Below are positions 1 through 52,384 of a DNA stretch of 52,384 nt, in pieces (the first letter of the stretch is position 1; each line of letters begins with the position of its first letter). A program made the translations under genes and the position numbers. The DNA is taken from assembly GCF_900141825.1 (NCBI RefSeq), contig NZ_FQYQ01000020.1, positions 1 to 52,384 on the forward strand. Direction: 5' to 3'. Below the pieces are notes generated by a model that had not been told where the DNA came from, made no database searches, and saw nothing but the letters and a program-made list of their open reading frames with translations. The stretch comes from Pseudobutyrivibrio xylanivorans DSM 14809. GTDB lineage: Bacteria; Bacillota; Clostridia; Lachnospirales; Lachnospiraceae.

Positions 1-2
1 AT

Positions 3-212
3 GAGCTTTGTGCTCCACACCAAGAAATGGAAGCAATACCATTTCCTAATGATAATTCGAAAGCTGTGGCAATGGATAAGCTCATCCAGGAGCTAATTGG
101 AGATAAGCTTTTAGAAATCAGCAAGTATGTAAATATGAATGTCATAGATAGAACCATTATTATTGATCAGACTTCACTTCATAATGATGGTTATCAGATA
201 ATTGCTCACTAA
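3..212 (+). CDS. C-terminal end of an unknown protein, 5' truncated by the window edge
   Basis: The frame is open from the first bases and ends in TAA at 210-212, so only the last 69 residues are visible. They are mixed charged and hydrophobic, with no motif I recognise and no membrane segment. An internal ATG at 27 has no convincing ribosome binding site, so I read the stretch as the tail of a longer gene. The repeats that follow immediately (216-318) look like the terminal repeats of an insertion element, which makes a transposition-related protein likely. This is inference from context only; the family is not recognised. Confidence 0.45.
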   Translation, partial: ELCAPHQEMEAIPFPNDNSKAVAMDKLIQELIGDKLLEISKYVNMNVIDRTIIIDQTSLHNDGYQIIAH

Positions 213-215
213 GAG

Positions 216-328
216 GTGGGTCAAAACAAAGTATAAAAAATAGGAATAACAAAAAAACTGACCCACCCAGTAAAATCATCACTGGTGGGTCAGAACTAAA
301 CGAAAAAGCGGGTCAAATCTACTTGACA
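216..328. mobile_element. Probable insertion-sequence end with multiple terminal repeats
   Basis: Four copies of a GGGTCA-centred motif lie within about 100 bp: GTGGGTCAAAAC (216-227), its inverse CTGACCCACC (259-268), GGTGGGTCAG (284-293) and GCGGGTCAAAT (308-318). The second and third form a perfect 10-bp inverted repeat. Several short repeats at an element's end and a terminal CA (TTGACA ends at 328) are typical of IS21-family ends, but the family assignment is inference. To the right the sequence turns into half of a terminator, which suggests a junction near 328-337. Confidence 0.4.
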
Positions 329-342
329 ATCAACAAGGATTT

Positions 343-359
343 CCTCGGAGGGCTTTTTT
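343..359 (+). terminator. Right half of an intrinsic terminator, left arm missing
   Basis: The 11-mer CCTCGGAGGGC followed by a T-run is identical to the right arm of the intact terminator at 2206-2237, and the preceding GGATT loop also matches. The expected left arm (GCCCTTCGAGG type) is absent and replaced by unrelated bases next to the putative insertion-element end. It probably belonged to a gene that was cut away. Confidence 0.5.
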
Positions 360-364
360 CTTTG

Positions 365-393
365 TTGAAAATAAAAATGTAATGGGTGATAAT
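365..393 (+). promoter_or_regulatory. Candidate sigma-A promoter for the small membrane protein gene
   Basis: TTGAAA (365-370) and GATAAT (388-393) are separated by 17 bp. Transcription would begin near 400, which makes the GTG at 409 an unlikely start and favours the ATG at 445. Confidence 0.4.
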
Positions 394-444
394 AGGTGAA
401 GAGAAAATGTGGAACATAAGAGATTATATAGAAAGATACATATA

Positions 445-837
445 ATGAAAAAGACAATAATTAGAAAAATTATATATGTTTTTGTATGTCTTTTTTTGTT
501 ATGCAATTTTTTCTGTCTTGATAAGGACGGTCATACCGAGGCAGATGCATTTAGTTATAATGATTCACCATCTATAACTATACATGTGCCTAATGGTATT
601 CAAATGGAAATCAAGAGTGAAAAGAGTTCTAGTGCTGTAGTAGCAAGTACTATTGCTAAAGCAGCTCAACTGAAAACATTTTCTAATTTTAGATATTTTT
701 TATATACACTCATATTAGTTATATTAGGATGTTTCTATATATTTAAAAGATATAATCTGTTCATATCTGAAGCAACCTATCTTAGAACTTTCGTTATCAG
801 ATTTATCCACAATAAGGACGGCCGCAAACGTATTTAA
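445..837 (+). CDS. Small two-pass membrane protein of unknown function
   Basis: A 130-residue protein. It has a positively charged N-terminus and a hydrophobic segment (about residues 5-22) that could be a signal anchor, a polar 50-residue extracytoplasmic part, a second hydrophobic helix (about 82-100) and a basic C-terminus ending in KDGRKRI. I do not recognise a family. A longer reading from a GTG at 409 is possible because AGGTGAAG precedes it, but that site overlaps the promoter, so ATG 445 is chosen. The five-hairpin region begins 17 bp after the stop, so the gene may share a transcript with the exchanger genes downstream. Confidence 0.5.
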   Translation: MKKTIIRKIIYVFVCLFLLCNFFCLDKDGHTEADAFSYNDSPSITIHVPNGIQMEIKSEKSSSAVVASTIAKAAQLKTFSNFRYFLYTLILVILGCFYIFKRYNLFISEATYLRTFVIRFIHNKDGRKRI

Positions 838-847
838 AACTTCAACT

Positions 848-955
848 ATGACTTCTTGTGGGCTACTTAAGGAAAAAGCCCACAAGAACTTGGCTTCGCC
901 AAGCAATATTTTCTTTCAGAAAATATTGGTCTATGTCCGGTTCTTGTTTTTCTGA
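848..955 (+). CDS. Possible 35-aa leader peptide inside the hairpin region
   Basis: An ATG 10 bp after the previous stop opens a 36-codon frame ending in TGA at 953-955, which lies exactly in the 4-base loop of the fourth hairpin. No good ribosome binding site is visible, so translation would need reinitiation after the upstream gene. The peptide ends in a hydrophobic run (FLFF). A leader peptide controlling hairpin formation would explain the arrangement, but coding is unproven and chance is quite possible. Confidence 0.25.
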   Translation: MTSCGLLKEKAHKNLASPSNIFFQKILVYVRFLFF

Positions 956-1005
956 TGAAAAACAAAAACCTATGATTTTCAGCTTATGCAGAAACTGCAT
1001 AGGTT
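854..1005 (+). ncRNA. Structured leader: five consecutive hairpins ahead of the exchanger operon
   Basis: Stems: 854-863/878-887 (10 bp, perfect); 889-894/898-903 (6 bp, loop TTC); 905-914/918-927 (10 bp, perfect, loop TTC); 939-942 plus 944-952 paired with 957-965 plus 967-970 (13 bp, one mismatch, loop TGAT); 983-991/995-1003 (9 bp with one wobble, loop AAA). The AACC at 967-970 can instead extend to AACCTATG (967-974) pairing with CATAGGTT (998-1005), so hairpins four and five have a mutually exclusive alternative. A strong Shine-Dalgarno (AAAGGAG, 1018-1024) follows. This looks like an attenuator or riboswitch-like leader; it matches no riboswitch class I can recall. Confidence 0.5.
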
Positions 1006-1033
1006 TATTTTGCGTACAAAGGAGTTTAAAAAT

Positions 1034-1153
1034 ATGTTTGAAAATATTTTAATAGGAGTTTTTGCAGTAATAATTATTGGTGGAGCCGTCGTTGCATGGT
1101 GGATTGAAAATGGTCCAGAGAAAAAAGATAAAGACGATAAGAGGAATGAATAA
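1034..1153 (+). CDS. 39-aa single-pass membrane micro-protein, coupled to the Na+/Ca2+ exchanger
   Basis: ATG follows AAAGGAG at 9-bp spacing. The product has one membrane helix (about residues 5-23, rich in I, V and G), then a Trp pair and a highly charged tail of Lys, Asp and Glu. Its TAA overlaps the ATG of the exchanger by one base (1151-1155), so the two are translationally coupled. A small helix plus acidic tail next to a cation exchanger suggests an accessory or regulatory subunit. That role is inference; no family is recognised. Confidence 0.6.
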   Translation: MFENILIGVFAVIIIGGAVVAWWIENGPEKKDKDDKRNE

Positions 1154-2130
1154 TGATAATTTATATAGCAGTATTAGTCATAGGATTTATTGCATTAATA
1201 AAAGGTGCGGATTGGTTTGTCAAGGGCAGTTCAGATATAGCTAAAAACCTTAGAATACCATCTGTTATTATAGGATTAACGATTGTTGCATTAGGAACTA
1301 GCGCACCAGAACTTGCAGTAAGTGTGGCGGCCGCAATTCAAGGAGCAAATGAAATATCAGTTAGTAATGTCGTAGGCTCAAATATTTTTAACCTTATGGT
1401 TGTGTTAGGAATATGTGCATCTATACACCCTTTAGAAGTGGATAAAAAAATCTTAAAACGTGATATGCCGGTATCTATATTAGCGACAATAGTGACATTA
1501 GGTTTTTGTGTAGAATATCCACTACTTCAAAAAATTCAATTATCAAGACTTCGGGTGACCGATGAAGCTGGAATGATTCATCGGTGGTTAGGTGTAGCGC
1601 TAATAATAAGCTTTGCTATATACCTATATTTATTAATATGTGATGCCAGAAAAAATCCAATTGAAGAAGATGATGTGCAGTATTTGCCTATTTGGAAATG
1701 CTTGGTATTAGCTATAGTGGGGCTTGTATTAATTATCGGAGGCGGCCAGGCTGTAGTAAATGGAGCAAGAGAAATAGCTAGAATGGCAGGAATGAGCGAG
1801 ACATTAATAGGTTTAACTATAGTTGCTGTAGGAACTTCATTGCCTGAGCTTGTAACATCAATAGTTGCCTCCCAAAAAGGTGAAACAGGACTAGCTATTG
1901 GAAATGCAGTTGGATCCAATATTTTTAATTTATTATTGATATTAGGATTATCTGGAACAATACATCCAATGACTGTAAATTTGGCGACAATAATTGATAT
2001 AATAGTGTTAATCTTAAGCAGTATTATGACACTCATTTATGCAAGAACATCTGCAAGAATAAATCGACCAGAAGGCCTTTCGATGGTTATATTGTATGTC
2101 ATCTATGTTGTATATGCGATATTGAGGTAA
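1153..2130 (+). CDS. CaCA-family calcium/sodium antiporter (YrbG type)
   Basis: A 325-residue integral membrane protein exchanging Ca2+ for Na+ (possibly with K+) across the cytoplasmic membrane. Two inverted alpha repeats are obvious: GTSAPELAVS with GSNIFNL around residues 50-85, and GTSLPELVTS with GSNIFNLLL around 225-260. The acidic residue in each PEL carries the ion-binding role in the family. About ten hydrophobic helices are present and the length is normal for bacterial YrbG-like exchangers. The start codon overlaps the stop of the 39-aa micro-protein, and the leader hairpins upstream suggest regulated expression. Confidence 0.9.
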   Translation: MIIYIAVLVIGFIALIKGADWFVKGSSDIAKNLRIPSVIIGLTIVALGTSAPELAVSVAAAIQGANEISVSNVVGSNIFNLMVVLGICASIHPLEVDKKILKRDMPVSILATIVTLGFCVEYPLLQKIQLSRLRVTDEAGMIHRWLGVALIISFAIYLYLLICDARKNPIEEDDVQYLPIWKCLVLAIVGLVLIIGGGQAVVNGAREIARMAGMSETLIGLTIVAVGTSLPELVTSIVASQKGETGLAIGNAVGSNIFNLLLILGLSGTIHPMTVNLATIIDIIVLILSSIMTLIYARTSARINRPEGLSMVILYVIYVVYAILR

Positions 2131-2205
2131 TAATATGTTCTGGTCGTGTTGCTACAATCATCGAGTAATAACGAGCGAACAGTCCAACCCAAATTATAAA
2201 ATCAT

Positions 2206-2237
2206 GCCCTTCGAGGATTCCCCTCGGAGGGCTTTTT
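2206..2237 (+). terminator. Intrinsic terminator after the exchanger
   Basis: GCCCTTCGAGG (2206-2216) pairs with CCTCGGAGGGC (2222-2232) with one wobble, loop ATTCC, followed by TTTTT. Confidence 0.85.
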
Positions 2238-2290
2238 AGTTATAAAAATGCTAGAGTCCTTTTCTTATAATTTTTTTATTGTTATTTTTA

Positions 2291-2299
2291 TGTTATAAT
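2291..2299 (+). promoter_or_regulatory. Extended -10 promoter for the YczE-like gene
   Basis: TGTTATAAT combines a TG extension with a perfect TATAAT (2294-2299). The -35 position is only a T-rich tract. Transcription would start near 2306, about 40 bp before the GTG start. Confidence 0.5.
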
Positions 2300-2344
2300 C
2301 CACAGCGGTATATATAAAAGTAAAATGCATAGAGGTAGTAAAAA

Positions 2345-3022
2345 GTGTTTCAAAGGAATAAAGATAACGACACATTAAAGAAAATAGTATTAAACGTGCT
2401 GCTGGCGACAGCAAGCTTATTCGTTAATGGGTTTGGAGTTTATCTTACTATTCAGGCTAATATTGGAGCATCACCTTGGGATGTGCTTAATCTTGGTTTA
2501 TCTAATACCTTTGGAATCCTTTACGGCACAGCAGCTATCATAGTATCTTTTTCGATTCTCGGAATAGATATTTTAATGAAAGAGCCTATCGGAATCGCTA
2601 TGATAATAGATTCTATTGTAGTAGGTAAAACAGTAGATCTTTTTAATAGAATAAATTTAGTTGAAAAGTGTGATTCAATTTTCTTGGCAATTCCAATGAT
2701 GATTTTAGGGTTATTCATAATGGGTTATACCCAGTACACATATATGAGTGCATCCTTAGGATGTGGCCCTCGTGATACTCTTCTTATAGGGTTAACAAGA
2801 AGAACTAAGCATGTATCTATTGGTCTAGTAAGTATCATGCTACTTGCTACAGCTACTGTAGTTGGTTGGCTACTAGGTGGGCCAGTTGGAATAGGTACAA
2901 TTATATGTGCCTTTGGAATGGGACCTATCATGCAGTTCGCATTCTTTACAGTGAAGTTTAATGCTACTGAGATTAGGCATCAGACTATATTAGAATCATT
3001 TAGAGTGATTAAAAATAAGTAG
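2345..3022 (+). CDS. YczE/YyaS/YitT-family membrane protein
   Basis: A 225-residue protein with five to six membrane helices. The N-terminal GASPWDVLNLG and the later GCGPRDTLLIG segment form the paired G-x-x-P-x-D signature of the YczE/YyaS group, and the length fits that group rather than the longer YitT proteins with a C-terminal soluble domain. The biochemical function of the family is not established. The start is a GTG with AGAGG nine bases upstream. The gene is a single transcription unit between its own promoter and the terminator at 3032. Confidence 0.75.
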   Translation: MFQRNKDNDTLKKIVLNVLLATASLFVNGFGVYLTIQANIGASPWDVLNLGLSNTFGILYGTAAIIVSFSILGIDILMKEPIGIAMIIDSIVVGKTVDLFNRINLVEKCDSIFLAIPMMILGLFIMGYTQYTYMSASLGCGPRDTLLIGLTRRTKHVSIGLVSIMLLATATVVGWLLGGPVGIGTIICAFGMGPIMQFAFFTVKFNATEIRHQTILESFRVIKNK

Positions 3023-3031
3023 ATATTGAAG

Positions 3032-3059
3032 GCTTCGAGTTTTTCTCGGAGCTCTTTTT
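3032..3059 (+). terminator. Intrinsic terminator after the YczE-like gene
   Basis: GCTTCGAG (3032-3039) pairs with CTCGGAGC (3045-3052) with one wobble, then TCTTTTTG. The stem resembles the terminator at 2206. Confidence 0.75.
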
Positions 3060-3061
3060 GT

Positions 3062-3089
3062 TTGCAAATCAATCTGGTATTGCTATAAT
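3062..3089 (+). promoter_or_regulatory. Strong promoter for the 3161-5853 gene group
   Basis: TTGCAA (3062-3067), 16-bp spacer, TATAAT (3084-3089) with a TG extension at 3081-3082. It begins directly after the preceding terminator and leaves about 65 bp of 5' leader. Confidence 0.6.
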
Positions 3090-3160
3090 TTGAGTAATTA
3101 TTTAGTATACAATTTAAGAGGAGTGTCTTATATTCCTGCGGGAGTGAAAGGAGAAATGTT

Positions 3161-3442
3161 ATGGTCACACTATTCAACAGAAAGAAGCTATACGAAGACT
3201 ATTCATCTATGGAAATAGCAAGAATAACAGAGCTTCTAAAAGCTAATAGCATCAGCTATGAGACTAGAACAAAGAGGAATCAGTCAAATTTTGATATGGC
3301 ATTGCATTCTTCTATGACAACTAGCATTGGTAATGGTGGAGCATATTCCGGTGGGCAGGCTATAGGGAACCTAACATTTCTTTATAAAATATATGTTAGC
3401 AGAGCCGACTATGAAAAGGCGAAAAAGCTTATAGAAGAGTAG
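3161..3442 (+). CDS. Small soluble protein, DUF2007-like (weak)
   Basis: 93 residues with no signal or membrane helix. The pattern of an N-terminal helix with repeated (E/K)xLLK around residues 18-30, a Gly/Ser-rich middle (about 50-68) and a terminal strand-helix VSRADYEKAKKLIEE resembles small GlnB-like DUF2007 domains, which place a Tyr-x-Val-x-x-x-Asp-Tyr-x-x-A segment at the end. The assignment is tentative. The ATG follows AAAGGAG at usual spacing. It is the first gene of a group that continues with an acetyltransferase 16 bp downstream, so co-transcription is likely. Confidence 0.5.
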   Translation: MVTLFNRKKLYEDYSSMEIARITELLKANSISYETRTKRNQSNFDMALHSSMTTSIGNGGAYSGGQAIGNLTFLYKIYVSRADYEKAKKLIEE

Positions 3443-3458
3443 ACCAAAGGAGGAGACC

Positions 3459-4010
3459 TTGATTACATACAAAGCAATTCAACTAAAAGATGGAAGAGAA
3501 TGTATTCTAAGAAATGGAGAGCCAGAGGATGCGATAGATTTCATGAAATATTTCACTGATTCTCATGCAGAGACAGAGTTTCTCACCACATACCCAGATG
3601 AAACTGAGCATAATGAGCAGATGGTGGCTGCCCATCTACGAGGGAGAAAAGATAGCTCCCATGATATTGAAATAGTAGCCATAGTGGAAGGAAAGCTCAT
3701 TGGCAGTGCTGGAATTGATATGATTCGTGACAGGGATAAGACCAGACACAGAGCCGAGTTTGGAATCACCGTAATGAAGGATTACTGGGGACTAGGAATT
3801 GGAAATGAGTTGACGGCAATGTGTGTAGAAGCTGCTAAAGAAGCTGGATACTTACAGCTTGAGTTAGATGTTGTAGCAGACAATGAAGCCGCCCAAAATC
3901 TTTACAAAAAGCATGGCTTTATAGAATATGGCAGGAATCCAAGAGGCTTTAAAACAAGAGCAGGCAAATGGCAGGAGCTGGTTTTAATGCGACTAGAACT
4001 TGATAAATAG
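3459..4010 (+). CDS. GNAT-family N-acetyltransferase
   Basis: 183 residues; transfers an acetyl group from acetyl-CoA to an amine, substrate unknown. The acetyl-CoA loop is visible as YWGLGIGNEL (about residues 109-118), preceded by the family's central beta strand and followed by LDVVADNEAAQNLYKKHGF, the usual motif B. The C-terminal strands close the fold. Start is a TTG preceded by AAAGGAGGA at short spacing; the long upstream Shine-Dalgarno decides this start. The nearest relatives by pattern are the RimJ/YjcF-like stand-alone acetyltransferases of Firmicutes, but the substrate cannot be told from sequence. Confidence 0.85.
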   Translation: MITYKAIQLKDGRECILRNGEPEDAIDFMKYFTDSHAETEFLTTYPDETEHNEQMVAAHLRGRKDSSHDIEIVAIVEGKLIGSAGIDMIRDRDKTRHRAEFGITVMKDYWGLGIGNELTAMCVEAAKEAGYLQLELDVVADNEAAQNLYKKHGFIEYGRNPRGFKTRAGKWQELVLMRLELDK

Positions 4011-4061
4011 AAATTACAAGATAACAATGTACTAACAAACACTAGACAGCAAGGAGACCTC

Positions 4062-4889
4062 ATGACAGAAAAAATTTACAAAACACCCAAAGGAGATATC
4101 CACTACTGGATAAATACAGAAGGCGCAAATCAGAGTTACCAGCTGGTTTTTCTACCAGGATTAACAGCTGCCCATAGATTATTCGAAAAGCAGCTTCAGG
4201 AGTTTGAAGGGAAGTATCCTGTGTTTGTGTGGGATGCACCAGGACATGACACATCTTACCCTTTTGAGATGACATTTTCATTAAAGGATAAGGCAATATG
4301 GGTAGATGAAATCCTTAAAGAAAATGGTTTTGATAATCCAGTAATAATAGGCCAGTCCATGGGAGGATATCTGGGACAGATGTATGCTCAACTTTTCCCA
4401 GAAAAGCTAAAGGGATTTATTTCTGTGGATTCTGCACCACTTCAAACTCAGTATTACACCAAGCTGGAGCTGTGGCTACTTCACAGAATGGAGCCAGTTT
4501 ATCGCTATTATCCTTGGAAGACTCTGCTTAGACAGGGCACAGATTATGTAGCTACATCTGAATATGGAAGAGCCCTTATGAAAGAATTCATGATGACCTA
4601 CGATGGAGATAAGGACAGATATGCAAAGCTTGCAGGAGGTGGCTACAAGATTCTTGTGGAGGCTGTAGAGGAAGCACTTCCTTATGAAATAAAGTGTCCT
4701 GCAAGATTAATTTGTGGAACAAAGGACCACGCAGGCTCTTGTATCAGGTATAATAAAGCATGGCATAAAAAGACAGGGCTTCCAATCCACTGGATTGAGG
4801 GAGCAGGTCACAATTCAAATACTGACAGGCCAGAGGAAATAAATGAAATCATAGCAGATTTCATGAAGGAATTAGAAGGTAATAAGTAA
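4062..4889 (+). CDS. Alpha/beta-fold hydrolase
   Basis: 275 residues, cytoplasmic (no signal). The nucleophile elbow is GQSMGG with Ser99; an oxyanion segment FLPGL lies near residue 32, a candidate acid in the GTKDHAG segment (about 222-228), and the catalytic His in GAGHNSN (about 246-252). All elements of the triad are therefore present. The substrate could be an ester or lactone; nothing in the sequence narrows it. AAGGAG lies 6 bp before the ATG. The next gene (YbaK) starts directly after its stop codon, so the pair is co-translated. Confidence 0.8.
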   Translation: MTEKIYKTPKGDIHYWINTEGANQSYQLVFLPGLTAAHRLFEKQLQEFEGKYPVFVWDAPGHDTSYPFEMTFSLKDKAIWVDEILKENGFDNPVIIGQSMGGYLGQMYAQLFPEKLKGFISVDSAPLQTQYYTKLELWLLHRMEPVYRYYPWKTLLRQGTDYVATSEYGRALMKEFMMTYDGDKDRYAKLAGGGYKILVEAVEEALPYEIKCPARLICGTKDHAGSCIRYNKAWHKKTGLPIHWIEGAGHNSNTDRPEEINEIIADFMKELEGNK

Positions 4890-5366
4890 ATGAAAAACAA
4901 TGATAAGACAAATGTAATGCGAGTCCTGGACTCGAAGAAAATAAAGTATGAAAGCCACACTTATGAGGCAGATCCTACACTTACAGGTGAGCAGATAGCA
5001 GGAATTCTTGGGGAGGACACGGAAAAGGTCTTTAAGACACTTGTCACCCAGGGAAAGACAGGCGCTTACTACGTGTTCGTTGTGCCGGTGGAGGCAGAGC
5101 TTGATTTGAAGAAAGCAGCCAAGGCAGCAGGTGAGAAATCAATCAGCATGATTAAGCAAAAGGATTTGCTAGGCCTGACTGGCTATGTGCATGGTGGATG
5201 CTCACCAATTGGAATGAAAAAGCAGTTCGCCACATTTATACATGAAACAGCGGAAAGCTATGAAAAAGTATTTGTCAGCGCAGGAAAGGTGGGAGCACAA
5301 ATCGAATTAGCACCAGCTGACCTGATAAAAATTGCAAATATCAAGGTGGCAGATATCATAAGCTAG
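4890..5366 (+). CDS. ybaK: Cys-tRNA(Pro)/Cys-tRNA deacylase, YbaK/EbsC family
   Basis: 158 residues, the usual size for a stand-alone YbaK. The family hydrolyses misacylated Cys-tRNA(Pro) made by prolyl-tRNA synthetase. Diagnostic features are the N-terminal AxxLLxxxxI-like helix (MRVLDSKKIKYESHTY), the KTLVTQG segment with the catalytic Lys (about residue 49), PVEAELDLKKAAKAAG (about 68-83) and GYVHGGCSPIGMKK near 110-123, where GGxSP is the strongly conserved motif. The ATG abuts the stop of the preceding hydrolase. Confidence 0.9.
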   Translation: MKNNDKTNVMRVLDSKKIKYESHTYEADPTLTGEQIAGILGEDTEKVFKTLVTQGKTGAYYVFVVPVEAELDLKKAAKAAGEKSISMIKQKDLLGLTGYVHGGCSPIGMKKQFATFIHETAESYEKVFVSAGKVGAQIELAPADLIKIANIKVADIIS

Positions 5367-5379
5367 AAAGGCAAAACCC

Positions 5380-5853
5380 ATGACAATAAGATTAGCTCAG
5401 GAAAAGGACATTCCAAAGATTATAGACCTACTGCAGCAGGTACTGGAAGTTCATGCAAAAATCAGACCAGACATTTTTATTTCAGGTACTACCAAGTACA
5501 GCTTTGAAGATGTAAAAGAGATGCTTGGTGTGGAGACAAAACCTATATACGTTGCCGTAGATGAAGAGGATAACGTGTTGGGTTATGCCATCTGTGAGAT
5601 AAAAGAGACACCGGAAGATGCCACAAACAAGGTAAAGTTTAAGCAACTTTATATCGATGATTTGTGCGTGGATGAAAAAGCGAGAGGTCAGCATGTAGGA
5701 AAAGCTTTGTTTGAATATGTCAAAGAAGAAGCAAAGCAAATGGGTTGCTATGAAGTGACTTTAGCAGTCTGGACAGGCAACGACAGAGCTGAAGCTTTCT
5801 ATGAAGGTCTTGGAATGAAGACCAAAGAACGTATTATGGAATTTATTTTATAA
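5380..5853 (+). CDS. GNAT-family N-acetyltransferase
   Basis: 157 residues with the full GNAT layout: N-terminal IRLAQEKDIPKIIDLL, a central strand LYIDDLCVDEKARGQHVGKAL (about residues 88-108) carrying the RGxxxGxxL acetyl-CoA loop, and VTLAVWTGNDRAEAFYEGLGM (about 127-147). It lies 13 bp after ybaK and is unrelated in detail to the acetyltransferase at 3459. The substrate is unknown. It is the last gene before the MerR-type promoter. Confidence 0.85.
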   Translation: MTIRLAQEKDIPKIIDLLQQVLEVHAKIRPDIFISGTTKYSFEDVKEMLGVETKPIYVAVDEEDNVLGYAICEIKETPEDATNKVKFKQLYIDDLCVDEKARGQHVGKALFEYVKEEAKQMGCYEVTLAVWTGNDRAEAFYEGLGMKTKERIMEFIL

Positions 5854-5869
5854 AATATATAGAAAAGTA

Positions 5870-5900
5870 TTGACCTTCCATCTTGTGGAAGGTTTATATT
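5870..5900 (+). promoter_or_regulatory. MerR-type promoter: 19-bp spacer with dyad operator
   Basis: TTGACC (5870-5875) and TATATT (5895-5900) are 19 bp apart, the overlong spacer typical of MerR-controlled promoters. The spacer region holds an inverted repeat ACCTTCC (5873-5879) and GGAAGGT (5887-5893). The gene downstream encodes a MerR protein, so autoregulation is the simple reading. The same hairpin plus its T-rich tail might also serve as terminator of the preceding acetyltransferase. Confidence 0.6.
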
Positions 5901-5956
5901 TTAGGCAAAGATAAGGCCAAATCTTTTAAAGGACAATCGTTAGTGAGGGCGTTTTA

Positions 5957-6601
5957 ATGAAGATCAACCAGGTAGAAGAGCTTGTGGGAATCACAAAAAA
6001 GAACATAAGATTTTATGAAGACCAAGGCTTAATTACTCCAAAAAGAAATTCAGAGAATGGCTACAGAGAGTACTCATTGGAGGATGTAAGAGTTCTAAAC
6101 AAAATCAAACTCCTTAGAAGACTCGAGGTGCCTATTGAAGAAATCCGTAAGCTTCAGGCAAAGGAAATCTCATTAGATGATTGCTTGCAAAAGCAGAAAC
6201 AAGAATTTGCCAAAAGACAAAAGGACATGGATATTCTGTCGCGGCTTTGTCAGGAAATCATCGATACCAGTGATGAGCTGGAGGACATGGATGTAGAAAA
6301 ATATCTGGATGATATGAAACGCCTTGAGAAGGGAGGCGTAAGCTTTATGGATATCAATAAGGTTGATGTAAAAAAGGCAAAGCGTGGTCCTAAGATTGCA
6401 GCAGTAGTATTCATAATATTTATGGTAGCTATGATTGCATTAATGGTGTTGGGAAAGATGTCAGATCCAGAAACGCCAATGTTTTTCATAATTCTTATGA
6501 TTGCTCTATTTATAGCTGCAATAATTGGAGTCTGTTTGGCACTATCACAAAGATTAAAGGAAATAGATGGAGGAGAACAAAATGAAGCTAATAAGTATTG
6601 A
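5957..6601 (+). CDS. MerR-family regulator with C-terminal membrane segments
   Basis: 214 residues. Residues 1-70 form the MerR winged helix (KNIRFYEDQGLI and RNSENGYREY are diagnostic). A coiled-coil dimerisation helix follows (about 75-125). Two hydrophobic helices at about 144-166 and 174-196 then tether the protein to the membrane, which is unusual for MerR proteins. No metal-binding Cys pair is evident (the single Cys at about 76 and one at 95). Its own promoter is of MerR type. The next gene (YbjQ) begins before this gene's stop, so the two are coupled; the signal could be envelope- or membrane-derived, which is inference. Confidence 0.85.
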   Translation: MKINQVEELVGITKKNIRFYEDQGLITPKRNSENGYREYSLEDVRVLNKIKLLRRLEVPIEEIRKLQAKEISLDDCLQKQKQEFAKRQKDMDILSRLCQEIIDTSDELEDMDVEKYLDDMKRLEKGGVSFMDINKVDVKKAKRGPKIAAVVFIIFMVAMIALMVLGKMSDPETPMFFIILMIALFIAAIIGVCLALSQRLKEIDGGEQNEANKY

Positions 6602-6893
6602 AAACATTCCAGGACAGGAATACGAAGTATTAGGATTGGTAAAGGGTACAATCGTACAGTCAAAGAATATCGGAAGAGATTTTATGGCTGGTATGAAGAC
6701 TATTGTAGGTGGTGAGCTCGCTGGCTACACAGAGATGCTTACAGAGGCAAGACAGATCGCCACAAAGCGTATGGTAGATGAGGCTGAGCAGCTTGGCGCA
6801 GACGCTATTATTGGAGTACGTTATTCAGGCTCAAGCGTAATGCAGGGCGCAGCAGAGGTTCTTGCCTATGGCACAGCTGTAAAATTTATATAG
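6582..6893 (+). CDS. YbjQ/UPF0145 family protein
   Basis: 103 residues. The family (PF01906) forms small pentameric soluble proteins of unknown function; its marks here are GQEYEVLGLVKG near the start, ARQIATKRMVDEAEQLGADAI in the centre and IGVRYSGSSVM towards the end. A longer frame begins at 6567 but GGAGGAG (6569-6575) sits seven bases ahead of ATG 6582, so that start is chosen. It overlaps the end of the MerR gene by 20 bp, pointing to a regulator-effector pair. Confidence 0.85.
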   Translation: MKLISIENIPGQEYEVLGLVKGTIVQSKNIGRDFMAGMKTIVGGELAGYTEMLTEARQIATKRMVDEAEQLGADAIIGVRYSGSSVMQGAAEVLAYGTAVKFI

Positions 6894-6954
6894 AACTTGA
6901 AGCTTAATAGGGTATACTGTAATTAGTAAACGATTCTAACGAAGGGAGAAAGTT

Positions 6955-8490
6955 ATGGATGCACTATTAAGCTTTATTACAGCAGTATGTGGTAAGATTC
7001 AGGTAGTTTCTGATTTATTTTGGGATTTTCCTACGAATTTTGATTGGTATGCAGGTATTCCAATCCTTGGAAATTTCTCACTGGCTATTATTTTATTAAT
7101 TGGCTCGGGAATCTATTTTTCTATTAGACTTCGTTTTATTCAGGTTAGAAAGTTTAAGAGGGGAATAGAGGTTTTAAAGAATAGTAAAGCGAAGACAGGT
7201 ATTTCTCCGCTTGCATCATTTTTCCTATCCACAGCAATGCGCGTAGGCCCTGGTAACATCCTTGGCGTAACAGGCGCTGTATCAGTAGGCGGCCCAGGTG
7301 CATTGCTGTGGATGTGGATTTCTGCATTCTTCGGAATGTCTACAGCATTTGTAGAGTCTACACTTTCCCAGATTTTCAAAGAGAAAAAGGATGATGAATA
7401 CATTGGTGGTATGGCTTTCTACGGCAGAAGACTTCTTAAAAACTCAGCAATCGTAGGTGTTGTACTTTCTCTTATGTATATCATTTATGCGCTGCTTTGC
7501 TTCCCAGCACAGGGCTTTAATACAGTATCTGCAATGGGACAGATAGCAAGCATAGTAAGTGGAACAGAGCTTCCAACAACGCATGCAGTATATTGGATTG
7601 GTTTTGTAATCGTAATCATCGCAACAATCGCGGTTTCCTTTGGTGGAACAAAGAAGATTTCCCATGTGACAGATATTCTTGTACCTGTAATGGCAATTGT
7701 GTACGTGGTTACCGTATTTGTACTTATCATTATCAACTTTACAAGAATTCCTTGGTTCTTCTATGCAGTATTTACCGAGGCCTTCAAGCCAGAGGCTGTA
7801 TTCGGAGGTGCCTTTGGTATTGCATTAATGCAGGGTGTCAAGCGAGGTCTTATGTCTAATGAAGCTGGTCAAGGTACTATCACAATGCCAGCAGCTGCTT
7901 CAGATGCAGAACATCCATGTGATCAGGGTTGTGTACAGGCTATTGGTGTTTTCCTTGATACAATAGTAATTTGTACCCTTACAGGTTTTGTAGTTATTAT
8001 GGGTCGCGTATGGCTTACAGATAATGGAGCAGCTTGGTTTGAGCTTGGAAAGCTTCCAAAGTACCTTGCATCTGCAGCAGAGCTTACACCAGGAACAGCA
8101 TTTAATAACGTAGTTACATTGTTGATATCTCTATGCTTTGGTTTGTTTGCATTTACATGTCTCCTTGGATTTATGTCCTTCTCGGAGATTTGTGCTAACA
8201 GAATAAACCGTAGTAAGACATTTATCAATGTAATCAGAGTGCTGGATATCCTTGTAATTTGCTTCGGAATGCTTACATCCATCGTTGGAATGGATTTAGG
8301 GGCATTGTGGGATTTATCAGATTTTGCTAATATCTTGATTGCATACTGCAACATTCCTCTTTTATATATTGGATTTAAGTATGTAAAAAAAGCCCAGCTC
8401 CATTACGAGAAAGAGGATGGAACACCTTTTACATCTGACGTTATCGGCATGGATGTAAGCGTCTGGGATGAAAGAGCTAGAAAGAATTAA
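6955..8490 (+). CDS. Sodium:alanine/glycine symporter, AGCS family
   Basis: 511 residues with about eleven membrane helices. AGCS proteins take up alanine or glycine with Na+. Recognisable motifs are GPGNILGVTGAVSVGGPGALLWMW (in two conserved blocks near residues 97-120) and GLMSNEAGQGT (about 299-309) with the following AAASDAEHP. The RBS is AAGGGAG 7 bp upstream of the ATG. The stop codon overlaps the start of the helicase gene by one base (TAATG), an odd functional pairing that implies only co-translation. Confidence 0.92.
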   Translation: MDALLSFITAVCGKIQVVSDLFWDFPTNFDWYAGIPILGNFSLAIILLIGSGIYFSIRLRFIQVRKFKRGIEVLKNSKAKTGISPLASFFLSTAMRVGPGNILGVTGAVSVGGPGALLWMWISAFFGMSTAFVESTLSQIFKEKKDDEYIGGMAFYGRRLLKNSAIVGVVLSLMYIIYALLCFPAQGFNTVSAMGQIASIVSGTELPTTHAVYWIGFVIVIIATIAVSFGGTKKISHVTDILVPVMAIVYVVTVFVLIIINFTRIPWFFYAVFTEAFKPEAVFGGAFGIALMQGVKRGLMSNEAGQGTITMPAAASDAEHPCDQGCVQAIGVFLDTIVICTLTGFVVIMGRVWLTDNGAAWFELGKLPKYLASAAELTPGTAFNNVVTLLISLCFGLFAFTCLLGFMSFSEICANRINRSKTFINVIRVLDILVICFGMLTSIVGMDLGALWDLSDFANILIAYCNIPLLYIGFKYVKKAQLHYEKEDGTPFTSDVIGMDVSVWDERARKN

Positions 8491-10622
8491 TGTTAGAAAA
8501 ACAATTTATTGAGTTATACACATCACAATTAAATGAGCAACAAATGGAAGCAGTACGGACCGTCGAAGGGCCCGTGCTGCTTTTGGCTGTTCCAGGAAGT
8601 GGTAAGACCACAGTTTTGGTGAACCGCCTTGGATACATGATTTATTGTAAGGGAATAGCCCCGGAGAATATTTTGACTTTGACCTACACAGTGGCAGCCA
8701 CAAAGGACATGGCCAACAGATTTGAAAAAATATTTGGCCCAGATCTTTCGGATAGATTAGAATTCAGAACTATAAATGGAATTTGTTCCAAGGTCATTGC
8801 CTATTATGGCAGAATGATTGGAAAGAATTCCTTTGAGCTTTTGACGGACGAGAAGGAGATAATCAGACTCCTTTCAAGCATATATCTAAATGTGGAAGGG
8901 GAATATCCTACAGAGAGTGATATAAAAAATATCCGCACACTCATAACCTACTGTAAGAATATGTATCTTACAGGTGATGAGATTGATAAGCTTGGCAAAG
9001 ATGAGGATATAAATCTTCGCAAGATATATGAGGCATACAATAATGAGCTGAAGAATCACAGCCTGATGGATTATGATGACCAGATGCTGTATGCCTACAG
9101 AATCCTGAAGGGTTCACCTGTGGTGCTCAACTACTATAGAAAGATGTACAAATATATTTGTGTGGATGAGGCCCAAGATACCTCAAAGATTCAGCACATG
9201 ATAATTTCCTTACTTTCCGGTGAAAGTGGAAATCTTTTTATGGTAGGCGATGAGGATCAGAGTATTTACGGATTTAGAGCAGCTTATCCAGACGCACTGT
9301 TGAATTTTGAAAGAAATCATGTAGGTGCAAAAGTGTTGGTGATGGATAAGAATTATCGTTCTAATGCTAAAATTGTAGAAGCGGCAGATATCTTTATCCA
9401 GCACAATAAGGACAGACATAAAAAGCATATCTGTGCCACAAAGGATGCCAAGAGCGAGATTAGCTTTGTAAAGATAGACAGAGAAAAGCAGTACAGCTAT
9501 CTGGTGAAGGTGGCAGAAAACGTAAATACGAAGACGGCAGTATTGTACCGAGATAATGAAAGCGTGCTTCCTCTTGTAGATGCGTTGGAAAGACAGTCGG
9601 TGTCTTATAACATAAAAAATGTAGACATGGCTTTCTTCACAAACAGGGTGGTTATCGACATAATCAATATGCTTCAGTTTGCTTTCGTGCCGATGGATGC
9701 AGAGCTGTTTATGAAGATATATTTCAAGTTCCAGCTGTATCTCAGCAAGAAGGATGCTATAGAAATGTGTGAGCTTGCAGAGAGAAATCATTCAGATGTG
9801 TTAGATGCTATAGAGCTTTTAAATCTTAAAGGTCATGTCTTAGGCAATTGTAAATCCTTAAGAACCCACTATAGAAATATGGTGGATGAGACTCCTTACA
9901 AGGCAATTAACCGCATAGAGAATTTTATGGGTTATGGAGATTATCTTAATGACAACAATATAGACACCAACAAAATCTTCATCCTGAAGATGCTGGCTAA
10001 AAAAGAAAAAGATATTCCATCCTTCCTAAACAGATTGAATGAGCTCAGAAGAATTCTTATGGAAAAGAAGAATGATAGTAGTTCCAAGCTTATTCTTTCT
10101 ACAATTCATTCCAGCAAGGGATTAGAGTATGATTCGGTAATCTTGATGGATGTAATTAACGGTGTATTTCCAAACAAAGTACTAAGAGCTAATACAAAGG
10201 CTACACCTCAGGAGAAGCGAGATTATGAGGAAGAACGAAGAATCTTTTATGTTGGTATGACCAGAGCCAAGGATAAGCTGACTATCTTCAAATATGAAAA
10301 CAGGAACTCAACTTTCATTAATGAACTAAAGCCTGAGACCAAGAATGCCGAAATAGAAAACAAGGCATCCTACTCAGCCACAAAGGTTACATCATATTTC
10401 AAGCAGCCTAAGGTCACAAGCAAAGGAAATGAAAGTGCTCCAGACAGGTTAATAATAGGCCAGGTTGTTTCTCAAAAGAAATATGGAAAAGGGGCAATCA
10501 CTGATGTTATTCTTTCAGATGATGGACAGCCAGAGAAGTTTTCAGTACAATTTGAATCAGGTGTAGAGAAGGATTTTATGTTTCCAAATGCATTTTCTTA
10601 TGGAATGAAGATAATGGATTAA
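8490..10622 (+). CDS. UvrD/PcrA-type ATP-dependent 3'-5' DNA helicase
   Basis: 710 residues, superfamily 1A. Motif I VPGSGKTT (about residues 33-40), motif II VDEAQD (about 226), motif III GDEDQSIYGFR (about 255), YRSN (motif IV), STIHSSKGLEYDSV (motif V, about 533) and VGMTRAKDKL (motif VI, about 588) are all intact. The C-terminus (about 655-705) has the GQVV-x-x-K-x-YGKGAI pattern of the PcrA/UvrD Tudor-like domain that contacts RNA polymerase. It is somewhat shorter than housekeeping PcrA and may be a second paralogue. A small gene of unknown role follows 17 bp downstream. Confidence 0.88.
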   Translation: MLEKQFIELYTSQLNEQQMEAVRTVEGPVLLLAVPGSGKTTVLVNRLGYMIYCKGIAPENILTLTYTVAATKDMANRFEKIFGPDLSDRLEFRTINGICSKVIAYYGRMIGKNSFELLTDEKEIIRLLSSIYLNVEGEYPTESDIKNIRTLITYCKNMYLTGDEIDKLGKDEDINLRKIYEAYNNELKNHSLMDYDDQMLYAYRILKGSPVVLNYYRKMYKYICVDEAQDTSKIQHMIISLLSGESGNLFMVGDEDQSIYGFRAAYPDALLNFERNHVGAKVLVMDKNYRSNAKIVEAADIFIQHNKDRHKKHICATKDAKSEISFVKIDREKQYSYLVKVAENVNTKTAVLYRDNESVLPLVDALERQSVSYNIKNVDMAFFTNRVVIDIINMLQFAFVPMDAELFMKIYFKFQLYLSKKDAIEMCELAERNHSDVLDAIELLNLKGHVLGNCKSLRTHYRNMVDETPYKAINRIENFMGYGDYLNDNNIDTNKIFILKMLAKKEKDIPSFLNRLNELRRILMEKKNDSSSKLILSTIHSSKGLEYDSVILMDVINGVFPNKVLRANTKATPQEKRDYEEERRIFYVGMTRAKDKLTIFKYENRNSTFINELKPETKNAEIENKASYSATKVTSYFKQPKVTSKGNESAPDRLIIGQVVSQKKYGKGAITDVILSDDGQPEKFSVQFESGVEKDFMFPNAFSYGMKIMD

Positions 10623-10639
10623 TTAAGAGGGGTGGTAGA

Positions 10640-10921
10640 ATGGATAAAGAATTACAAGACTTAAATAAACAGGTTTTGCAGGTACATGAGAGGGTGGATG
10701 TTTTATTTAGGACAGCCAAGATACCTTCAATGCTTATGAGCGAATATAAGAATAAGGTTTCCCAGTATGAGAACATGATTGAATCTGTGGAGACTATGAA
10801 AAAGATGGCAGGGAGTGACGATGCAGTGGAGAAGCTTATTTTCCAGCAGAAGGAAATCCTTAACCGAAGAATGAAGTGTGAACTTGAACTTGCAAGGAAA
10901 GCTCAGAGCTGCATAATCTAA
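10640..10921 (+). CDS. Small coiled-coil protein, unknown
   Basis: 93 residues, almost entirely helical and charged with heptad-like Leu/Val spacing (residues 1-20 and 55-88), no membrane segment. RBS AAGAGGGG precedes the ATG. It is probably co-transcribed with the helicase. No family is recognised; a structural or DNA-repair accessory role would be guesswork. Confidence 0.55.
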   Translation: MDKELQDLNKQVLQVHERVDVLFRTAKIPSMLMSEYKNKVSQYENMIESVETMKKMAGSDDAVEKLIFQQKEILNRRMKCELELARKAQSCII

Positions 10922-11042
10922 TTGCATAGTAATAAATTTGTAATATTTTTAGTTTTTCCCTAGGAATTCCCCTCGTATTACGATATAATTGACGAATACG
11001 GGGAGATGAGTATGGATAACATACGATTGGGGGACTAATGTT

Positions 11043-13355
11043 TTGAATAAGAAATTTAATTATAAGGACTACGTGCCAGAGAGTGCTATTTTCATAATTC
11101 TTCTTGGCATGATTGGTCTTCTATTTAAGGAAGAAAGCGTATACATCTATAAGTGGTATTTTGCCCTGTTGATAGTTGGTATAGGCTTTTTTTCATTGAC
11201 TAAAAAAATCTTCAAGAACTTCACTGACAGAGGATATATATTCTCGAAGGTCTTAGGTGTTTCTATTTCTGGAATGGTGGTATTCTGGCTGTCTAATCTT
11301 AAGCTGTTAAAATTCACACCTTTAAACTGTGCCTTTATTACAGTTCTTTTAGCGGTGATTATTTCAACAGTATCAATCCTACAAGATAAGAAAAAAGACA
11401 CCACTGTTTCTATCGACAAGGATAACCTGAAGCTCATGATAGCCGAGGAGCTTATGTTCCTCCTTCTTCTCACATGCCTGCTTTACATGAAATCTTTTAA
11501 GCCAGATGCATATGGCACAGAGAAATTCATGGATTATGGCTTCATGAACACCATGACAAAGCTTACATACTTCCCAGTAGAAGATATTTGGTTCGCATCT
11601 GAAAACCTCAATTACTACTATTTAGGTCAGTACTTTGCAGCCTTTATCAATCAGCTTTCCTTTAATGATGTGAGATTCAGCTACAATATCATGTTTTACA
11701 CAGTATGCTCTATGGCATTTGTAGAGGCATTCTCATGTACTTACAAGCTTATTCAGACAAAGTTTGGTGCAGGCTTTAAGAAGGTTCATGGAATTATTGG
11801 TGGCTTACTTGGCGGTGCTGGAGTGTGCTTTGAAGGAAGCGCTCATTTTATCGTCTTTGGAATTGTATTAAACGCCTATAATGCGATTATCGGAAATACG
11901 GAGTACTCATACTGGTTCCCAGAGAGTACCAGATATGTTGGTTATGTGCCTGAGAGAATGGATAAGACTATCACAGAGACTCCATCATATTCCTTTGTAA
12001 TTGGTGATTTGCATGCACATGTTATTAACATCATGTTCGTGCTTACAATCATTGGAATCATCATTGCCTTTGCTACACAGATGGCAGATAAGAAGGGCAA
12101 GAATCAGAAGCTCCAATTGGATTTCACACCAAAGGATTTTGTACTTAAGGCTCTTAATCCTACAGTGCTTCTCTGCGGCTTCTTCACAGGCTTCTTCCAG
12201 GGAAATAACTACTGGGATTATGCAATCTACATGATGATTTCCGCGCTGACAGTTTTATTTGTAGACTTCAAGGTATACGGATTTAACAAGAAGTGCACAC
12301 TCTTCTCAGTAATCCAAATCGCATTCATTATGGCGATTGCTAATATAGTAATCCTTCCATTTAAGCTGAACTTTACAAAGATGGAGGGTGGTATTTTCCT
12401 TTGTGAGAATCACACTTTGTTCCATCAGCTTCTTGTTCTTTGGCTTTTACCAGTAGCTACTGCAGTTATCTGTTTGGTATTTGCTATCAAGGATTACTTA
12501 AATGATGAGGACAAGACTCAGGATAAGAAAATAAATGTTCTTGGCAGAATTATCGTAAATGCGAATATTGCAGATCTTATTGTGATGCTATTTACCTGCT
12601 GTTCAATAGGATTGATTCTTATCCCAGAGATTATTTATGTAAAAGATATTTATAACATCGATTACGCCAGAGCAAACACAACCTTTAAGCTGACATATCA
12701 GTCTTGTATTATGTTTGGAATAATCACAGGCTATGCCTTGATTTCTCTTTTTACCTTTAAGAAGACAAAGGTTAAAAAGATTTTGGCATGTGTACTTTTA
12801 GTGCCTACGCTTGTCTGCATGTCTTACTATTTTGTAAGCTGTCACAACTGGTTTGGAAATATCTTCGACAGCTCAAGACAAAGAACTTTAAATGCCACAG
12901 CGTTTATGCAGAACAATCCACAGTTTGTAGAGGATTTACAGGTCGTAGATTATCTGAACAGTCTCGATTATGATAAGCCACCAGTAGTATTAGAGAACTA
13001 TGGTGACGCTTATACTGATGCAGGCAGAATGTCGGTAGCATCAGGTTGTCCTACAGTATTGGGATGGTATGCACATGAGTGGCTTTGGAGATTTAGCCAG
13101 GAGGCTGTCGAGAGTAGAGCTGCGGATATTCGTGAAATCTATACAGGTTACGACCTGGATACAACAAAAGAGCTTATAAAGAAATATAATATCCAGTACA
13201 TTTATATAGGTCAATTTGAGTACCAGAGCTATGATTTTGCTGGCACACCAATCAATCTCTATAAGCTTTTACAGCTGGGAGATGTGGAACTACAGCTTGA
13301 GAATAGCTACTATGGAGGCTATCACAACTACCTTATTAAAGTGAATTTAGATTAG
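11043..13355 (+). CDS. DUF2298 (YYY-type) polytopic membrane protein
   Basis: 770 residues with about 15 membrane helices. The family signature is visible as NLNYYYLGQY (about residue 188-197), an FMDYGFMNTMTK segment before it, and GDLHAHVIN (about 321-329), which in this family aligns with FLLGDLHPH. Such proteins resemble GT-C glycosyltransferases in layout, with an acidic/His loop outside the membrane, but no activity is established. Start is TTG 11043 after TTGGGGGAC; the nearby ATG at 11038 is out of frame. A TATAAT at 10984 suggests its own promoter. The last 150 residues (from about 620) are soluble. Confidence 0.82.
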   Translation: MNKKFNYKDYVPESAIFIILLGMIGLLFKEESVYIYKWYFALLIVGIGFFSLTKKIFKNFTDRGYIFSKVLGVSISGMVVFWLSNLKLLKFTPLNCAFITVLLAVIISTVSILQDKKKDTTVSIDKDNLKLMIAEELMFLLLLTCLLYMKSFKPDAYGTEKFMDYGFMNTMTKLTYFPVEDIWFASENLNYYYLGQYFAAFINQLSFNDVRFSYNIMFYTVCSMAFVEAFSCTYKLIQTKFGAGFKKVHGIIGGLLGGAGVCFEGSAHFIVFGIVLNAYNAIIGNTEYSYWFPESTRYVGYVPERMDKTITETPSYSFVIGDLHAHVINIMFVLTIIGIIIAFATQMADKKGKNQKLQLDFTPKDFVLKALNPTVLLCGFFTGFFQGNNYWDYAIYMMISALTVLFVDFKVYGFNKKCTLFSVIQIAFIMAIANIVILPFKLNFTKMEGGIFLCENHTLFHQLLVLWLLPVATAVICLVFAIKDYLNDEDKTQDKKINVLGRIIVNANIADLIVMLFTCCSIGLILIPEIIYVKDIYNIDYARANTTFKLTYQSCIMFGIITGYALISLFTFKKTKVKKILACVLLVPTLVCMSYYFVSCHNWFGNIFDSSRQRTLNATAFMQNNPQFVEDLQVVDYLNSLDYDKPPVVLENYGDAYTDAGRMSVASGCPTVLGWYAHEWLWRFSQEAVESRAADIREIYTGYDLDTTKELIKKYNIQYIYIGQFEYQSYDFAGTPINLYKLLQLGDVELQLENSYYGGYHNYLIKVNLD

Positions 13356-13363
13356 TAATTAAG

Positions 13364-13392
13364 GAACAGTCACATCCATGGCTGTTCTTTTT
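13364..13392 (+). terminator. Intrinsic terminator after the DUF2298 gene
   Basis: GAACAGTCA (13364-13372) pairs with TGGCTGTTC (13379-13387) with one wobble, followed by TTTTTG. Confidence 0.8.
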
Positions 13393-13400
13393 GCAAATAG

Positions 13401-13432
13401 AATTATTACCTTTGATATCAAAATAATTACCT
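13401..13432 (+). promoter_or_regulatory. Candidate LytTR operator: direct repeats 21 bp apart
   Basis: AATTATTACCT (13401-13411) and AATAATTACCT (13422-13432) match at 10 of 11 positions and are offset by exactly 21 bp, two helical turns. LytTR regulators bind paired direct repeats with this phasing. A weak promoter (TTGTGT 13447, 16 bp, TAGAAT 13469) follows at the distance expected for activation of the LytTR gene itself. Confidence 0.5.
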
Positions 13433-13500
13433 CTTATCCCAAATTGTTGTGTAGGGGAAAAAGATGTGTAGAATATAAATCATAGGAGGCGCCAATAGTT

Positions 13501-13962
13501 ATGAAGATAAATATTGACGTAGATGATTCTTTACAGCAGGATATGATAACCATTCACTGCCGAGAGATAACAGAGGAGATATTAGAGCTGCAGCGACTGT
13601 TGTCTGGGGGACAAATGGGGGCACAGAAAATATCAGCCTACATTGATGACACGGAATATTACGTGGAGGTCAAATCAATAATATTTGTTGAGGCTGATGG
13701 AAATTACATATCAATCCATACGGGGAAATCCATCTACAGGGTAAGACAAAAGCTATATGAGTTGGAAGAATTGCTACCGAGAGAATTCAAACGAGTGTCG
13801 AAATCAACTATCGTAAATACGGATTTGATTTCATCAATCAAAAAGAACATCACTGGAGCAAGTGAGATTTCATTTAGAAATTCCACTAAGAAGGCTTATG
13901 CATCACGCAACTACATTAAAGCACTTATAGAAATAATGGATGAAAAGAGGATAAAGAGATGA
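13501..13962 (+). CDS. LytTR-family DNA-binding regulator without receiver domain
   Basis: 153 residues. The N-terminal 45 residues are a helical linker; from about 50 on the LytTR fold is seen, with VEVKSIIFVEADGNYISIHTG-type strands (the I-x-x-E-A-x-G/D-x-Y-x-x-I signature) and FKRVSKSTIVN (about 98-108), the usual F-x-R-x-H/S-x-S-x-x-V-N. There is no receiver domain, so the signal must come from elsewhere, most likely the membrane protein whose ATG overlaps this stop by 4 bp. AGGAGG precedes the ATG. Confidence 0.9.
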   Translation: MKINIDVDDSLQQDMITIHCREITEEILELQRLLSGGQMGAQKISAYIDDTEYYVEVKSIIFVEADGNYISIHTGKSIYRVRQKLYELEELLPREFKRVSKSTIVNTDLISSIKKNITGASEISFRNSTKKAYASRNYIKALIEIMDEKRIKR

Positions 13963-14681
13963 CAAAATCAAAGATTAGAAACATTATTAGAGGTCTTGCA
14001 CTTATCGCATTTGCGGTATGCTTATTACTTAGCAGATCAAACTATTTCACAGAGTTTCCAATGGTAAAAATGGCAGTATGTATCATTATGGTTGTAGTAT
14101 TTGTAGAGCAGCTTATTGAGAGAAGCTTCTTAGGAATGTCTATTCCTTTGGGTGTTATGACTTGCTTATTCCAGTCAGAGCTTGGACTTGGTGATATTCA
14201 TTTTGCTATCATAATGCTTGCTTTCGTACTCATTGGCGCAGGTCTTTCAATGATTTTTGGAAAAAAGTCACATCACATAAACATTGTTCGTGATGGAGAC
14301 AGCCATACTATCGATGTAAGTGGAAAGGCAGAGTACTGGGAGGATGAAGGTAACTTCGACCTTGATAATAGCCTTGGTTCAAGAACTCAGTATATCAAGA
14401 TTAACGATATGAAGAAGGGCAGCATCGACAATGCTCTTGGTCAGCTTACAGTATACTTCAATGGAACAACAGTTGATCCAAATGGTGCAGTTCTTGATAT
14501 CGACAATGGCATGGGAAGTCTTTCAGTTTATTTCCCAAAGGAGTTCAGAGTATCATTTAACTGCGACAATGGAATGGGGAAAATCAATATGCACGGCGAG
14601 TGTTCGCAGGATATGTCTCAGCCACTTATCAAGGCAAATGTAGATAATGGAATGGGAACTATTGATTTTTACTTCGAGTAA
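13959..14681 (+). CDS. LiaF-like membrane protein, partner of the LytTR regulator
   Basis: 240 residues. Four membrane helices occupy residues 10-105, similar to the LiaI/LiaF membrane part. The soluble C-terminus (about 115-240) consists of short strands around a repeated D-N-x-x-G core: LDNSLG, IDNALG, IDNGMG, CDNGMG and VDNGMG, each followed by a beta strand such as LSVYF or IDFYF. This gives a small parallel beta-helix as in LiaF C-terminal domains. Overlap with the LytTR gene argues for a membrane-controlled regulator pair, possibly responding to envelope stress; that last step is inference. Confidence 0.75.
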   Translation: MTKSKIRNIIRGLALIAFAVCLLLSRSNYFTEFPMVKMAVCIIMVVVFVEQLIERSFLGMSIPLGVMTCLFQSELGLGDIHFAIIMLAFVLIGAGLSMIFGKKSHHINIVRDGDSHTIDVSGKAEYWEDEGNFDLDNSLGSRTQYIKINDMKKGSIDNALGQLTVYFNGTTVDPNGAVLDIDNGMGSLSVYFPKEFRVSFNCDNGMGKINMHGECSQDMSQPLIKANVDNGMGTIDFYFE

Positions 14682-14703
14682 AGGTTTAATATGATATAAC
14701 GTC

Positions 14704-14731
14704 GAGGGACCATGGTGTGGTCCCTCTTTTT
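14704..14731 (+). terminator. Intrinsic terminator
   Basis: GAGGGACCA (14704-14712) pairs perfectly with TGGTCCCTC (14718-14726), followed by TTTTT. Confidence 0.9.
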
Positions 14732-14746
14732 GGAGGTTAAGGCATA

Positions 14747-15604
14747 ATGAAAAAGGGACTAGTTATGGAAGGTGGAGCTATGCGTGGCATTTTCACCTGC
14801 GGAGTTATCGATGTATTGATGGAAAATGGTATAGAGTTTGACAGTGCAGTAGGTGTATCTGCTGGGGCTACATTTGGATTGAATTTTAAATCAAAGCAGA
14901 TAGGCAGACCTCTTAGATACAATAAGACTTACTGTAACGATAAGAGGTACTGTAGTGTTCGCTCACTAATTAAGACTGGTGATTTATATAATGTGTCATT
15001 TTGCTACGGCACACTTCCATACGAATTAGATGTTTGGGATGTGGACACCTTTTACAATAACCCTATGGATTTCTTCTGTGTTGCTACAGACATAAACACA
15101 GGAAAGGCTGTCTATCACAACTGTATTAATCGAGAGAAATCAAGAGACGGTCAGGATATTAAATGGATACGTGCATCAGCATCTATGCCTATGTTTTCCC
15201 GTCCGGTGGAAATAGATGGAGGGCTGTATCTTGATGGAGGAATGGCAGATTCCATACCTTTAAGGTTTATGGAAAGCCAAAAATGTGATAGAATCCTTGT
15301 AATCGAAACCCAGCCTGCAGACTATGTTAAGAAGCCTCAGAAGTATATGGGGATTATAAAGCTTGTACTTGGCAAATATCCAAACATGATAAAGACCATG
15401 AAGGATCGCTATAAGATGTACAATGATGAGAAGGCATACATCCGTGAAAAGGAAAAGGCAGGAGAGGTTTTTGTTATCAGGCCATCGGTAGCACCAAATA
15501 TTAATCCTACTGAGAAAAATCCTGATGAGCTTCAGCGCGTATACGAAATGGGACGTGCAGAGGCAATCAAATCCCTGGAGGGATTAAAGCAGTACTTGGC
15601 ATAG
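14747..15604 (+). CDS. Patatin-like phospholipase, YjjU/RssA type
   Basis: 285 residues, no signal peptide. The oxyanion loop is GGAMRG (residues 9-14), the nucleophile Ser38 lies in GVSAGA, and the catalytic Asp in LDGGMADSIP (about residue 165). The Ser-Asp dyad is therefore complete. It would hydrolyse an acyl ester of a phospholipid or a related lipid at the inner face of the membrane. The C-terminal helices (about 195-285) carry many Lys and Arg. GGAGG lies ahead of the ATG, directly after the terminator. Confidence 0.88.
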   Translation: MKKGLVMEGGAMRGIFTCGVIDVLMENGIEFDSAVGVSAGATFGLNFKSKQIGRPLRYNKTYCNDKRYCSVRSLIKTGDLYNVSFCYGTLPYELDVWDVDTFYNNPMDFFCVATDINTGKAVYHNCINREKSRDGQDIKWIRASASMPMFSRPVEIDGGLYLDGGMADSIPLRFMESQKCDRILVIETQPADYVKKPQKYMGIIKLVLGKYPNMIKTMKDRYKMYNDEKAYIREKEKAGEVFVIRPSVAPNINPTEKNPDELQRVYEMGRAEAIKSLEGLKQYLA

Positions 15605-15636
15605 GAGACTATGCCTGATTTTGAAAGGTTTTAGGA

Positions 15637-17202
15637 ATGAGTATTTTAAACGTAGAACATTTATCCCATGGTTTTGGTGACCGTGCTATTTTTGAGGATG
15701 TGTCATTCAGACTTTTAAAGGGAGAGCATATCGGACTTGTCGGAGCAAACGGCGAAGGCAAGTCTACTTTTATGAATATCATCACTGGAAAGCTTCAGCC
15801 TGATGAGGGAAAAATCGAATGGTCTAAAAAGGTGCGTGTAGGATACCTTGATCAGCACACAGCACTTGAAAAGGGCATGACTATCGGAAGCGTACTTCAC
15901 TCAGCCTTCGATTTCCTCTATGACATGGAGCAGGAGATGAACGACATCTATGCCAGCCTGGGTGATGTCACTGATGATGACGAAATGAACAAGCGTATGG
16001 AGGAGGCAGGTACCATTGCAGACCTTCTTACTATGCACGATTTTTACATGATAGATGCAAAGGTAGAAGAAGTAGCCCGAGCACTTGGTGTATTGGAGCT
16101 TGGATTAGATAAGGACGTTACAGAACTATCCGGTGGCCAGCGTACTAAGGTCCTTATGGCAAAGCTTCTTTTAGAGAAGCCAGATATCCTTCTTTTGGAT
16201 GAGCCTACTAACTATCTTGATGTGGAGCACATCGAGTGGCTCAAGAGATATCTGAACGATTATGAGAACGCATTTATTCTTATTTCCCATGACGTTCCAT
16301 TCCTGAACTCAGTTATCAATCTCATTTACCACATGGATAACAAGCAGCTTAACCGCTACGTAGGAGATTATGACAAGTTCCAGGAAGTTTATGCTATGAA
16401 GCAAAGTCAACTTCAGGCTGCCTACAACAGACAGCAGAAGGAGATTGCTGAGCTAAAGGATTTCGTTGCCCGCAACAAGGCTAATGTAGCTACACGTAAT
16501 ATGGCTATGTCTCGTCAGAAGAAGCTTGATAAGATGGATGTAATCGAGCTTGCAGCAGAGAAGCCAAAGCCAGAGTTTTACTTTAAGGAAGCCCGCACAC
16601 CAAGTAGAGTAATCTTTTCTACAAAGGAGCTTGTTATTGGTTACGATAAGAACGAGCCACTTTCAAAGCCTCTTAACTTGGAGATGCAGCGCAAGCAGAA
16701 GATTGTACTTACAGGTGCCAACGGTATCGGAAAGACTACTCTTTTAAAGAGTATCTTAGGTCTTATTCCACCACTTTCAGGTACAGTTTATCAGGGAGAA
16801 TTCCTTGAGATTGGATACTTCGAGCAGGAGATGGATCAGCATATTTCCACTACATGTATCGAGGAAATCTGGAACGAGTTCCCATCATATAATCAGAATG
16901 AGGTACGTTCTGCCCTTGCAAAATGTGGACTTACAACAAAGCACATTGAGAGCTTATGTCGAGTTCTTTCCGGTGGAGAGCAGGCAAAGGTTCGTCTTTG
17001 CAAGCTTTTAAACCGTGAGACAAATCTTCTGCTTTTGGACGAGCCTACCAACCACTTAGACGTAGATGCCAAGGATGAGCTTAAGCGTGCCCTTAAGGAA
17101 TACAACGGAAGTATCCTTATGGTTTGCCATGAGCCTGAGTTCTACGAGGGATTAGCTACTGATGTTTGGGATTGCAGCCAGTGGACAACAAAGACTATCT
17201 AG
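15637..17202 (+). CDS. ABC-F family ATPase
   Basis: 521 residues, two ABC ATPase domains in one chain and no membrane segment, as in ABC-F translation factors. First domain: GANGEGKST (about 37), SGGQRTK (about 166), LLLDEPTNYLD (about 187). Second: GANGIGKTT (about 359), SGGEQAK (about 447), LLLDEPTNHLD (about 468). Between them lies a long helical linker (about 245-305) with an arginine- and lysine-rich tip, the arm that enters the ribosome. The pattern is closest to the YkpA/YbiT group rather than to known antibiotic-protection members, but resistance function cannot be excluded. Confidence 0.9.
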   Translation: MSILNVEHLSHGFGDRAIFEDVSFRLLKGEHIGLVGANGEGKSTFMNIITGKLQPDEGKIEWSKKVRVGYLDQHTALEKGMTIGSVLHSAFDFLYDMEQEMNDIYASLGDVTDDDEMNKRMEEAGTIADLLTMHDFYMIDAKVEEVARALGVLELGLDKDVTELSGGQRTKVLMAKLLLEKPDILLLDEPTNYLDVEHIEWLKRYLNDYENAFILISHDVPFLNSVINLIYHMDNKQLNRYVGDYDKFQEVYAMKQSQLQAAYNRQQKEIAELKDFVARNKANVATRNMAMSRQKKLDKMDVIELAAEKPKPEFYFKEARTPSRVIFSTKELVIGYDKNEPLSKPLNLEMQRKQKIVLTGANGIGKTTLLKSILGLIPPLSGTVYQGEFLEIGYFEQEMDQHISTTCIEEIWNEFPSYNQNEVRSALAKCGLTTKHIESLCRVLSGGEQAKVRLCKLLNRETNLLLLDEPTNHLDVDAKDELKRALKEYNGSILMVCHEPEFYEGLATDVWDCSQWTTKTI

Positions 17203-17226
17203 TCCCTGCAATACAATTGTTATATT

Positions 17227-17259
17227 ACATAATGACAAATGTCACTTCACATAATGACA
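17227..17259 (+). repeat. Two perfect 11-bp direct repeats, 22 bp apart
   Basis: ACATAATGACA occurs at 17227-17237 and 17249-17259. The first copy is also the left half of a TGACA-AA-TGTCA dyad (17233-17244). The pair lies between the ABC-F gene and the ABC-transporter/two-component operon. It could be an operator for the NarL-type regulator of that operon, although the terminator follows it. Confidence 0.4.
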
Positions 17260-17288
17260 GCCTTCACTACAGAGGGCTGTCTTTTTTT
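17256..17288 (+). terminator. Intrinsic terminator after the ABC-F gene
   Basis: GACAGCC (17256-17262) pairs with GGCTGTC (17275-17281), followed by a seven-T tract. Confidence 0.85.
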
Positions 17289-17338
17289 CATATATTATTA
17301 TCAGAAACAGAAAACACAAACACAAAAAGGAGAAGGAT

Positions 17339-18280
17339 ATGAGCCAGTGTGTAGTAGAAATAGAAAACTTAGTAAAAAGATATGGAGACAAGGTGGCAGT
17401 TGACCACTTTTCATTAAATGTAAATGAAGGAGAAATCTTAGGACTCCTCGGACCAAATGGTTCCGGTAAGACAACAACAATAAACTGCCTGCTTTCACTA
17501 CTTCAGTATGACAAGGGAACAGTAACAATCTTTGATAAGGAGATGAAGCCAGAGGCCTACGACATAAAATCACAGATTGGTGTGGTGATGCAGAACGTAG
17601 CGGTTATCGACACACTTAATGTTTATGAAAACGTAGATTTTTTCTGCGGACTCTACATCAGAGATAAGGCAACAAGAAAACAGTATGTTGAAGAAGCACT
17701 GGAATTTACAGGTCTTACCGAGTACAAAAAATACAAGCCAAAGAAACTTTCAGGTGGTCTCCTTAGACGACTTAACATCGCCTGCGGAATAGCTCACAAG
17801 CCAAAGTTAATTATCTTTGATGAGCCTACAGTTGCAGTTGATCCACAGAGCCGAAATGCAATCCTTGAGGGAATCAAAAAGATGAACAAGGATGGAGCAA
17901 CAATCATCTACACCAGTCACTACATGGAAGAGGTTGAGGAGCTTTGCTCAAGAGTGGTAATCATGGATCATGGCAAGAACATTGCAAATGGTACAACGAG
18001 TGAGCTCAAATCATCACTTATGAATCGCGAGACTATCAGAGTAAATCTTCCTAATAAAAACGATGAGGTAATCAAAGGATTAAAGGAAATCAATCATGTT
18101 TATAAGGTTAAGGAGGATGGAGATGATCTGGTTATTAAATGCGATGGTGGAGATCATAACCTGGTACATGTACTTAGTTATTTGACTGATAACAACATTC
18201 CATTTGGACACGTATCAACAGAACTTCCTACACTTAATGATGTATTCCTTGAAATCACTGGAAAGGAGCTCAGAGACTAA
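17339..18280 (+). CDS. ABC transporter ATP-binding protein (ABC-2 exporter type)
   Basis: 313 residues. Walker A GPNGSGKTT (about residues 39-47), Q-loop near 83, signature LSGGLLRRLNI (about 138), Walker B LIIFDEPTVAVD (about 157-168) and the switch His in YTSHYMEEVEE. The C-terminal 80 residues form the extra domain common in drug- and lantibiotic-type exporters such as CcmA/NatA homologues. It energises the two permeases encoded next; the stop overlaps the next ATG by one base. AAAAGGAGAAGG precedes the start. Confidence 0.92.
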   Translation: MSQCVVEIENLVKRYGDKVAVDHFSLNVNEGEILGLLGPNGSGKTTTINCLLSLLQYDKGTVTIFDKEMKPEAYDIKSQIGVVMQNVAVIDTLNVYENVDFFCGLYIRDKATRKQYVEEALEFTGLTEYKKYKPKKLSGGLLRRLNIACGIAHKPKLIIFDEPTVAVDPQSRNAILEGIKKMNKDGATIIYTSHYMEEVEELCSRVVIMDHGKNIANGTTSELKSSLMNRETIRVNLPNKNDEVIKGLKEINHVYKVKEDGDDLVIKCDGGDHNLVHVLSYLTDNNIPFGHVSTELPTLNDVFLEITGKELRD

Positions 18281-19425
18281 TGTTCGGACGAATATTTGTA
18301 TATAAATTTAAAGAGATTATACGAAACCGCTACATGGTGGGATGGAATTTTCTCTTTCCAATCGTACTTGCCACAGTTTTCTATATGGGATTTGGAAATC
18401 TTATAAAGGATGACCCAGACAATTTTCATACCATAGAAGCTGGATACGTAAATACGAATCAGGAAGAATCAAATTTTGAGAAGGTGCTGGAAGAGTTGGA
18501 AGAGGAAACAGACGGGAATGTAGCAATCTTATCTCTGAAAAAATACGATTCCAGACAGGCTGCAATGGATGCCATGAATTCAGATGAGGTTTTTGGATTC
18601 TATGTTGAGGATGGAGATGAAATCGAAACCATAGTTCCTAAGAACGGATACCATGCAACAATAATGAATCAGATTGTCAGAGAGTATGATAACAAAAAGA
18701 ATGTGGTCGAAACCATAGCTAAGGATCATCCAGAAAAAATTCAGGCAGCTATGGATATGGTAACTGATAATATCACCATAATGAAGGAACATGATTTTGG
18801 AAATAACACATCACCTTACGTGCAGTACTTTTTTGCACTAATCGCCATGTCATCATTATTCAGTTCGTGGATAAGTACAGCTATTCTTGAAGGTATTTGT
18901 GCAAACATGACCGAGCGTGGAAAGAGATTTGAATGCTCACCAACAAGCAAGCTTATGACGATACTGGCAGGTATCTGTGCAGCAATGGTAATGCAGTCAG
19001 TTTCAAACGCAGTAGTTGTTATATACGTTCAGGAGATTTTGAAGATTAGTTTAGGTGCTCCACTTTGGAACATAATACTTATCACAACACTTGGAAGTGC
19101 AGTTGGAGTTTCATCTGGTGTACTTATAGGCTCATTGATTAAGAATGAAAAACTATTAATAGTAGTTCCACTTTGTTTTACAATGACATGCTCATTCTTC
19201 AGCGGCCTTATGTGGCATCAGATTAGACAGTACATAGAAAGCAGAGTACCAATCTTTAACAGAATTAACCCGGCATCACTTTTAGTTGACTGTCTGTACA
19301 CTAGAGCCACTTACGGCAAAACATCTATGTATTATCAGGATATTATCACCATGAGCTGTATGGTTATAGGATGCCTCATTATTAGTGCATTCCTTTTAAG
19401 GAGGAGAAAATATGTCAGTCTTTAA
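18280..19425 (+). CDS. ABC-2 family permease, first subunit
   Basis: 381 residues. One N-terminal helix (about 20-38), a large extracytoplasmic domain (about 45-180, rich in Glu and Asp), then five helices in the C-terminal half (about 185-375), which is the ABC2_membrane_3 arrangement. A GxxSGVLIGSLIKNEK segment marks the core. It pairs with the following permease. The stop lies inside the start of that gene (14-bp overlap). Confidence 0.85.
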   Translation: MFGRIFVYKFKEIIRNRYMVGWNFLFPIVLATVFYMGFGNLIKDDPDNFHTIEAGYVNTNQEESNFEKVLEELEEETDGNVAILSLKKYDSRQAAMDAMNSDEVFGFYVEDGDEIETIVPKNGYHATIMNQIVREYDNKKNVVETIAKDHPEKIQAAMDMVTDNITIMKEHDFGNNTSPYVQYFFALIAMSSLFSSWISTAILEGICANMTERGKRFECSPTSKLMTILAGICAAMVMQSVSNAVVVIYVQEILKISLGAPLWNIILITTLGSAVGVSSGVLIGSLIKNEKLLIVVPLCFTMTCSFFSGLMWHQIRQYIESRVPIFNRINPASLLVDCLYTRATYGKTSMYYQDIITMSCMVIGCLIISAFLLRRRKYVSL

Positions 19426-20575
19426 TGCAATAATAAAATCATTAAAAGCAAATATTACAACAATCATAGTTTATTTAGCGATTTTCACAGTATTTGGAAA
19501 TATGCAGGCAAAGGCTACAGTTTCAACTCAGGAAACTACCTTTGAGGAAGCGATAATAAGGGTGGCTGTAACGGATAATGATAAATCACAGCTTAGTAAG
19601 GCTGTTGTTGATTATCTAGCAGAAACACAGGAAGTAGTTGATCCTAAGACAGATGATCCACAGGTAATGAATGATAATGTGCGCTTCTTAATTTACGATT
19701 ATGCACTTATTATTCCAGAGGGATTTGAGGAGCAGATTAAGTCGGGAAATGCGGAGGATGCACTTACTTACATTGTACCTGGAACAACAATGTCACAGTA
19801 CTTATTAACTCAGAAGCTTAATGACTATATGCAGGATATTGTGATATATTTAAATAGTGGTTATTCAGAGGAAGAAGCAATTGATCTTACTCATGAACAG
19901 ATGGTAGAGCTTAGCAAAACACAGGCTACAGTAATTGATGAGCAGGAGGAAAATCATCGTTCATTCTTCACAGGAATGTTCACCTTTAATGGATACACAA
20001 TGATGATGCTCCTTTGCATCTGCGGAGCTTGCACATTGACCTTCATGAAGGACAGAGATGTGAGCAATCGTATTTCCGTAAGTGGAATGCATTTCTTCAC
20101 TAGAAACCTTGCAACGATTGCAGCAGTATTCTTTATTGGCTTTGTGATTACAACAGTTGTAATTATCGTAATTCAGTTGATGGGAATGGAATATGCAAAT
20201 GATAAGCTTCTCTACTATGCAATTGATACCTACACCCTTATGTTTGTAGGACTTGGAATGGCATATTTCATCTGTTCACTTACAGCTAATGAGAATCTCA
20301 TAAATATGGTGGCAAATATGTTTGTACTTTCAATGAGCTTCTTATGTGGAGTATTCGTAGACACACAGTATTTATCAGATTCCATCGTAAAGGCAGCACA
20401 CTTTATGCCTTTGTACTGGTACACCACAGCAATTAAATTTATAAATGATACTCCAATTAATAATATTTGGAGCCGACAGTTTGGTACATACTTAATGATT
20501 GAAATCCTCTTTGCAGCAGCGTTCTTTATGGCAGGGATGATAATTTCAAGGAAAAAGGAACAATATGCTATTTGA
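19412..20575 (+). CDS. ABC-2 family permease, second subunit
   Basis: 387 residues with the same plan as its neighbour: N-terminal helix (about 13-32), extracytoplasmic domain (about 35-190) and five to six C-terminal helices. The domain between residues 50 and 115 contains the FLIYDYALIIPEGFEEQI strand-helix typical of ABC2_membrane_3 proteins. AGGAGGAGAAAAT precedes the ATG. The heterodimer's substrate is unknown; coupling to a two-component system suggests a peptide antibiotic or a signal molecule (inference). Confidence 0.85.
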   Translation: MSVFNAIIKSLKANITTIIVYLAIFTVFGNMQAKATVSTQETTFEEAIIRVAVTDNDKSQLSKAVVDYLAETQEVVDPKTDDPQVMNDNVRFLIYDYALIIPEGFEEQIKSGNAEDALTYIVPGTTMSQYLLTQKLNDYMQDIVIYLNSGYSEEEAIDLTHEQMVELSKTQATVIDEQEENHRSFFTGMFTFNGYTMMMLLCICGACTLTFMKDRDVSNRISVSGMHFFTRNLATIAAVFFIGFVITTVVIIVIQLMGMEYANDKLLYYAIDTYTLMFVGLGMAYFICSLTANENLINMVANMFVLSMSFLCGVFVDTQYLSDSIVKAAHFMPLYWYTTAIKFINDTPINNIWSRQFGTYLMIEILFAAAFFMAGMIISRKKEQYAI

Positions 20576-21554
20576 TGTAATCATTAGAGTTTTAGCAGCA
20601 TTAGGATTAACAGTACTTATTAACGCAAGTGGCATTACAACTCTTTCGGTTGTAATGTCTATTTGCGTTTTTTTGATTCTTGAAATTAGTCTGCTTTTTG
20701 ATAATAAGTGGGTGTATGGCACGTTATCTGTAATCCCGTTTGTTATAACCACAGGCTATGTGTTGCAGCAGGACAGGATAGCGCTCCGTATATTCTCACT
20801 TCTGGTTTTGGCAGGATTTACTTTGATTTCAACCATTCTCTATGAGCAGATGATGCAATATAAAAATCTTCTTCATAGAACCCGTGATGATAGCAAGGAG
20901 CTGGAAGAAATCTTGCAGGATAAGAACCGCAGACTTATGGCGGAGCAGGATCAGCAGGTGCATCTTGCTACTCTTGGTGAACGAAACAGAATTGCAAGGG
21001 AGATTCACGATAATGTAGGACACCTTCTGTCACGTGCGATTTTACTCTTAGGCGCAATAAATACAGTGAATAAAGACGAAAAGCTGGAGCCTCAGCTGAA
21101 AATGCTTGCTGACACACTGGATGAATCCATGGCAAAGATGCGAGCTTCCGTTCATGATTTACATGATGACTCTATTGATTTGAAAAAGAACTTTGATGAT
21201 ATAATTGGCGAGCTGAAAACTTATACCGTAAATACGGATTTAGATTTGGACGAAGCTATTCCGACAAATGTAAAACTATCCCTTATAGGAATTTTGAAGG
21301 AAGCTGTCACCAACATTTTGAAACACTCCAATGGAGATTCAGTTTCAATTATTATGCAGAAGAACTACAGCTTCTGCACGTTATCCATCACAGATAACGG
21401 CACAATATCAGATGCTATAAAAGAAAAGCTGACTACAGAAAATTACGAAGGTATCGGTCTTTCTAATATAAAAAACAGGGCGACTTCCCTTGGGGGAGAT
21501 GCATACTTCTATACAGATAAAGGATTTACAGTATTTGCGAGGTTACCGTTATGA
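20565..21554 (+). CDS. Membrane sensor histidine kinase, NarX/DesK type
   Basis: 329 residues. Four to five closely spaced helices (residues 3-95), with almost no outside loop, then a coiled coil and the HisKA_3 dimerisation helix with phospho-acceptor His148 in REIHDNVGH. The ATPase domain shows the N box EAVTNILKHSN (about 248) and G box GIGLSNIKNRA (about 296). Kinases with such buried sensor regions usually sense membrane state or the attached transporter. The start overlaps the permease gene by 11 bp and the stop overlaps the regulator by 4 bp. Confidence 0.92.
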   Translation: MLFDVIIRVLAALGLTVLINASGITTLSVVMSICVFLILEISLLFDNKWVYGTLSVIPFVITTGYVLQQDRIALRIFSLLVLAGFTLISTILYEQMMQYKNLLHRTRDDSKELEEILQDKNRRLMAEQDQQVHLATLGERNRIAREIHDNVGHLLSRAILLLGAINTVNKDEKLEPQLKMLADTLDESMAKMRASVHDLHDDSIDLKKNFDDIIGELKTYTVNTDLDLDEAIPTNVKLSLIGILKEAVTNILKHSNGDSVSIIMQKNYSFCTLSITDNGTISDAIKEKLTTENYEGIGLSNIKNRATSLGGDAYFYTDKGFTVFARLPL

Positions 21555-22183
21555 AAAAAATCTTACTAATCGATGATGATGAATTAATTACAATGTCCCT
21601 TGAAATGATTATTAATGCCGAAGAAGGCTTTGAAGTAATAGGAAAGGGAAATAGCGGAAGAGAAGGCGTAAAGCTTTATGACGAGCTACAGCCAGACCTG
21701 CTCCTAATGGACATTCGTATGGCGGATATGAATGGACTTGAGGCAGCAGAGGAAATCCTTTCAAAGCACAAGGATGCCATTATCCTGTTCCTTACAACTT
21801 TTTCAGATGATGAATATATCGTAAAAGCGTTGAAGCTTGGTGTCCGTGGATATCTTTTAAAGCAGGATTATAAATCTCTGCCTGCCGCGCTTCATGCTGC
21901 CATGGATGGTCAGAGCGTATTTGGTGGAGCCATAGTAGATAAGCTTCCAGCTCTTATGAATAGTGCCACAGAAGAAGACAGCGGATTTGATTATCAGTCT
22001 AAGGATATTTCAGAAAAGGAATACGAGGTTATTCAGCTGGTAGCCGAAGGATATTCAAATAAAGAAATCGCTCAGAAGCTTTTCTTATCGGAAGGCACAG
22101 TGCGAAACTACCTTTCAACCATTCTTGAAAAGCTGGAGCTTAGAGACAGAACACAGCTTGCTATTTTCTACCTAAAGAACTAA
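21551..22183 (+). CDS. NarL/LuxR-type response regulator
   Basis: 210 residues. Receiver domain 1-120 with acidic pocket DDD (about 8-10), phospho-acceptor Asp54 in LLLMDIRM, switch Thr/Ser in LFLTTFSDDE and Lys in YLLK. The LuxR-type helix-turn-helix is at about 148-205 (EGYSNKEIAQKLFLSEGTVRNYL). Cognate partner of the kinase it overlaps; the likely target is this operon itself, as DesKR/LiaRS-like systems often control their own exporter. Confidence 0.93.
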   Translation: MKKILLIDDDELITMSLEMIINAEEGFEVIGKGNSGREGVKLYDELQPDLLLMDIRMADMNGLEAAEEILSKHKDAIILFLTTFSDDEYIVKALKLGVRGYLLKQDYKSLPAALHAAMDGQSVFGGAIVDKLPALMNSATEEDSGFDYQSKDISEKEYEVIQLVAEGYSNKEIAQKLFLSEGTVRNYLSTILEKLELRDRTQLAIFYLKN

Positions 22184-22217
22184 AAAGAGCTAAGGCCTAT
22201 TTTACAGGTCTTAGCTC
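22182..22217 (-). terminator. Terminator between convergent genes
   Basis: GAGCTAAGGCCT (22187-22198) pairs with AGGTCTTAGCTC (22206-22217) with one wobble. On the - strand it is followed by a T-run (bases 22182-22186). It overlaps the last codons of the - strand gene and probably stops transcription from both sides. Confidence 0.7.
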
Positions 22218-22973
22218 TATTACGTTATCTCCATATTCAATATTATTTCTTGTAAGGAATGCTTCAAATTCCTCCATCTGCCATGGCTGCATCACATCTT
22301 CAGGATGATGAGCATCGCATCCAATGACGAATTTTGCTCCCATAGCAGAAGCCATAGAGAAGAATCGGTCACTAGGATAATTTCTATTTAAGAAAAATCC
22401 CTGCATATTGATTTCAAGTGGAATATTAAGGTCAATGGAAGCCTTAACAATTCGCTTCATGTGGTGCTGGTAAACCATATCTGGCCCAACGTAGTTCATC
22501 AGATCTGGATGAGCAAGATAGCTGAACAATCCAGTCTGCATTCCTTCTATTGTTAAATCCACATAAGCTTTTACATTTGCTTCATCTGTAGTCTCAGCGC
22601 CCACGTAAAATCCATCTATTTCATTAGTAGGTGCAAAGTGCTGCCCCTGAATAATGTAGTCTATAGGATATTGACGTACCTGCTTCATCAGAGGCTCAAA
22701 ATACTTATCTGTATACTCTACTTCAAGACCAATAAAGAGCTGAATATCCTTTTTGTATTCTTCACGGAGCTTCACCAGGGTGTCTGTATAGTTTTCAAGC
22801 TCGCTCATATCCATACGAATATTAGATTTATATTCTGGTGGATATGGCTGAGGAGTGTGATCAGAGAATCCTAATATCTTAAAGCCGTTTTCAATGGCTT
22901 TTTCAATGTACTCTCTTTCAGTTCCTACGGCATGATTACATCTTGTTGTGTGTGTATGGTAATTAGCTAGCAT
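22197..22973 (-). CDS. PHP-domain histidinol-phosphatase-like phosphoesterase
   Basis: 258 residues, cytoplasmic. The metal-binding motifs of PHP enzymes are visible: NYHTHTTRCNHA (residues 4-15), GFSDHTP (about 36-42), a Glu in GLEVEYT (about 83), QGQHFAP (about 110), YLAHPDLM (about 165) and CDAHHPE near 220. The fold and length match HisK/HisJ histidinol-phosphatase of Firmicutes, the step before histidinol dehydrogenase. No other his gene is near, so the assignment to histidine synthesis is by family only. It is the only - strand gene in this part of the window. Confidence 0.8.
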   Translation of the reverse strand: MLANYHTHTTRCNHAVGTEREYIEKAIENGFKILGFSDHTPQPYPPEYKSNIRMDMSELENYTDTLVKLREEYKKDIQLFIGLEVEYTDKYFEPLMKQVRQYPIDYIIQGQHFAPTNEIDGFYVGAETTDEANVKAYVDLTIEGMQTGLFSYLAHPDLMNYVGPDMVYQHHMKRIVKASIDLNIPLEINMQGFFLNRNYPSDRFFSMASAMGAKFVIGCDAHHPEDVMQPWQMEEFEAFLTRNNIEYGDNVIELRPVK

Positions 22974-23067
22974 AATCTACCTCCGATAGCCTATATAATA
23001 CCACAAATAAAAAATATGAAATGTGATTTTTATATCCAGATATGTCATAAGTTTGACAGATTGTGAG

Positions 23068-23095
23068 AATTATGTTAAATATTATGGACATAATT
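23068..23095. promoter_or_regulatory. Inverted repeat in the divergent intergenic region
   Basis: AATTATGT (23068-23075) and ACATAATT (23088-23095) form a perfect 8-bp dyad with a 12-bp gap. It lies between a TTGACA (23053-23058) and a perfect TATAAT (23113-23118), in the 186-bp space between the phosphatase and the SGNH gene. It is a possible operator; the exact promoter of the SGNH gene is unclear because no -35 sits at the right distance from that TATAAT. Confidence 0.35.
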
Positions 23096-23159
23096 TAGAC
23101 ACAACTAGGTATTATAATGCAGAAAGTTTTGGTCACAAAAAATAAGTAGAAAGAAGATT

Positions 23160-23918
23160 ATGAGTAAAAAATATTTAAGATGTATAGCAGTAGGCTTGTT
23201 ATTTACATTATGTGCGATTCCTTCCCTGAAGAGTAATGCTGAGGAAATGACTCATCCAGTGGAAGTACCAGTTCAGCAGGTACCTGTGCAGGATGGTTCA
23301 GTACAGGCACTCACAGAGGAACAGCAGGCAGAGCTTCTTGTGCAGGAGCAGTTAGCACAGGTGACAGCAGAGCAGGCTACACGCCAGCTTGTTATCATTG
23401 GAGATTCCAGAACAGTCGGTATGAAGAGTGCTGTTGGAAAGAACAATAACATATGGTCTGCAAAGGTTGGAATGGGACTTGCGTGGATGAAGAATGTAGG
23501 CGTTCCTTCAGTCGAGGCAAATATAAATGAGAACACAGACGTGGTCATTCTCATGGGAGTAAATGATGTGCGTAGTTTGTCTTATACAGATAAATATGTA
23601 TCATACATAAATCAAAAAGCAGATACATGGACAGCACTTGGTGCAAGTGTATATTATGTATCTGTAAATCCAATGGCATTTGAAACAAAGTCTTATCCTG
23701 GCATCACTAATTCCTTAATTGAAAGCTGGAATACAAAGATGCAGGAAGGACTTAATGAGAATGTTCACTATATCGATACCTATTCCACTATGCTTGGAAA
23801 TGTAAGCTCAAGAGATGGTATTCATTACAACAAGAGCACATACAAAACAATTTATACCCTTATTAATCAGGGAATAATAATCGACAAATTAGAGCAGAAG
23901 ATGGCTAATCTCTGTTAA
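23160..23918 (+). CDS. Secreted SGNH/GDSL-type hydrolase
   Basis: 252 residues. Signal peptide about 1-27 (KKYLR, hydrophobic core, cleavage near SNA). A linker of 45 residues rich in Val, Gln and Glu follows. The SGNH fold has block I IGDSRTVG (nucleophile Ser about 83), the Gly of block II in KVGMGLAW, block III GVNDVR (about 138) and block V RDGIHYN (about 220) with Asp and His. It is an esterase acting outside the cell, possibly on wall or polysaccharide O-acetyl groups; the substrate is unknown. No anchor is seen, so it is likely released. Confidence 0.82.
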   Translation: MSKKYLRCIAVGLLFTLCAIPSLKSNAEEMTHPVEVPVQQVPVQDGSVQALTEEQQAELLVQEQLAQVTAEQATRQLVIIGDSRTVGMKSAVGKNNNIWSAKVGMGLAWMKNVGVPSVEANINENTDVVILMGVNDVRSLSYTDKYVSYINQKADTWTALGASVYYVSVNPMAFETKSYPGITNSLIESWNTKMQEGLNENVHYIDTYSTMLGNVSSRDGIHYNKSTYKTIYTLINQGIIIDKLEQKMANLC

Positions 23919-23922
23919 TGAT

Positions 23923-23961
23923 AAAGGTCTACTGATAACATTTATCAGTAGACCTTTTATT
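23923..23961 (+). terminator. Strong intrinsic terminator
   Basis: A perfect 16-bp stem: 23923-23938 with 23942-23957, loop CAT, followed by T-rich sequence. Confidence 0.9.
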
Positions 23962-23974
23962 TTGAAAAAAGGCT

Positions 23975-24002
23975 TAGACAATTTGAACTTTCATGGTATT
24001 AT
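23975..24002 (+). promoter_or_regulatory. Promoter of the sufCB operon
   Basis: TAGACA (23975-23980), 16-bp spacer, TATTAT (23997-24002). The start would lie near 24009, leaving a leader that contains the two palindromes at 24037 and 24055. Confidence 0.5.
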
Positions 24003-24036
24003 AGTTTGGCATAAATTAATTGACCTAAAAGTTGTA

Positions 24037-24065
24037 GGGTAATTACCTCTGGCAGGGTAATTACC
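24037..24065 (+). promoter_or_regulatory. Two tandem palindromic operators before sufC
   Basis: GGGTAATTACC is present twice (24037-24047, 24055-24065), 18 bp apart; the core GGTAATTACC is a perfect palindrome. Their place just downstream of the promoter fits repression, plausibly by an iron- or cluster-sensing regulator. The regulator is not in this window. Confidence 0.55.
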
Positions 24066-24102
24066 AATATAAATTAGTTTATATAGTTAGAGGAGTACTA
24101 AA

Positions 24103-24843
24103 ATGTTAGAAATCAAAAACCTTACCTACAGGGTTGATGATGAGGGTGATACCACTAAGGAAATCATCGATGGTCTCGACCTTACTGTAGAGGACGGAAA
24201 ATTCATTGTTATCACAGGACCAAATGGTGGTGGTAAGTCAACACTTGCCAAGCTTATCATGGGTGTTAATCAGCTTACATCAGGTCAGATTATTCTGGAT
24301 GGTGTGGATATCTCAGAGAAGAATATTACTGAGCGTGCAAAAATGGGAATCAGCTTTGCTTTCCAGGCACCAGTTCATTTCAAGGGAATCAGAGTAATTG
24401 ATTTACTTCGTCTTGCAGCAGGAGAGCACATCTCTGTTGCAGCAGCATGTGAATATCTTTCAAAGGTTGGTCTTTGCGCAAAGGATTATGTAGAGCGTGA
24501 GGTCAACGCATCACTTTCAGGTGGAGAGCTTAAGCGTATTGAAATCGCTACAGTTCTTGCACGTGGAACAAAGCTTTCTATTTTTGACGAGCCAGAGGCT
24601 GGTATCGATCTTTGGAGCTTCCAGAACCTTATTAAGGTATTTGAGAACATGAGAAAGACCATTAATGGTACTATCATCGTCATCTCACATCAGGAGCGTA
24701 TTCTTAACATTGCCGATGAAATCGTAGTTATTGAAAACGGCAAAGTAAAGAAGAAGGGACCTAAGGATGAAATCCTCCCAGAGCTTCTTGGTACATCATC
24801 AGCTGTTGGAGCAGCTTGCGAGAAGTTAGGAGGTGACCAGTAA
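24103..24843 (+). CDS. sufC: SufC, ATPase of the SUF Fe-S cluster assembly system
   Basis: 246 residues, soluble ABC ATPase. Walker A GPNGGGKST (about residues 39-47), Q-loop in SFAFQAPVHFKG (about 85-96), signature LSGGELKRIEI (about 138) and Walker B SIFDEPEAGID (about 160), where DEPEAGID rather than DEPTN is typical of SufC. It forms a complex with SufB and drives cluster assembly. AGAGGAG precedes the ATG. The last base of its stop codon is the first base of the sufB start. Confidence 0.93.
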   Translation: MLEIKNLTYRVDDEGDTTKEIIDGLDLTVEDGKFIVITGPNGGGKSTLAKLIMGVNQLTSGQIILDGVDISEKNITERAKMGISFAFQAPVHFKGIRVIDLLRLAAGEHISVAAACEYLSKVGLCAKDYVEREVNASLSGGELKRIEIATVLARGTKLSIFDEPEAGIDLWSFQNLIKVFENMRKTINGTIIVISHQERILNIADEIVVIENGKVKKKGPKDEILPELLGTSSAVGAACEKLGGDQ

Positions 24844-25766
24844 TGACACTTGATGCAATTCAAAAGAACATTTTACATGAGGTTGCAGACTTAGATAGTA
24901 TTCCACAGGGTGCTTACAATATCCGCGCTAATGGAACAAGCGCTGGTCGCAATACTACAGCAAACATTGACATTGTTACAAAGGAAGATAAGCCAGGTAT
25001 TGATATTATCGTAAAGGCTGGCACAAAGGGCGAAAGCGTTCATATCCCTGTAGTTCTTTCAGAGAGTGGACTTAAGGATATGGTATACAATGACTTTTAC
25101 ATCGGTGAAGATGCTGATGTTACTATCGTAGCTGGCTGTGGTATTCACAATTGTGGAGATCAGGATTCACAGCATGATGGTATTCATACATTCCACGTAG
25201 GAAAGAATGCCAAGGTTAAATATGTGGAGAAGCATTATGGTGAGGGCGATGGTAAAGGCGCTCGCATCCTTAATCCTGTTACCGAGGTTTACCAGGAAGA
25301 AGGCAGCTATGTAGAGATGGAGATGGTACAGATTAAGGGTGTTGATTCCACAGTCCGTACTAATCTGGCAGAGCTTAAGGAAGGTGCTACACTCCTTATC
25401 CATGAGGCGCTTATGACTCACGGCTCACAGACAGCTACTTCAGATTACAAGGTAGCACTTAATGGAGAGGGTTCTAGTGCAGACGTAGTTTCTCGTTCTG
25501 TTGCGAAGGACGATTCAGAGCAGATTTTCGAGGTTTCAATCGAAGGTAATACAGCTTGTAACGGACACGCAGCATGTGATGCTATCATCATGGGTAACGC
25601 ACACGTTGTAGCCATCCCAAAGCTCGATGCTAAAAATGTAGATGCAGCCCTTATTCATGAGGCAGCCATCGGAAAGATTGCTGGCGATCAGCTTATTAAG
25701 CTTATGTCTCTCGGTCTTACAGAGGAAGAAGCTGAAGAGCAGATTGTAGCTGGGTTCCTTAGATAA
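24843..25766 (+). CDS. sufB: SufB/SufD family scaffold protein, short form
   Basis: 307 residues, clearly shorter than E. coli-type SufB (about 490). It has the right-handed beta-helix core with VAGCGIHNCGDQDSQHDGIH (about residues 98-117) and the C-terminal helical core domain ALIHEAAIGKIAGDQLIKL (about 266-284), which binds SufC. Cysteines at about 101 and 106, and two more in the TACNGHAAC segment near 240, are candidate cluster ligands. No sufD, sufS or sufU follows, so this is a two-gene SufC-SufB set like the minimal SUF systems described in archaea and anaerobic Firmicutes. Confidence 0.88.
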   Translation: MTLDAIQKNILHEVADLDSIPQGAYNIRANGTSAGRNTTANIDIVTKEDKPGIDIIVKAGTKGESVHIPVVLSESGLKDMVYNDFYIGEDADVTIVAGCGIHNCGDQDSQHDGIHTFHVGKNAKVKYVEKHYGEGDGKGARILNPVTEVYQEEGSYVEMEMVQIKGVDSTVRTNLAELKEGATLLIHEALMTHGSQTATSDYKVALNGEGSSADVVSRSVAKDDSEQIFEVSIEGNTACNGHAACDAIIMGNAHVVAIPKLDAKNVDAALIHEAAIGKIAGDQLIKLMSLGLTEEEAEEQIVAGFLR

Positions 25767-25772
25767 TGTGTT

Positions 25773-25842
25773 GGGAAACTGTCACCGAAGGTGACCGATG
25801 AGGGGTAAAAACCTCATACTGTCCCTTAGTGAACAATCTAAG
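25773..25842 (+). ncRNA. Unassigned structured RNA element after sufB
   Basis: Within 70 bases: GTCACC/GGTGAC (25781-25786/25790-25795, loop GAA), ATGAGG/CCTCAT (25798-25803/25812-25817), a closing GGGA (25773-25776) with TCCC (25822-25825), and CTTAG/CTAAG (25825-25829/25838-25842). Together they suggest a three-way junction, with ACTGTC repeated at 25778 and 25818. No T-run follows, so it is not a terminator. It lies upstream of a hairpin that hides the next gene's ribosome binding site. No riboswitch consensus known to me fits. Confidence 0.4.
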
Positions 25843-25879
25843 AATTTAATATCTATTCTTTGTGTATTTTAGTTTTCAA

Positions 25880-25927
25880 CCCTCCAAAGGTGGTAGTATG
25901 AGATTGCTAACCTATGGAGGGTTTTTA
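25880..25927 (+). promoter_or_regulatory. Terminator-like hairpin sequestering the RBS of the next gene
   Basis: CCCTCCA (25880-25886) pairs with TGGAGGG (25915-25921), with GGT/ACC inside, followed by TTTTTAT. The right arm contains GGAGG, the Shine-Dalgarno for ATG 25929. When formed, the hairpin would both end transcription and block translation. Confidence 0.6.
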
Positions 25928-25928
25928 T

Positions 25929-26291
25929 ATGGCTATAGCACCTATTAGTGGAATAAATTCATATATGTCTACCGCAAGTATTCAGCCTATGAGTTATGCA
26001 GTAGAGAATGAAGCAGAGGTTTCAGATGTGTTTGCTGCTGAGGTAACAAAAAACACTGCTGGTGTAAATGGAGCTAATCCTGTTCAATATCCTAATGCCA
26101 ATGTAAAGACAGAGTCTATTGAAAAGGAACAGCTCATTGATCCTACAGCTATGCTTGAGCAGAGAAGGAGAACTGCAAGTGCATTCAATGAGATTGCATC
26201 TCAGTTCAGAACAGCCAACACAGGTTACAGCAAGGCAGGTATCGGAAATTCCTACGGACTTGCAGGAAATAGATTTGATGCTTTTGCTTAA
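25929..26291 (+). CDS. Small unknown protein under hairpin control
   Basis: 120 residues, no signal or membrane helix. Composition is Ala, Asn, Ser and Thr rich and looks mostly disordered apart from a helical part (about 70-95, with TAMLEQRRRTASAFNEIASQ). I do not recognise it. ATG 25929 is chosen over an in-frame ATG at 25914 because GGAGG sits eight bases before it and the earlier ATG lies inside the hairpin arm. It is a single gene between the hairpin and its own terminator. The N-terminus with small residues and the central helix recall small flagellar or export-substrate proteins, but this is only an impression. Confidence 0.55.
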   Translation: MAIAPISGINSYMSTASIQPMSYAVENEAEVSDVFAAEVTKNTAGVNGANPVQYPNANVKTESIEKEQLIDPTAMLEQRRRTASAFNEIASQFRTANTGYSKAGIGNSYGLAGNRFDAFA

Positions 26292-26313
26292 TTGAATAAT
26301 GAATGGCATATAA

Positions 26314-26346
26314 AGGGCTAATGTGAGATTCACATTGGCCCTTAAT
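26314..26346 (+). terminator. Intrinsic terminator
   Basis: AGGGCTAATGTGA (26314-26326) pairs with TCACATTGGCCCT (26330-26342) with one wobble, followed by TAATTATT. Confidence 0.8.
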
Positions 26347-26488
26347 TATTTATGACAAGAAAAATTCATTTCTTAGTTTTTTTAAAATAAAATACACATT
26401 TAATAAACAATTTGTTTGGATTTGTTTGGTACATTGGGAGTGATGTAATGGGGTGATTTATATTTTTTAACTGGATCGGGAGGTTTTT

Positions 26489-28540
26489 ATGCGATTCAAG
26501 AAACTTTCAGTACGGATAACCTTATATATTGTTATTGCTACATCTATAGGCATAATTATGCAGAATCTCATAGCATCTTACAGCATGTTCAATATGATGC
26601 AGGATAATGCAGAAAAAACCTTGACGGGATTAGTTGAGCAAATTACAGCACGTCTTGATGCATACACTCAGAAGCAGTATGCATATCTGGATGGGTTTAT
26701 GATTTCAAAGGAGATGTCATCACTGAAGGAATTACCAGATGACCCGGCTATACAGGAAACTGCTGAGATATATACAAAAGATTTTATGGAAGCTATTCCA
26801 AATAGTAAGAGTCTATTCTATGTGGAATACAATGGAAAGGTATTGACCCATACACGACCTGATATGATAGGCTATCAAAATGACCCTGAGCTGATTAAGA
26901 TGATTCAGGGACTCTATTATAATACTGAAGGAAAAACAGTTTATAATAGCGTTACAGCAGTATCGCCAGCCACAGGAGATATAAGCCTTGTTTTTGCTCG
27001 CTCATCATATAAAAATAATGGTCAGCCAGCAGGCTATTGTTCTGTTGAAATAGATAAAACAGAGTTCTATGATTTGCTGGAACAAGGAATTCATCTTGCA
27101 GATAACCAGGATGTCATTTTGACAGGAATCAGAAATCCTGTAGTTTATTATTCCAACAACCCAGAAGAAATTACATTAGCACCAGAAAATCCAGCTGTCT
27201 TGTCTATAATGGAAAAGGTGTCGGCTGGTACTTATGAAACAATAGAAGGCGTTGTTCGTTACAATCAGGTTGGTACTAATCGACCTATGTATGGATATTA
27301 TGAGTACTTGCCAGCGAATGACTGGCTATTGTTTGTTGGAACAGATATAAATGAGTTTTATGGGCAGGCATATGCCACCACAAACAAAATGATAATTAAC
27401 GGATTAGTGATTATTATTTTGATTGGTTTGTTACTAGTATTATTAATTGGCCATATGATTAAGCCAATTACAAAGATACAGGAGGCATTGGCGAAAGTTG
27501 CAGCGTTAGATTTAAGTGATAACAATGAAATTGCTGGATTTGAAAAGCGAGCGGATGAAATAGGAAAGCTTGCTGCCGACACTAAGCGAGTAATTTTCAG
27601 CTTGCGAGGCGCCGTGAGTGTGTTCAAGGAATACAGCAATGTAATGGATGATAGTGCAGGTAATTTGGATGATGCGTCAAAGGTATTAGCTAATATTACC
27701 GCTGAGAATAAAGATATAGCCGATAATTTGGCAGTAAAAATTAATGAGACAAATGAAGCTATTGAAACAGTTCATGCAGAAATAGAGAATATTGTTTCTT
27801 TGGTTGATGAGGTATCTACGAAGGTTGAAGAGGGGCAGTCAGATTCGGAAGAGTTAATCAAATCCGCCTCAGAAATTAACGAAAAGATTAATGACGAAAT
27901 TCAAAAGAATATGGCTACACTTCAAGAAACAATGGCATCTATGCAGGAGGCACTTGAAAGCCTGAAGGCTGTTGAACAGATTAATGTGCTTGCAGAAGAT
28001 ATTATGTCAATAACTTCGCAGACAAACCTGTTGTCATTGAATGCATCAATTGAGGCAGCTAGAGCAGGTGAAGCGGGACGTGGCTTTGCAGTTGTTGCAG
28101 GAGAAATTGGAGCTTTGGCAGACCAGTCTAAGGAAACAGCAATGAACATTACGGAAATAGTTGCAGCAAGCAATGAATCTGTAGTCAATGTAAGAAATCA
28201 GGTTTCAAATCTTATTGATTTCATAAAAAATGATGTCATTTCAAGCTTTGAGATATTCTCCGCACAGAGTCAGCATTATGATGAGGGTATATCTACTATC
28301 AAGCAGGCTGTGGCTGATATAGGAGATGTAATGAATAATTTATCAGCATCGATTGATGAGATTGCAAAACAGATCGAATCTGTAAATGATGCATCTGTAG
28401 AAAATACAGAAGGCGTTGCAAGTATCTTAGGAAAGAATACTCAGACTGATGAACTTTCTCAAGGTATTGAGAATCTGGCTAATGAAACAAAGAATAATGC
28501 AAATGATTTGAAGGTAGCCATTAATCAGTTTAATGTTTGA
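26489..28540 (+). CDS. Methyl-accepting chemotaxis protein
   Basis: 683 residues. First membrane helix at about 10-30, a double-Cache-like extracellular sensor (about 35-295, with RPDMIGYQNDPE and PANDWLLFVGTD strands), second membrane helix 301-324, a HAMP domain (about 325-378) and a long cytoplasmic coiled coil. The CheA/CheW-binding tip is intact: TSQTNLLSLNASIEAARAGE and GRGFAVVAGEIGALADQS (about 510-545). No CheW-tail pentapeptide is present. It senses a small ligand, probably a carboxylate or amino acid as usual for dCache, but the ligand cannot be read from sequence. GGGAGG precedes the ATG. No other chemotaxis gene is nearby. Confidence 0.93.
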   Translation: MRFKKLSVRITLYIVIATSIGIIMQNLIASYSMFNMMQDNAEKTLTGLVEQITARLDAYTQKQYAYLDGFMISKEMSSLKELPDDPAIQETAEIYTKDFMEAIPNSKSLFYVEYNGKVLTHTRPDMIGYQNDPELIKMIQGLYYNTEGKTVYNSVTAVSPATGDISLVFARSSYKNNGQPAGYCSVEIDKTEFYDLLEQGIHLADNQDVILTGIRNPVVYYSNNPEEITLAPENPAVLSIMEKVSAGTYETIEGVVRYNQVGTNRPMYGYYEYLPANDWLLFVGTDINEFYGQAYATTNKMIINGLVIIILIGLLLVLLIGHMIKPITKIQEALAKVAALDLSDNNEIAGFEKRADEIGKLAADTKRVIFSLRGAVSVFKEYSNVMDDSAGNLDDASKVLANITAENKDIADNLAVKINETNEAIETVHAEIENIVSLVDEVSTKVEEGQSDSEELIKSASEINEKINDEIQKNMATLQETMASMQEALESLKAVEQINVLAEDIMSITSQTNLLSLNASIEAARAGEAGRGFAVVAGEIGALADQSKETAMNITEIVAASNESVVNVRNQVSNLIDFIKNDVISSFEIFSAQSQHYDEGISTIKQAVADIGDVMNNLSASIDEIAKQIESVNDASVENTEGVASILGKNTQTDELSQGIENLANETKNNANDLKVAINQFNV

Positions 28541-28558
28541 TTAATAAGTGCTGTAGTT

Positions 28559-28588
28559 GAGGCAAGAGCAAAGGCTCTTGCCTCTTTT
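28559..28588 (+). terminator. Intrinsic terminator after the chemotaxis gene
   Basis: GAGGCAAGAGC (28559-28569) pairs perfectly with GCTCTTGCCTC (28574-28584), then TTTT. Confidence 0.9.
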
Positions 28589-28703
28589 ATGTATTTATTG
28601 TGAATTTTTAACCAGCTTTGTTGAACTGTGAATTTACGAGAACTATAATCAAGCTGAAAAGGGTCCAATTTGGACGTTAAAATGAATGGGGGTGAATTTT
28701 TTT

Positions 28704-30164
28704 ATGATCAGCTTTCTAGTTTGTTTAGCAGTACTCATCGGTGGCTACTTTGTTTATGGCAGAATTGTCGAGGGTATTTATGGCCCTGACGACAGAGAAA
28801 CTCCTGCGGTACGAATCAACGATGGTGTTGATTTTGTAGTAATGCCTAAATGGAAGCTGTTCCTTATCCAGCTTTTAAATATCGCTGGACTTGGACCTAT
28901 CTATGGTGCATTAGCAGGTGCTCAGTGGGGTACATCAGTATTTTTATGGATTACACTTGGTACTATTCTTGCAGGTGGTGTTCATGATTTTTCTGTAGGA
29001 TTTATGAGCATGCGTCATGATGGTGCAAGTGTTTCTGAGCTTACAGGAATTTATCTTGGAAACATAATGAAGACTATTATGCGAATTTTCAGCGTTGTCC
29101 TTCTTGTTATGGTAGGTACAGTTTTTGCAGTTGGACCAGCTGGTTTGATTTCACTTTTGATTGGTAATCACGGAGGCAGCGGCCTTCTCACTAATACATA
29201 TTTCTGGCTTGCAATCATATTGGTTTATTATTTCATAGCAACATTTATTCCAATCGATAAGATTATTGGAAAGCTCTATCCAGTATTTGGTATTTGTCTA
29301 TTAGTAATGGCTGTTGGTGTTGCAATTGGTATCTTTACTCATGGATATTCTATTCCTGAGATTGAGTTTGCAAATCTTCATCCATCAACTACACCTATCT
29401 GGCCAATGATGTTTGTATCAGTCGCTTGCGGCGCTATTTCAGGCTTCCATGCAACACAGTCTCCACTTATGGCTCGATGCTGTAAATCAGAGAAAGAAAG
29501 TCATATGGTATTCTATGGCGCTATGGTATGTGAAGGTGTAATCGCTCTTATTTGGGCAGCAGCAGGTAGTGCAGTTTATGCAAGAACTGGCGGATTGACA
29601 GTAGGATTAACAGAGATGCTTGCAAATGGTCAGGCAACTTGCGTATACGATATTTGCACAAAGACAATGGGCGGAGTAGGAATCATTCTTGCTATGCTTG
29701 GTGTTATTGCATGTCCTATTACTTCAGGTGATACAGCATTCCGTTCAGCAAGACTTGTTATTGCAGACTGGTTCAAGATTGAGCAGAAGCAGTATCGTAA
29801 TCGTTTATACATCTGCGTACCTCTTCTTGCAGCAGGCGCATTAATCAGCCAGTTAAATTACGGTGTAATCTGGAGATACTTCAGCTGGTCAAATCAGACA
29901 CTTGCTATGATAGCTCTTTGGACAGCATCAATGTACTTATACAAGAATGCAAAGAATTACTGGATTACAGTTGTACCAGCAACATTCATGTCAGCTGTAT
30001 CAGTTACATATTTCTTCTGCGCACCAGAGTGCTTACATTTATCGACAGCGATAGCTTATCCAATCGGACTGGTAGCAGCACTTGTATTCTTAGGATTATT
30101 CTTCCATGCAACTGCTGAACATCATGAGTTATTTAAGCATTTTCATTTGTTCCATCATACCTAA
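28704..30164 (+). CDS. CstA-family carbon starvation/peptide or pyruvate transporter
   Basis: 486 residues and about 13-14 membrane helices. Family marks are GLGPIYGALAGAQWG (about residue 60-75), the following GTILAGGVHDF, and SGDTAFRSARL (about 345). It is shorter than E. coli CstA (about 700), as usual in clostridia. CstA relatives import peptides or pyruvate during carbon limitation. An upstream in-frame ATG at 28686 would add six residues, but GGGGTGA (28689-28695) fits ATG 28704. It stands alone between two terminators. Confidence 0.9.
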   Translation: MISFLVCLAVLIGGYFVYGRIVEGIYGPDDRETPAVRINDGVDFVVMPKWKLFLIQLLNIAGLGPIYGALAGAQWGTSVFLWITLGTILAGGVHDFSVGFMSMRHDGASVSELTGIYLGNIMKTIMRIFSVVLLVMVGTVFAVGPAGLISLLIGNHGGSGLLTNTYFWLAIILVYYFIATFIPIDKIIGKLYPVFGICLLVMAVGVAIGIFTHGYSIPEIEFANLHPSTTPIWPMMFVSVACGAISGFHATQSPLMARCCKSEKESHMVFYGAMVCEGVIALIWAAAGSAVYARTGGLTVGLTEMLANGQATCVYDICTKTMGGVGIILAMLGVIACPITSGDTAFRSARLVIADWFKIEQKQYRNRLYICVPLLAAGALISQLNYGVIWRYFSWSNQTLAMIALWTASMYLYKNAKNYWITVVPATFMSAVSVTYFFCAPECLHLSTAIAYPIGLVAALVFLGLFFHATAEHHELFKHFHLFHHT

Positions 30165-30208
30165 AGGACAGGTGATGTAGATAAACAGAACTAAATAGTT
30201 TGTTAGAA

Positions 30209-30238
30209 AGAGGCCATAGAAATATGGTCTCTTTTTTG
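30209..30238 (+). terminator. Intrinsic terminator after the cstA-like gene
   Basis: AGAGGCCATA (30209-30218) pairs with TATGGTCTCT (30223-30232) with one wobble, GAAA loop, then TTTTTT. Confidence 0.9.
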
Positions 30239-30373
30239 GTGTAAAAAAGATTGTTTTAAATATTAAATGACGCTTTAAAGTGCTAAATAGATATGGTACA
30301 ATCCAAATATTATGTGGATGAAAATGTTAATGTGAATAGTAACATGTATATCTACGATATTCGGAGGAGAATA

Positions 30374-31699
30374 ATGGACAACAAAAAGATTGGCTACAAG
30401 GACGTATTCACTCAGACTGAATATGTCAAAATGATGTTTGCAGCACTTATTAACAGATTTGGTGATTCTATTGATGCAATTGCCAGCACATGGATTGTTT
30501 ATCAGCTTACCAGCTCTGCAGCATGGTCTGCTTTGATTTTCGGTATAAATAATCTTCCTACAGTAGTAGTGACTCCACTTGCAGGAGCATGGGTAGAGGG
30601 AAGAAATAAAAAGAGAATAATGATAGTGACAGATTTAATTAGAGCAGTAGTTGTGGCTGCCGTTGCGTCACTATTTTTATTTGGTCTTTTACAGCCATGG
30701 ATGCTTCTTATTTCTACAATTACTATCTCAACAGCTGAAGCTTTTAGAGGCCCAGCTAACACAGCAATTACTCCTAACATACTTGATGAAGAAATGTATG
30801 AATTTGGGATGTCATTAAAGGATTCATTATCCCAGATTGTTCAGCTTATTGGTTTGGGCTGTGCTGCCGGAATTATAGCGCTTATTGGCATCTCAGGTGC
30901 ATTATATATTGATATGGCTACATTTATCATGTCAGCTGCAATAATAATATTCGTGAATACGAAGGAGGCAGTTACTGAAAAAGTAGCGTTTAATGCAAAG
31001 AACTATGTGACTGACCTTGTAGAAGGTGTTAAGTATGTTTCAAAGGAAGCAGTTATTGTGTTCTTCTTGTGGTTCTCAGTATTCATTAATGCAGTGTTAG
31101 TACCACTTAATGGTTTACAAGCACCAATGGTAGAAGAAATTCTTCATAGTGGGGTAGAGGCATTATCAGTTTTCTCAATTGCATTTACTGTAGGTATGCT
31201 TTTGGGAGCAGTGGTATTTCCATATGTATCAAGGATATTGGGAAATGTTGCAATATTTTGGGGAATGGGAATTATGATTAGTGGATATTATATACTTTTG
31301 GTAGTATTACAGCCATTGTATGTAAATCAGTGGGTGACATATGCGATATTATCAGTATTATCAGTCCTTACAGGTATGATAATAGCCATAGCTAATTCAA
31401 TGACTAGTGTAGTATTTATGAAAAAAGTTAAGAAGGAATATATCGCCAGAGCAGCAGCTATCGCTACATCGGTTTGTGTTGCAGCTATGCCAATAACATC
31501 ATTCCTAGTTAGTGCTGTTGTTACAGTAGTATCAGTTAAGGCAATCTTTATTGTCAGTGGTATTTTGGCATTTCTTGTAACAGCGCTTATGTCTAGAAAA
31601 GCATATCTTCTTAGTGATGATGAACCAGCTTCAGCTATATCATGTGAAGAGTCAGTTGAAACTGATGTAGAAGTTAATTCAATTGAGGAAGCCATATAA
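30374..31699 (+). CDS. Major facilitator superfamily exporter
   Basis: 441 residues, twelve membrane helices, with a charged loop in the middle. The LAGAWVEGRNKKRIMIVTDL segment (about residues 72-91) is the loop 2-3 signature G-x-x-x-D/E-R-x-x-R/K-K of drug:H+ antiporters of the MefA/EntS group. It likely exports a macrolide-, siderophore- or peptide-like compound; the substrate is not determinable. An upstream frame starts at 30293, but GGAGGA six bases ahead of ATG 30374 decides the start. It ends at a two-way terminator facing the esterase gene. Confidence 0.87.
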   Translation: MDNKKIGYKDVFTQTEYVKMMFAALINRFGDSIDAIASTWIVYQLTSSAAWSALIFGINNLPTVVVTPLAGAWVEGRNKKRIMIVTDLIRAVVVAAVASLFLFGLLQPWMLLISTITISTAEAFRGPANTAITPNILDEEMYEFGMSLKDSLSQIVQLIGLGCAAGIIALIGISGALYIDMATFIMSAAIIIFVNTKEAVTEKVAFNAKNYVTDLVEGVKYVSKEAVIVFFLWFSVFINAVLVPLNGLQAPMVEEILHSGVEALSVFSIAFTVGMLLGAVVFPYVSRILGNVAIFWGMGIMISGYYILLVVLQPLYVNQWVTYAILSVLSVLTGMIIAIANSMTSVVFMKKVKKEYIARAAAIATSVCVAAMPITSFLVSAVVTVVSVKAIFIVSGILAFLVTALMSRKAYLLSDDEPASAISCEESVETDVEVNSIEEAI

Positions 31700-31704
31700 A
31701 CTAT

Positions 31705-31738
31705 AAAGGGGCGGTACATTATGTGCCACCCCTTTTAA
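31705..31738. terminator. Bidirectional terminator between convergent genes
   Basis: AAAGGGG-x-GGTACA (31705-31718) pairs with TGTGCC-x-CCCCTTT (31722-31735), one mismatch and one wobble, with T-rich flanks on both strands. Confidence 0.75.
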
Positions 31739-31742
31739 ATGA

Positions 31743-33440
31743 TTATTTATTCTTATAGTAGTTGTCTAATGTAGATGAGAACCATCTTCCATTAAGAACG
31801 TTTTTACCCATAAGGTCCTTTACATCATCTGAAACAATATTGTCTGAGTTCATCTGACCAATAATCTTTCCATATGATGAAGAGACATTTTCAAGAGAAA
31901 CAATAGCGTTATTAGCATCAGCATCAAGGACTAGTGATACAGGATTAGAGCTTGTCCAATTGCTCCACTTATCTAAGCCAGCGCCATTTGGATTGCCAGT
32001 AGCAATAAAGTTTGTAAGATACTGATCAAATACATGCGCCATATTCTGGTAGCCTGTAGCACTAAAATCAGCAAAGCTTCCGTAAGAATGATTATCTGTA
32101 AGCATAGGTACAAATATTCCGTGGAAGGAACCCATTAATGGTATTCTGGTTGCACTGTTATTGCTACCGTATCTTACCTGACAGAGGTACATGTTGTTTT
32201 TATATTTGCCATACATTTCTTCAGCAGAGCACTGTGCATTGAAGATTCTGTACATTTCTGAACCGTACTCAATAGAATATGATTTAGCAAGATCCTGAGT
32301 TTTTGCATCAAAAGCCTTCATATCAGCTCCTGAGAAATATCCATCATACGCAGAGAATAAACTGAATTCTGTTTCACCTGTAAGCATTAATACAGGAACA
32401 CTGTTGAACTTAGTTGTCTTGAAGCCTTCTGAAGGAATGACAACATCATCAGCATATAAATGAGGGAACACGCTCATTCTGATGCCTGCGTTTGACATAA
32501 GCTGGCAGAGACGGTCAGCACCGATTCCTTTCATGTATGTAACTACAGCTGGGTCATTAGATAATAACCATGTTTTAGCTGTTTCTATATCAGCAAATAA
32601 GCCATCCTCTACTGCTAAAGGAGCAACAGCTTTAGCCATGATTTCAGCACTTTCATCCTTGTCAGCGACTGTCATACCACCTGAGTAAACTACAGCCTTA
32701 TCAAATTTGCCTTCGAAAAGTGGACTGATAAGCATAGCCATTACATCACGACCACCAGCAGAAAAACCAGATACAGTGATGTTGTTAGGATTTCCGCCGA
32801 ACTGTGCAATGTTATTTTTCACCCAGTCGAGAGCCATTGCGATATCTAACATAGCATAGTTGCCAGTAGAACCTTCTGTTGTATGGAAAGCTGGGAGTGC
32901 ATTAAATCCAAGAATTCCAAGACGATAGTTAAGAGAAACATAGATGCAATTTTCATCTACAGTAATTTGAGTACCGTCAATCTCTGTTGAGCTTCCAGTC
33001 TGATTGTTTCCGCCGTGGATATAAACCATAACTGGAAGATTTTCTGCATTGGCTGGAGCATAGACATCAAGGTTTAGACAGTCTTCAGAACCAGAGACTA
33101 CTGTCTTTCCAGTTGCATAATCCTTTCCGCTTTGGATAGCCTTGTTGCCAAGCTTTGAGCAGTCTAATGGTGTAGCCCAGCTTGTAGGAGCAGTAGGAGC
33201 AGCCCATCTTAAATCACCAGTAGGTGCAGCAGCGTATGGGATAGAATACCATACATTACATGTGTCGGTGCTGGTTCCTTTAACAGCACCATATTGTGTC
33301 TGTTTTACAAGTGATGTAGCAGCTACGTCTTTTTCAACGCTAATGGTTGCTTCTGGAGCAGCCAATACTGTTAGACTCGAGCTGCTAACCATTGCAATGG
33401 CAAGTGATAATGCCATAATTCTTGATAACCTCTTTTTCAT
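31743..33440 (-). CDS. Secreted type-B carboxylesterase
   Basis: 565 residues. Signal peptide about 1-28 (MKKRLSRI, hydrophobic core, VLAA cleavage). The carboxylesterase type-B features are in order: GSEDCLNLDVYAP (about 116-128), the oxyanion HGG in VYIHGGNN, nucleophile Ser227 in GFSAGG (most relatives have GESAGG), a candidate acid in TGETEFS and the catalytic His in GSFHGIFVP. It would cleave esters outside the cell, such as acetyl or phenolic groups on plant polymers. GGAG ahead of ATG 33440 is better than the site for an ATG seven codons upstream. The promoter is of MerR type and shared with a divergent MerR gene. Confidence 0.85.
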   Translation of the reverse strand: MKKRLSRIMALSLAIAMVSSSSLTVLAAPEATISVEKDVAATSLVKQTQYGAVKGTSTDTCNVWYSIPYAAAPTGDLRWAAPTAPTSWATPLDCSKLGNKAIQSGKDYATGKTVVSGSEDCLNLDVYAPANAENLPVMVYIHGGNNQTGSSTEIDGTQITVDENCIYVSLNYRLGILGFNALPAFHTTEGSTGNYAMLDIAMALDWVKNNIAQFGGNPNNITVSGFSAGGRDVMAMLISPLFEGKFDKAVVYSGGMTVADKDESAEIMAKAVAPLAVEDGLFADIETAKTWLLSNDPAVVTYMKGIGADRLCQLMSNAGIRMSVFPHLYADDVVIPSEGFKTTKFNSVPVLMLTGETEFSLFSAYDGYFSGADMKAFDAKTQDLAKSYSIEYGSEMYRIFNAQCSAEEMYGKYKNNMYLCQVRYGSNNSATRIPLMGSFHGIFVPMLTDNHSYGSFADFSATGYQNMAHVFDQYLTNFIATGNPNGAGLDKWSNWTSSNPVSLVLDADANNAIVSLENVSSSYGKIIGQMNSDNIVSDDVKDLMGKNVLNGRWFSSTLDNYYKNK

Positions 33441-33483
33441 TTTCTTCTTCTCCTTTTTCATCCCAAAAAGTTTTTATGAGATG

Positions 33484-33514
33484 AGTATAGGGGGTGGTAG
33501 TAACTACCATGCAA
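33484..33514 (-). promoter_or_regulatory. MerR-type promoter of the esterase gene
   Basis: On the - strand TTGCAT (33509-33514) and TATACT (33484-33489) are 19 bp apart. The spacer holds GGTAGT-T-ACTACC, a near-continuous dyad (33495-33509 including the outer pair). This geometry is diagnostic for activation by MerR proteins, and a MerR gene starts divergently 73 bp away. Confidence 0.7.
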
Positions 33515-33586
33515 CTAAAAATACGCTAATTGAATTTTAGTAAAATTGCCGATATAATTGTGAATCATCATTTTAGAGGAAAAGAA

Positions 33587-34417
33587 ATGAAAAAAAGATT
33601 CTTATCAATCGGAGATTATTCCAAAAAAGTGGGAGTCTCTCCTGAATTTCTCAAGTTTTATGAAAAGAAGGGATTAGTATCACCGGCTTGGAAGGACGAC
33701 AGGTCCTACAGATACTATGCTGACTATCAGGTGACCCATTTTATGGAATACCAGCAGCTAAGCAGGATGGGGGTATCCTTAGAGGATGCTAAGGGAATCC
33801 AAGAGCATGCCAGTCTCGAAGAAAGACTTAATATCTATAAAAAAGCCTGCGAGGAAAAGAGACAGGAACTGGAGCAGATGGAATTATTCCTAGAGCAAAT
33901 AGAGGATACATCATTTGCTATCGAAAACATCGCAAACAATAGAGGCTGGAGAATTGCAGAAGTGCCGGTATCCTATTTTGTATATCCAAAATCCTTCGAG
34001 CATAAAGAATCTGTTAAGAATCCTGTATGGAAAGACAATTTCAGTATGAATATCACACAGTATGTGAAATTGAAGGACCGTAATTGCGATAGGCTAGAGG
34101 AAGGAAATTTCGAGCGCCTTTGGGGCGCTGTGCAGCCTTTTTCAAACATCATTTACAAAGAAGCCAGCAATAACCCTAATAATGAAATAATGGTAGTGGG
34201 CGGAGTAAAGTGTTTTGTATATGAACATGCCATTCCAACAGACTATGATGAGTCAGGGAAGCTGAGTGATAAGGTATGGGATTTATCTGAGCCACTCAAA
34301 ATCCTGAAAGACAATGGAATGAAAAATAAGGGAGTTGTATGGCAGAAACGACTATGTGTTAGCCATGAGGCAGATGGCGAGTTTTTGCAGGTGCAGACTA
34401 CAATACCAATAGAATAA
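33587..34417 (+). CDS. MerR-family activator with GyrI-like effector domain
   Basis: 276 residues. MerR helix-turn-helix at 1-72 (KKVGVSPEFLKFYEKKGLV, then DDRSYRYYADY), coiled coil about 75-118, and a C-terminal domain of about 150 residues with the strand-helix order of GyrI/AraC effector-binding domains, as in BmrR-like regulators. It probably binds a small organic compound. An upstream frame start at 33530 is rejected since AGAGGAAAAG sits before ATG 33587. The divergent esterase with its 19-bp spacer promoter is the obvious target. Confidence 0.87.
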   Translation: MKKRFLSIGDYSKKVGVSPEFLKFYEKKGLVSPAWKDDRSYRYYADYQVTHFMEYQQLSRMGVSLEDAKGIQEHASLEERLNIYKKACEEKRQELEQMELFLEQIEDTSFAIENIANNRGWRIAEVPVSYFVYPKSFEHKESVKNPVWKDNFSMNITQYVKLKDRNCDRLEEGNFERLWGAVQPFSNIIYKEASNNPNNEIMVVGGVKCFVYEHAIPTDYDESGKLSDKVWDLSEPLKILKDNGMKNKGVVWQKRLCVSHEADGEFLQVQTTIPIE

Positions 34418-34470
34418 ATGGTATTATAAAGGTACTGTGGATATATTTTGAGAATAAATGGGAGGTAAGC

Positions 34471-35022
34471 ATGAGTAAAGTATTATTATTTATGGCAGAG
34501 GGCCATGAGGAAATCGAAGCCCTCACAGTAGTAGATTTACTTAGACGTGCAGGAATCGAGATAGAGACAGTTTCAGTTACCAGCAACAGAATGGTTCCAG
34601 GAAGTCATGGAATAGTAACTGTCTGTGATCAGCTTATTGAAGAGGTGGATTTTAACAGTGCAGATATGCTGGTGCTTCCAGGAGGAATGCCAGGCACACT
34701 TAATCTGGAACTTTGCCAGCCTCTTATGGAGCAGGTTCATAAATTTAATAACGCAGGAAAGAATATAGCTGCTATCTGCGCAGCACCTACAGTATTTGGT
34801 AAGGCAGGCCTCCTTAAGGGAAAGAAGGCTACATGCTATCCAGGTATGGAAAACGATTTGGATGGTGCAAATGTTTCAACAGATGAAGTTTGCCATGATG
34901 GAAATATCATCACAAGCCGTGGACTTGGAACAGCTATCCCATTTGCGCTTGAGATAGTTAGAACCTTCCAGGGTGATGCAGCTGCTGATAAATTAGCAAA
35001 AGCTATTGTATATAAAGGATAG
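34471..35022 (+). CDS. DJ-1/PfpI superfamily protein (YajL/ThiJ type)
   Basis: 183 residues. The nucleophile-elbow Cys103 lies in AICAAPTVFGKAG, with the conserved Glu in EGHEEIEA (about residue 14-16) and LPGGMPG (about 72-78). This is the DJ-1 clade (typical length about 185-195). The activity in vivo is debated (glyoxalase, deglycase or chaperone claims for homologues). GGGAGG precedes the ATG. The luxS start is 13 bp downstream, so the gene is co-transcribed with luxS and pfs, which is an unusual neighbour for those two. Confidence 0.88.
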   Translation: MSKVLLFMAEGHEEIEALTVVDLLRRAGIEIETVSVTSNRMVPGSHGIVTVCDQLIEEVDFNSADMLVLPGGMPGTLNLELCQPLMEQVHKFNNAGKNIAAICAAPTVFGKAGLLKGKKATCYPGMENDLDGANVSTDEVCHDGNIITSRGLGTAIPFALEIVRTFQGDAAADKLAKAIVYKG

Positions 35023-35035
35023 GAAGAGGAAAGAA

Positions 35036-35497
35036 ATGGAAAGAATAAAGAGTTTCACAATCAATCACAACATTCTTACACCAGGATTTTACATCTCACG
35101 TGTAGATGATGGTGATATCATCACTTACGATTTACGTACACGTAAGCCAAACGCAGGCGACTACATGGACAATGCTACAATGCATTCTGTAGAGCATATG
35201 ATTGCTACGTATATACGTAATTCAGAAATTGCAGACCACGTTATTTACTTTGGACCAATGGGATGCCAGACAGGATTTTACCTTGTAGTTAAGGGCGTAG
35301 ATTCAAAGAAGACCTTCGAGGTTGTTAAGAAGGTATTTGAGCAGACTGTAAACCATGATGGAGATGTATTCGGAAAGAGTGCCATCGAATGTGGACATTA
35401 TGAGAATTTGGATATAGAACTCGCAAAGAAGGAGTGCGCTCGCTATCTTGAAGTACTTAATTCTTGGACAAATATGGAATTCACATATCCAGAATAG
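35036..35497 (+). CDS. luxS: S-ribosylhomocysteine lyase LuxS
   Basis: 153 residues, normal length. The metal site is His50 and His54 in HSVEH with Cys119 in ECGHY; the catalytic Cys77 is in MGCQTG. LuxS cleaves S-ribosylhomocysteine to homocysteine and DPD, the precursor of AI-2. The ATG at 35036 follows GAGGAAAG; a longer frame from 35006 overlaps the previous gene and lacks a site. It directly precedes the nucleosidase gene supplying its substrate. Confidence 0.95.
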   Translation: MERIKSFTINHNILTPGFYISRVDDGDIITYDLRTRKPNAGDYMDNATMHSVEHMIATYIRNSEIADHVIYFGPMGCQTGFYLVVKGVDSKKTFEVVKKVFEQTVNHDGDVFGKSAIECGHYENLDIELAKKECARYLEVLNSWTNMEFTYPE

Positions 35498-35510
35498 GAG
35501 GAGATTATAA

Positions 35511-36197
35511 ATGACATTAGGTATTATTGGCGCTATGCAGATGGAGATTGAGAATCTCAAGCCATCTATTAAGAATCCTACATTGGAGACAATCAGCAGT
35601 GTCACATTCATCAAGGGCCAGATTAATGGTATCGATGTAGTTGCAGCAGTCAGCGGAATCGGAAAGGTATTTGCAGCTGTTTGTACAGAGATTATGATTC
35701 TTCATTTTGGTGTTGATCACATCATCAACATTGGTGTTGCAGGCACACTTGTAAGAGACCTTAAAGTTCTCGATGTAGCTGTTGCAGAATCAGCTGTTCA
35801 GCATGATATGAATACATCAGCTCTCGGAGATCCAGTTGGTCTTATCTCAGGAATCAACGTAGTAAACTTTGAAGCAGATAAAAGGCTTACTCAGATTGTT
35901 TGCGATGTTCTCAAGGATAAAGGAATTCCTTATCAGACAGGTGTAATTGCTTCAGGTGATATGTTTGTAGATACAGACAAGCAGAGAGACAGAATCCGTC
36001 AGAACTTCAAGGCTATTGCATGTGAGATGGAAGGTGGAAGTATTGCTCACGTTTGCTATATAAATGATGTACCATTCACACTTATTCGTTCTATCTCTGA
36101 CGGAGATGGCAGTGCAATGGATTACAATACATTTGCTGGAAAGGCAGCTGAGCAGTCTATAAATATTGTTTTAGATGTGATTGCAAGAATAAAATAA
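35511..36197 (+). CDS. mtnN: 5'-methylthioadenosine/S-adenosylhomocysteine nucleosidase
   Basis: 228 residues, cytoplasmic. The fold of MTA/SAH nucleosidases is recognised by GIIGAMQMEIE at the start, NIGVAGTL (about 75-82), CEMEGGSIAHVCY (about 172-184, with the ribose-binding Met-Glu) and RSISDGDG (about 195, with the catalytic Asp). It removes adenine from S-adenosylhomocysteine to give S-ribosylhomocysteine for LuxS. Only 13 bp separate the two genes, so SAH recycling and AI-2 formation are one unit here. AGGAGG precedes the start. Confidence 0.94.
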   Translation: MTLGIIGAMQMEIENLKPSIKNPTLETISSVTFIKGQINGIDVVAAVSGIGKVFAAVCTEIMILHFGVDHIINIGVAGTLVRDLKVLDVAVAESAVQHDMNTSALGDPVGLISGINVVNFEADKRLTQIVCDVLKDKGIPYQTGVIASGDMFVDTDKQRDRIRQNFKAIACEMEGGSIAHVCYINDVPFTLIRSISDGDGSAMDYNTFAGKAAEQSINIVLDVIARIK

Positions 36198-36264
36198 TAA
36201 CAATAAAAAATATGATAATAAACGCCGGTTAGATAAATTTTTAACAAAATTCCATAAATGTATA

Positions 36265-36302
36265 TAAGCTCATTGCTTGTTGTGCAATGAGCTTATTTTT
36301 TG
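36265..36302 (+). terminator. Intrinsic terminator after mtnN
   Basis: TAAGCTCATTGC (36265-36276) pairs perfectly with GCAATGAGCTTA (36284-36295), followed by a T tract. Confidence 0.92.
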
Positions 36303-36332
36303 TAAGATGATTGTATTGGGTGGGTGAATGTT

Positions 36333-38132
36333 ATGCATAGCATTATTAGAAGATACAATGATCTTAAAATAGGCAAAAAGCTTATTATTATATTTTTACT
36401 AATATCTATAATACCTATTATTCTTTTGCAGGTATTTCATTTTACTAGTGTCAGGAAAACTATGACCTCTCAGGTGGATGAAATCATTCAAAGTGATTTA
36501 ATCCAGATTTCAGAGAGAACTAATCTCAGCCTAGAAAACTATACCAATTTAATGTACCAGATATATGTGGATGAGAATGTTATCGACCAGGTAATGATAC
36601 TGATGAACGGCACCCCTACAAGACGGGCGGCGGCTAAAAGCGATATTAGAGAGTTGCTTCATAGATACACAAGTGTGGTAGAAGGAGTGCGTTCTATCAG
36701 CCTGGTGTGTAAGAATGGGGAGTCGGTAACATACGATTTTGCCACAGATTCATCTATGTATAATATATGGAATCGATTTAAAGATATGAGAATAGCGCCA
36801 CCATACCTGGATGCGGAAAACAAATCTGGGATGGTCATTACTCCTAGTATGAAGTTTGATGAGAATGGAGTGAAAAAATACTATTTTCATATATCAAAGC
36901 GACTGTACAACTTTGACCAGTTGGAAAAAGGAAGTATAGCAACAGTCATAATGACTGTTGACGAAGAGGTTCTAAATACAATATGTAATTCATCTAAGGA
37001 GAGCAAAACAGGAATCAACTTCATCCTAGACGATGCTGGCAAGGTAATCTCATATCCTAGTGAAGCTTATGTAGCAATGAGCACTGGAGAAAACTTAGAA
37101 GCTTTCGTACGAGAAAGTGGATATTTACAAAGTAGCCATAATATAGGAATCAATAAATACAAGGATGAATCCACAGGGTGGACATTCGTAAATGCTTATG
37201 ACACAGATGAGATGCTAAAGGATGTTAGAAGGATTCAAATAATAACAGTGTTAATAAGCTCTATCATTATTGTTGTAGTGGGATTGATTATTTTTTACAC
37301 CACAAGGACCTTTAACAAATCCGTAAATACGATAGTGAAGGGAATGCAGACTGTTCAGGCAGGTGATTTGGACAAACGCATATCAGTAAAAAGTAAGGAC
37401 GAATTCGGAACAATCGCAGCTAACTTCAACATAATGACAGCCAGGGTAAAGGAGCTATTGCAACAAATATCATCTGCTAAGGATAGGCAGCGCCATGCGG
37501 AACTAAAGGCATTAGAAGCCCAGATAAATCCACATTTTTTGTATAACACACTGGATTCAATTAATTGGATGGCAATTGAGCATGGGGAAAATGAAATCAG
37601 TAAAGCACTTAGTAACCTGGGGTTGATATTAAGGCATTCAGTGAGCAAGGTGGAGGAAAAGACGCCTATAATTGCAGAATGTGATTTCCTTCAAAGATAT
37701 TTGGAGTTGCAGCAGATTAGATATGAGGGGGCATTTAAATATGAGATTAATATGCAGCCGGAATTAAAGAATCTATATATTCACAAGCTGCTTATTCAGC
37801 CATTTGTAGAGAATGCTATATTACATGGATTTGAAGGAATAGAAGAAGGTGGAATGCTTTCTATAAATATGGACATATCAGAGGATAACAGGTTCCTTCA
37901 AATAAGTATTGCAGATAATGGGAATGGAATTGAGGAAGAGCTTGTTAACAAAATGAATAATCGAGATGCAGTTATCAATGATGACAACATAGACAAAGCG
38001 GGGTTAGGCCTGAAAAATGCATTTTCAAGGCTAGTAATGTATTACGGAGGTATGGCTCATTGGAATATTAATAGTGTGGAGAAAATCGGAACTGAGATAA
38101 CATTGTATATTCCTAAAAGTGAGTGTGAGTAG
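36333..38132 (+). CDS. YesM-type sensor histidine kinase
   Basis: 599 residues. Membrane helix about 17-36, an extracellular Cache-like sensor (about 40-300), second helix about 305-325, HAMP (about 330-380) and a coiled coil. The kinase core is of the YesM/LytS type with phospho-acceptor His401 in INPHFLYN, and an ATPase domain with QPFVENAILHG (about 490) and GLGLKN (about 555). Such kinases usually control carbohydrate ABC transporters. GGGTGA five bases ahead of ATG 36333 fits; a GTG nine bases upstream is the alternative. The regulator gene starts 3 bp after the stop. Confidence 0.92.
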   Translation: MHSIIRRYNDLKIGKKLIIIFLLISIIPIILLQVFHFTSVRKTMTSQVDEIIQSDLIQISERTNLSLENYTNLMYQIYVDENVIDQVMILMNGTPTRRAAAKSDIRELLHRYTSVVEGVRSISLVCKNGESVTYDFATDSSMYNIWNRFKDMRIAPPYLDAENKSGMVITPSMKFDENGVKKYYFHISKRLYNFDQLEKGSIATVIMTVDEEVLNTICNSSKESKTGINFILDDAGKVISYPSEAYVAMSTGENLEAFVRESGYLQSSHNIGINKYKDESTGWTFVNAYDTDEMLKDVRRIQIITVLISSIIIVVVGLIIFYTTRTFNKSVNTIVKGMQTVQAGDLDKRISVKSKDEFGTIAANFNIMTARVKELLQQISSAKDRQRHAELKALEAQINPHFLYNTLDSINWMAIEHGENEISKALSNLGLILRHSVSKVEEKTPIIAECDFLQRYLELQQIRYEGAFKYEINMQPELKNLYIHKLLIQPFVENAILHGFEGIEEGGMLSINMDISEDNRFLQISIADNGNGIEEELVNKMNNRDAVINDDNIDKAGLGLKNAFSRLVMYYGGMAHWNINSVEKIGTEITLYIPKSECE

Positions 38133-38134
38133 GT

Positions 38135-39619
38135 ATGAATATAGTTATAGTTGAAGATGAAATCAAAATAAGAAATGGGTTATCCAGATTATTATCTAGC
38201 TATGGGGAACATGAAGTAATTGCCAAGGCGAAAAACGGTAGAGAGGGATTGGAAACCATAGAAAGCCTTCATCCTGATTTGGTATTCACTGATATTAAAA
38301 TGCCAGAGATGGATGGACTACAGATGTTAGAAGAAATAAAAAATCGCCAGATAAAATGCCATAGCGTAATACTTACAGGCTATGCAGAATTCGATTATGC
38401 CAAGCGTGCTATCACCTGCGGAGCAGATGATTATTTGCTTAAGCCGATTACCGTGGATGCGGTAGACGGTGTGCTAAAATCCATCTCTGCCAAGATTAGT
38501 GCAGAGGCCACTAGAATAGATGCAGACCCAGCATCTTACATTAGAGCAATAGTTTCTGGAGCTCTTGAAAACAATGATGAAAACATAGGTAAGGCTGAGC
38601 GGATTTTTGAATTATCAAAAGGATATGAATTATGCTTTTTAAGAGGATATAGCACAAGCGGATGCTTAGACAAGACTACCGTTATGGAAAAGTTTAAGGA
38701 ATATAAGGGCTTGTATGTATCTGAAGATAATAAGGATTTGTTCATGCTTTATGATAAGTCTACCGGAAAGTATTCATCTGACGAGGAAATAGTAGCCATG
38801 CTTGACCGCAGAATAGATGTTGTTGATTGTCTAAAGGATTCTGTGTGGTATGTGGCAAGCTTGTCCAGCTTGAAGGAGCTAAAGGATATTGCTCTTCAAT
38901 CTGATAAGAAATTTTTGGATGGAGAAATGGCAGGAACTAGAATTGTAGAAGACGGTAATAATATCGTATATACGGATTATAAATATAGTAAAGATACTGA
39001 AAAAGAAATAGAAAAAATACTTGTGAATAATGATGAGGAAGGCTGGCAAAAATGGAGTGATGGCTTTGCCAAAGGATTCATAGGAAAAGCCTACGATCCA
39101 TATTCTGTAAGAAGTGCATATCAAAGCCTTGCAGGGTTTATTTTGCAGCTTGCCATTAAAATATGGCCTGATAAAGGCAGACAGATTAGGGAATTAGATA
39201 CAGTAGAAAAGATATCAAGGGCAAAGCTGTTATCTGAAATAAAGGAATGCTTGGACGAGTCGGCAGCAGTAGTGTTTGCTGGTGAAGCTACCCGTGATGA
39301 TATTCACAATTATACTATACTAAAGGCAATAGCCTACATCAGAGAAAACTATGCTAACAAGATTTCCCAGGAGGAAGTAGCAAATTATTTGTCTATAACC
39401 CCAGAATATCTAAGCACTCTTTTCCATAGAGAAATGAATAAGAATTTCTCTTCATTTGTTAATGAGTTTAGAGTAAGTCATGCTAAGCGCCTGCTTACAG
39501 GCAGCAATCTGAAGATATACGAGATTGCAGAACAGGTAGGTTTTACAGATACCAAATACTTTAATAGAGTATTTAAGGATATAGAGGGAGTATCGCCTAA
39601 GGAGTTTAGAGAAAGATGA
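38135..39619 (+). CDS. YesN-type response regulator with AraC output domain
   Basis: 494 residues. Receiver 1-120 with Asp53 in TDIKMPEMDG; an undefined middle domain (about 130-385), as usual in this family; and two AraC helix-turn-helices at 395-494 (EEVANYLSITPEYLSTLF and YEIAEQVGFTDTKYFNRVF). Partner of the preceding kinase. The targets should be the transporter/GH127 operon that begins 1.3 kb downstream. Its stop overlaps the ATG of the lipoprotein binding protein (ATGA), making a kinase-regulator-binding protein unit. Confidence 0.92.
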   Translation: MNIVIVEDEIKIRNGLSRLLSSYGEHEVIAKAKNGREGLETIESLHPDLVFTDIKMPEMDGLQMLEEIKNRQIKCHSVILTGYAEFDYAKRAITCGADDYLLKPITVDAVDGVLKSISAKISAEATRIDADPASYIRAIVSGALENNDENIGKAERIFELSKGYELCFLRGYSTSGCLDKTTVMEKFKEYKGLYVSEDNKDLFMLYDKSTGKYSSDEEIVAMLDRRIDVVDCLKDSVWYVASLSSLKELKDIALQSDKKFLDGEMAGTRIVEDGNNIVYTDYKYSKDTEKEIEKILVNNDEEGWQKWSDGFAKGFIGKAYDPYSVRSAYQSLAGFILQLAIKIWPDKGRQIRELDTVEKISRAKLLSEIKECLDESAAVVFAGEATRDDIHNYTILKAIAYIRENYANKISQEEVANYLSITPEYLSTLFHREMNKNFSSFVNEFRVSHAKRLLTGSNLKIYEIAEQVGFTDTKYFNRVFKDIEGVSPKEFRER

Positions 39620-40818
39620 AAAAAGGTCTGAAACTAATAACACTGGCTATGTGCATGGCAATTACAAATACAGCCTGTGGAAGAAGTACTTCTGATGTGG
39701 AAAACACACCTGATGAAAAAGAACAATTGTTGATATGGTCTTACTATGAAACAGAAGCACAGGTTAATGGGCTGGATAAGTTAACAGCCAGCTTTAACAA
39801 AAGCCAGGACAAATATCAGGTGTCATGGGAGTATGTTCCAATGACAGAATTTGACAAGAAAATATCCAGAGCATATACAGAGCAAGAGCTTCCAGATGTG
39901 GTAATTATTGATAATCCTGATATGAAAAAATTCATTCAGCTGGATATGTTTGAAGATATATCTGAGTATGCCAGTACCCTTAATCTAGATACAGATTATT
40001 ATGAGGCATCTGTAGATACTATCAAATACAATGATAAATACTACGGAGTTCCGTTTAACAGCAACAATGTTTGTTTGATATATCGAAGTGATTTGTTAAA
40101 GGCGGCAGGTGTTACATCACCTAAAACCTGGGATGAGCTTAGTGAAACAGCAAAGCTATTATCAAAAGATGGCTCCTACGGATTCTTGATGAGTGCCATG
40201 GATTCTGAGCAAGGATCATTTCAGTTATTGTCATGGGTGATGGCTGCCTCTGATTCTGATACACAGCTTACCAGGGAAGCAATCAGTGAATCCTATGATT
40301 ATTTAGCAGGACTTATAAAAGATGGCTGTATGCCGGCGGATTGTCTTAACTACAGCCAAACAGATATTGCAAGAAGATTTATAGAAGGGGATATAGCTAT
40401 GATGGAAAACGGACCATGGGTTTTTCCTATGCTAGATGAAGCAGGAATTAGCTATGGCCTTTCACCTATGCCTATGAATAAAAGAAATGCAGTAATACTA
40501 GGTGGAGAAAACTTAGGAATAATCAAAGGTAAAAATGTAGAAGGCTCCATTGAGTTTATAAAATATTGCATGGAACAGGGCGGAACGGAAAGATTCTGCA
40601 GCGATGCAAATCTACTCCCATCCAGAATAAAATCAGCAAATAAAATAATAGTGGATAATCCTAAGCTGGAAATTATTAGTCAGCAAATGAATTATGCAAT
40701 TCCTCGCACAGGAATAGAGGGATATTCCAGAATATCCAAGCAATTACCTAAGAGCTTTGCAGATGTAGTGACAGGAGAATTAACACCAGAAGAAGCAGCC
40801 AGAAAAACTTTGAATTAA
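39616..40818 (+). CDS. Extracellular sugar-binding lipoprotein linked to the two-component system
   Basis: 400 residues, family 1 solute-binding protein. The signal peptide ends in a lipobox TNTAC with lipidated Cys21. It is a paralogue of the transporter-linked binding protein at 40951: both read (V/L)xIWxYxET(E/D)AQ at the mature N-terminus and share ELPDVVI and MxENGPW/MxQNGPW motifs. Because its ATG lies inside the stop of the response regulator and a terminator-like hairpin separates it from the permeases, it probably presents ligand to the kinase rather than to the transporter. That role is inference. Confidence 0.85.
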   Translation: MKKGLKLITLAMCMAITNTACGRSTSDVENTPDEKEQLLIWSYYETEAQVNGLDKLTASFNKSQDKYQVSWEYVPMTEFDKKISRAYTEQELPDVVIIDNPDMKKFIQLDMFEDISEYASTLNLDTDYYEASVDTIKYNDKYYGVPFNSNNVCLIYRSDLLKAAGVTSPKTWDELSETAKLLSKDGSYGFLMSAMDSEQGSFQLLSWVMAASDSDTQLTREAISESYDYLAGLIKDGCMPADCLNYSQTDIARRFIEGDIAMMENGPWVFPMLDEAGISYGLSPMPMNKRNAVILGGENLGIIKGKNVEGSIEFIKYCMEQGGTERFCSDANLLPSRIKSANKIIVDNPKLEIISQQMNYAIPRTGIEGYSRISKQLPKSFADVVTGELTPEEAARKTLN

Positions 40819-40871
40819 AATTTGGATGAATTTTTTCCACCTTTTTTAATTTATTAGAATTTTTTAAAATC

Positions 40872-40950
40872 AAAACCTCTCTTAGAATACTTATATAAAC
40901 AAAGGAGATACAAAGTATCTCAGGGGTAAGTATTCGAAGGGAGGTTTTTT
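40872..40950 (+). promoter_or_regulatory. Long terminator-like hairpin overlapping the RBS of the binding-protein gene
   Basis: The left arm 40872-40893 pairs with 40927-40948 over 21 of 22 positions (12 bp, one mismatch, 9 bp; one wobble). Inside it a second perfect hairpin GAGATAC/GTATCTC (40905-40911/40915-40921) forms. The right arm holds GGGAGG, the Shine-Dalgarno of ATG 40951, and runs into TTTTTT. It can act as terminator of the sensor operon and as a translational lock on the transporter operon. Confidence 0.65.
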
Positions 40951-42222
40951 ATGAGATTTAAGAAAGCCGTATCAATGGCATTAGCAGGGGCAATGGCAGC
41001 GTCACTTATGGTAGGCTGCGGTAGCTCAGAAAGTGTAACAGAAGCAACTGGTTCAGGGGAAGGAACACAGACAGCACAGGCAGGAGACAAGCAAGAGGTA
41101 GTTATTTGGGATTACTTTGAGACAGATGCTCAGAAGAAAATGATGGAATCCCTGATTAATGGATTTAACTCATCACAGGATGAATATGTAGCAAGTCATA
41201 CTTATGTACCATTTGCTGATTATGAGAAGCAGTTAACACTTGGTATTGCATCTGGCGAGCTTCCAGACGTAGTTATTCTTGATGGTTGCGATATGTCATC
41301 ATTCATTGCTATGGATTTGTTCGGTGATATTTCAGATGCCAACATAGATTGGTCAGAATACATTGAAGGTCCAATGAATTCTACAATGATGGATGGCAAG
41401 CATTATGGTCTTCCTTTTGCAACAAACTGTACAGCTCTTTTCTACAATAAGGATATTCTTGATGATGCAGGAGTTCCTTATCCAAATGAGAACACTACAT
41501 GGGACGAATTCCATGAGATGGCTAAGAAGCTTACAGATTATGGCGTAACAGGCTTTGGTAATGCAGCAATCGGAACAGATGAAGGTACATTCCAGTGCCT
41601 ACAGTGGTTATACACAGCAGGAGGTTCTTACACAGATATCGAAGCTGGTAAGGATGCATATCAGCTTATGCAGGATATGATTAACGACGGCTCTTGGTCT
41701 AAAGAGTGTGTAAACTGGGCTCAGACAGATGTATGTAATAACTGGAAAGCAGGAAACATTGCCATGATGCAAAATGGTCCATGGCAGATTCCTGGTATCG
41801 AAGCAGATGCTCCTGATATGAACTATGGTGTAACTGTCCTTCCTAAGAAGGATGCTTCAAGCGGCCAGGCTACATCTATTCTTGGTGGTGAAAACATGGG
41901 CGCTGTTAAGAAAGACAACATGGAAGGCGCCAAGGCATTCCTTGAGTACTACAATCAGACAGATGTTATGGTAGATGCAATGAAGCAGTATGGTTCATTC
42001 CCACCTAAGACAGAGGCAGCTAAGGATAGCTATTGGACAGATGATCCTATTCAGGCAGAGTTCATTACACAGCTTGAAACTTCTATTCCAAGAGGACCTT
42101 CACCAATTTGGCCTTCATATTCAAATGCAATTCAGACTGGTTTCCAGGAAGTACTTACACTTGCTAAGTCGCCAGAACAGGCTGCAAAGGATACACAGGC
42201 AGCAGTTGATGCCGTTAAGTAA
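40951..42222 (+). CDS. Sugar-binding lipoprotein of the arabinoside ABC transporter
   Basis: 423 residues. The lipobox is MVGC (lipidated Cys23). The family 1 binding fold is evident, with GELPDVVILDG (about 90-100), LPFATNCTALFYNKD (about 150-165) and MMQNGPWQIPG (about 271-281). It should capture the oligosaccharide released outside and hand it to the two permeases that follow. The gene is separated from them by a hairpin at 42234 that would keep the binding protein in excess, as usual. Translation starts directly after the long hairpin. Confidence 0.92.
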   Translation: MRFKKAVSMALAGAMAASLMVGCGSSESVTEATGSGEGTQTAQAGDKQEVVIWDYFETDAQKKMMESLINGFNSSQDEYVASHTYVPFADYEKQLTLGIASGELPDVVILDGCDMSSFIAMDLFGDISDANIDWSEYIEGPMNSTMMDGKHYGLPFATNCTALFYNKDILDDAGVPYPNENTTWDEFHEMAKKLTDYGVTGFGNAAIGTDEGTFQCLQWLYTAGGSYTDIEAGKDAYQLMQDMINDGSWSKECVNWAQTDVCNNWKAGNIAMMQNGPWQIPGIEADAPDMNYGVTVLPKKDASSGQATSILGGENMGAVKKDNMEGAKAFLEYYNQTDVMVDAMKQYGSFPPKTEAAKDSYWTDDPIQAEFITQLETSIPRGPSPIWPSYSNAIQTGFQEVLTLAKSPEQAAKDTQAAVDAVK

Positions 42223-42233
42223 GAAGTAACATT

Positions 42234-42263
42234 TGGCGGGGAAGTAATTCCCCGCCATTTTTA
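42234..42263 (+). terminator. Hairpin between binding protein and permeases
   Basis: TGGCGGGGAA (42234-42243) pairs perfectly with TTCCCCGCCA (42248-42257), then TTTTT. It is a partial terminator or mRNA-protecting hairpin of the kind found after binding-protein genes. Confidence 0.85.
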
Positions 42264-42288
42264 GAAATAGTTATTTTGGAGGGATGTT

Positions 42289-43203
42289 ATGATTTCTAGA
42301 AAAAAGAAGTTGAATGGACCAGGGAAAATGGGATTATTGTTTTCTCTTCCAGCAGTAATCTATATGCTTATCTTTGTTGGATATCCCACAATTTCAAATA
42401 TCATTCTTAGTTTAAAGAATGTTAATGTCTTTAATTTTTCAAGACCAGAGGCACAGGAATTTATTGGTCTTTCAAATTATGTAGAGTTATTTACAGATGC
42501 TAATTCTGTAATGAGTCGTGCTATTTTGAATACTTTAATATTTACTGTAGCTTCAATCTTTTTCCAGTTTATTATTGGATTTATACTTGCATTATTATTT
42601 AGTAAGAAGTTCCCAGCATCAGCATTTTTCAGAGGTGCAACAATGATATCCTGGTTGCTTCCAGTTACTGTAGCAGGTCTTTTATTTAAGTTTATTTTTG
42701 CAAGCTCAGGTGGTATAGCAAACCAGCTATTAATGCAATTGCATATTATTAAAACACCTGTTGATTGGCTATTGAATGGCCCAACTGCTATGGTGGCTAT
42801 TGTAGTTGCGAATATTTGGATTGGAATTCCTTTTAATATGATGTTACTGCTTACAGGTCTAACAACTGTACCAGCAGATATTTATGAAAGTGCAAAAATC
42901 GATGGGGCCAATAAGCTTCAGACTTTGTTTAAGATAACAATTCCAGTGATTAAACCAGCAATCATGTCTGTTTTAACACTTGGCTTCGTATATACCTTTA
43001 AAGTATTTGACTTAGTTTGGGTTATGACTAAGGGTGGACCAATCAATGCAACAGAATTGGCTTCAACATACGCTTACAAGCTGTCATTTGAACAGTTTGA
43101 ATTTAGTAAAGGCGCAGCTTCTGCAAACATTCTATTTTTAATTCTATTTGTAGTAGGAATGTTCTACATCAAGCTAATAAATGCAGAAGAGGAGGTAATG
43201 TAG
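42289..43203 (+). CDS. Sugar ABC transporter permease, MalF/UgpA type
   Basis: 304 residues, six membrane helices. The cytoplasmic EAA loop that contacts the ATPase is visible as YESAKIDGANKLQTLFKITIP-type sequence (about residues 198-218). A typical CUT1 inner membrane subunit. GGAGGGATG-type ribosome binding site. The next permease begins two bases after its stop. Confidence 0.92.
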   Translation: MISRKKKLNGPGKMGLLFSLPAVIYMLIFVGYPTISNIILSLKNVNVFNFSRPEAQEFIGLSNYVELFTDANSVMSRAILNTLIFTVASIFFQFIIGFILALLFSKKFPASAFFRGATMISWLLPVTVAGLLFKFIFASSGGIANQLLMQLHIIKTPVDWLLNGPTAMVAIVVANIWIGIPFNMMLLLTGLTTVPADIYESAKIDGANKLQTLFKITIPVIKPAIMSVLTLGFVYTFKVFDLVWVMTKGGPINATELASTYAYKLSFEQFEFSKGAASANILFLILFVVGMFYIKLINAEEEVM

Positions 43204-43204
43204 G

Positions 43205-44038
43205 ATGAAAAGAGAAAGAAAAGAAAACACCATAAGCTTTATCATTGGAGTGGTGATATTCGTTATCCTTATGTTTCCTCTATATTGGATGATTGTTACA
43301 GCCTTAAAAACACAGGTGGAAATCTTCCAGGTTCCTACTCCACTGTGGCCTAAAAACCTTACACTAGAAGCTTTCCAAAGCCAGTTTTCTGAATCATCAG
43401 CAACAATGAAGGGCTTTAAGAATAGCTTTCTTATAGCGTTTTCTTCAATGGTAATATCAACAGTATTGTCTATTCCAGCAGCATACGGTCTTGCAAGATT
43501 TAGATTTAATGCCAAAAAGCTGCTGATACTGTTTTTTTTAATGATGCAAATGTTGCCATCTACACTTATTTTGACACCACTTTACATTATGTTTTCAAAA
43601 GTGGGATTACTAAATAATTACTTAGCGCCAATCCTTGCAGATGCGACTTTGGGAATTCCCTTCTCAATCATCATTCTTCGTACTTATTTCCTTTCTATAC
43701 CAAAGGAGCTAGACGAGGCAGCGGCAATAGATGGCTGCAATCCGGTAACATCATTTTTTAAAATAATGTTGCCGATTGCAAAGCCAGGTGTGATTGTAGC
43801 AGCGGTGTTCTCATTTGTTTATGCATGGGGCGATTTGATTTATGGAATCACATTTATGACAGATCCAAATATGAGACCAATCACATCAAATATTTATAAT
43901 TATGTTCAGCAATATCAGACACTTTGGAATGCGACTATGGCATTTGGACTTGTAGCAATCTTCCCAATTGTGTTGATATTCATATTTATGCAGAAATACA
44001 TTGTTAGTGGACTTACAAACGGAGCAGTAAAGGCATAG
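43205..44038 (+). CDS. Sugar ABC transporter permease, MalG/UgpE type
   Basis: 277 residues, six membrane helices, with the EAA loop LDEAAAIDGCNPVTSFFKI (about 172-190). It completes the CUT1 transporter. No ATP-binding gene follows; CUT1 systems of Firmicutes commonly share one MsmK-type ATPase encoded elsewhere. The GH127 gene starts 9 bp downstream. Confidence 0.92.
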   Translation: MKRERKENTISFIIGVVIFVILMFPLYWMIVTALKTQVEIFQVPTPLWPKNLTLEAFQSQFSESSATMKGFKNSFLIAFSSMVISTVLSIPAAYGLARFRFNAKKLLILFFLMMQMLPSTLILTPLYIMFSKVGLLNNYLAPILADATLGIPFSIIILRTYFLSIPKELDEAAAIDGCNPVTSFFKIMLPIAKPGVIVAAVFSFVYAWGDLIYGITFMTDPNMRPITSNIYNYVQQYQTLWNATMAFGLVAIFPIVLIFIFMQKYIVSGLTNGAVKA

Positions 44039-44047
44039 GGGGAATAA

Positions 44048-46000
44048 ATGAAATATAATGCAAATTCATCAATTCCAATCAGCGACATAAAAATCACTGA
44101 TGAGTTTTGGAATAAGTACAGAGATTTAGTAGGAAAAGTAATCATTCCATATCAGTGGGATGTTTTAAATGACAGGTTAGAGGATGTTGAAACCAGTCAT
44201 TGCATTGAAAATTTTAAGATAGCGGCAGGTTTATCAAATGGGAAATTTGAGGGAGCAGTTTTCCAAGATACGGACCTTGCAAAATGGTTAGAGGCTGTTG
44301 GATTTTATCTGGCAGCCTATGGCTGTGATGAAAAGCTGGAAGCTATGGCAGACGAAGCTATAGATTTAATCGAAAAGGCGCAGCAGCCTGATGGATATTT
44401 AGATACATTCTTTATCATCAATGCGCCAGATAAAAAATGGAAGAATCTATGTGAAGGCCATGAATTATATACTGCAGGACATTTTATGGAAGCCGCAGTT
44501 GCTTATTATGAAGCTACAGGCAAAAGAAAAATTATAGACGTAGTATGCCGCTTGGCGGACTTGCTATGTGATGTTTTTGGTAAGGAAGAAGGTAAATGCC
44601 ACGGATACCCTGGACACCCAGAAGTAGAAGTAGGCCTTGTAAAACTTTACAGAGTGACGGGGGAGAAAAAATATCTGGATTTGGCAAAGCACTTTATTGA
44701 TATAAGAGGTGTAGGAGATAACTATTTTCTTGAAGAAGAAAAGCAGGAAGATTTTGAGAGAATCTTTCCAGAATTTATAAATTATGATCCTAGCTACAGT
44801 CAGTCCCATCTTCCAGTAAGACAGCAAAAAACTGCAGAGGGACATGCTGTTAGAGCAGCTTATTTGTATAGTGCTATGGCAGATGTAGCTGTAGAAACAG
44901 ATGATAAGGAACTGTTAGATGCCTGTAAGGTGCTTTGGGATGATATGGTTCACAGAAGAATGTATGTAACAGGCAGCATAGGCTCATCAGGTTGGTTGGA
45001 AAGATTTACAACCGATTATGATCTGCCAAATGATTGTAATTATTCTGAGAGCTGCGCATCCATCGGACTGGCTATGTTTGGAAAAAGAATGGGTGAAATC
45101 ACAGGGGAAGCTACATATTTTGATGAGGTAGAAAGAGCATTATATAACACAGTATTGTCGGGAATTGCTATGGATGGAAAAGGCTTTTTCTATGTAAATC
45201 CTTTGGAAGTTTGGCCAGCTGCATGTATGGACCACACTTCAAGACTTCATGTAAAAAGCGAGAGACAGAAATGGTTTGGCGTGGCCTGCTGCCCACCTAA
45301 TATAGCTAGAACACTTGCATCTTTGGGACAGTATATAGCATATAAATCAAAGAATAAGCTTTATTTGAATATGTATGTTTCATCTAAGATAAAGGCAGAG
45401 GTTTCAGGCAAGGAAGTCAGACTTGATATTAAAAGCGAAATACCTTGGAATGGCAAAGTATCAGTTCATGTAGAATCAGATGAACAAATGGAAGGAACGC
45501 TTGCACTAAGGATTCCATATTATGCAAAGAATCCAAAAATCAGCGTTAGCGGAGCAGGGCTTGATATGAAACAGGATAAAGGCTACATCAACATAACCTT
45601 GTCTAGTACAAGTATGGATGTAAGCTTTGAGTTTGACATGCCTGCAAGATTTGTACATTCAAATCCAAAGGTTAGAGCAGATGTAGGCAAGCTTGCAATC
45701 ATGAAAGGACCATTAGTGTATGCCTTAGAACAGGTAGATAATGGGGATAATCTAGCCAACATTTTTGTGTCCGGTAAAACAAAGCTGCAGGAAGAATTTG
45801 ACAATAACATCTTAGGGGGAACAACTAGAATAACATTCAACGCTCAAAGGATAAAAGAAGAAGGATGGGATTCTGGTAAATTATATGGTGAAGTGGAAAG
45901 TGATTTTGAGGAGGTGAAATTAACAGCCATCCCTTATTGCTATTGGGGAAACAGACAGAAGAATGAAGAGATGTTAGTTTGGATGAAGGAGAAGTTTTAA
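44048..46000 (+). CDS. GH127 beta-L-arabinofuranosidase, cytoplasmic
   Basis: 650 residues, no signal peptide. It aligns by motif with HypBA1 of Bifidobacterium longum (658 aa): Glu334 and Cys336 in YSESCASIG and the Cys414-Cys415 pair in GVACCPPN match the HypBA1 zinc ligands Glu338, Cys340, Cys417 and Cys418, and Glu318 in GWLERF matches the acid/base Glu322. The cysteine of CCPPN (Cys414) is the expected nucleophile. The (alpha/alpha)6 barrel covers about 1-430, the beta domains the rest. It releases L-arabinose from beta-1,2-linked arabinofuranosides. The lack of a signal means it works on imported substrate, consistent with its place after the permeases. Confidence 0.92.
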   Translation: MKYNANSSIPISDIKITDEFWNKYRDLVGKVIIPYQWDVLNDRLEDVETSHCIENFKIAAGLSNGKFEGAVFQDTDLAKWLEAVGFYLAAYGCDEKLEAMADEAIDLIEKAQQPDGYLDTFFIINAPDKKWKNLCEGHELYTAGHFMEAAVAYYEATGKRKIIDVVCRLADLLCDVFGKEEGKCHGYPGHPEVEVGLVKLYRVTGEKKYLDLAKHFIDIRGVGDNYFLEEEKQEDFERIFPEFINYDPSYSQSHLPVRQQKTAEGHAVRAAYLYSAMADVAVETDDKELLDACKVLWDDMVHRRMYVTGSIGSSGWLERFTTDYDLPNDCNYSESCASIGLAMFGKRMGEITGEATYFDEVERALYNTVLSGIAMDGKGFFYVNPLEVWPAACMDHTSRLHVKSERQKWFGVACCPPNIARTLASLGQYIAYKSKNKLYLNMYVSSKIKAEVSGKEVRLDIKSEIPWNGKVSVHVESDEQMEGTLALRIPYYAKNPKISVSGAGLDMKQDKGYINITLSSTSMDVSFEFDMPARFVHSNPKVRADVGKLAIMKGPLVYALEQVDNGDNLANIFVSGKTKLQEEFDNNILGGTTRITFNAQRIKEEGWDSGKLYGEVESDFEEVKLTAIPYCYWGNRQKNEEMLVWMKEKF

Positions 46001-46030
46001 TGTAGTAGAAAGGAGAATTAAGGGGGACAA

Positions 46031-49000
46031 ATGTCAAACACGAGAATGAAGAAAAAGGTTCTGTCACTTGCACTGGCTACGATTACAGCATTTACAACTT
46101 TGCCAGGGAGTATGGGGACAATCGATGTGCTGGCTAAGGAAGATAAGGCAACAAGTCAAACAAAGGCGACAGAGGAAGCAGATGGAAGCTACACATTATC
46201 CAATGATTATTTCTCTGTAAACATAGGTAAATACGGCCAGATTAGGAAGCTGTATATTGTGGGAGATAAATATCCTACAAACTATGTGATGAACGAAGAA
46301 AATGCTCCTGCTCAGGGGGCTAGCAGCACCCACCAATGGATGGGTGAGCTGATACTTGCAACTAAATTTGGTGATGGTGAATATAAAGAAGGATACACAA
46401 GCCAGTCCGACTCTGATAGAACCATCACTCTTAAGGATAACAAGGTAATAGTTACATACAGCGGAAAGGCAACTGAAGCTAAAGGAATAAACGGTTATCA
46501 GGTAAAGGAAACCTATACTCTTGTTAATGACAGGATAAAGTGGGATATCGAAATAGAAAACAAGAGCGATGAAGTTCTTACAGTAGGAGATTTAGGACTT
46601 CCAATTACATTTAACGAATACTGGTCTGGTGGAGATGAAATCTACGAAACAAGAGTAGTAGACCACAGCTTTGTGGGAAAGAATTCTTCATACATATATG
46701 CTACACGCCCTAGTGGACAGGGACAGTATGTATTACTTACTCCAGATGACGCAACGGATGCCAGTTTTGAATATCAGGATCACTGGAGAGTAGAGGAAAG
46801 AGCAGCTAACGAAAAATCATGGTGTCAGGATCAGGATGGATGGGCCAGCGGCCTGAATGTTTTCTATGTTCATTCAGATGTTATAAAGAAAACTAATCGT
46901 GGTTACCTTGATAACACAACATTAAAGTTAAAGAAAGGCGAGTCAAAGAAGTATTCTTTTGATTTTAGTCCAGTTGATAATGAAGAGGATATGAAGTCTA
47001 CCCTTTATGAAGAGGGAATTATAGATGCAGTGGCTGTTCCAGGTATGACCTTTGCCAAGAATATGCCAGCCAAAATGTATCTTCATACAAAATATGCTGC
47101 TAAGGATTTGAAGGTAAATATCAAATGTCCTCATGAGTTGAATCTATTTGATGATAATAAGAATAGTGTCAGCAACAATCTTCCATGTGAAAAAAGCGAA
47201 GCTGGCACTTATGCAAAGTACGAATCTACAAAGCTAATCGATGGAGAACAGTATCATATATACGATATTGCCTTTGATGATTTAGGTCAGAATGATGTAG
47301 TGGTTTCCTATGACAATGGAACAAAGGAAACTGAGCTACAATTCTATATCATGGATGATGTGAGCAAAGCATTGAATACTCATTCTCAGTTCATGGTAGA
47401 TAAGACCCAGTGGGATGCTGAAGGCGAGCTATATGATAAGGTTTTTGACGATTGGATGATGGACACCAAATCAAAGCGAGGTTCATTTAGTGGCTATTGG
47501 GGCTGGGGCGATGATTGGGGATTGACCCACGGTGAATATATCGCTGAAAAGAATGTTTACATCCCAGTAGAAAGGGAAATAACTGCAATTGATGAGTATT
47601 TGGATACTGCAATATGGCATGGACTTATGCAGGAGCATCAAGAGGATTATCTTATCCATGACTTCCAGATGAAGGAGCCAAATGATACACCTACATACAG
47701 AGGCTATGCATATCCTCACATATACAATACATACTATTCAATGTATAAGATTGCTAGTAAATATCCTAATATTGTAGATTACATCGAGGATAAGGATACT
47801 TATCTATTGAGAGCCTATAACATAATGAAGGCTCTGTATTCAGACGGTGTATATTACAACTGGTCTACAGGTGTAATGGGAGAGCTAACTACTCCTGACA
47901 TTATCGCCTCTTTAAAGGCAGAAGGATATACTGATGAGGCTGTTGAGATTGAAGATATTATGGCAAAAAAATATAAGAATTTCTCCAGCACAAAATATCC
48001 ATACGGCTCAGAGTATTCATACGATAATACAGGTGAGGAAGCTGTTTATACGCTGGCAAAGCTTAATCTTAAAACAGATGAGGCAAATGCCCTTAGCATG
48101 ATGCAGAAAATTGATTTGAAGACTAGAGCATGTAGAGGTCTTCAGCCTGTATGGTATCACTACGCTAATCCTACCACTATCTGTGGCGAAAGCTGGTGGA
48201 ACTTCCAGTATACAGCAGCACTTGCAGGATATTGCATGGATGATTATTTGCGACTTGAAAATAATGGATTAAATTCTGTAGATTCTGCCGAGGCAGAAAG
48301 AGTTAATTATGCTGCAAAGCTTGCAAATCTTACATGCATCAATTCAGGTCAGATAGATGCTGACCCAGAAAATATAGGTACCGTTGCCTGGACTTATCAA
48401 AGTGAAATGGGAAATCTAGGCGGACAGGGAACTGGAGGTGGAAAGATACACAACGGCTGGAGACAGATGGCTGGTGAAGCAGATTTGGGACTTTTTGGAG
48501 CGCTTCAAATTCTTTCCGCAGATGTAGCAACAGACCCAGTATTTGGTTTATTTGGTTATGGCTGTAATGTGGCTGATAATGGAGATAGCTATTCTATAAA
48601 GCCGCTTGACGGATTGAACACCAGATTAAACCTGATAGATGATGGTTGTTATGTAGAGCTTGATAGAGACAGATACGTAAATGCGATAATTACTAAGGAT
48701 TGCAGTGATGTAAAGCTTACTGTAACAAATTTAGAAAAGACAGAGCATAATACAGATATTAACTTAACAGGATTTGCAGATGGTTGCTATACCATTCTTG
48801 TTGATGGTAAAGAGCGCGGAACATTTAAGGCAGCAAAGAATCAGACTGTGAAAGTGTCAGTTCCTCTTGGAAAGAAAGATACATCAGAGGTTGAATTTAA
48901 GATTGGAGCAGCTGCAAAGAACACAGCTCCAATTGTAGATGCAGGTAATGATATTGAAACATATCTTCCAGAAGTAGATGGAATAGATGAGGCTACTATA

Positions 49001-52000
49001 GTCATTGACTTCAATCTTTCTGCAAATCAGGAGAATGGAACAAGACTTATCGAATTTGGTGATTTAGATGAAAACTACTTGTATGTGAGCTTTAAAGGAA
49101 ATAATCAGTTAAGCATCGCTGCTACTGATATGAAGTCAAAGAAGCTGAAAACAGTGGATACCGTATATGCGATAGCACCAGAATATGATAAGAAATTAGT
49201 ATTAACAAATGATAATGGAAATATTGCTGCTTACCTTGATGGAGATAAGATTGCTACATTAGATTCAGGCTTTGTATTTTCAGATTTAGGAGATGCTCAA
49301 AGAAACTATCTGGGACGCTCTCACGAGGAATCTATTAGCTTCTTAAATGGAAAAATCAAAGGCTTTAGTATGTATTCAAAAGCATTTGATGAAGAAGAGG
49401 TTTCAAAGCTTTTTGGAGAATTGAAGGATAGAGAAATTGTATCTATAAAGGATGCAGCAGTTGTAACTAAGATAAACGAAGCACCTAAACTTCCGAAAGA
49501 AGTTAGCGCCCTGTATTCAGATGGCGTATATAGAAATGTGGAAGTGAAATGGGATGAAGTATCTGCAGAATCTTATGGTGCTAAGGGCGTGTTTACTGTA
49601 GAAGGTTCAGTAGATAAATCTGCAGTTAAGGCCAAAGCTAATGTTGTTGTAGTTGATGGAAAAGAGGTAAATCTTGCAGCGTATGCAACACCTAGTGCTA
49701 TCGTAAACACTCCACAGGATTTAGGTGGTGTAGCTGGTTTAAATGATGGTTATGACCCATTGGCATCAAACGATACTTCACATGGTGTATGGCACAACTG
49801 GTTAGGAGGCGCTCAGGGCGCACCAGCATGGGTAACATACACATGGGATGATGAGGTTATCATCACAGGTCAGGACGCATATTACTTCAAGGATAATGGT
49901 GGTAATTTCTCACCAGCAGCTGTAAAGCTGGAGTATCTTGAGGGTGATGAGTGGAAGGAATGCGATATAGTAGAAGGTCTTGGAACAGAACTTGATAAAT
50001 ACAACACTACAACAATCAAACCTATTCAAACAACAGCGCTTAGAATGACTCTTAATCCTAAGACATTAGGCTGTGGTGTAATTGAGTGGAAAGTATACGG
50101 ATTTAAGGAAGGCGCTGTTGATAAGTCTGGATTAAATAGTGCTATTTCAAGAGCTGAAAAGATTGATCCATTCTTTGTTAAATCAGGATATGCTGATATG
50201 AAGTCTGTTTTGGCAGAGGCAAAGGAATTGGTTACAAAGATAGGTGTGTCTCAAAAAGAATTAGATGAGATGACCGACAGACTTAATAGTGCAGTTAATT
50301 CCCTGGATATGGATACTAATCTGGCTTTAGATGCTTCAGTTTCAACAAGCTATGTTTCTAGCTGGGAAACATTAGGTGCAGTCAATGATGGCGTGTCATC
50401 CTCAGCATCCATGGAAAAGCCAGCAACTGGTGCCTATGGTTCGTGGGGTAACACATCAGAATACGAGACCATTACATACACTTGGGATAAAAAGATAAGC
50501 ATTAGCAAATCAGCTATTTACTTCTGGAAGGATAATGATTCTGAGGAAGTAGTGGGAATTCAATTCCCTAAGAATTACACCATTAGTTACAAGGACGGTG
50601 ATGATTGGAAAGAGGTAAATGATGCATCGGGCTTTGGTCTGGAAGAGGATAAGTATAATGTAACATCCTTCAAGCCAGTTATGACTGATGGATTGAGAAT
50701 TCAGTTAAACAAAAAGGAAGCAAATAATTCAGGTGTAGGTGTAATTGAATGGGCAGTTCTAGGTGGTGAGCCAGTGGAAGAAGAGCTTGAAGAACTAGAA
50801 AAGGAAGATGTGGAAGAATTGCTAGAAAAGGATGTGGAGTCAGAAGAAAAGAAAGAAGAGAAGGACTCTGATATCGAAGACGCTAGTAAAGTACCTGCTG
50901 AAGAAGCTACTGAAAAAGATGCTGAAACAACAGAGGAAAACACAGATGAAGTGAAATCTGATACAGCAGAGGATTCTAAGCTGAAAGTTACAACAGATGA
51001 AGTAGTGCCAGAGGAAAAGATGACAGAATTAGAAGTAGCTACAGGAACAAACTTACTTTTAGGAGCTGTTGCAACTACAAGACTAAGAGCATCTGCTATT
51101 GATGATGGATATCCTAATTCTTCATTAGAATACAAGTGGACAGTAAAGAGCAAGCCAAACAATGCAGCAGTAGCTATAGACAAGGATAGTCAGGCAATCA
51201 CTGATGTAAGCTTTAATCAAGCTGGTAACTATGTACTTACACTTACAGTCTCAGATGGAGAGCTTTCAGCATCTGATGATATTAAGATTAAAGTATCAAA
51301 CGCTGATAAGTTTCCTGAAAAGCTATGTGAGTACGATTTTGCAGAAAAGTCATTAGACAAGAAAGCTAGATTAGTAAAGGATATCAATGATACTGGATAT
51401 GATTCAAGCTATAGCTACAATCCAAATCCTGTATTTGCAGCAGTGGATGGAGTAAGCTTTATTGACATGGCAGGAGGCTTCTGCGGATATGTTAAACTTA
51501 CAGATGAATTAACAAAGGGCAAGATAAAAGAAGACAAAACAAAGGAGCCTATCATTAATCCAGTTAATCCTTTCAAGCCATCGCAAGGTGGAAGCACAGG
51601 TACCACACCAGTTAATCATGAGGTAAACAAAGCTGTAAGCCCAGCAAAGGACATCACAGTAGTTGATACTCCTAAGGTGCCTGCTGCTGGAAACAATAAA
51701 GTTGCTAAAACAACTGATAAGGTAAAGGCAGCTAATAGCTCTAAGCAAAAGCCCGAAGCTGAAAGCAGTGTAGATGAGAAATTAGAAAATAGTAAAGATT
51801 CTACATTGGAAGATTCGGCTGAGAGCACATTAGAAGAGAATAATGAGCAATCAGAAGAAATCATATCTGATGAAGAAACACCTACTACAGGCGAGAAAAA
51901 AGATAGAAATGCAATTCTGATATTAATACTCGTTGCACTGGCACTAATTCTTGTAAGTGGCGGATATGTAGTATTCGCAAAGATATTAAAAAAGGGCAAT

Positions 52001-52006
52001 AAGTAA
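46031..52006 (+). CDS. Giant wall-anchored multidomain protein, candidate arabinan-acting glycosidase
   Basis: 1991 residues. Order: signal peptide to about 35; N-terminal beta-sandwich (about 50-330); helical barrel-like core (about 450-800, with WGWGDDWGLTHGEY near 490 and ICGESWWNFQ near 718); beta domain (about 830-960); start of a PKD domain (964-982); second half of a LamG jelly roll (983-1130); Ig-like (1134-1210); discoidin-like (1211-1362); FIVAR-like helices (1364-1424); second discoidin-like (1430-1578); acidic linker (1579-1666); rest of the PKD (1670-1757); first half of the LamG (1760-1827); linker; TPTTGE sorting signal (1950), membrane helix and KK tail. It resembles DUF5695-type proteins and, by synteny with GH127 and the transporter, HypBA2 (GH121 arabinobiosidase). 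The catalytic assignment is uncertain; surface location is clear. Confidence 0.7.
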   Translation: MSNTRMKKKVLSLALATITAFTTLPGSMGTIDVLAKEDKATSQTKATEEADGSYTLSNDYFSVNIGKYGQIRKLYIVGDKYPTNYVMNEENAPAQGASSTHQWMGELILATKFGDGEYKEGYTSQSDSDRTITLKDNKVIVTYSGKATEAKGINGYQVKETYTLVNDRIKWDIEIENKSDEVLTVGDLGLPITFNEYWSGGDEIYETRVVDHSFVGKNSSYIYATRPSGQGQYVLLTPDDATDASFEYQDHWRVEERAANEKSWCQDQDGWASGLNVFYVHSDVIKKTNRGYLDNTTLKLKKGESKKYSFDFSPVDNEEDMKSTLYEEGIIDAVAVPGMTFAKNMPAKMYLHTKYAAKDLKVNIKCPHELNLFDDNKNSVSNNLPCEKSEAGTYAKYESTKLIDGEQYHIYDIAFDDLGQNDVVVSYDNGTKETELQFYIMDDVSKALNTHSQFMVDKTQWDAEGELYDKVFDDWMMDTKSKRGSFSGYWGWGDDWGLTHGEYIAEKNVYIPVEREITAIDEYLDTAIWHGLMQEHQEDYLIHDFQMKEPNDTPTYRGYAYPHIYNTYYSMYKIASKYPNIVDYIEDKDTYLLRAYNIMKALYSDGVYYNWSTGVMGELTTPDIIASLKAEGYTDEAVEIEDIMAKKYKNFSSTKYPYGSEYSYDNTGEEAVYTLAKLNLKTDEANALSMMQKIDLKTRACRGLQPVWYHYANPTTICGESWWNFQYTAALAGYCMDDYLRLENNGLNSVDSAEAERVNYAAKLANLTCINSGQIDADPENIGTVAWTYQSEMGNLGGQGTGGGKIHNGWRQMAGEADLGLFGALQILSADVATDPVFGLFGYGCNVADNGDSYSIKPLDGLNTRLNLIDDGCYVELDRDRYVNAIITKDCSDVKLTVTNLEKTEHNTDINLTGFADGCYTILVDGKERGTFKAAKNQTVKVSVPLGKKDTSEVEFKIGAAAKNTAPIVDAGNDIETYLPEVDGIDEATIVIDFNLSANQENGTRLIEFGDLDENYLYVSFKGNNQLSIAATDMKSKKLKTVDTVYAIAPEYDKKLVLTNDNGNIAAYLDGDKIATLDSGFVFSDLGDAQRNYLGRSHEESISFLNGKIKGFSMYSKAFDEEEVSKLFGELKDREIVSIKDAAVVTKINEAPKLPKEVSALYSDGVYRNVEVKWDEVSAESYGAKGVFTVEGSVDKSAVKAKANVVVVDGKEVNLAAYATPSAIVNTPQDLGGVAGLNDGYDPLASNDTSHGVWHNWLGGAQGAPAWVTYTWDDEVIITGQDAYYFKDNGGNFSPAAVKLEYLEGDEWKECDIVEGLGTELDKYNTTTIKPIQTTALRMTLNPKTLGCGVIEWKVYGFKEGAVDKSGLNSAISRAEKIDPFFVKSGYADMKSVLAEAKELVTKIGVSQKELDEMTDRLNSAVNSLDMDTNLALDASVSTSYVSSWETLGAVNDGVSSSASMEKPATGAYGSWGNTSEYETITYTWDKKISISKSAIYFWKDNDSEEVVGIQFPKNYTISYKDGDDWKEVNDASGFGLEEDKYNVTSFKPVMTDGLRIQLNKKEANNSGVGVIEWAVLGGEPVEEELEELEKEDVEELLEKDVESEEKKEEKDSDIEDASKVPAEEATEKDAETTEENTDEVKSDTAEDSKLKVTTDEVVPEEKMTELEVATGTNLLLGAVATTRLRASAIDDGYPNSSLEYKWTVKSKPNNAAVAIDKDSQAITDVSFNQAGNYVLTLTVSDGELSASDDIKIKVSNADKFPEKLCEYDFAEKSLDKKARLVKDINDTGYDSSYSYNPNPVFAAVDGVSFIDMAGGFCGYVKLTDELTKGKIKEDKTKEPIINPVNPFKPSQGGSTGTTPVNHEVNKAVSPAKDITVVDTPKVPAAGNNKVAKTTDKVKAANSSKQKPEAESSVDEKLENSKDSTLEDSAESTLEENNEQSEEIISDEETPTTGEKKDRNAILILILVALALILVSGGYVVFAKILKKGNK
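48970..48977 (+). repeat. 8-bp direct repeat AGAAGTAG, left copy
   Basis: It marks the point where the PKD domain of the giant protein breaks off (after Val982) and the second half of a LamG domain begins. It has the same reading phase as the right copy. Confidence 0.5.
51031..51038 (+). repeat. 8-bp direct repeat AGAAGTAG, right copy
   Basis: It lies at the end of the acidic linker, where the remaining part of the PKD domain begins (Ala1670). The two copies are 2061 bp (687 codons) apart and in the same codon phase. Confidence 0.5.
51038..51511 (+). other. Displaced domain segment: rest of the PKD plus first half of the LamG
   Basis: Residues 1670-1827 hold what is missing between residues 982 and 983. 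The DDG (1691-1693), YKWT (1701) and DGELSASDD (about 1742) motifs complete the PKD begun at 964-982. CEYDFAE (about 1765) to GYVKLTDEL (1819-1827) is the usual opening of a LamG jelly roll, whose continuation starts at 983. Confidence 0.6.
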
Positions 52007-52065
52007 TATAGAAAGACCTATTTGGGATTGATATGTACCCAGAATCCTGGACACATATTTATGAA

Positions 52066-52383
52066 CTAGGCTGAACACATGGATGCTATCCTGTATTGTA
52101 CAGGTGGCATCCATTTTGTTTTTGCCTGAATTCTTTTGTTATTGTAGTAATCTATATATTCTTCAACTGCCTTTGAGAATTCTTCAAAAGAAGAATAGTC
52201 TTTCTCATAACCATAGTACATTTCGTTCTTTAATCTTCCAAAGAATGTCTCCATTATACAGTTATCATAACAGTTACCTTTTCGAGACATAGATTGGATA
52301 ATGCCATGCTCTTGTAAAGCAGTACGATAATAAGTATGTTGATACTGCCAGCCCTGATCGGAATGAAAAATAAGTCCTTTAAC
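52066..52383 (-). CDS. IS3-family transposase OrfB, C-terminal part
   Basis: 105 residues visible, 5' end outside the window. The second catalytic Asp is in IFHSDQGWQY (first residues), the SRKGNCYDNCIMETFFGRLK segment carries the DDE Glu, and YIDYYNNKRIQ is the usual C-terminal element of the IS150/IS3 integrase core. The reading frame is intact to its TAG at 52066. No frameshift is visible in this part, so the element could be active if the left part is complete. Confidence 0.9.
   Translation of the reverse strand, partial: VKGLIFHSDQGWQYQHTYYRTALQEHGIIQSMSRKGNCYDNCIMETFFGRLKNEMYYGYEKDYSSFEEFSKAVEEYIDYYNNKRIQAKTKWMPPVQYRIASMCSA
52081..52122 (+). terminator. Hairpin in the IS end stopping + strand transcription
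   Basis: GGATGC with inner CCTGTA pairs with TACAGG and outer GCATCC (52081-52112; TTG loop), then ATTTTGTTTTT. It overlaps the transposase C-terminus and would end transcripts from the giant gene before they enter the element. Confidence 0.55.
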
Positions 52384-52384
52384 T

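Follow-up and report, generated by a model that had tools for sequence, protein, structure and literature searches.

An in-frame exchange of two adjacent segments in a DUF5695 surface protein of Pseudobutyrivibrio and the probable rebuilding of its split PKD and LamG domains

The nearest analogue of the surface protein described here is the group of permuted GH70 enzymes (glucansucrases and GtfB-type glucanotransferases), which are presented in PMC4919382 as bacterial multi-domain proteins with a U-path chain, in which several domains are each built from two distant stretches and parts are exchanged compared with relatives, including existing unpermuted ones. In the GH70 enzymes, as outlined in that source, the change affects the catalytic core, and crystal structures are available, whereas here two accessory domains are cut, as known from sequence and prediction, and one displaced block adjoins a linker. 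No Pfam family of the permuted GH13-type catalytic barrel was found in the protein at E up to 1, and by analogy the protein would work like the GH70-type U-path proteins and not as a member of them. The concanavalin A/favin permutants (PMC3320104) show a reversed order of two parts, as does the LamG domain here, and Pfam places LamG_3 in the concanavalin A-like superfamily. In contrast, the permutation of concanavalin A is post-translational according to that source, whereas the present one is genetic, with about 630 residues between the parts. Non-cyclic permutations, as introduced in PMC2096629, reorder internal segments beyond simple rotation of the chain, as here; the natural case in that source is a structural likeness of different proteins, whereas here sequence homologues display the states before and after the change. 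Among the matches listed in a literature search of titles and abstract openings, no description of this case was found, which does not prove its absence from print; a match for DUF5695 concerns, by its title, fungal velvet regulators.

The window, i.e., the whole analyzed stretch of 52,384 nucleotides from Pseudobutyrivibrio xylanivorans DSM 14809, carries a reading frame open over 46031..52006 (+) that encodes a 1991-aa DUF5695 surface protein. The Pfam match to DUF5695 (PF18951) has an E value of 8.7e-52 and 176.7 bits, exceeding the gathering cut-off of 25.2, which supports membership of this family. The window terminates at a contig end, adjoining an IS3-type gene, and a defence library gave no match to the window at E up to 0.001. 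The parts of the gene are as follows.

46031..52006, + strand: DUF5695 surface protein gene, 1991 aa, with permuted architecture (open frame; Pfam)
46328..48820, + strand: segment A, DUF5695 head, residues ~100-930 (Pfam; dN/dS 0.052)
48920..48973, + strand: end of segment A, first strand of PKD (964-981), severed from its domain (profile positions up to 47)
48974..48979, + strand: A/B junction, V982-D983, extra compared with normal-order homologues (alignment)
48980..49414, + strand: start of segment B, later two thirds of LamG, 984-1128 (profile; Laminin_G_3; dN/dS 0.077)
49442..49645, + strand: segment B, Big_4 Ig-like domain, ~1138-1205 (Pfam match 1139-1196)
49658..50116, + strand: segment B, first discoidin-like domain, 1210-1362 (homologue identity; fold matches of model)
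50126..50344, + strand: segment B, helical spacer, 1366-1438 (helices predicted in model)
50348..50806, + strand: segment B, second discoidin-like domain, 1440-1592 (within NCBIfam HypBA2 stretch 1443-1642; dN/dS 0.025)
50807..51073, + strand: end of segment B, acidic linker, predicted disordered, and B/C junction, 1593-1681 (pLDDT; dN/dS)
51074..51298, + strand: segment C, displaced PKD without its first strand, 1682-1756 (Pfam K319L-like PKD; dN/dS 0.108)
51299..51517, + strand: segment C, displaced first third of LamG, 1757-1829 (profile match to 190; dN/dS 0.163)
51518..52003, + strand: segment D, low-complexity tail and hydrophobic C-terminal anchor, 1830-1991 (sequence; dN/dS 0.62 for 1830-1940)

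The helical spacer (1366-1438) is presumably FIVAR, and segment D is taken to be a wall anchor with a sortase-type TPTTG motif. The first discoidin-like domain shares 51-60% identity with its counterparts in four homologues, and CBM32 and factor V/VIII structures are among the fold matches of the protein model; most of the 50 matches listed in the PDB fold search are to discoidin-like modules and multi-domain enzymes.

DUF5695 proteins of Clostridium, Butyrivibrio, Robinsoniella, and Paenibacillus possess the same modules, the nearest being 60-70% identical in the head. When 81 homologues were mapped, the normal order was found in 40 and the swapped order in seven, all from Pseudobutyrivibrio, and in the other 34 one or both of PKD and LamG were undetected. 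PKD precedes LamG, at 147-170 residues from start to start, in all 40 mapped non-Pseudobutyrivibrio DUF5695 proteins in which both domains were detected. The initial annotation had proposed this comparison of domain order and had named, as an outcome that would count against a split, homologues with continuous PKD and LamG together with window pieces that are complete domains. PKD and LamG are indeed continuous in the 40 normal-order homologues, but the pieces in the window are not complete domains themselves. Outside the window, the swapped order occurs in seven other assemblies (four named strains and three MAGs) at 93-98% protein identity, and the Pseudobutyrivibrio carriers form a group of rumen bacteria. 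Because these seven assemblies share the order, the assembly artefact that the initial annotation had entertained is rejected and is almost negligibly probable: it would fit with the window stopping where the contig does, next to an IS3-type gene, but the synonymous sites of the further assemblies have diverged, and pairing of two junctions by a repeat does not clearly exceed chance.

The displaced block comprises 148 residues, namely PKD minus its first strand and the first third of the LamG jelly roll, and sits 700 residues downstream of its normal place. The peptides on which the split was first recognized lie where they had been placed, with NTAPIVDAGNDIETYLPEV at 964-982 (DNA 48920-48976), DGIDEATIVIDFNL from 983, LIEFGD at 1006-1011, GKIKGFSMY at 1107-1115, and GYVKLTDEL at 1819-1827. 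On an alignment profile built from the 40 normal-order homologues, residues 936-981 correspond to positions 2-47 and residues 983-1205 to positions 189-410, and the match of the displaced block ends at position 190. The joints originally suggested, 982 to 1670 and 1827 to 983, are right within a few residues, but the best cuts are 981/1682 and 1829/984, at which the pieces abut on the 40-homologue alignment with zero residues missing and two extra. In Pfam, LamG_3 begins at profile position 19-20 of 151 and the K319L-like PKD at 11-12 of 84 in this protein, and in three of three normal-order homologues LamG begins at position 3-5 and PKD at 1. The two parts of LamG, each homologous at the sequence level, thus stand in reverse order compared with homologues, as in a circular permutation, and both PKD parts (964-981 and 1682-1756) are present, in order, around an insert, as in a split domain.

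Based on homologue order, profile matches, and the abutting alignment, the intragenic, frame-keeping exchange put forward in the initial annotation is upheld, and the in-frame exchange of two adjacent segments is, as judged from these comparisons, a real evolutionary event. A change from normal to swapped order on the line leading to the Pseudobutyrivibrio copies is likewise supported by the sequences. It is very improbable that block C never moved and that, after deletion of the original, another gene supplied a copy of a similar PKD-LamG piece. Of 29 genomes in the genus, 17 do contain LamG_3 matches, many of which lie in other proteins, but C fills the exact gap of the DUF5695-type alignment, and in 195 relatives it matches this gene (nine genomes), then the G046 DUF5695 protein at 3.7e-10, and then others at values of at least 3e-4.

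The 8-bp repeat AGAAGTAG was found at 48970 and 51031 in the same codon phase, as reported at the outset; GAATTA is present at 51506, but its upstream copy starts at 51026 and not at 51027. The repeat was ruled out as a recombination scar because its downstream copy is missing in five of eight sequences, which read GAAGAAG there, and because a joint at the repeat would leave 12 residues (1670-1681) without a counterpart in the aligned homologues. Short repeats are within chance, at least one 8-mer being shared in 2642 of 7027 comparable stretch pairs of the gene. Of three comparisons between junctions, one (B/C with C/D) gave the longest common word, 8 nt, and 4.7% of random pairs attain that length. 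In a repeat scan, two repeats touch a junction, neither pairing two junctions. One is a direct repeat of 40 nt (73%) that links the C/D junction (51483-51522) with the 3' end of the gene (51960-51999), and the other is an inverted repeat of 15 nt (93%) that links the A/B junction (48965-48979) with the second discoidin-like domain (50516-50530). Two DNA routes were considered, a single cut and paste and a duplication after which each part lost one of its copies; the proteins and genomes searched contained no intermediate.

Since the exchange, purifying selection has acted on the domain pieces, with dN/dS from pooled pairs of 0.019 (955-982), 0.077 (LamG rest), 0.108 (PKD rest), and 0.163 (LamG first third), and with 0.66 (1593-1665) and 0.62 (1830-1940) in the linkers. 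The stem shows no burst of change: the values for C (0.128) and the LamG part (0.144) lie between those of DUF5695 (0.096) and Big_4 (0.163). Core hydrophobic columns are kept at 7/7, 24/25, and 36/38, with positions 1053, 1060, and 1683 lost. Near-invariant columns are kept at 19/27 (0.70) in segment B, below all 11 homologues compared (0.71-0.96), and at 18/23 (0.78) in block C, above two of the 11; there is some weakening or adaptation since the exchange. Since all of the pieces have been kept by evolution, the protein probably folds back to rebuild the domains.

One AlphaFold model pair was compared, the whole chain versus segment C alone (pTM 0.55). The first third of LamG (1760-1829) has a mean pLDDT of 75 in the context of the chain versus 59 alone, rising in seven of seven ten-residue blocks with the rest of the chain, and 1680-1759 falls in eight of eight. 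The LamG remainder, modelled with its partner present, reaches a pLDDT of ~91, and ten-residue means in the acidic linker (1593-1681) are 43 or less. The model predicts strands starting at residue 1681 in C and at 987 in B, as well as a short helix that ends at 1829. The old PKD strand, where the alignment holds only seven near-identical rows, has ten-residue means of 32-35, with all of 959-982 below 50, and is unplaced by the model.

Because the profile match of the displaced block continues ahead of the PKD rest over 1643-1681, as far back as position 12, and in two relatives as far as positions 41 and 38, the linker may contain a substitute or duplicated PKD start; residues 1671-1683 were considered either as a degenerate PKD start or as a remnant of the beginning of a third discoidin-like domain. 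After a real swap, LamG could have been lost as one domain, with PKD completing itself through a local first strand and 984-1128 forming a reduced sandwich. This is unlikely, but it accommodates the backward profile match, the short strands at 1665-1667 and 1673-1675 predicted ahead of PKD in segment C alone, the unplaced old strand, and the smaller share of near-invariant columns in segment B than in 11 of 11 homologues. However, the local substitute strand 1666-1681 varies freely (dN/dS 1.84 on very few changes; 4/16 codons amino-acid variable), in contrast to the old strand 964-981 (1/18 codons in eight sequences), and adding the rest of the chain raises the model confidence of the LamG first third, whereas that of PKD does not rise. 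Completion between neighbouring chains, in which segment C would dock on the LamG part of the next molecule and link surface proteins, fits the same selection and core-column data, and the long linker beside segment C, predicted to be disordered, could let it reach a neighbour; on general reasoning the intramolecular partner is at a much higher local concentration, and this arrangement is distinctly improbable.

The preferred reading, to which a probability of about 0.6 is assigned, is that the chain folds back on itself and the displaced block refills the old gap, rebuilding the split domains. The selection and confidence data favour, as a probable reading, the functional circular permutation suggested by the initial annotation. 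A block of ~148 codons (PKD rest and LamG first third) swapped in frame with the ~700 codons following it, no homologous residue being lost at the joints. The block now lies between the acidic linker and the low-complexity tail ahead of the C-terminal anchor. In the proposed mechanism, it would return by way of the linker and dock into its old place. There, strand 964-981 would complete PKD and 984-1128 would complete the LamG jelly roll. LamG would thus be a circular permutant with a ~630-residue connection, an insert of 700 residues would divide PKD, and Big_4 would form, together with the two discoidin-like domains, a closed side loop off the line from head to anchor. Less surely, a clasp may hold the discoidin-like, probably sugar-binding modules beside the DUF5695 head, and beta-L-arabinofuranosyl plant glycans may be a joint target of the head and the neighbouring GH127 enzyme. 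As a tentative idea, held with rather low confidence, the split jelly roll could itself be this clasp, in which the wall-proximal third of LamG snaps into the head-proximal two thirds, looping the sugar-binding modules and possibly opening under pull; if true, it would be a natural split-protein latch derived from one in-frame exchange of gene segments.

Distant similarity in structure is often the basis on which internal exchanges that sever domains are recognized. In this gene, homologues show both states, the joints can be placed to within a few residues, and later selection is measurable. The locus is a clean natural example in which to ask how such permutations arise and whether a domain divided over 700 residues can survive.

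The Pfam domains of the giant surface protein, whose gene is located in the window of one entire contig (52384 bases; a Pseudobutyrivibrio, to judge from close relatives), are DUF5695, a LamG domain without its start, Big_4 and a PKD domain without its start, and the truncated PKD lies ~550 residues downstream of LamG.

46031-52006, giant surface protein gene, 1991 residues encoded

The coordinates in the initial annotation were correct throughout, save one repeat that was off by one base. Lettered along the present chain, segment A runs from the DUF5695 head to the first PKD strand (964-981, the old PKD strand), segment B comprises the LamG remainder (984-1128), Big_4, two discoidin-like domains, a helical spacer and an acidic linker, block C holds the PKD rest (1682-1756) and the LamG first third (1757-1829), and a low-complexity tail follows. 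A scan of named genomes, queried with the window protein aligned to five relatives, gave 138 relatives, the best 80 of which were retained as 79 loci. From these and the whole-genome-search loci, 93 proteins with a match to the DUF5695 part were mapped using small profiles; 83 remained after identical copies were dropped, and 81 after two short fragments were excluded. Two fragments of the C-terminal part only, one from genome G023 and one on a second contig of G006, were uncounted. PKD precedes LamG in 40 of the 81 (normal order; start-to-start spacing 147-170 residues), and the LamG part precedes PKD in seven (swapped order), all Pseudobutyrivibrio, with the window protein as an eighth case; the remainder have LamG without detected PKD (9), PKD without detected LamG (13) or neither (12). 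Where both LamG parts were detected (30 homologues), they adjoin in 22 and lie far from each other in the seven Pseudobutyrivibrio proteins; in L117 the sole first-third match falls in a later stretch. Because the normal order is spread over Clostridium, Butyrivibrio, Paenibacillus, Streptomyces and others, the swapped order is, judged by sequence comparison, the derived state, and the count of 7 swapped versus 40 normal bears out the segment exchange proposed earlier (there written A-B-C-D to A-C-B-D). The gene is patchy in the genus, with the gene or a clear fragment in 9 of 29 Pseudobutyrivibrio genomes, including that of the window.

The swapped order is not the assembly artefact that had been offered as an option, since each of the seven relatives comes from its own assembly (four from named strains, three as MAGs), synonymous difference among the swapped sequences is near 0.3 across much of the gene, and the neighbourhood is shared by six of the seven. 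In the MAG G006, two contigs (L009 and L026) each carry the 3' part of the gene, with 290/299 residues identical, reflecting two copies or mixed strains.

Against a joint profile built from the 40 normal-order proteins, the window protein matched in three pieces, namely residues 936-981 (positions 2-47), residues 983-1205 (positions 189-410) and a downstream piece reaching residue 1830 (position 190). The downstream match begins at residue 1643 (position 12), compared with position 41 in homologue L060 and 38 in L057, and is weak ahead of 1682, where it passes through the linker. With cuts set by us at 981/1682 and 1829/984 and the pieces entered as separate alignment rows, the pieces abut in the homologue alignment with zero residues missing, V982 and D983 being extra relative to the aligned homologues. 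The joints are identical in 8/8 sequences compared. The 8-bp direct repeat at 48970 and 51031, suggested as a recombination scar, loses that role, as its downstream copy occurs in only three of the eight (the window and two others) and the other five have GAAGAAG; in a junction-to-junction comparison, the number of words that junction pairs have in common lay at the level expected by chance or close to it. A 40-nt direct repeat (73% identical, 51483-51522 and 51960-51999) joins the C/D junction to the 3' end of the gene and may be due to chance. Directly 3' of the gene, at the contig end (52066-52383), is a transposase fragment, presumably IS3-type, which was seen in 0/19 homologous loci searched, seven of them swapped relatives.

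The arrangement is read as an in-frame exchange of two adjacent gene segments, which turned LamG into a circular permutant whose two parts are connected by ~630 residues and split PKD around a 700-residue insert. Pairwise-pooled dN/dS over the eight sequences, given as descriptive values, was as follows.

dN/dS by part of the protein
Head: 0.052
Residues 955-982: 0.019
LamG remainder: 0.077
Big_4: 0.115
Discoidin-like domains: 0.051 and 0.025
Helical spacer: 0.312
Acidic linker: 0.66
Residues 1666-1681: 1.84 (resting on very few changes)
PKD rest: 0.108
LamG first third: 0.163
Tail: 0.62

The linker and tail values are inflated because synonymous difference is low there. Independently of the synonymous ratio, counts of amino-acid variable codons point the same way: 1/18 in the old PKD strand, 17/145 in the LamG remainder, 10/75 in the PKD rest and 15/73 in the LamG first third, with 20/73 in the linker and 49/111 in the tail. 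Synonymous difference among the eight Pseudobutyrivibrio sequences is ~0.045 at 50831-51070 (residues 1601-1680) and ~0.09-0.14 in the tail, versus roughly 0.2-0.4 over much of the remaining gene, which may stem from recent recombination or DNA-level constraint. The stems relative to the rest for block C (0.128) and the LamG remainder (0.144) fall inside the range of the unmoved parts (head 0.096, discoidin-like 0.096 and 0.125, Big_4 0.163) in a tree that comprised five of the eight swapped sequences and 14 of the 40 normal-order proteins. Core hydrophobic columns are retained at 7/7 in A, 24/25 in C and 36/38 in B, and near-invariant columns at 5/5, 18/23 and 19/27, respectively; near-invariant retention in C exceeds that of two of 11 homologues, and in B it is lower than that of all 11. 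On these figures, the displaced and remaining parts seem functional, with a degree of drift or adaptation that is greater in B.

AlphaFold2 prediction of residues 950-1836 used 33 rows (seven of the eight swapped sequences plus homologue fragments, 14 of block C and 12 of segment B) and gave a pTM of 0.55. Confidence was ~91 for the LamG remainder and ≤43 per block for the acidic linker, and the old PKD strand scored 32-35. As a control, block C was predicted on its own from those seven sequences and the same 14 block-C rows. In ten-residue blocks, residues 1760-1829 scored 82, 60, 80, 81, 67, 72 and 85 in context and 59, 57, 68, 58, 61, 50 and 59 alone; residues 1680-1759 scored 68, 60, 90, 83, 79, 86, 82 and 75 in context and 80, 65, 93, 91, 89, 89, 86 and 79 alone. 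In this one pair of models, read through confidence values, the gain with context within block C is limited to the LamG first third, as would be expected, indirectly, if the first third packs on the remainder. The old PKD strand was left unplaced, which either counts against rebuilding or reflects the thin alignment there. That LamG was lost as a unit seems unlikely beside the gain of its first third, and rebuilding of the domains between chains is more improbable still. Most likely, the protein works by having these domains rebuilt inside a single chain (probability roughly 0.6). According to PMC4919382, several domains of GH70 enzymes are each assembled from two distant stretches; the window protein would work like these enzymes, although it is not a member of the GH70 family.

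The literature searched under DUF5695 yielded no published work on its function. Window positions 36324-46000 (a two-component system, two related tandem solute-binding proteins, permeases and GH127) belong, together with the giant protein, to a single conserved locus. The order histidine kinase, response regulator, two solute-binding proteins, two permeases, GH127 and giant gene is the same in 6/7 swapped relatives, the seventh contig being too short to judge. Because this locus combines GH127 with sugar transport, and GH127 also occurs at 6/12 outside loci examined, whose flanks are unequal in length, a role of the giant protein in the use of plant arabinofuranosyl sugars is suggested.
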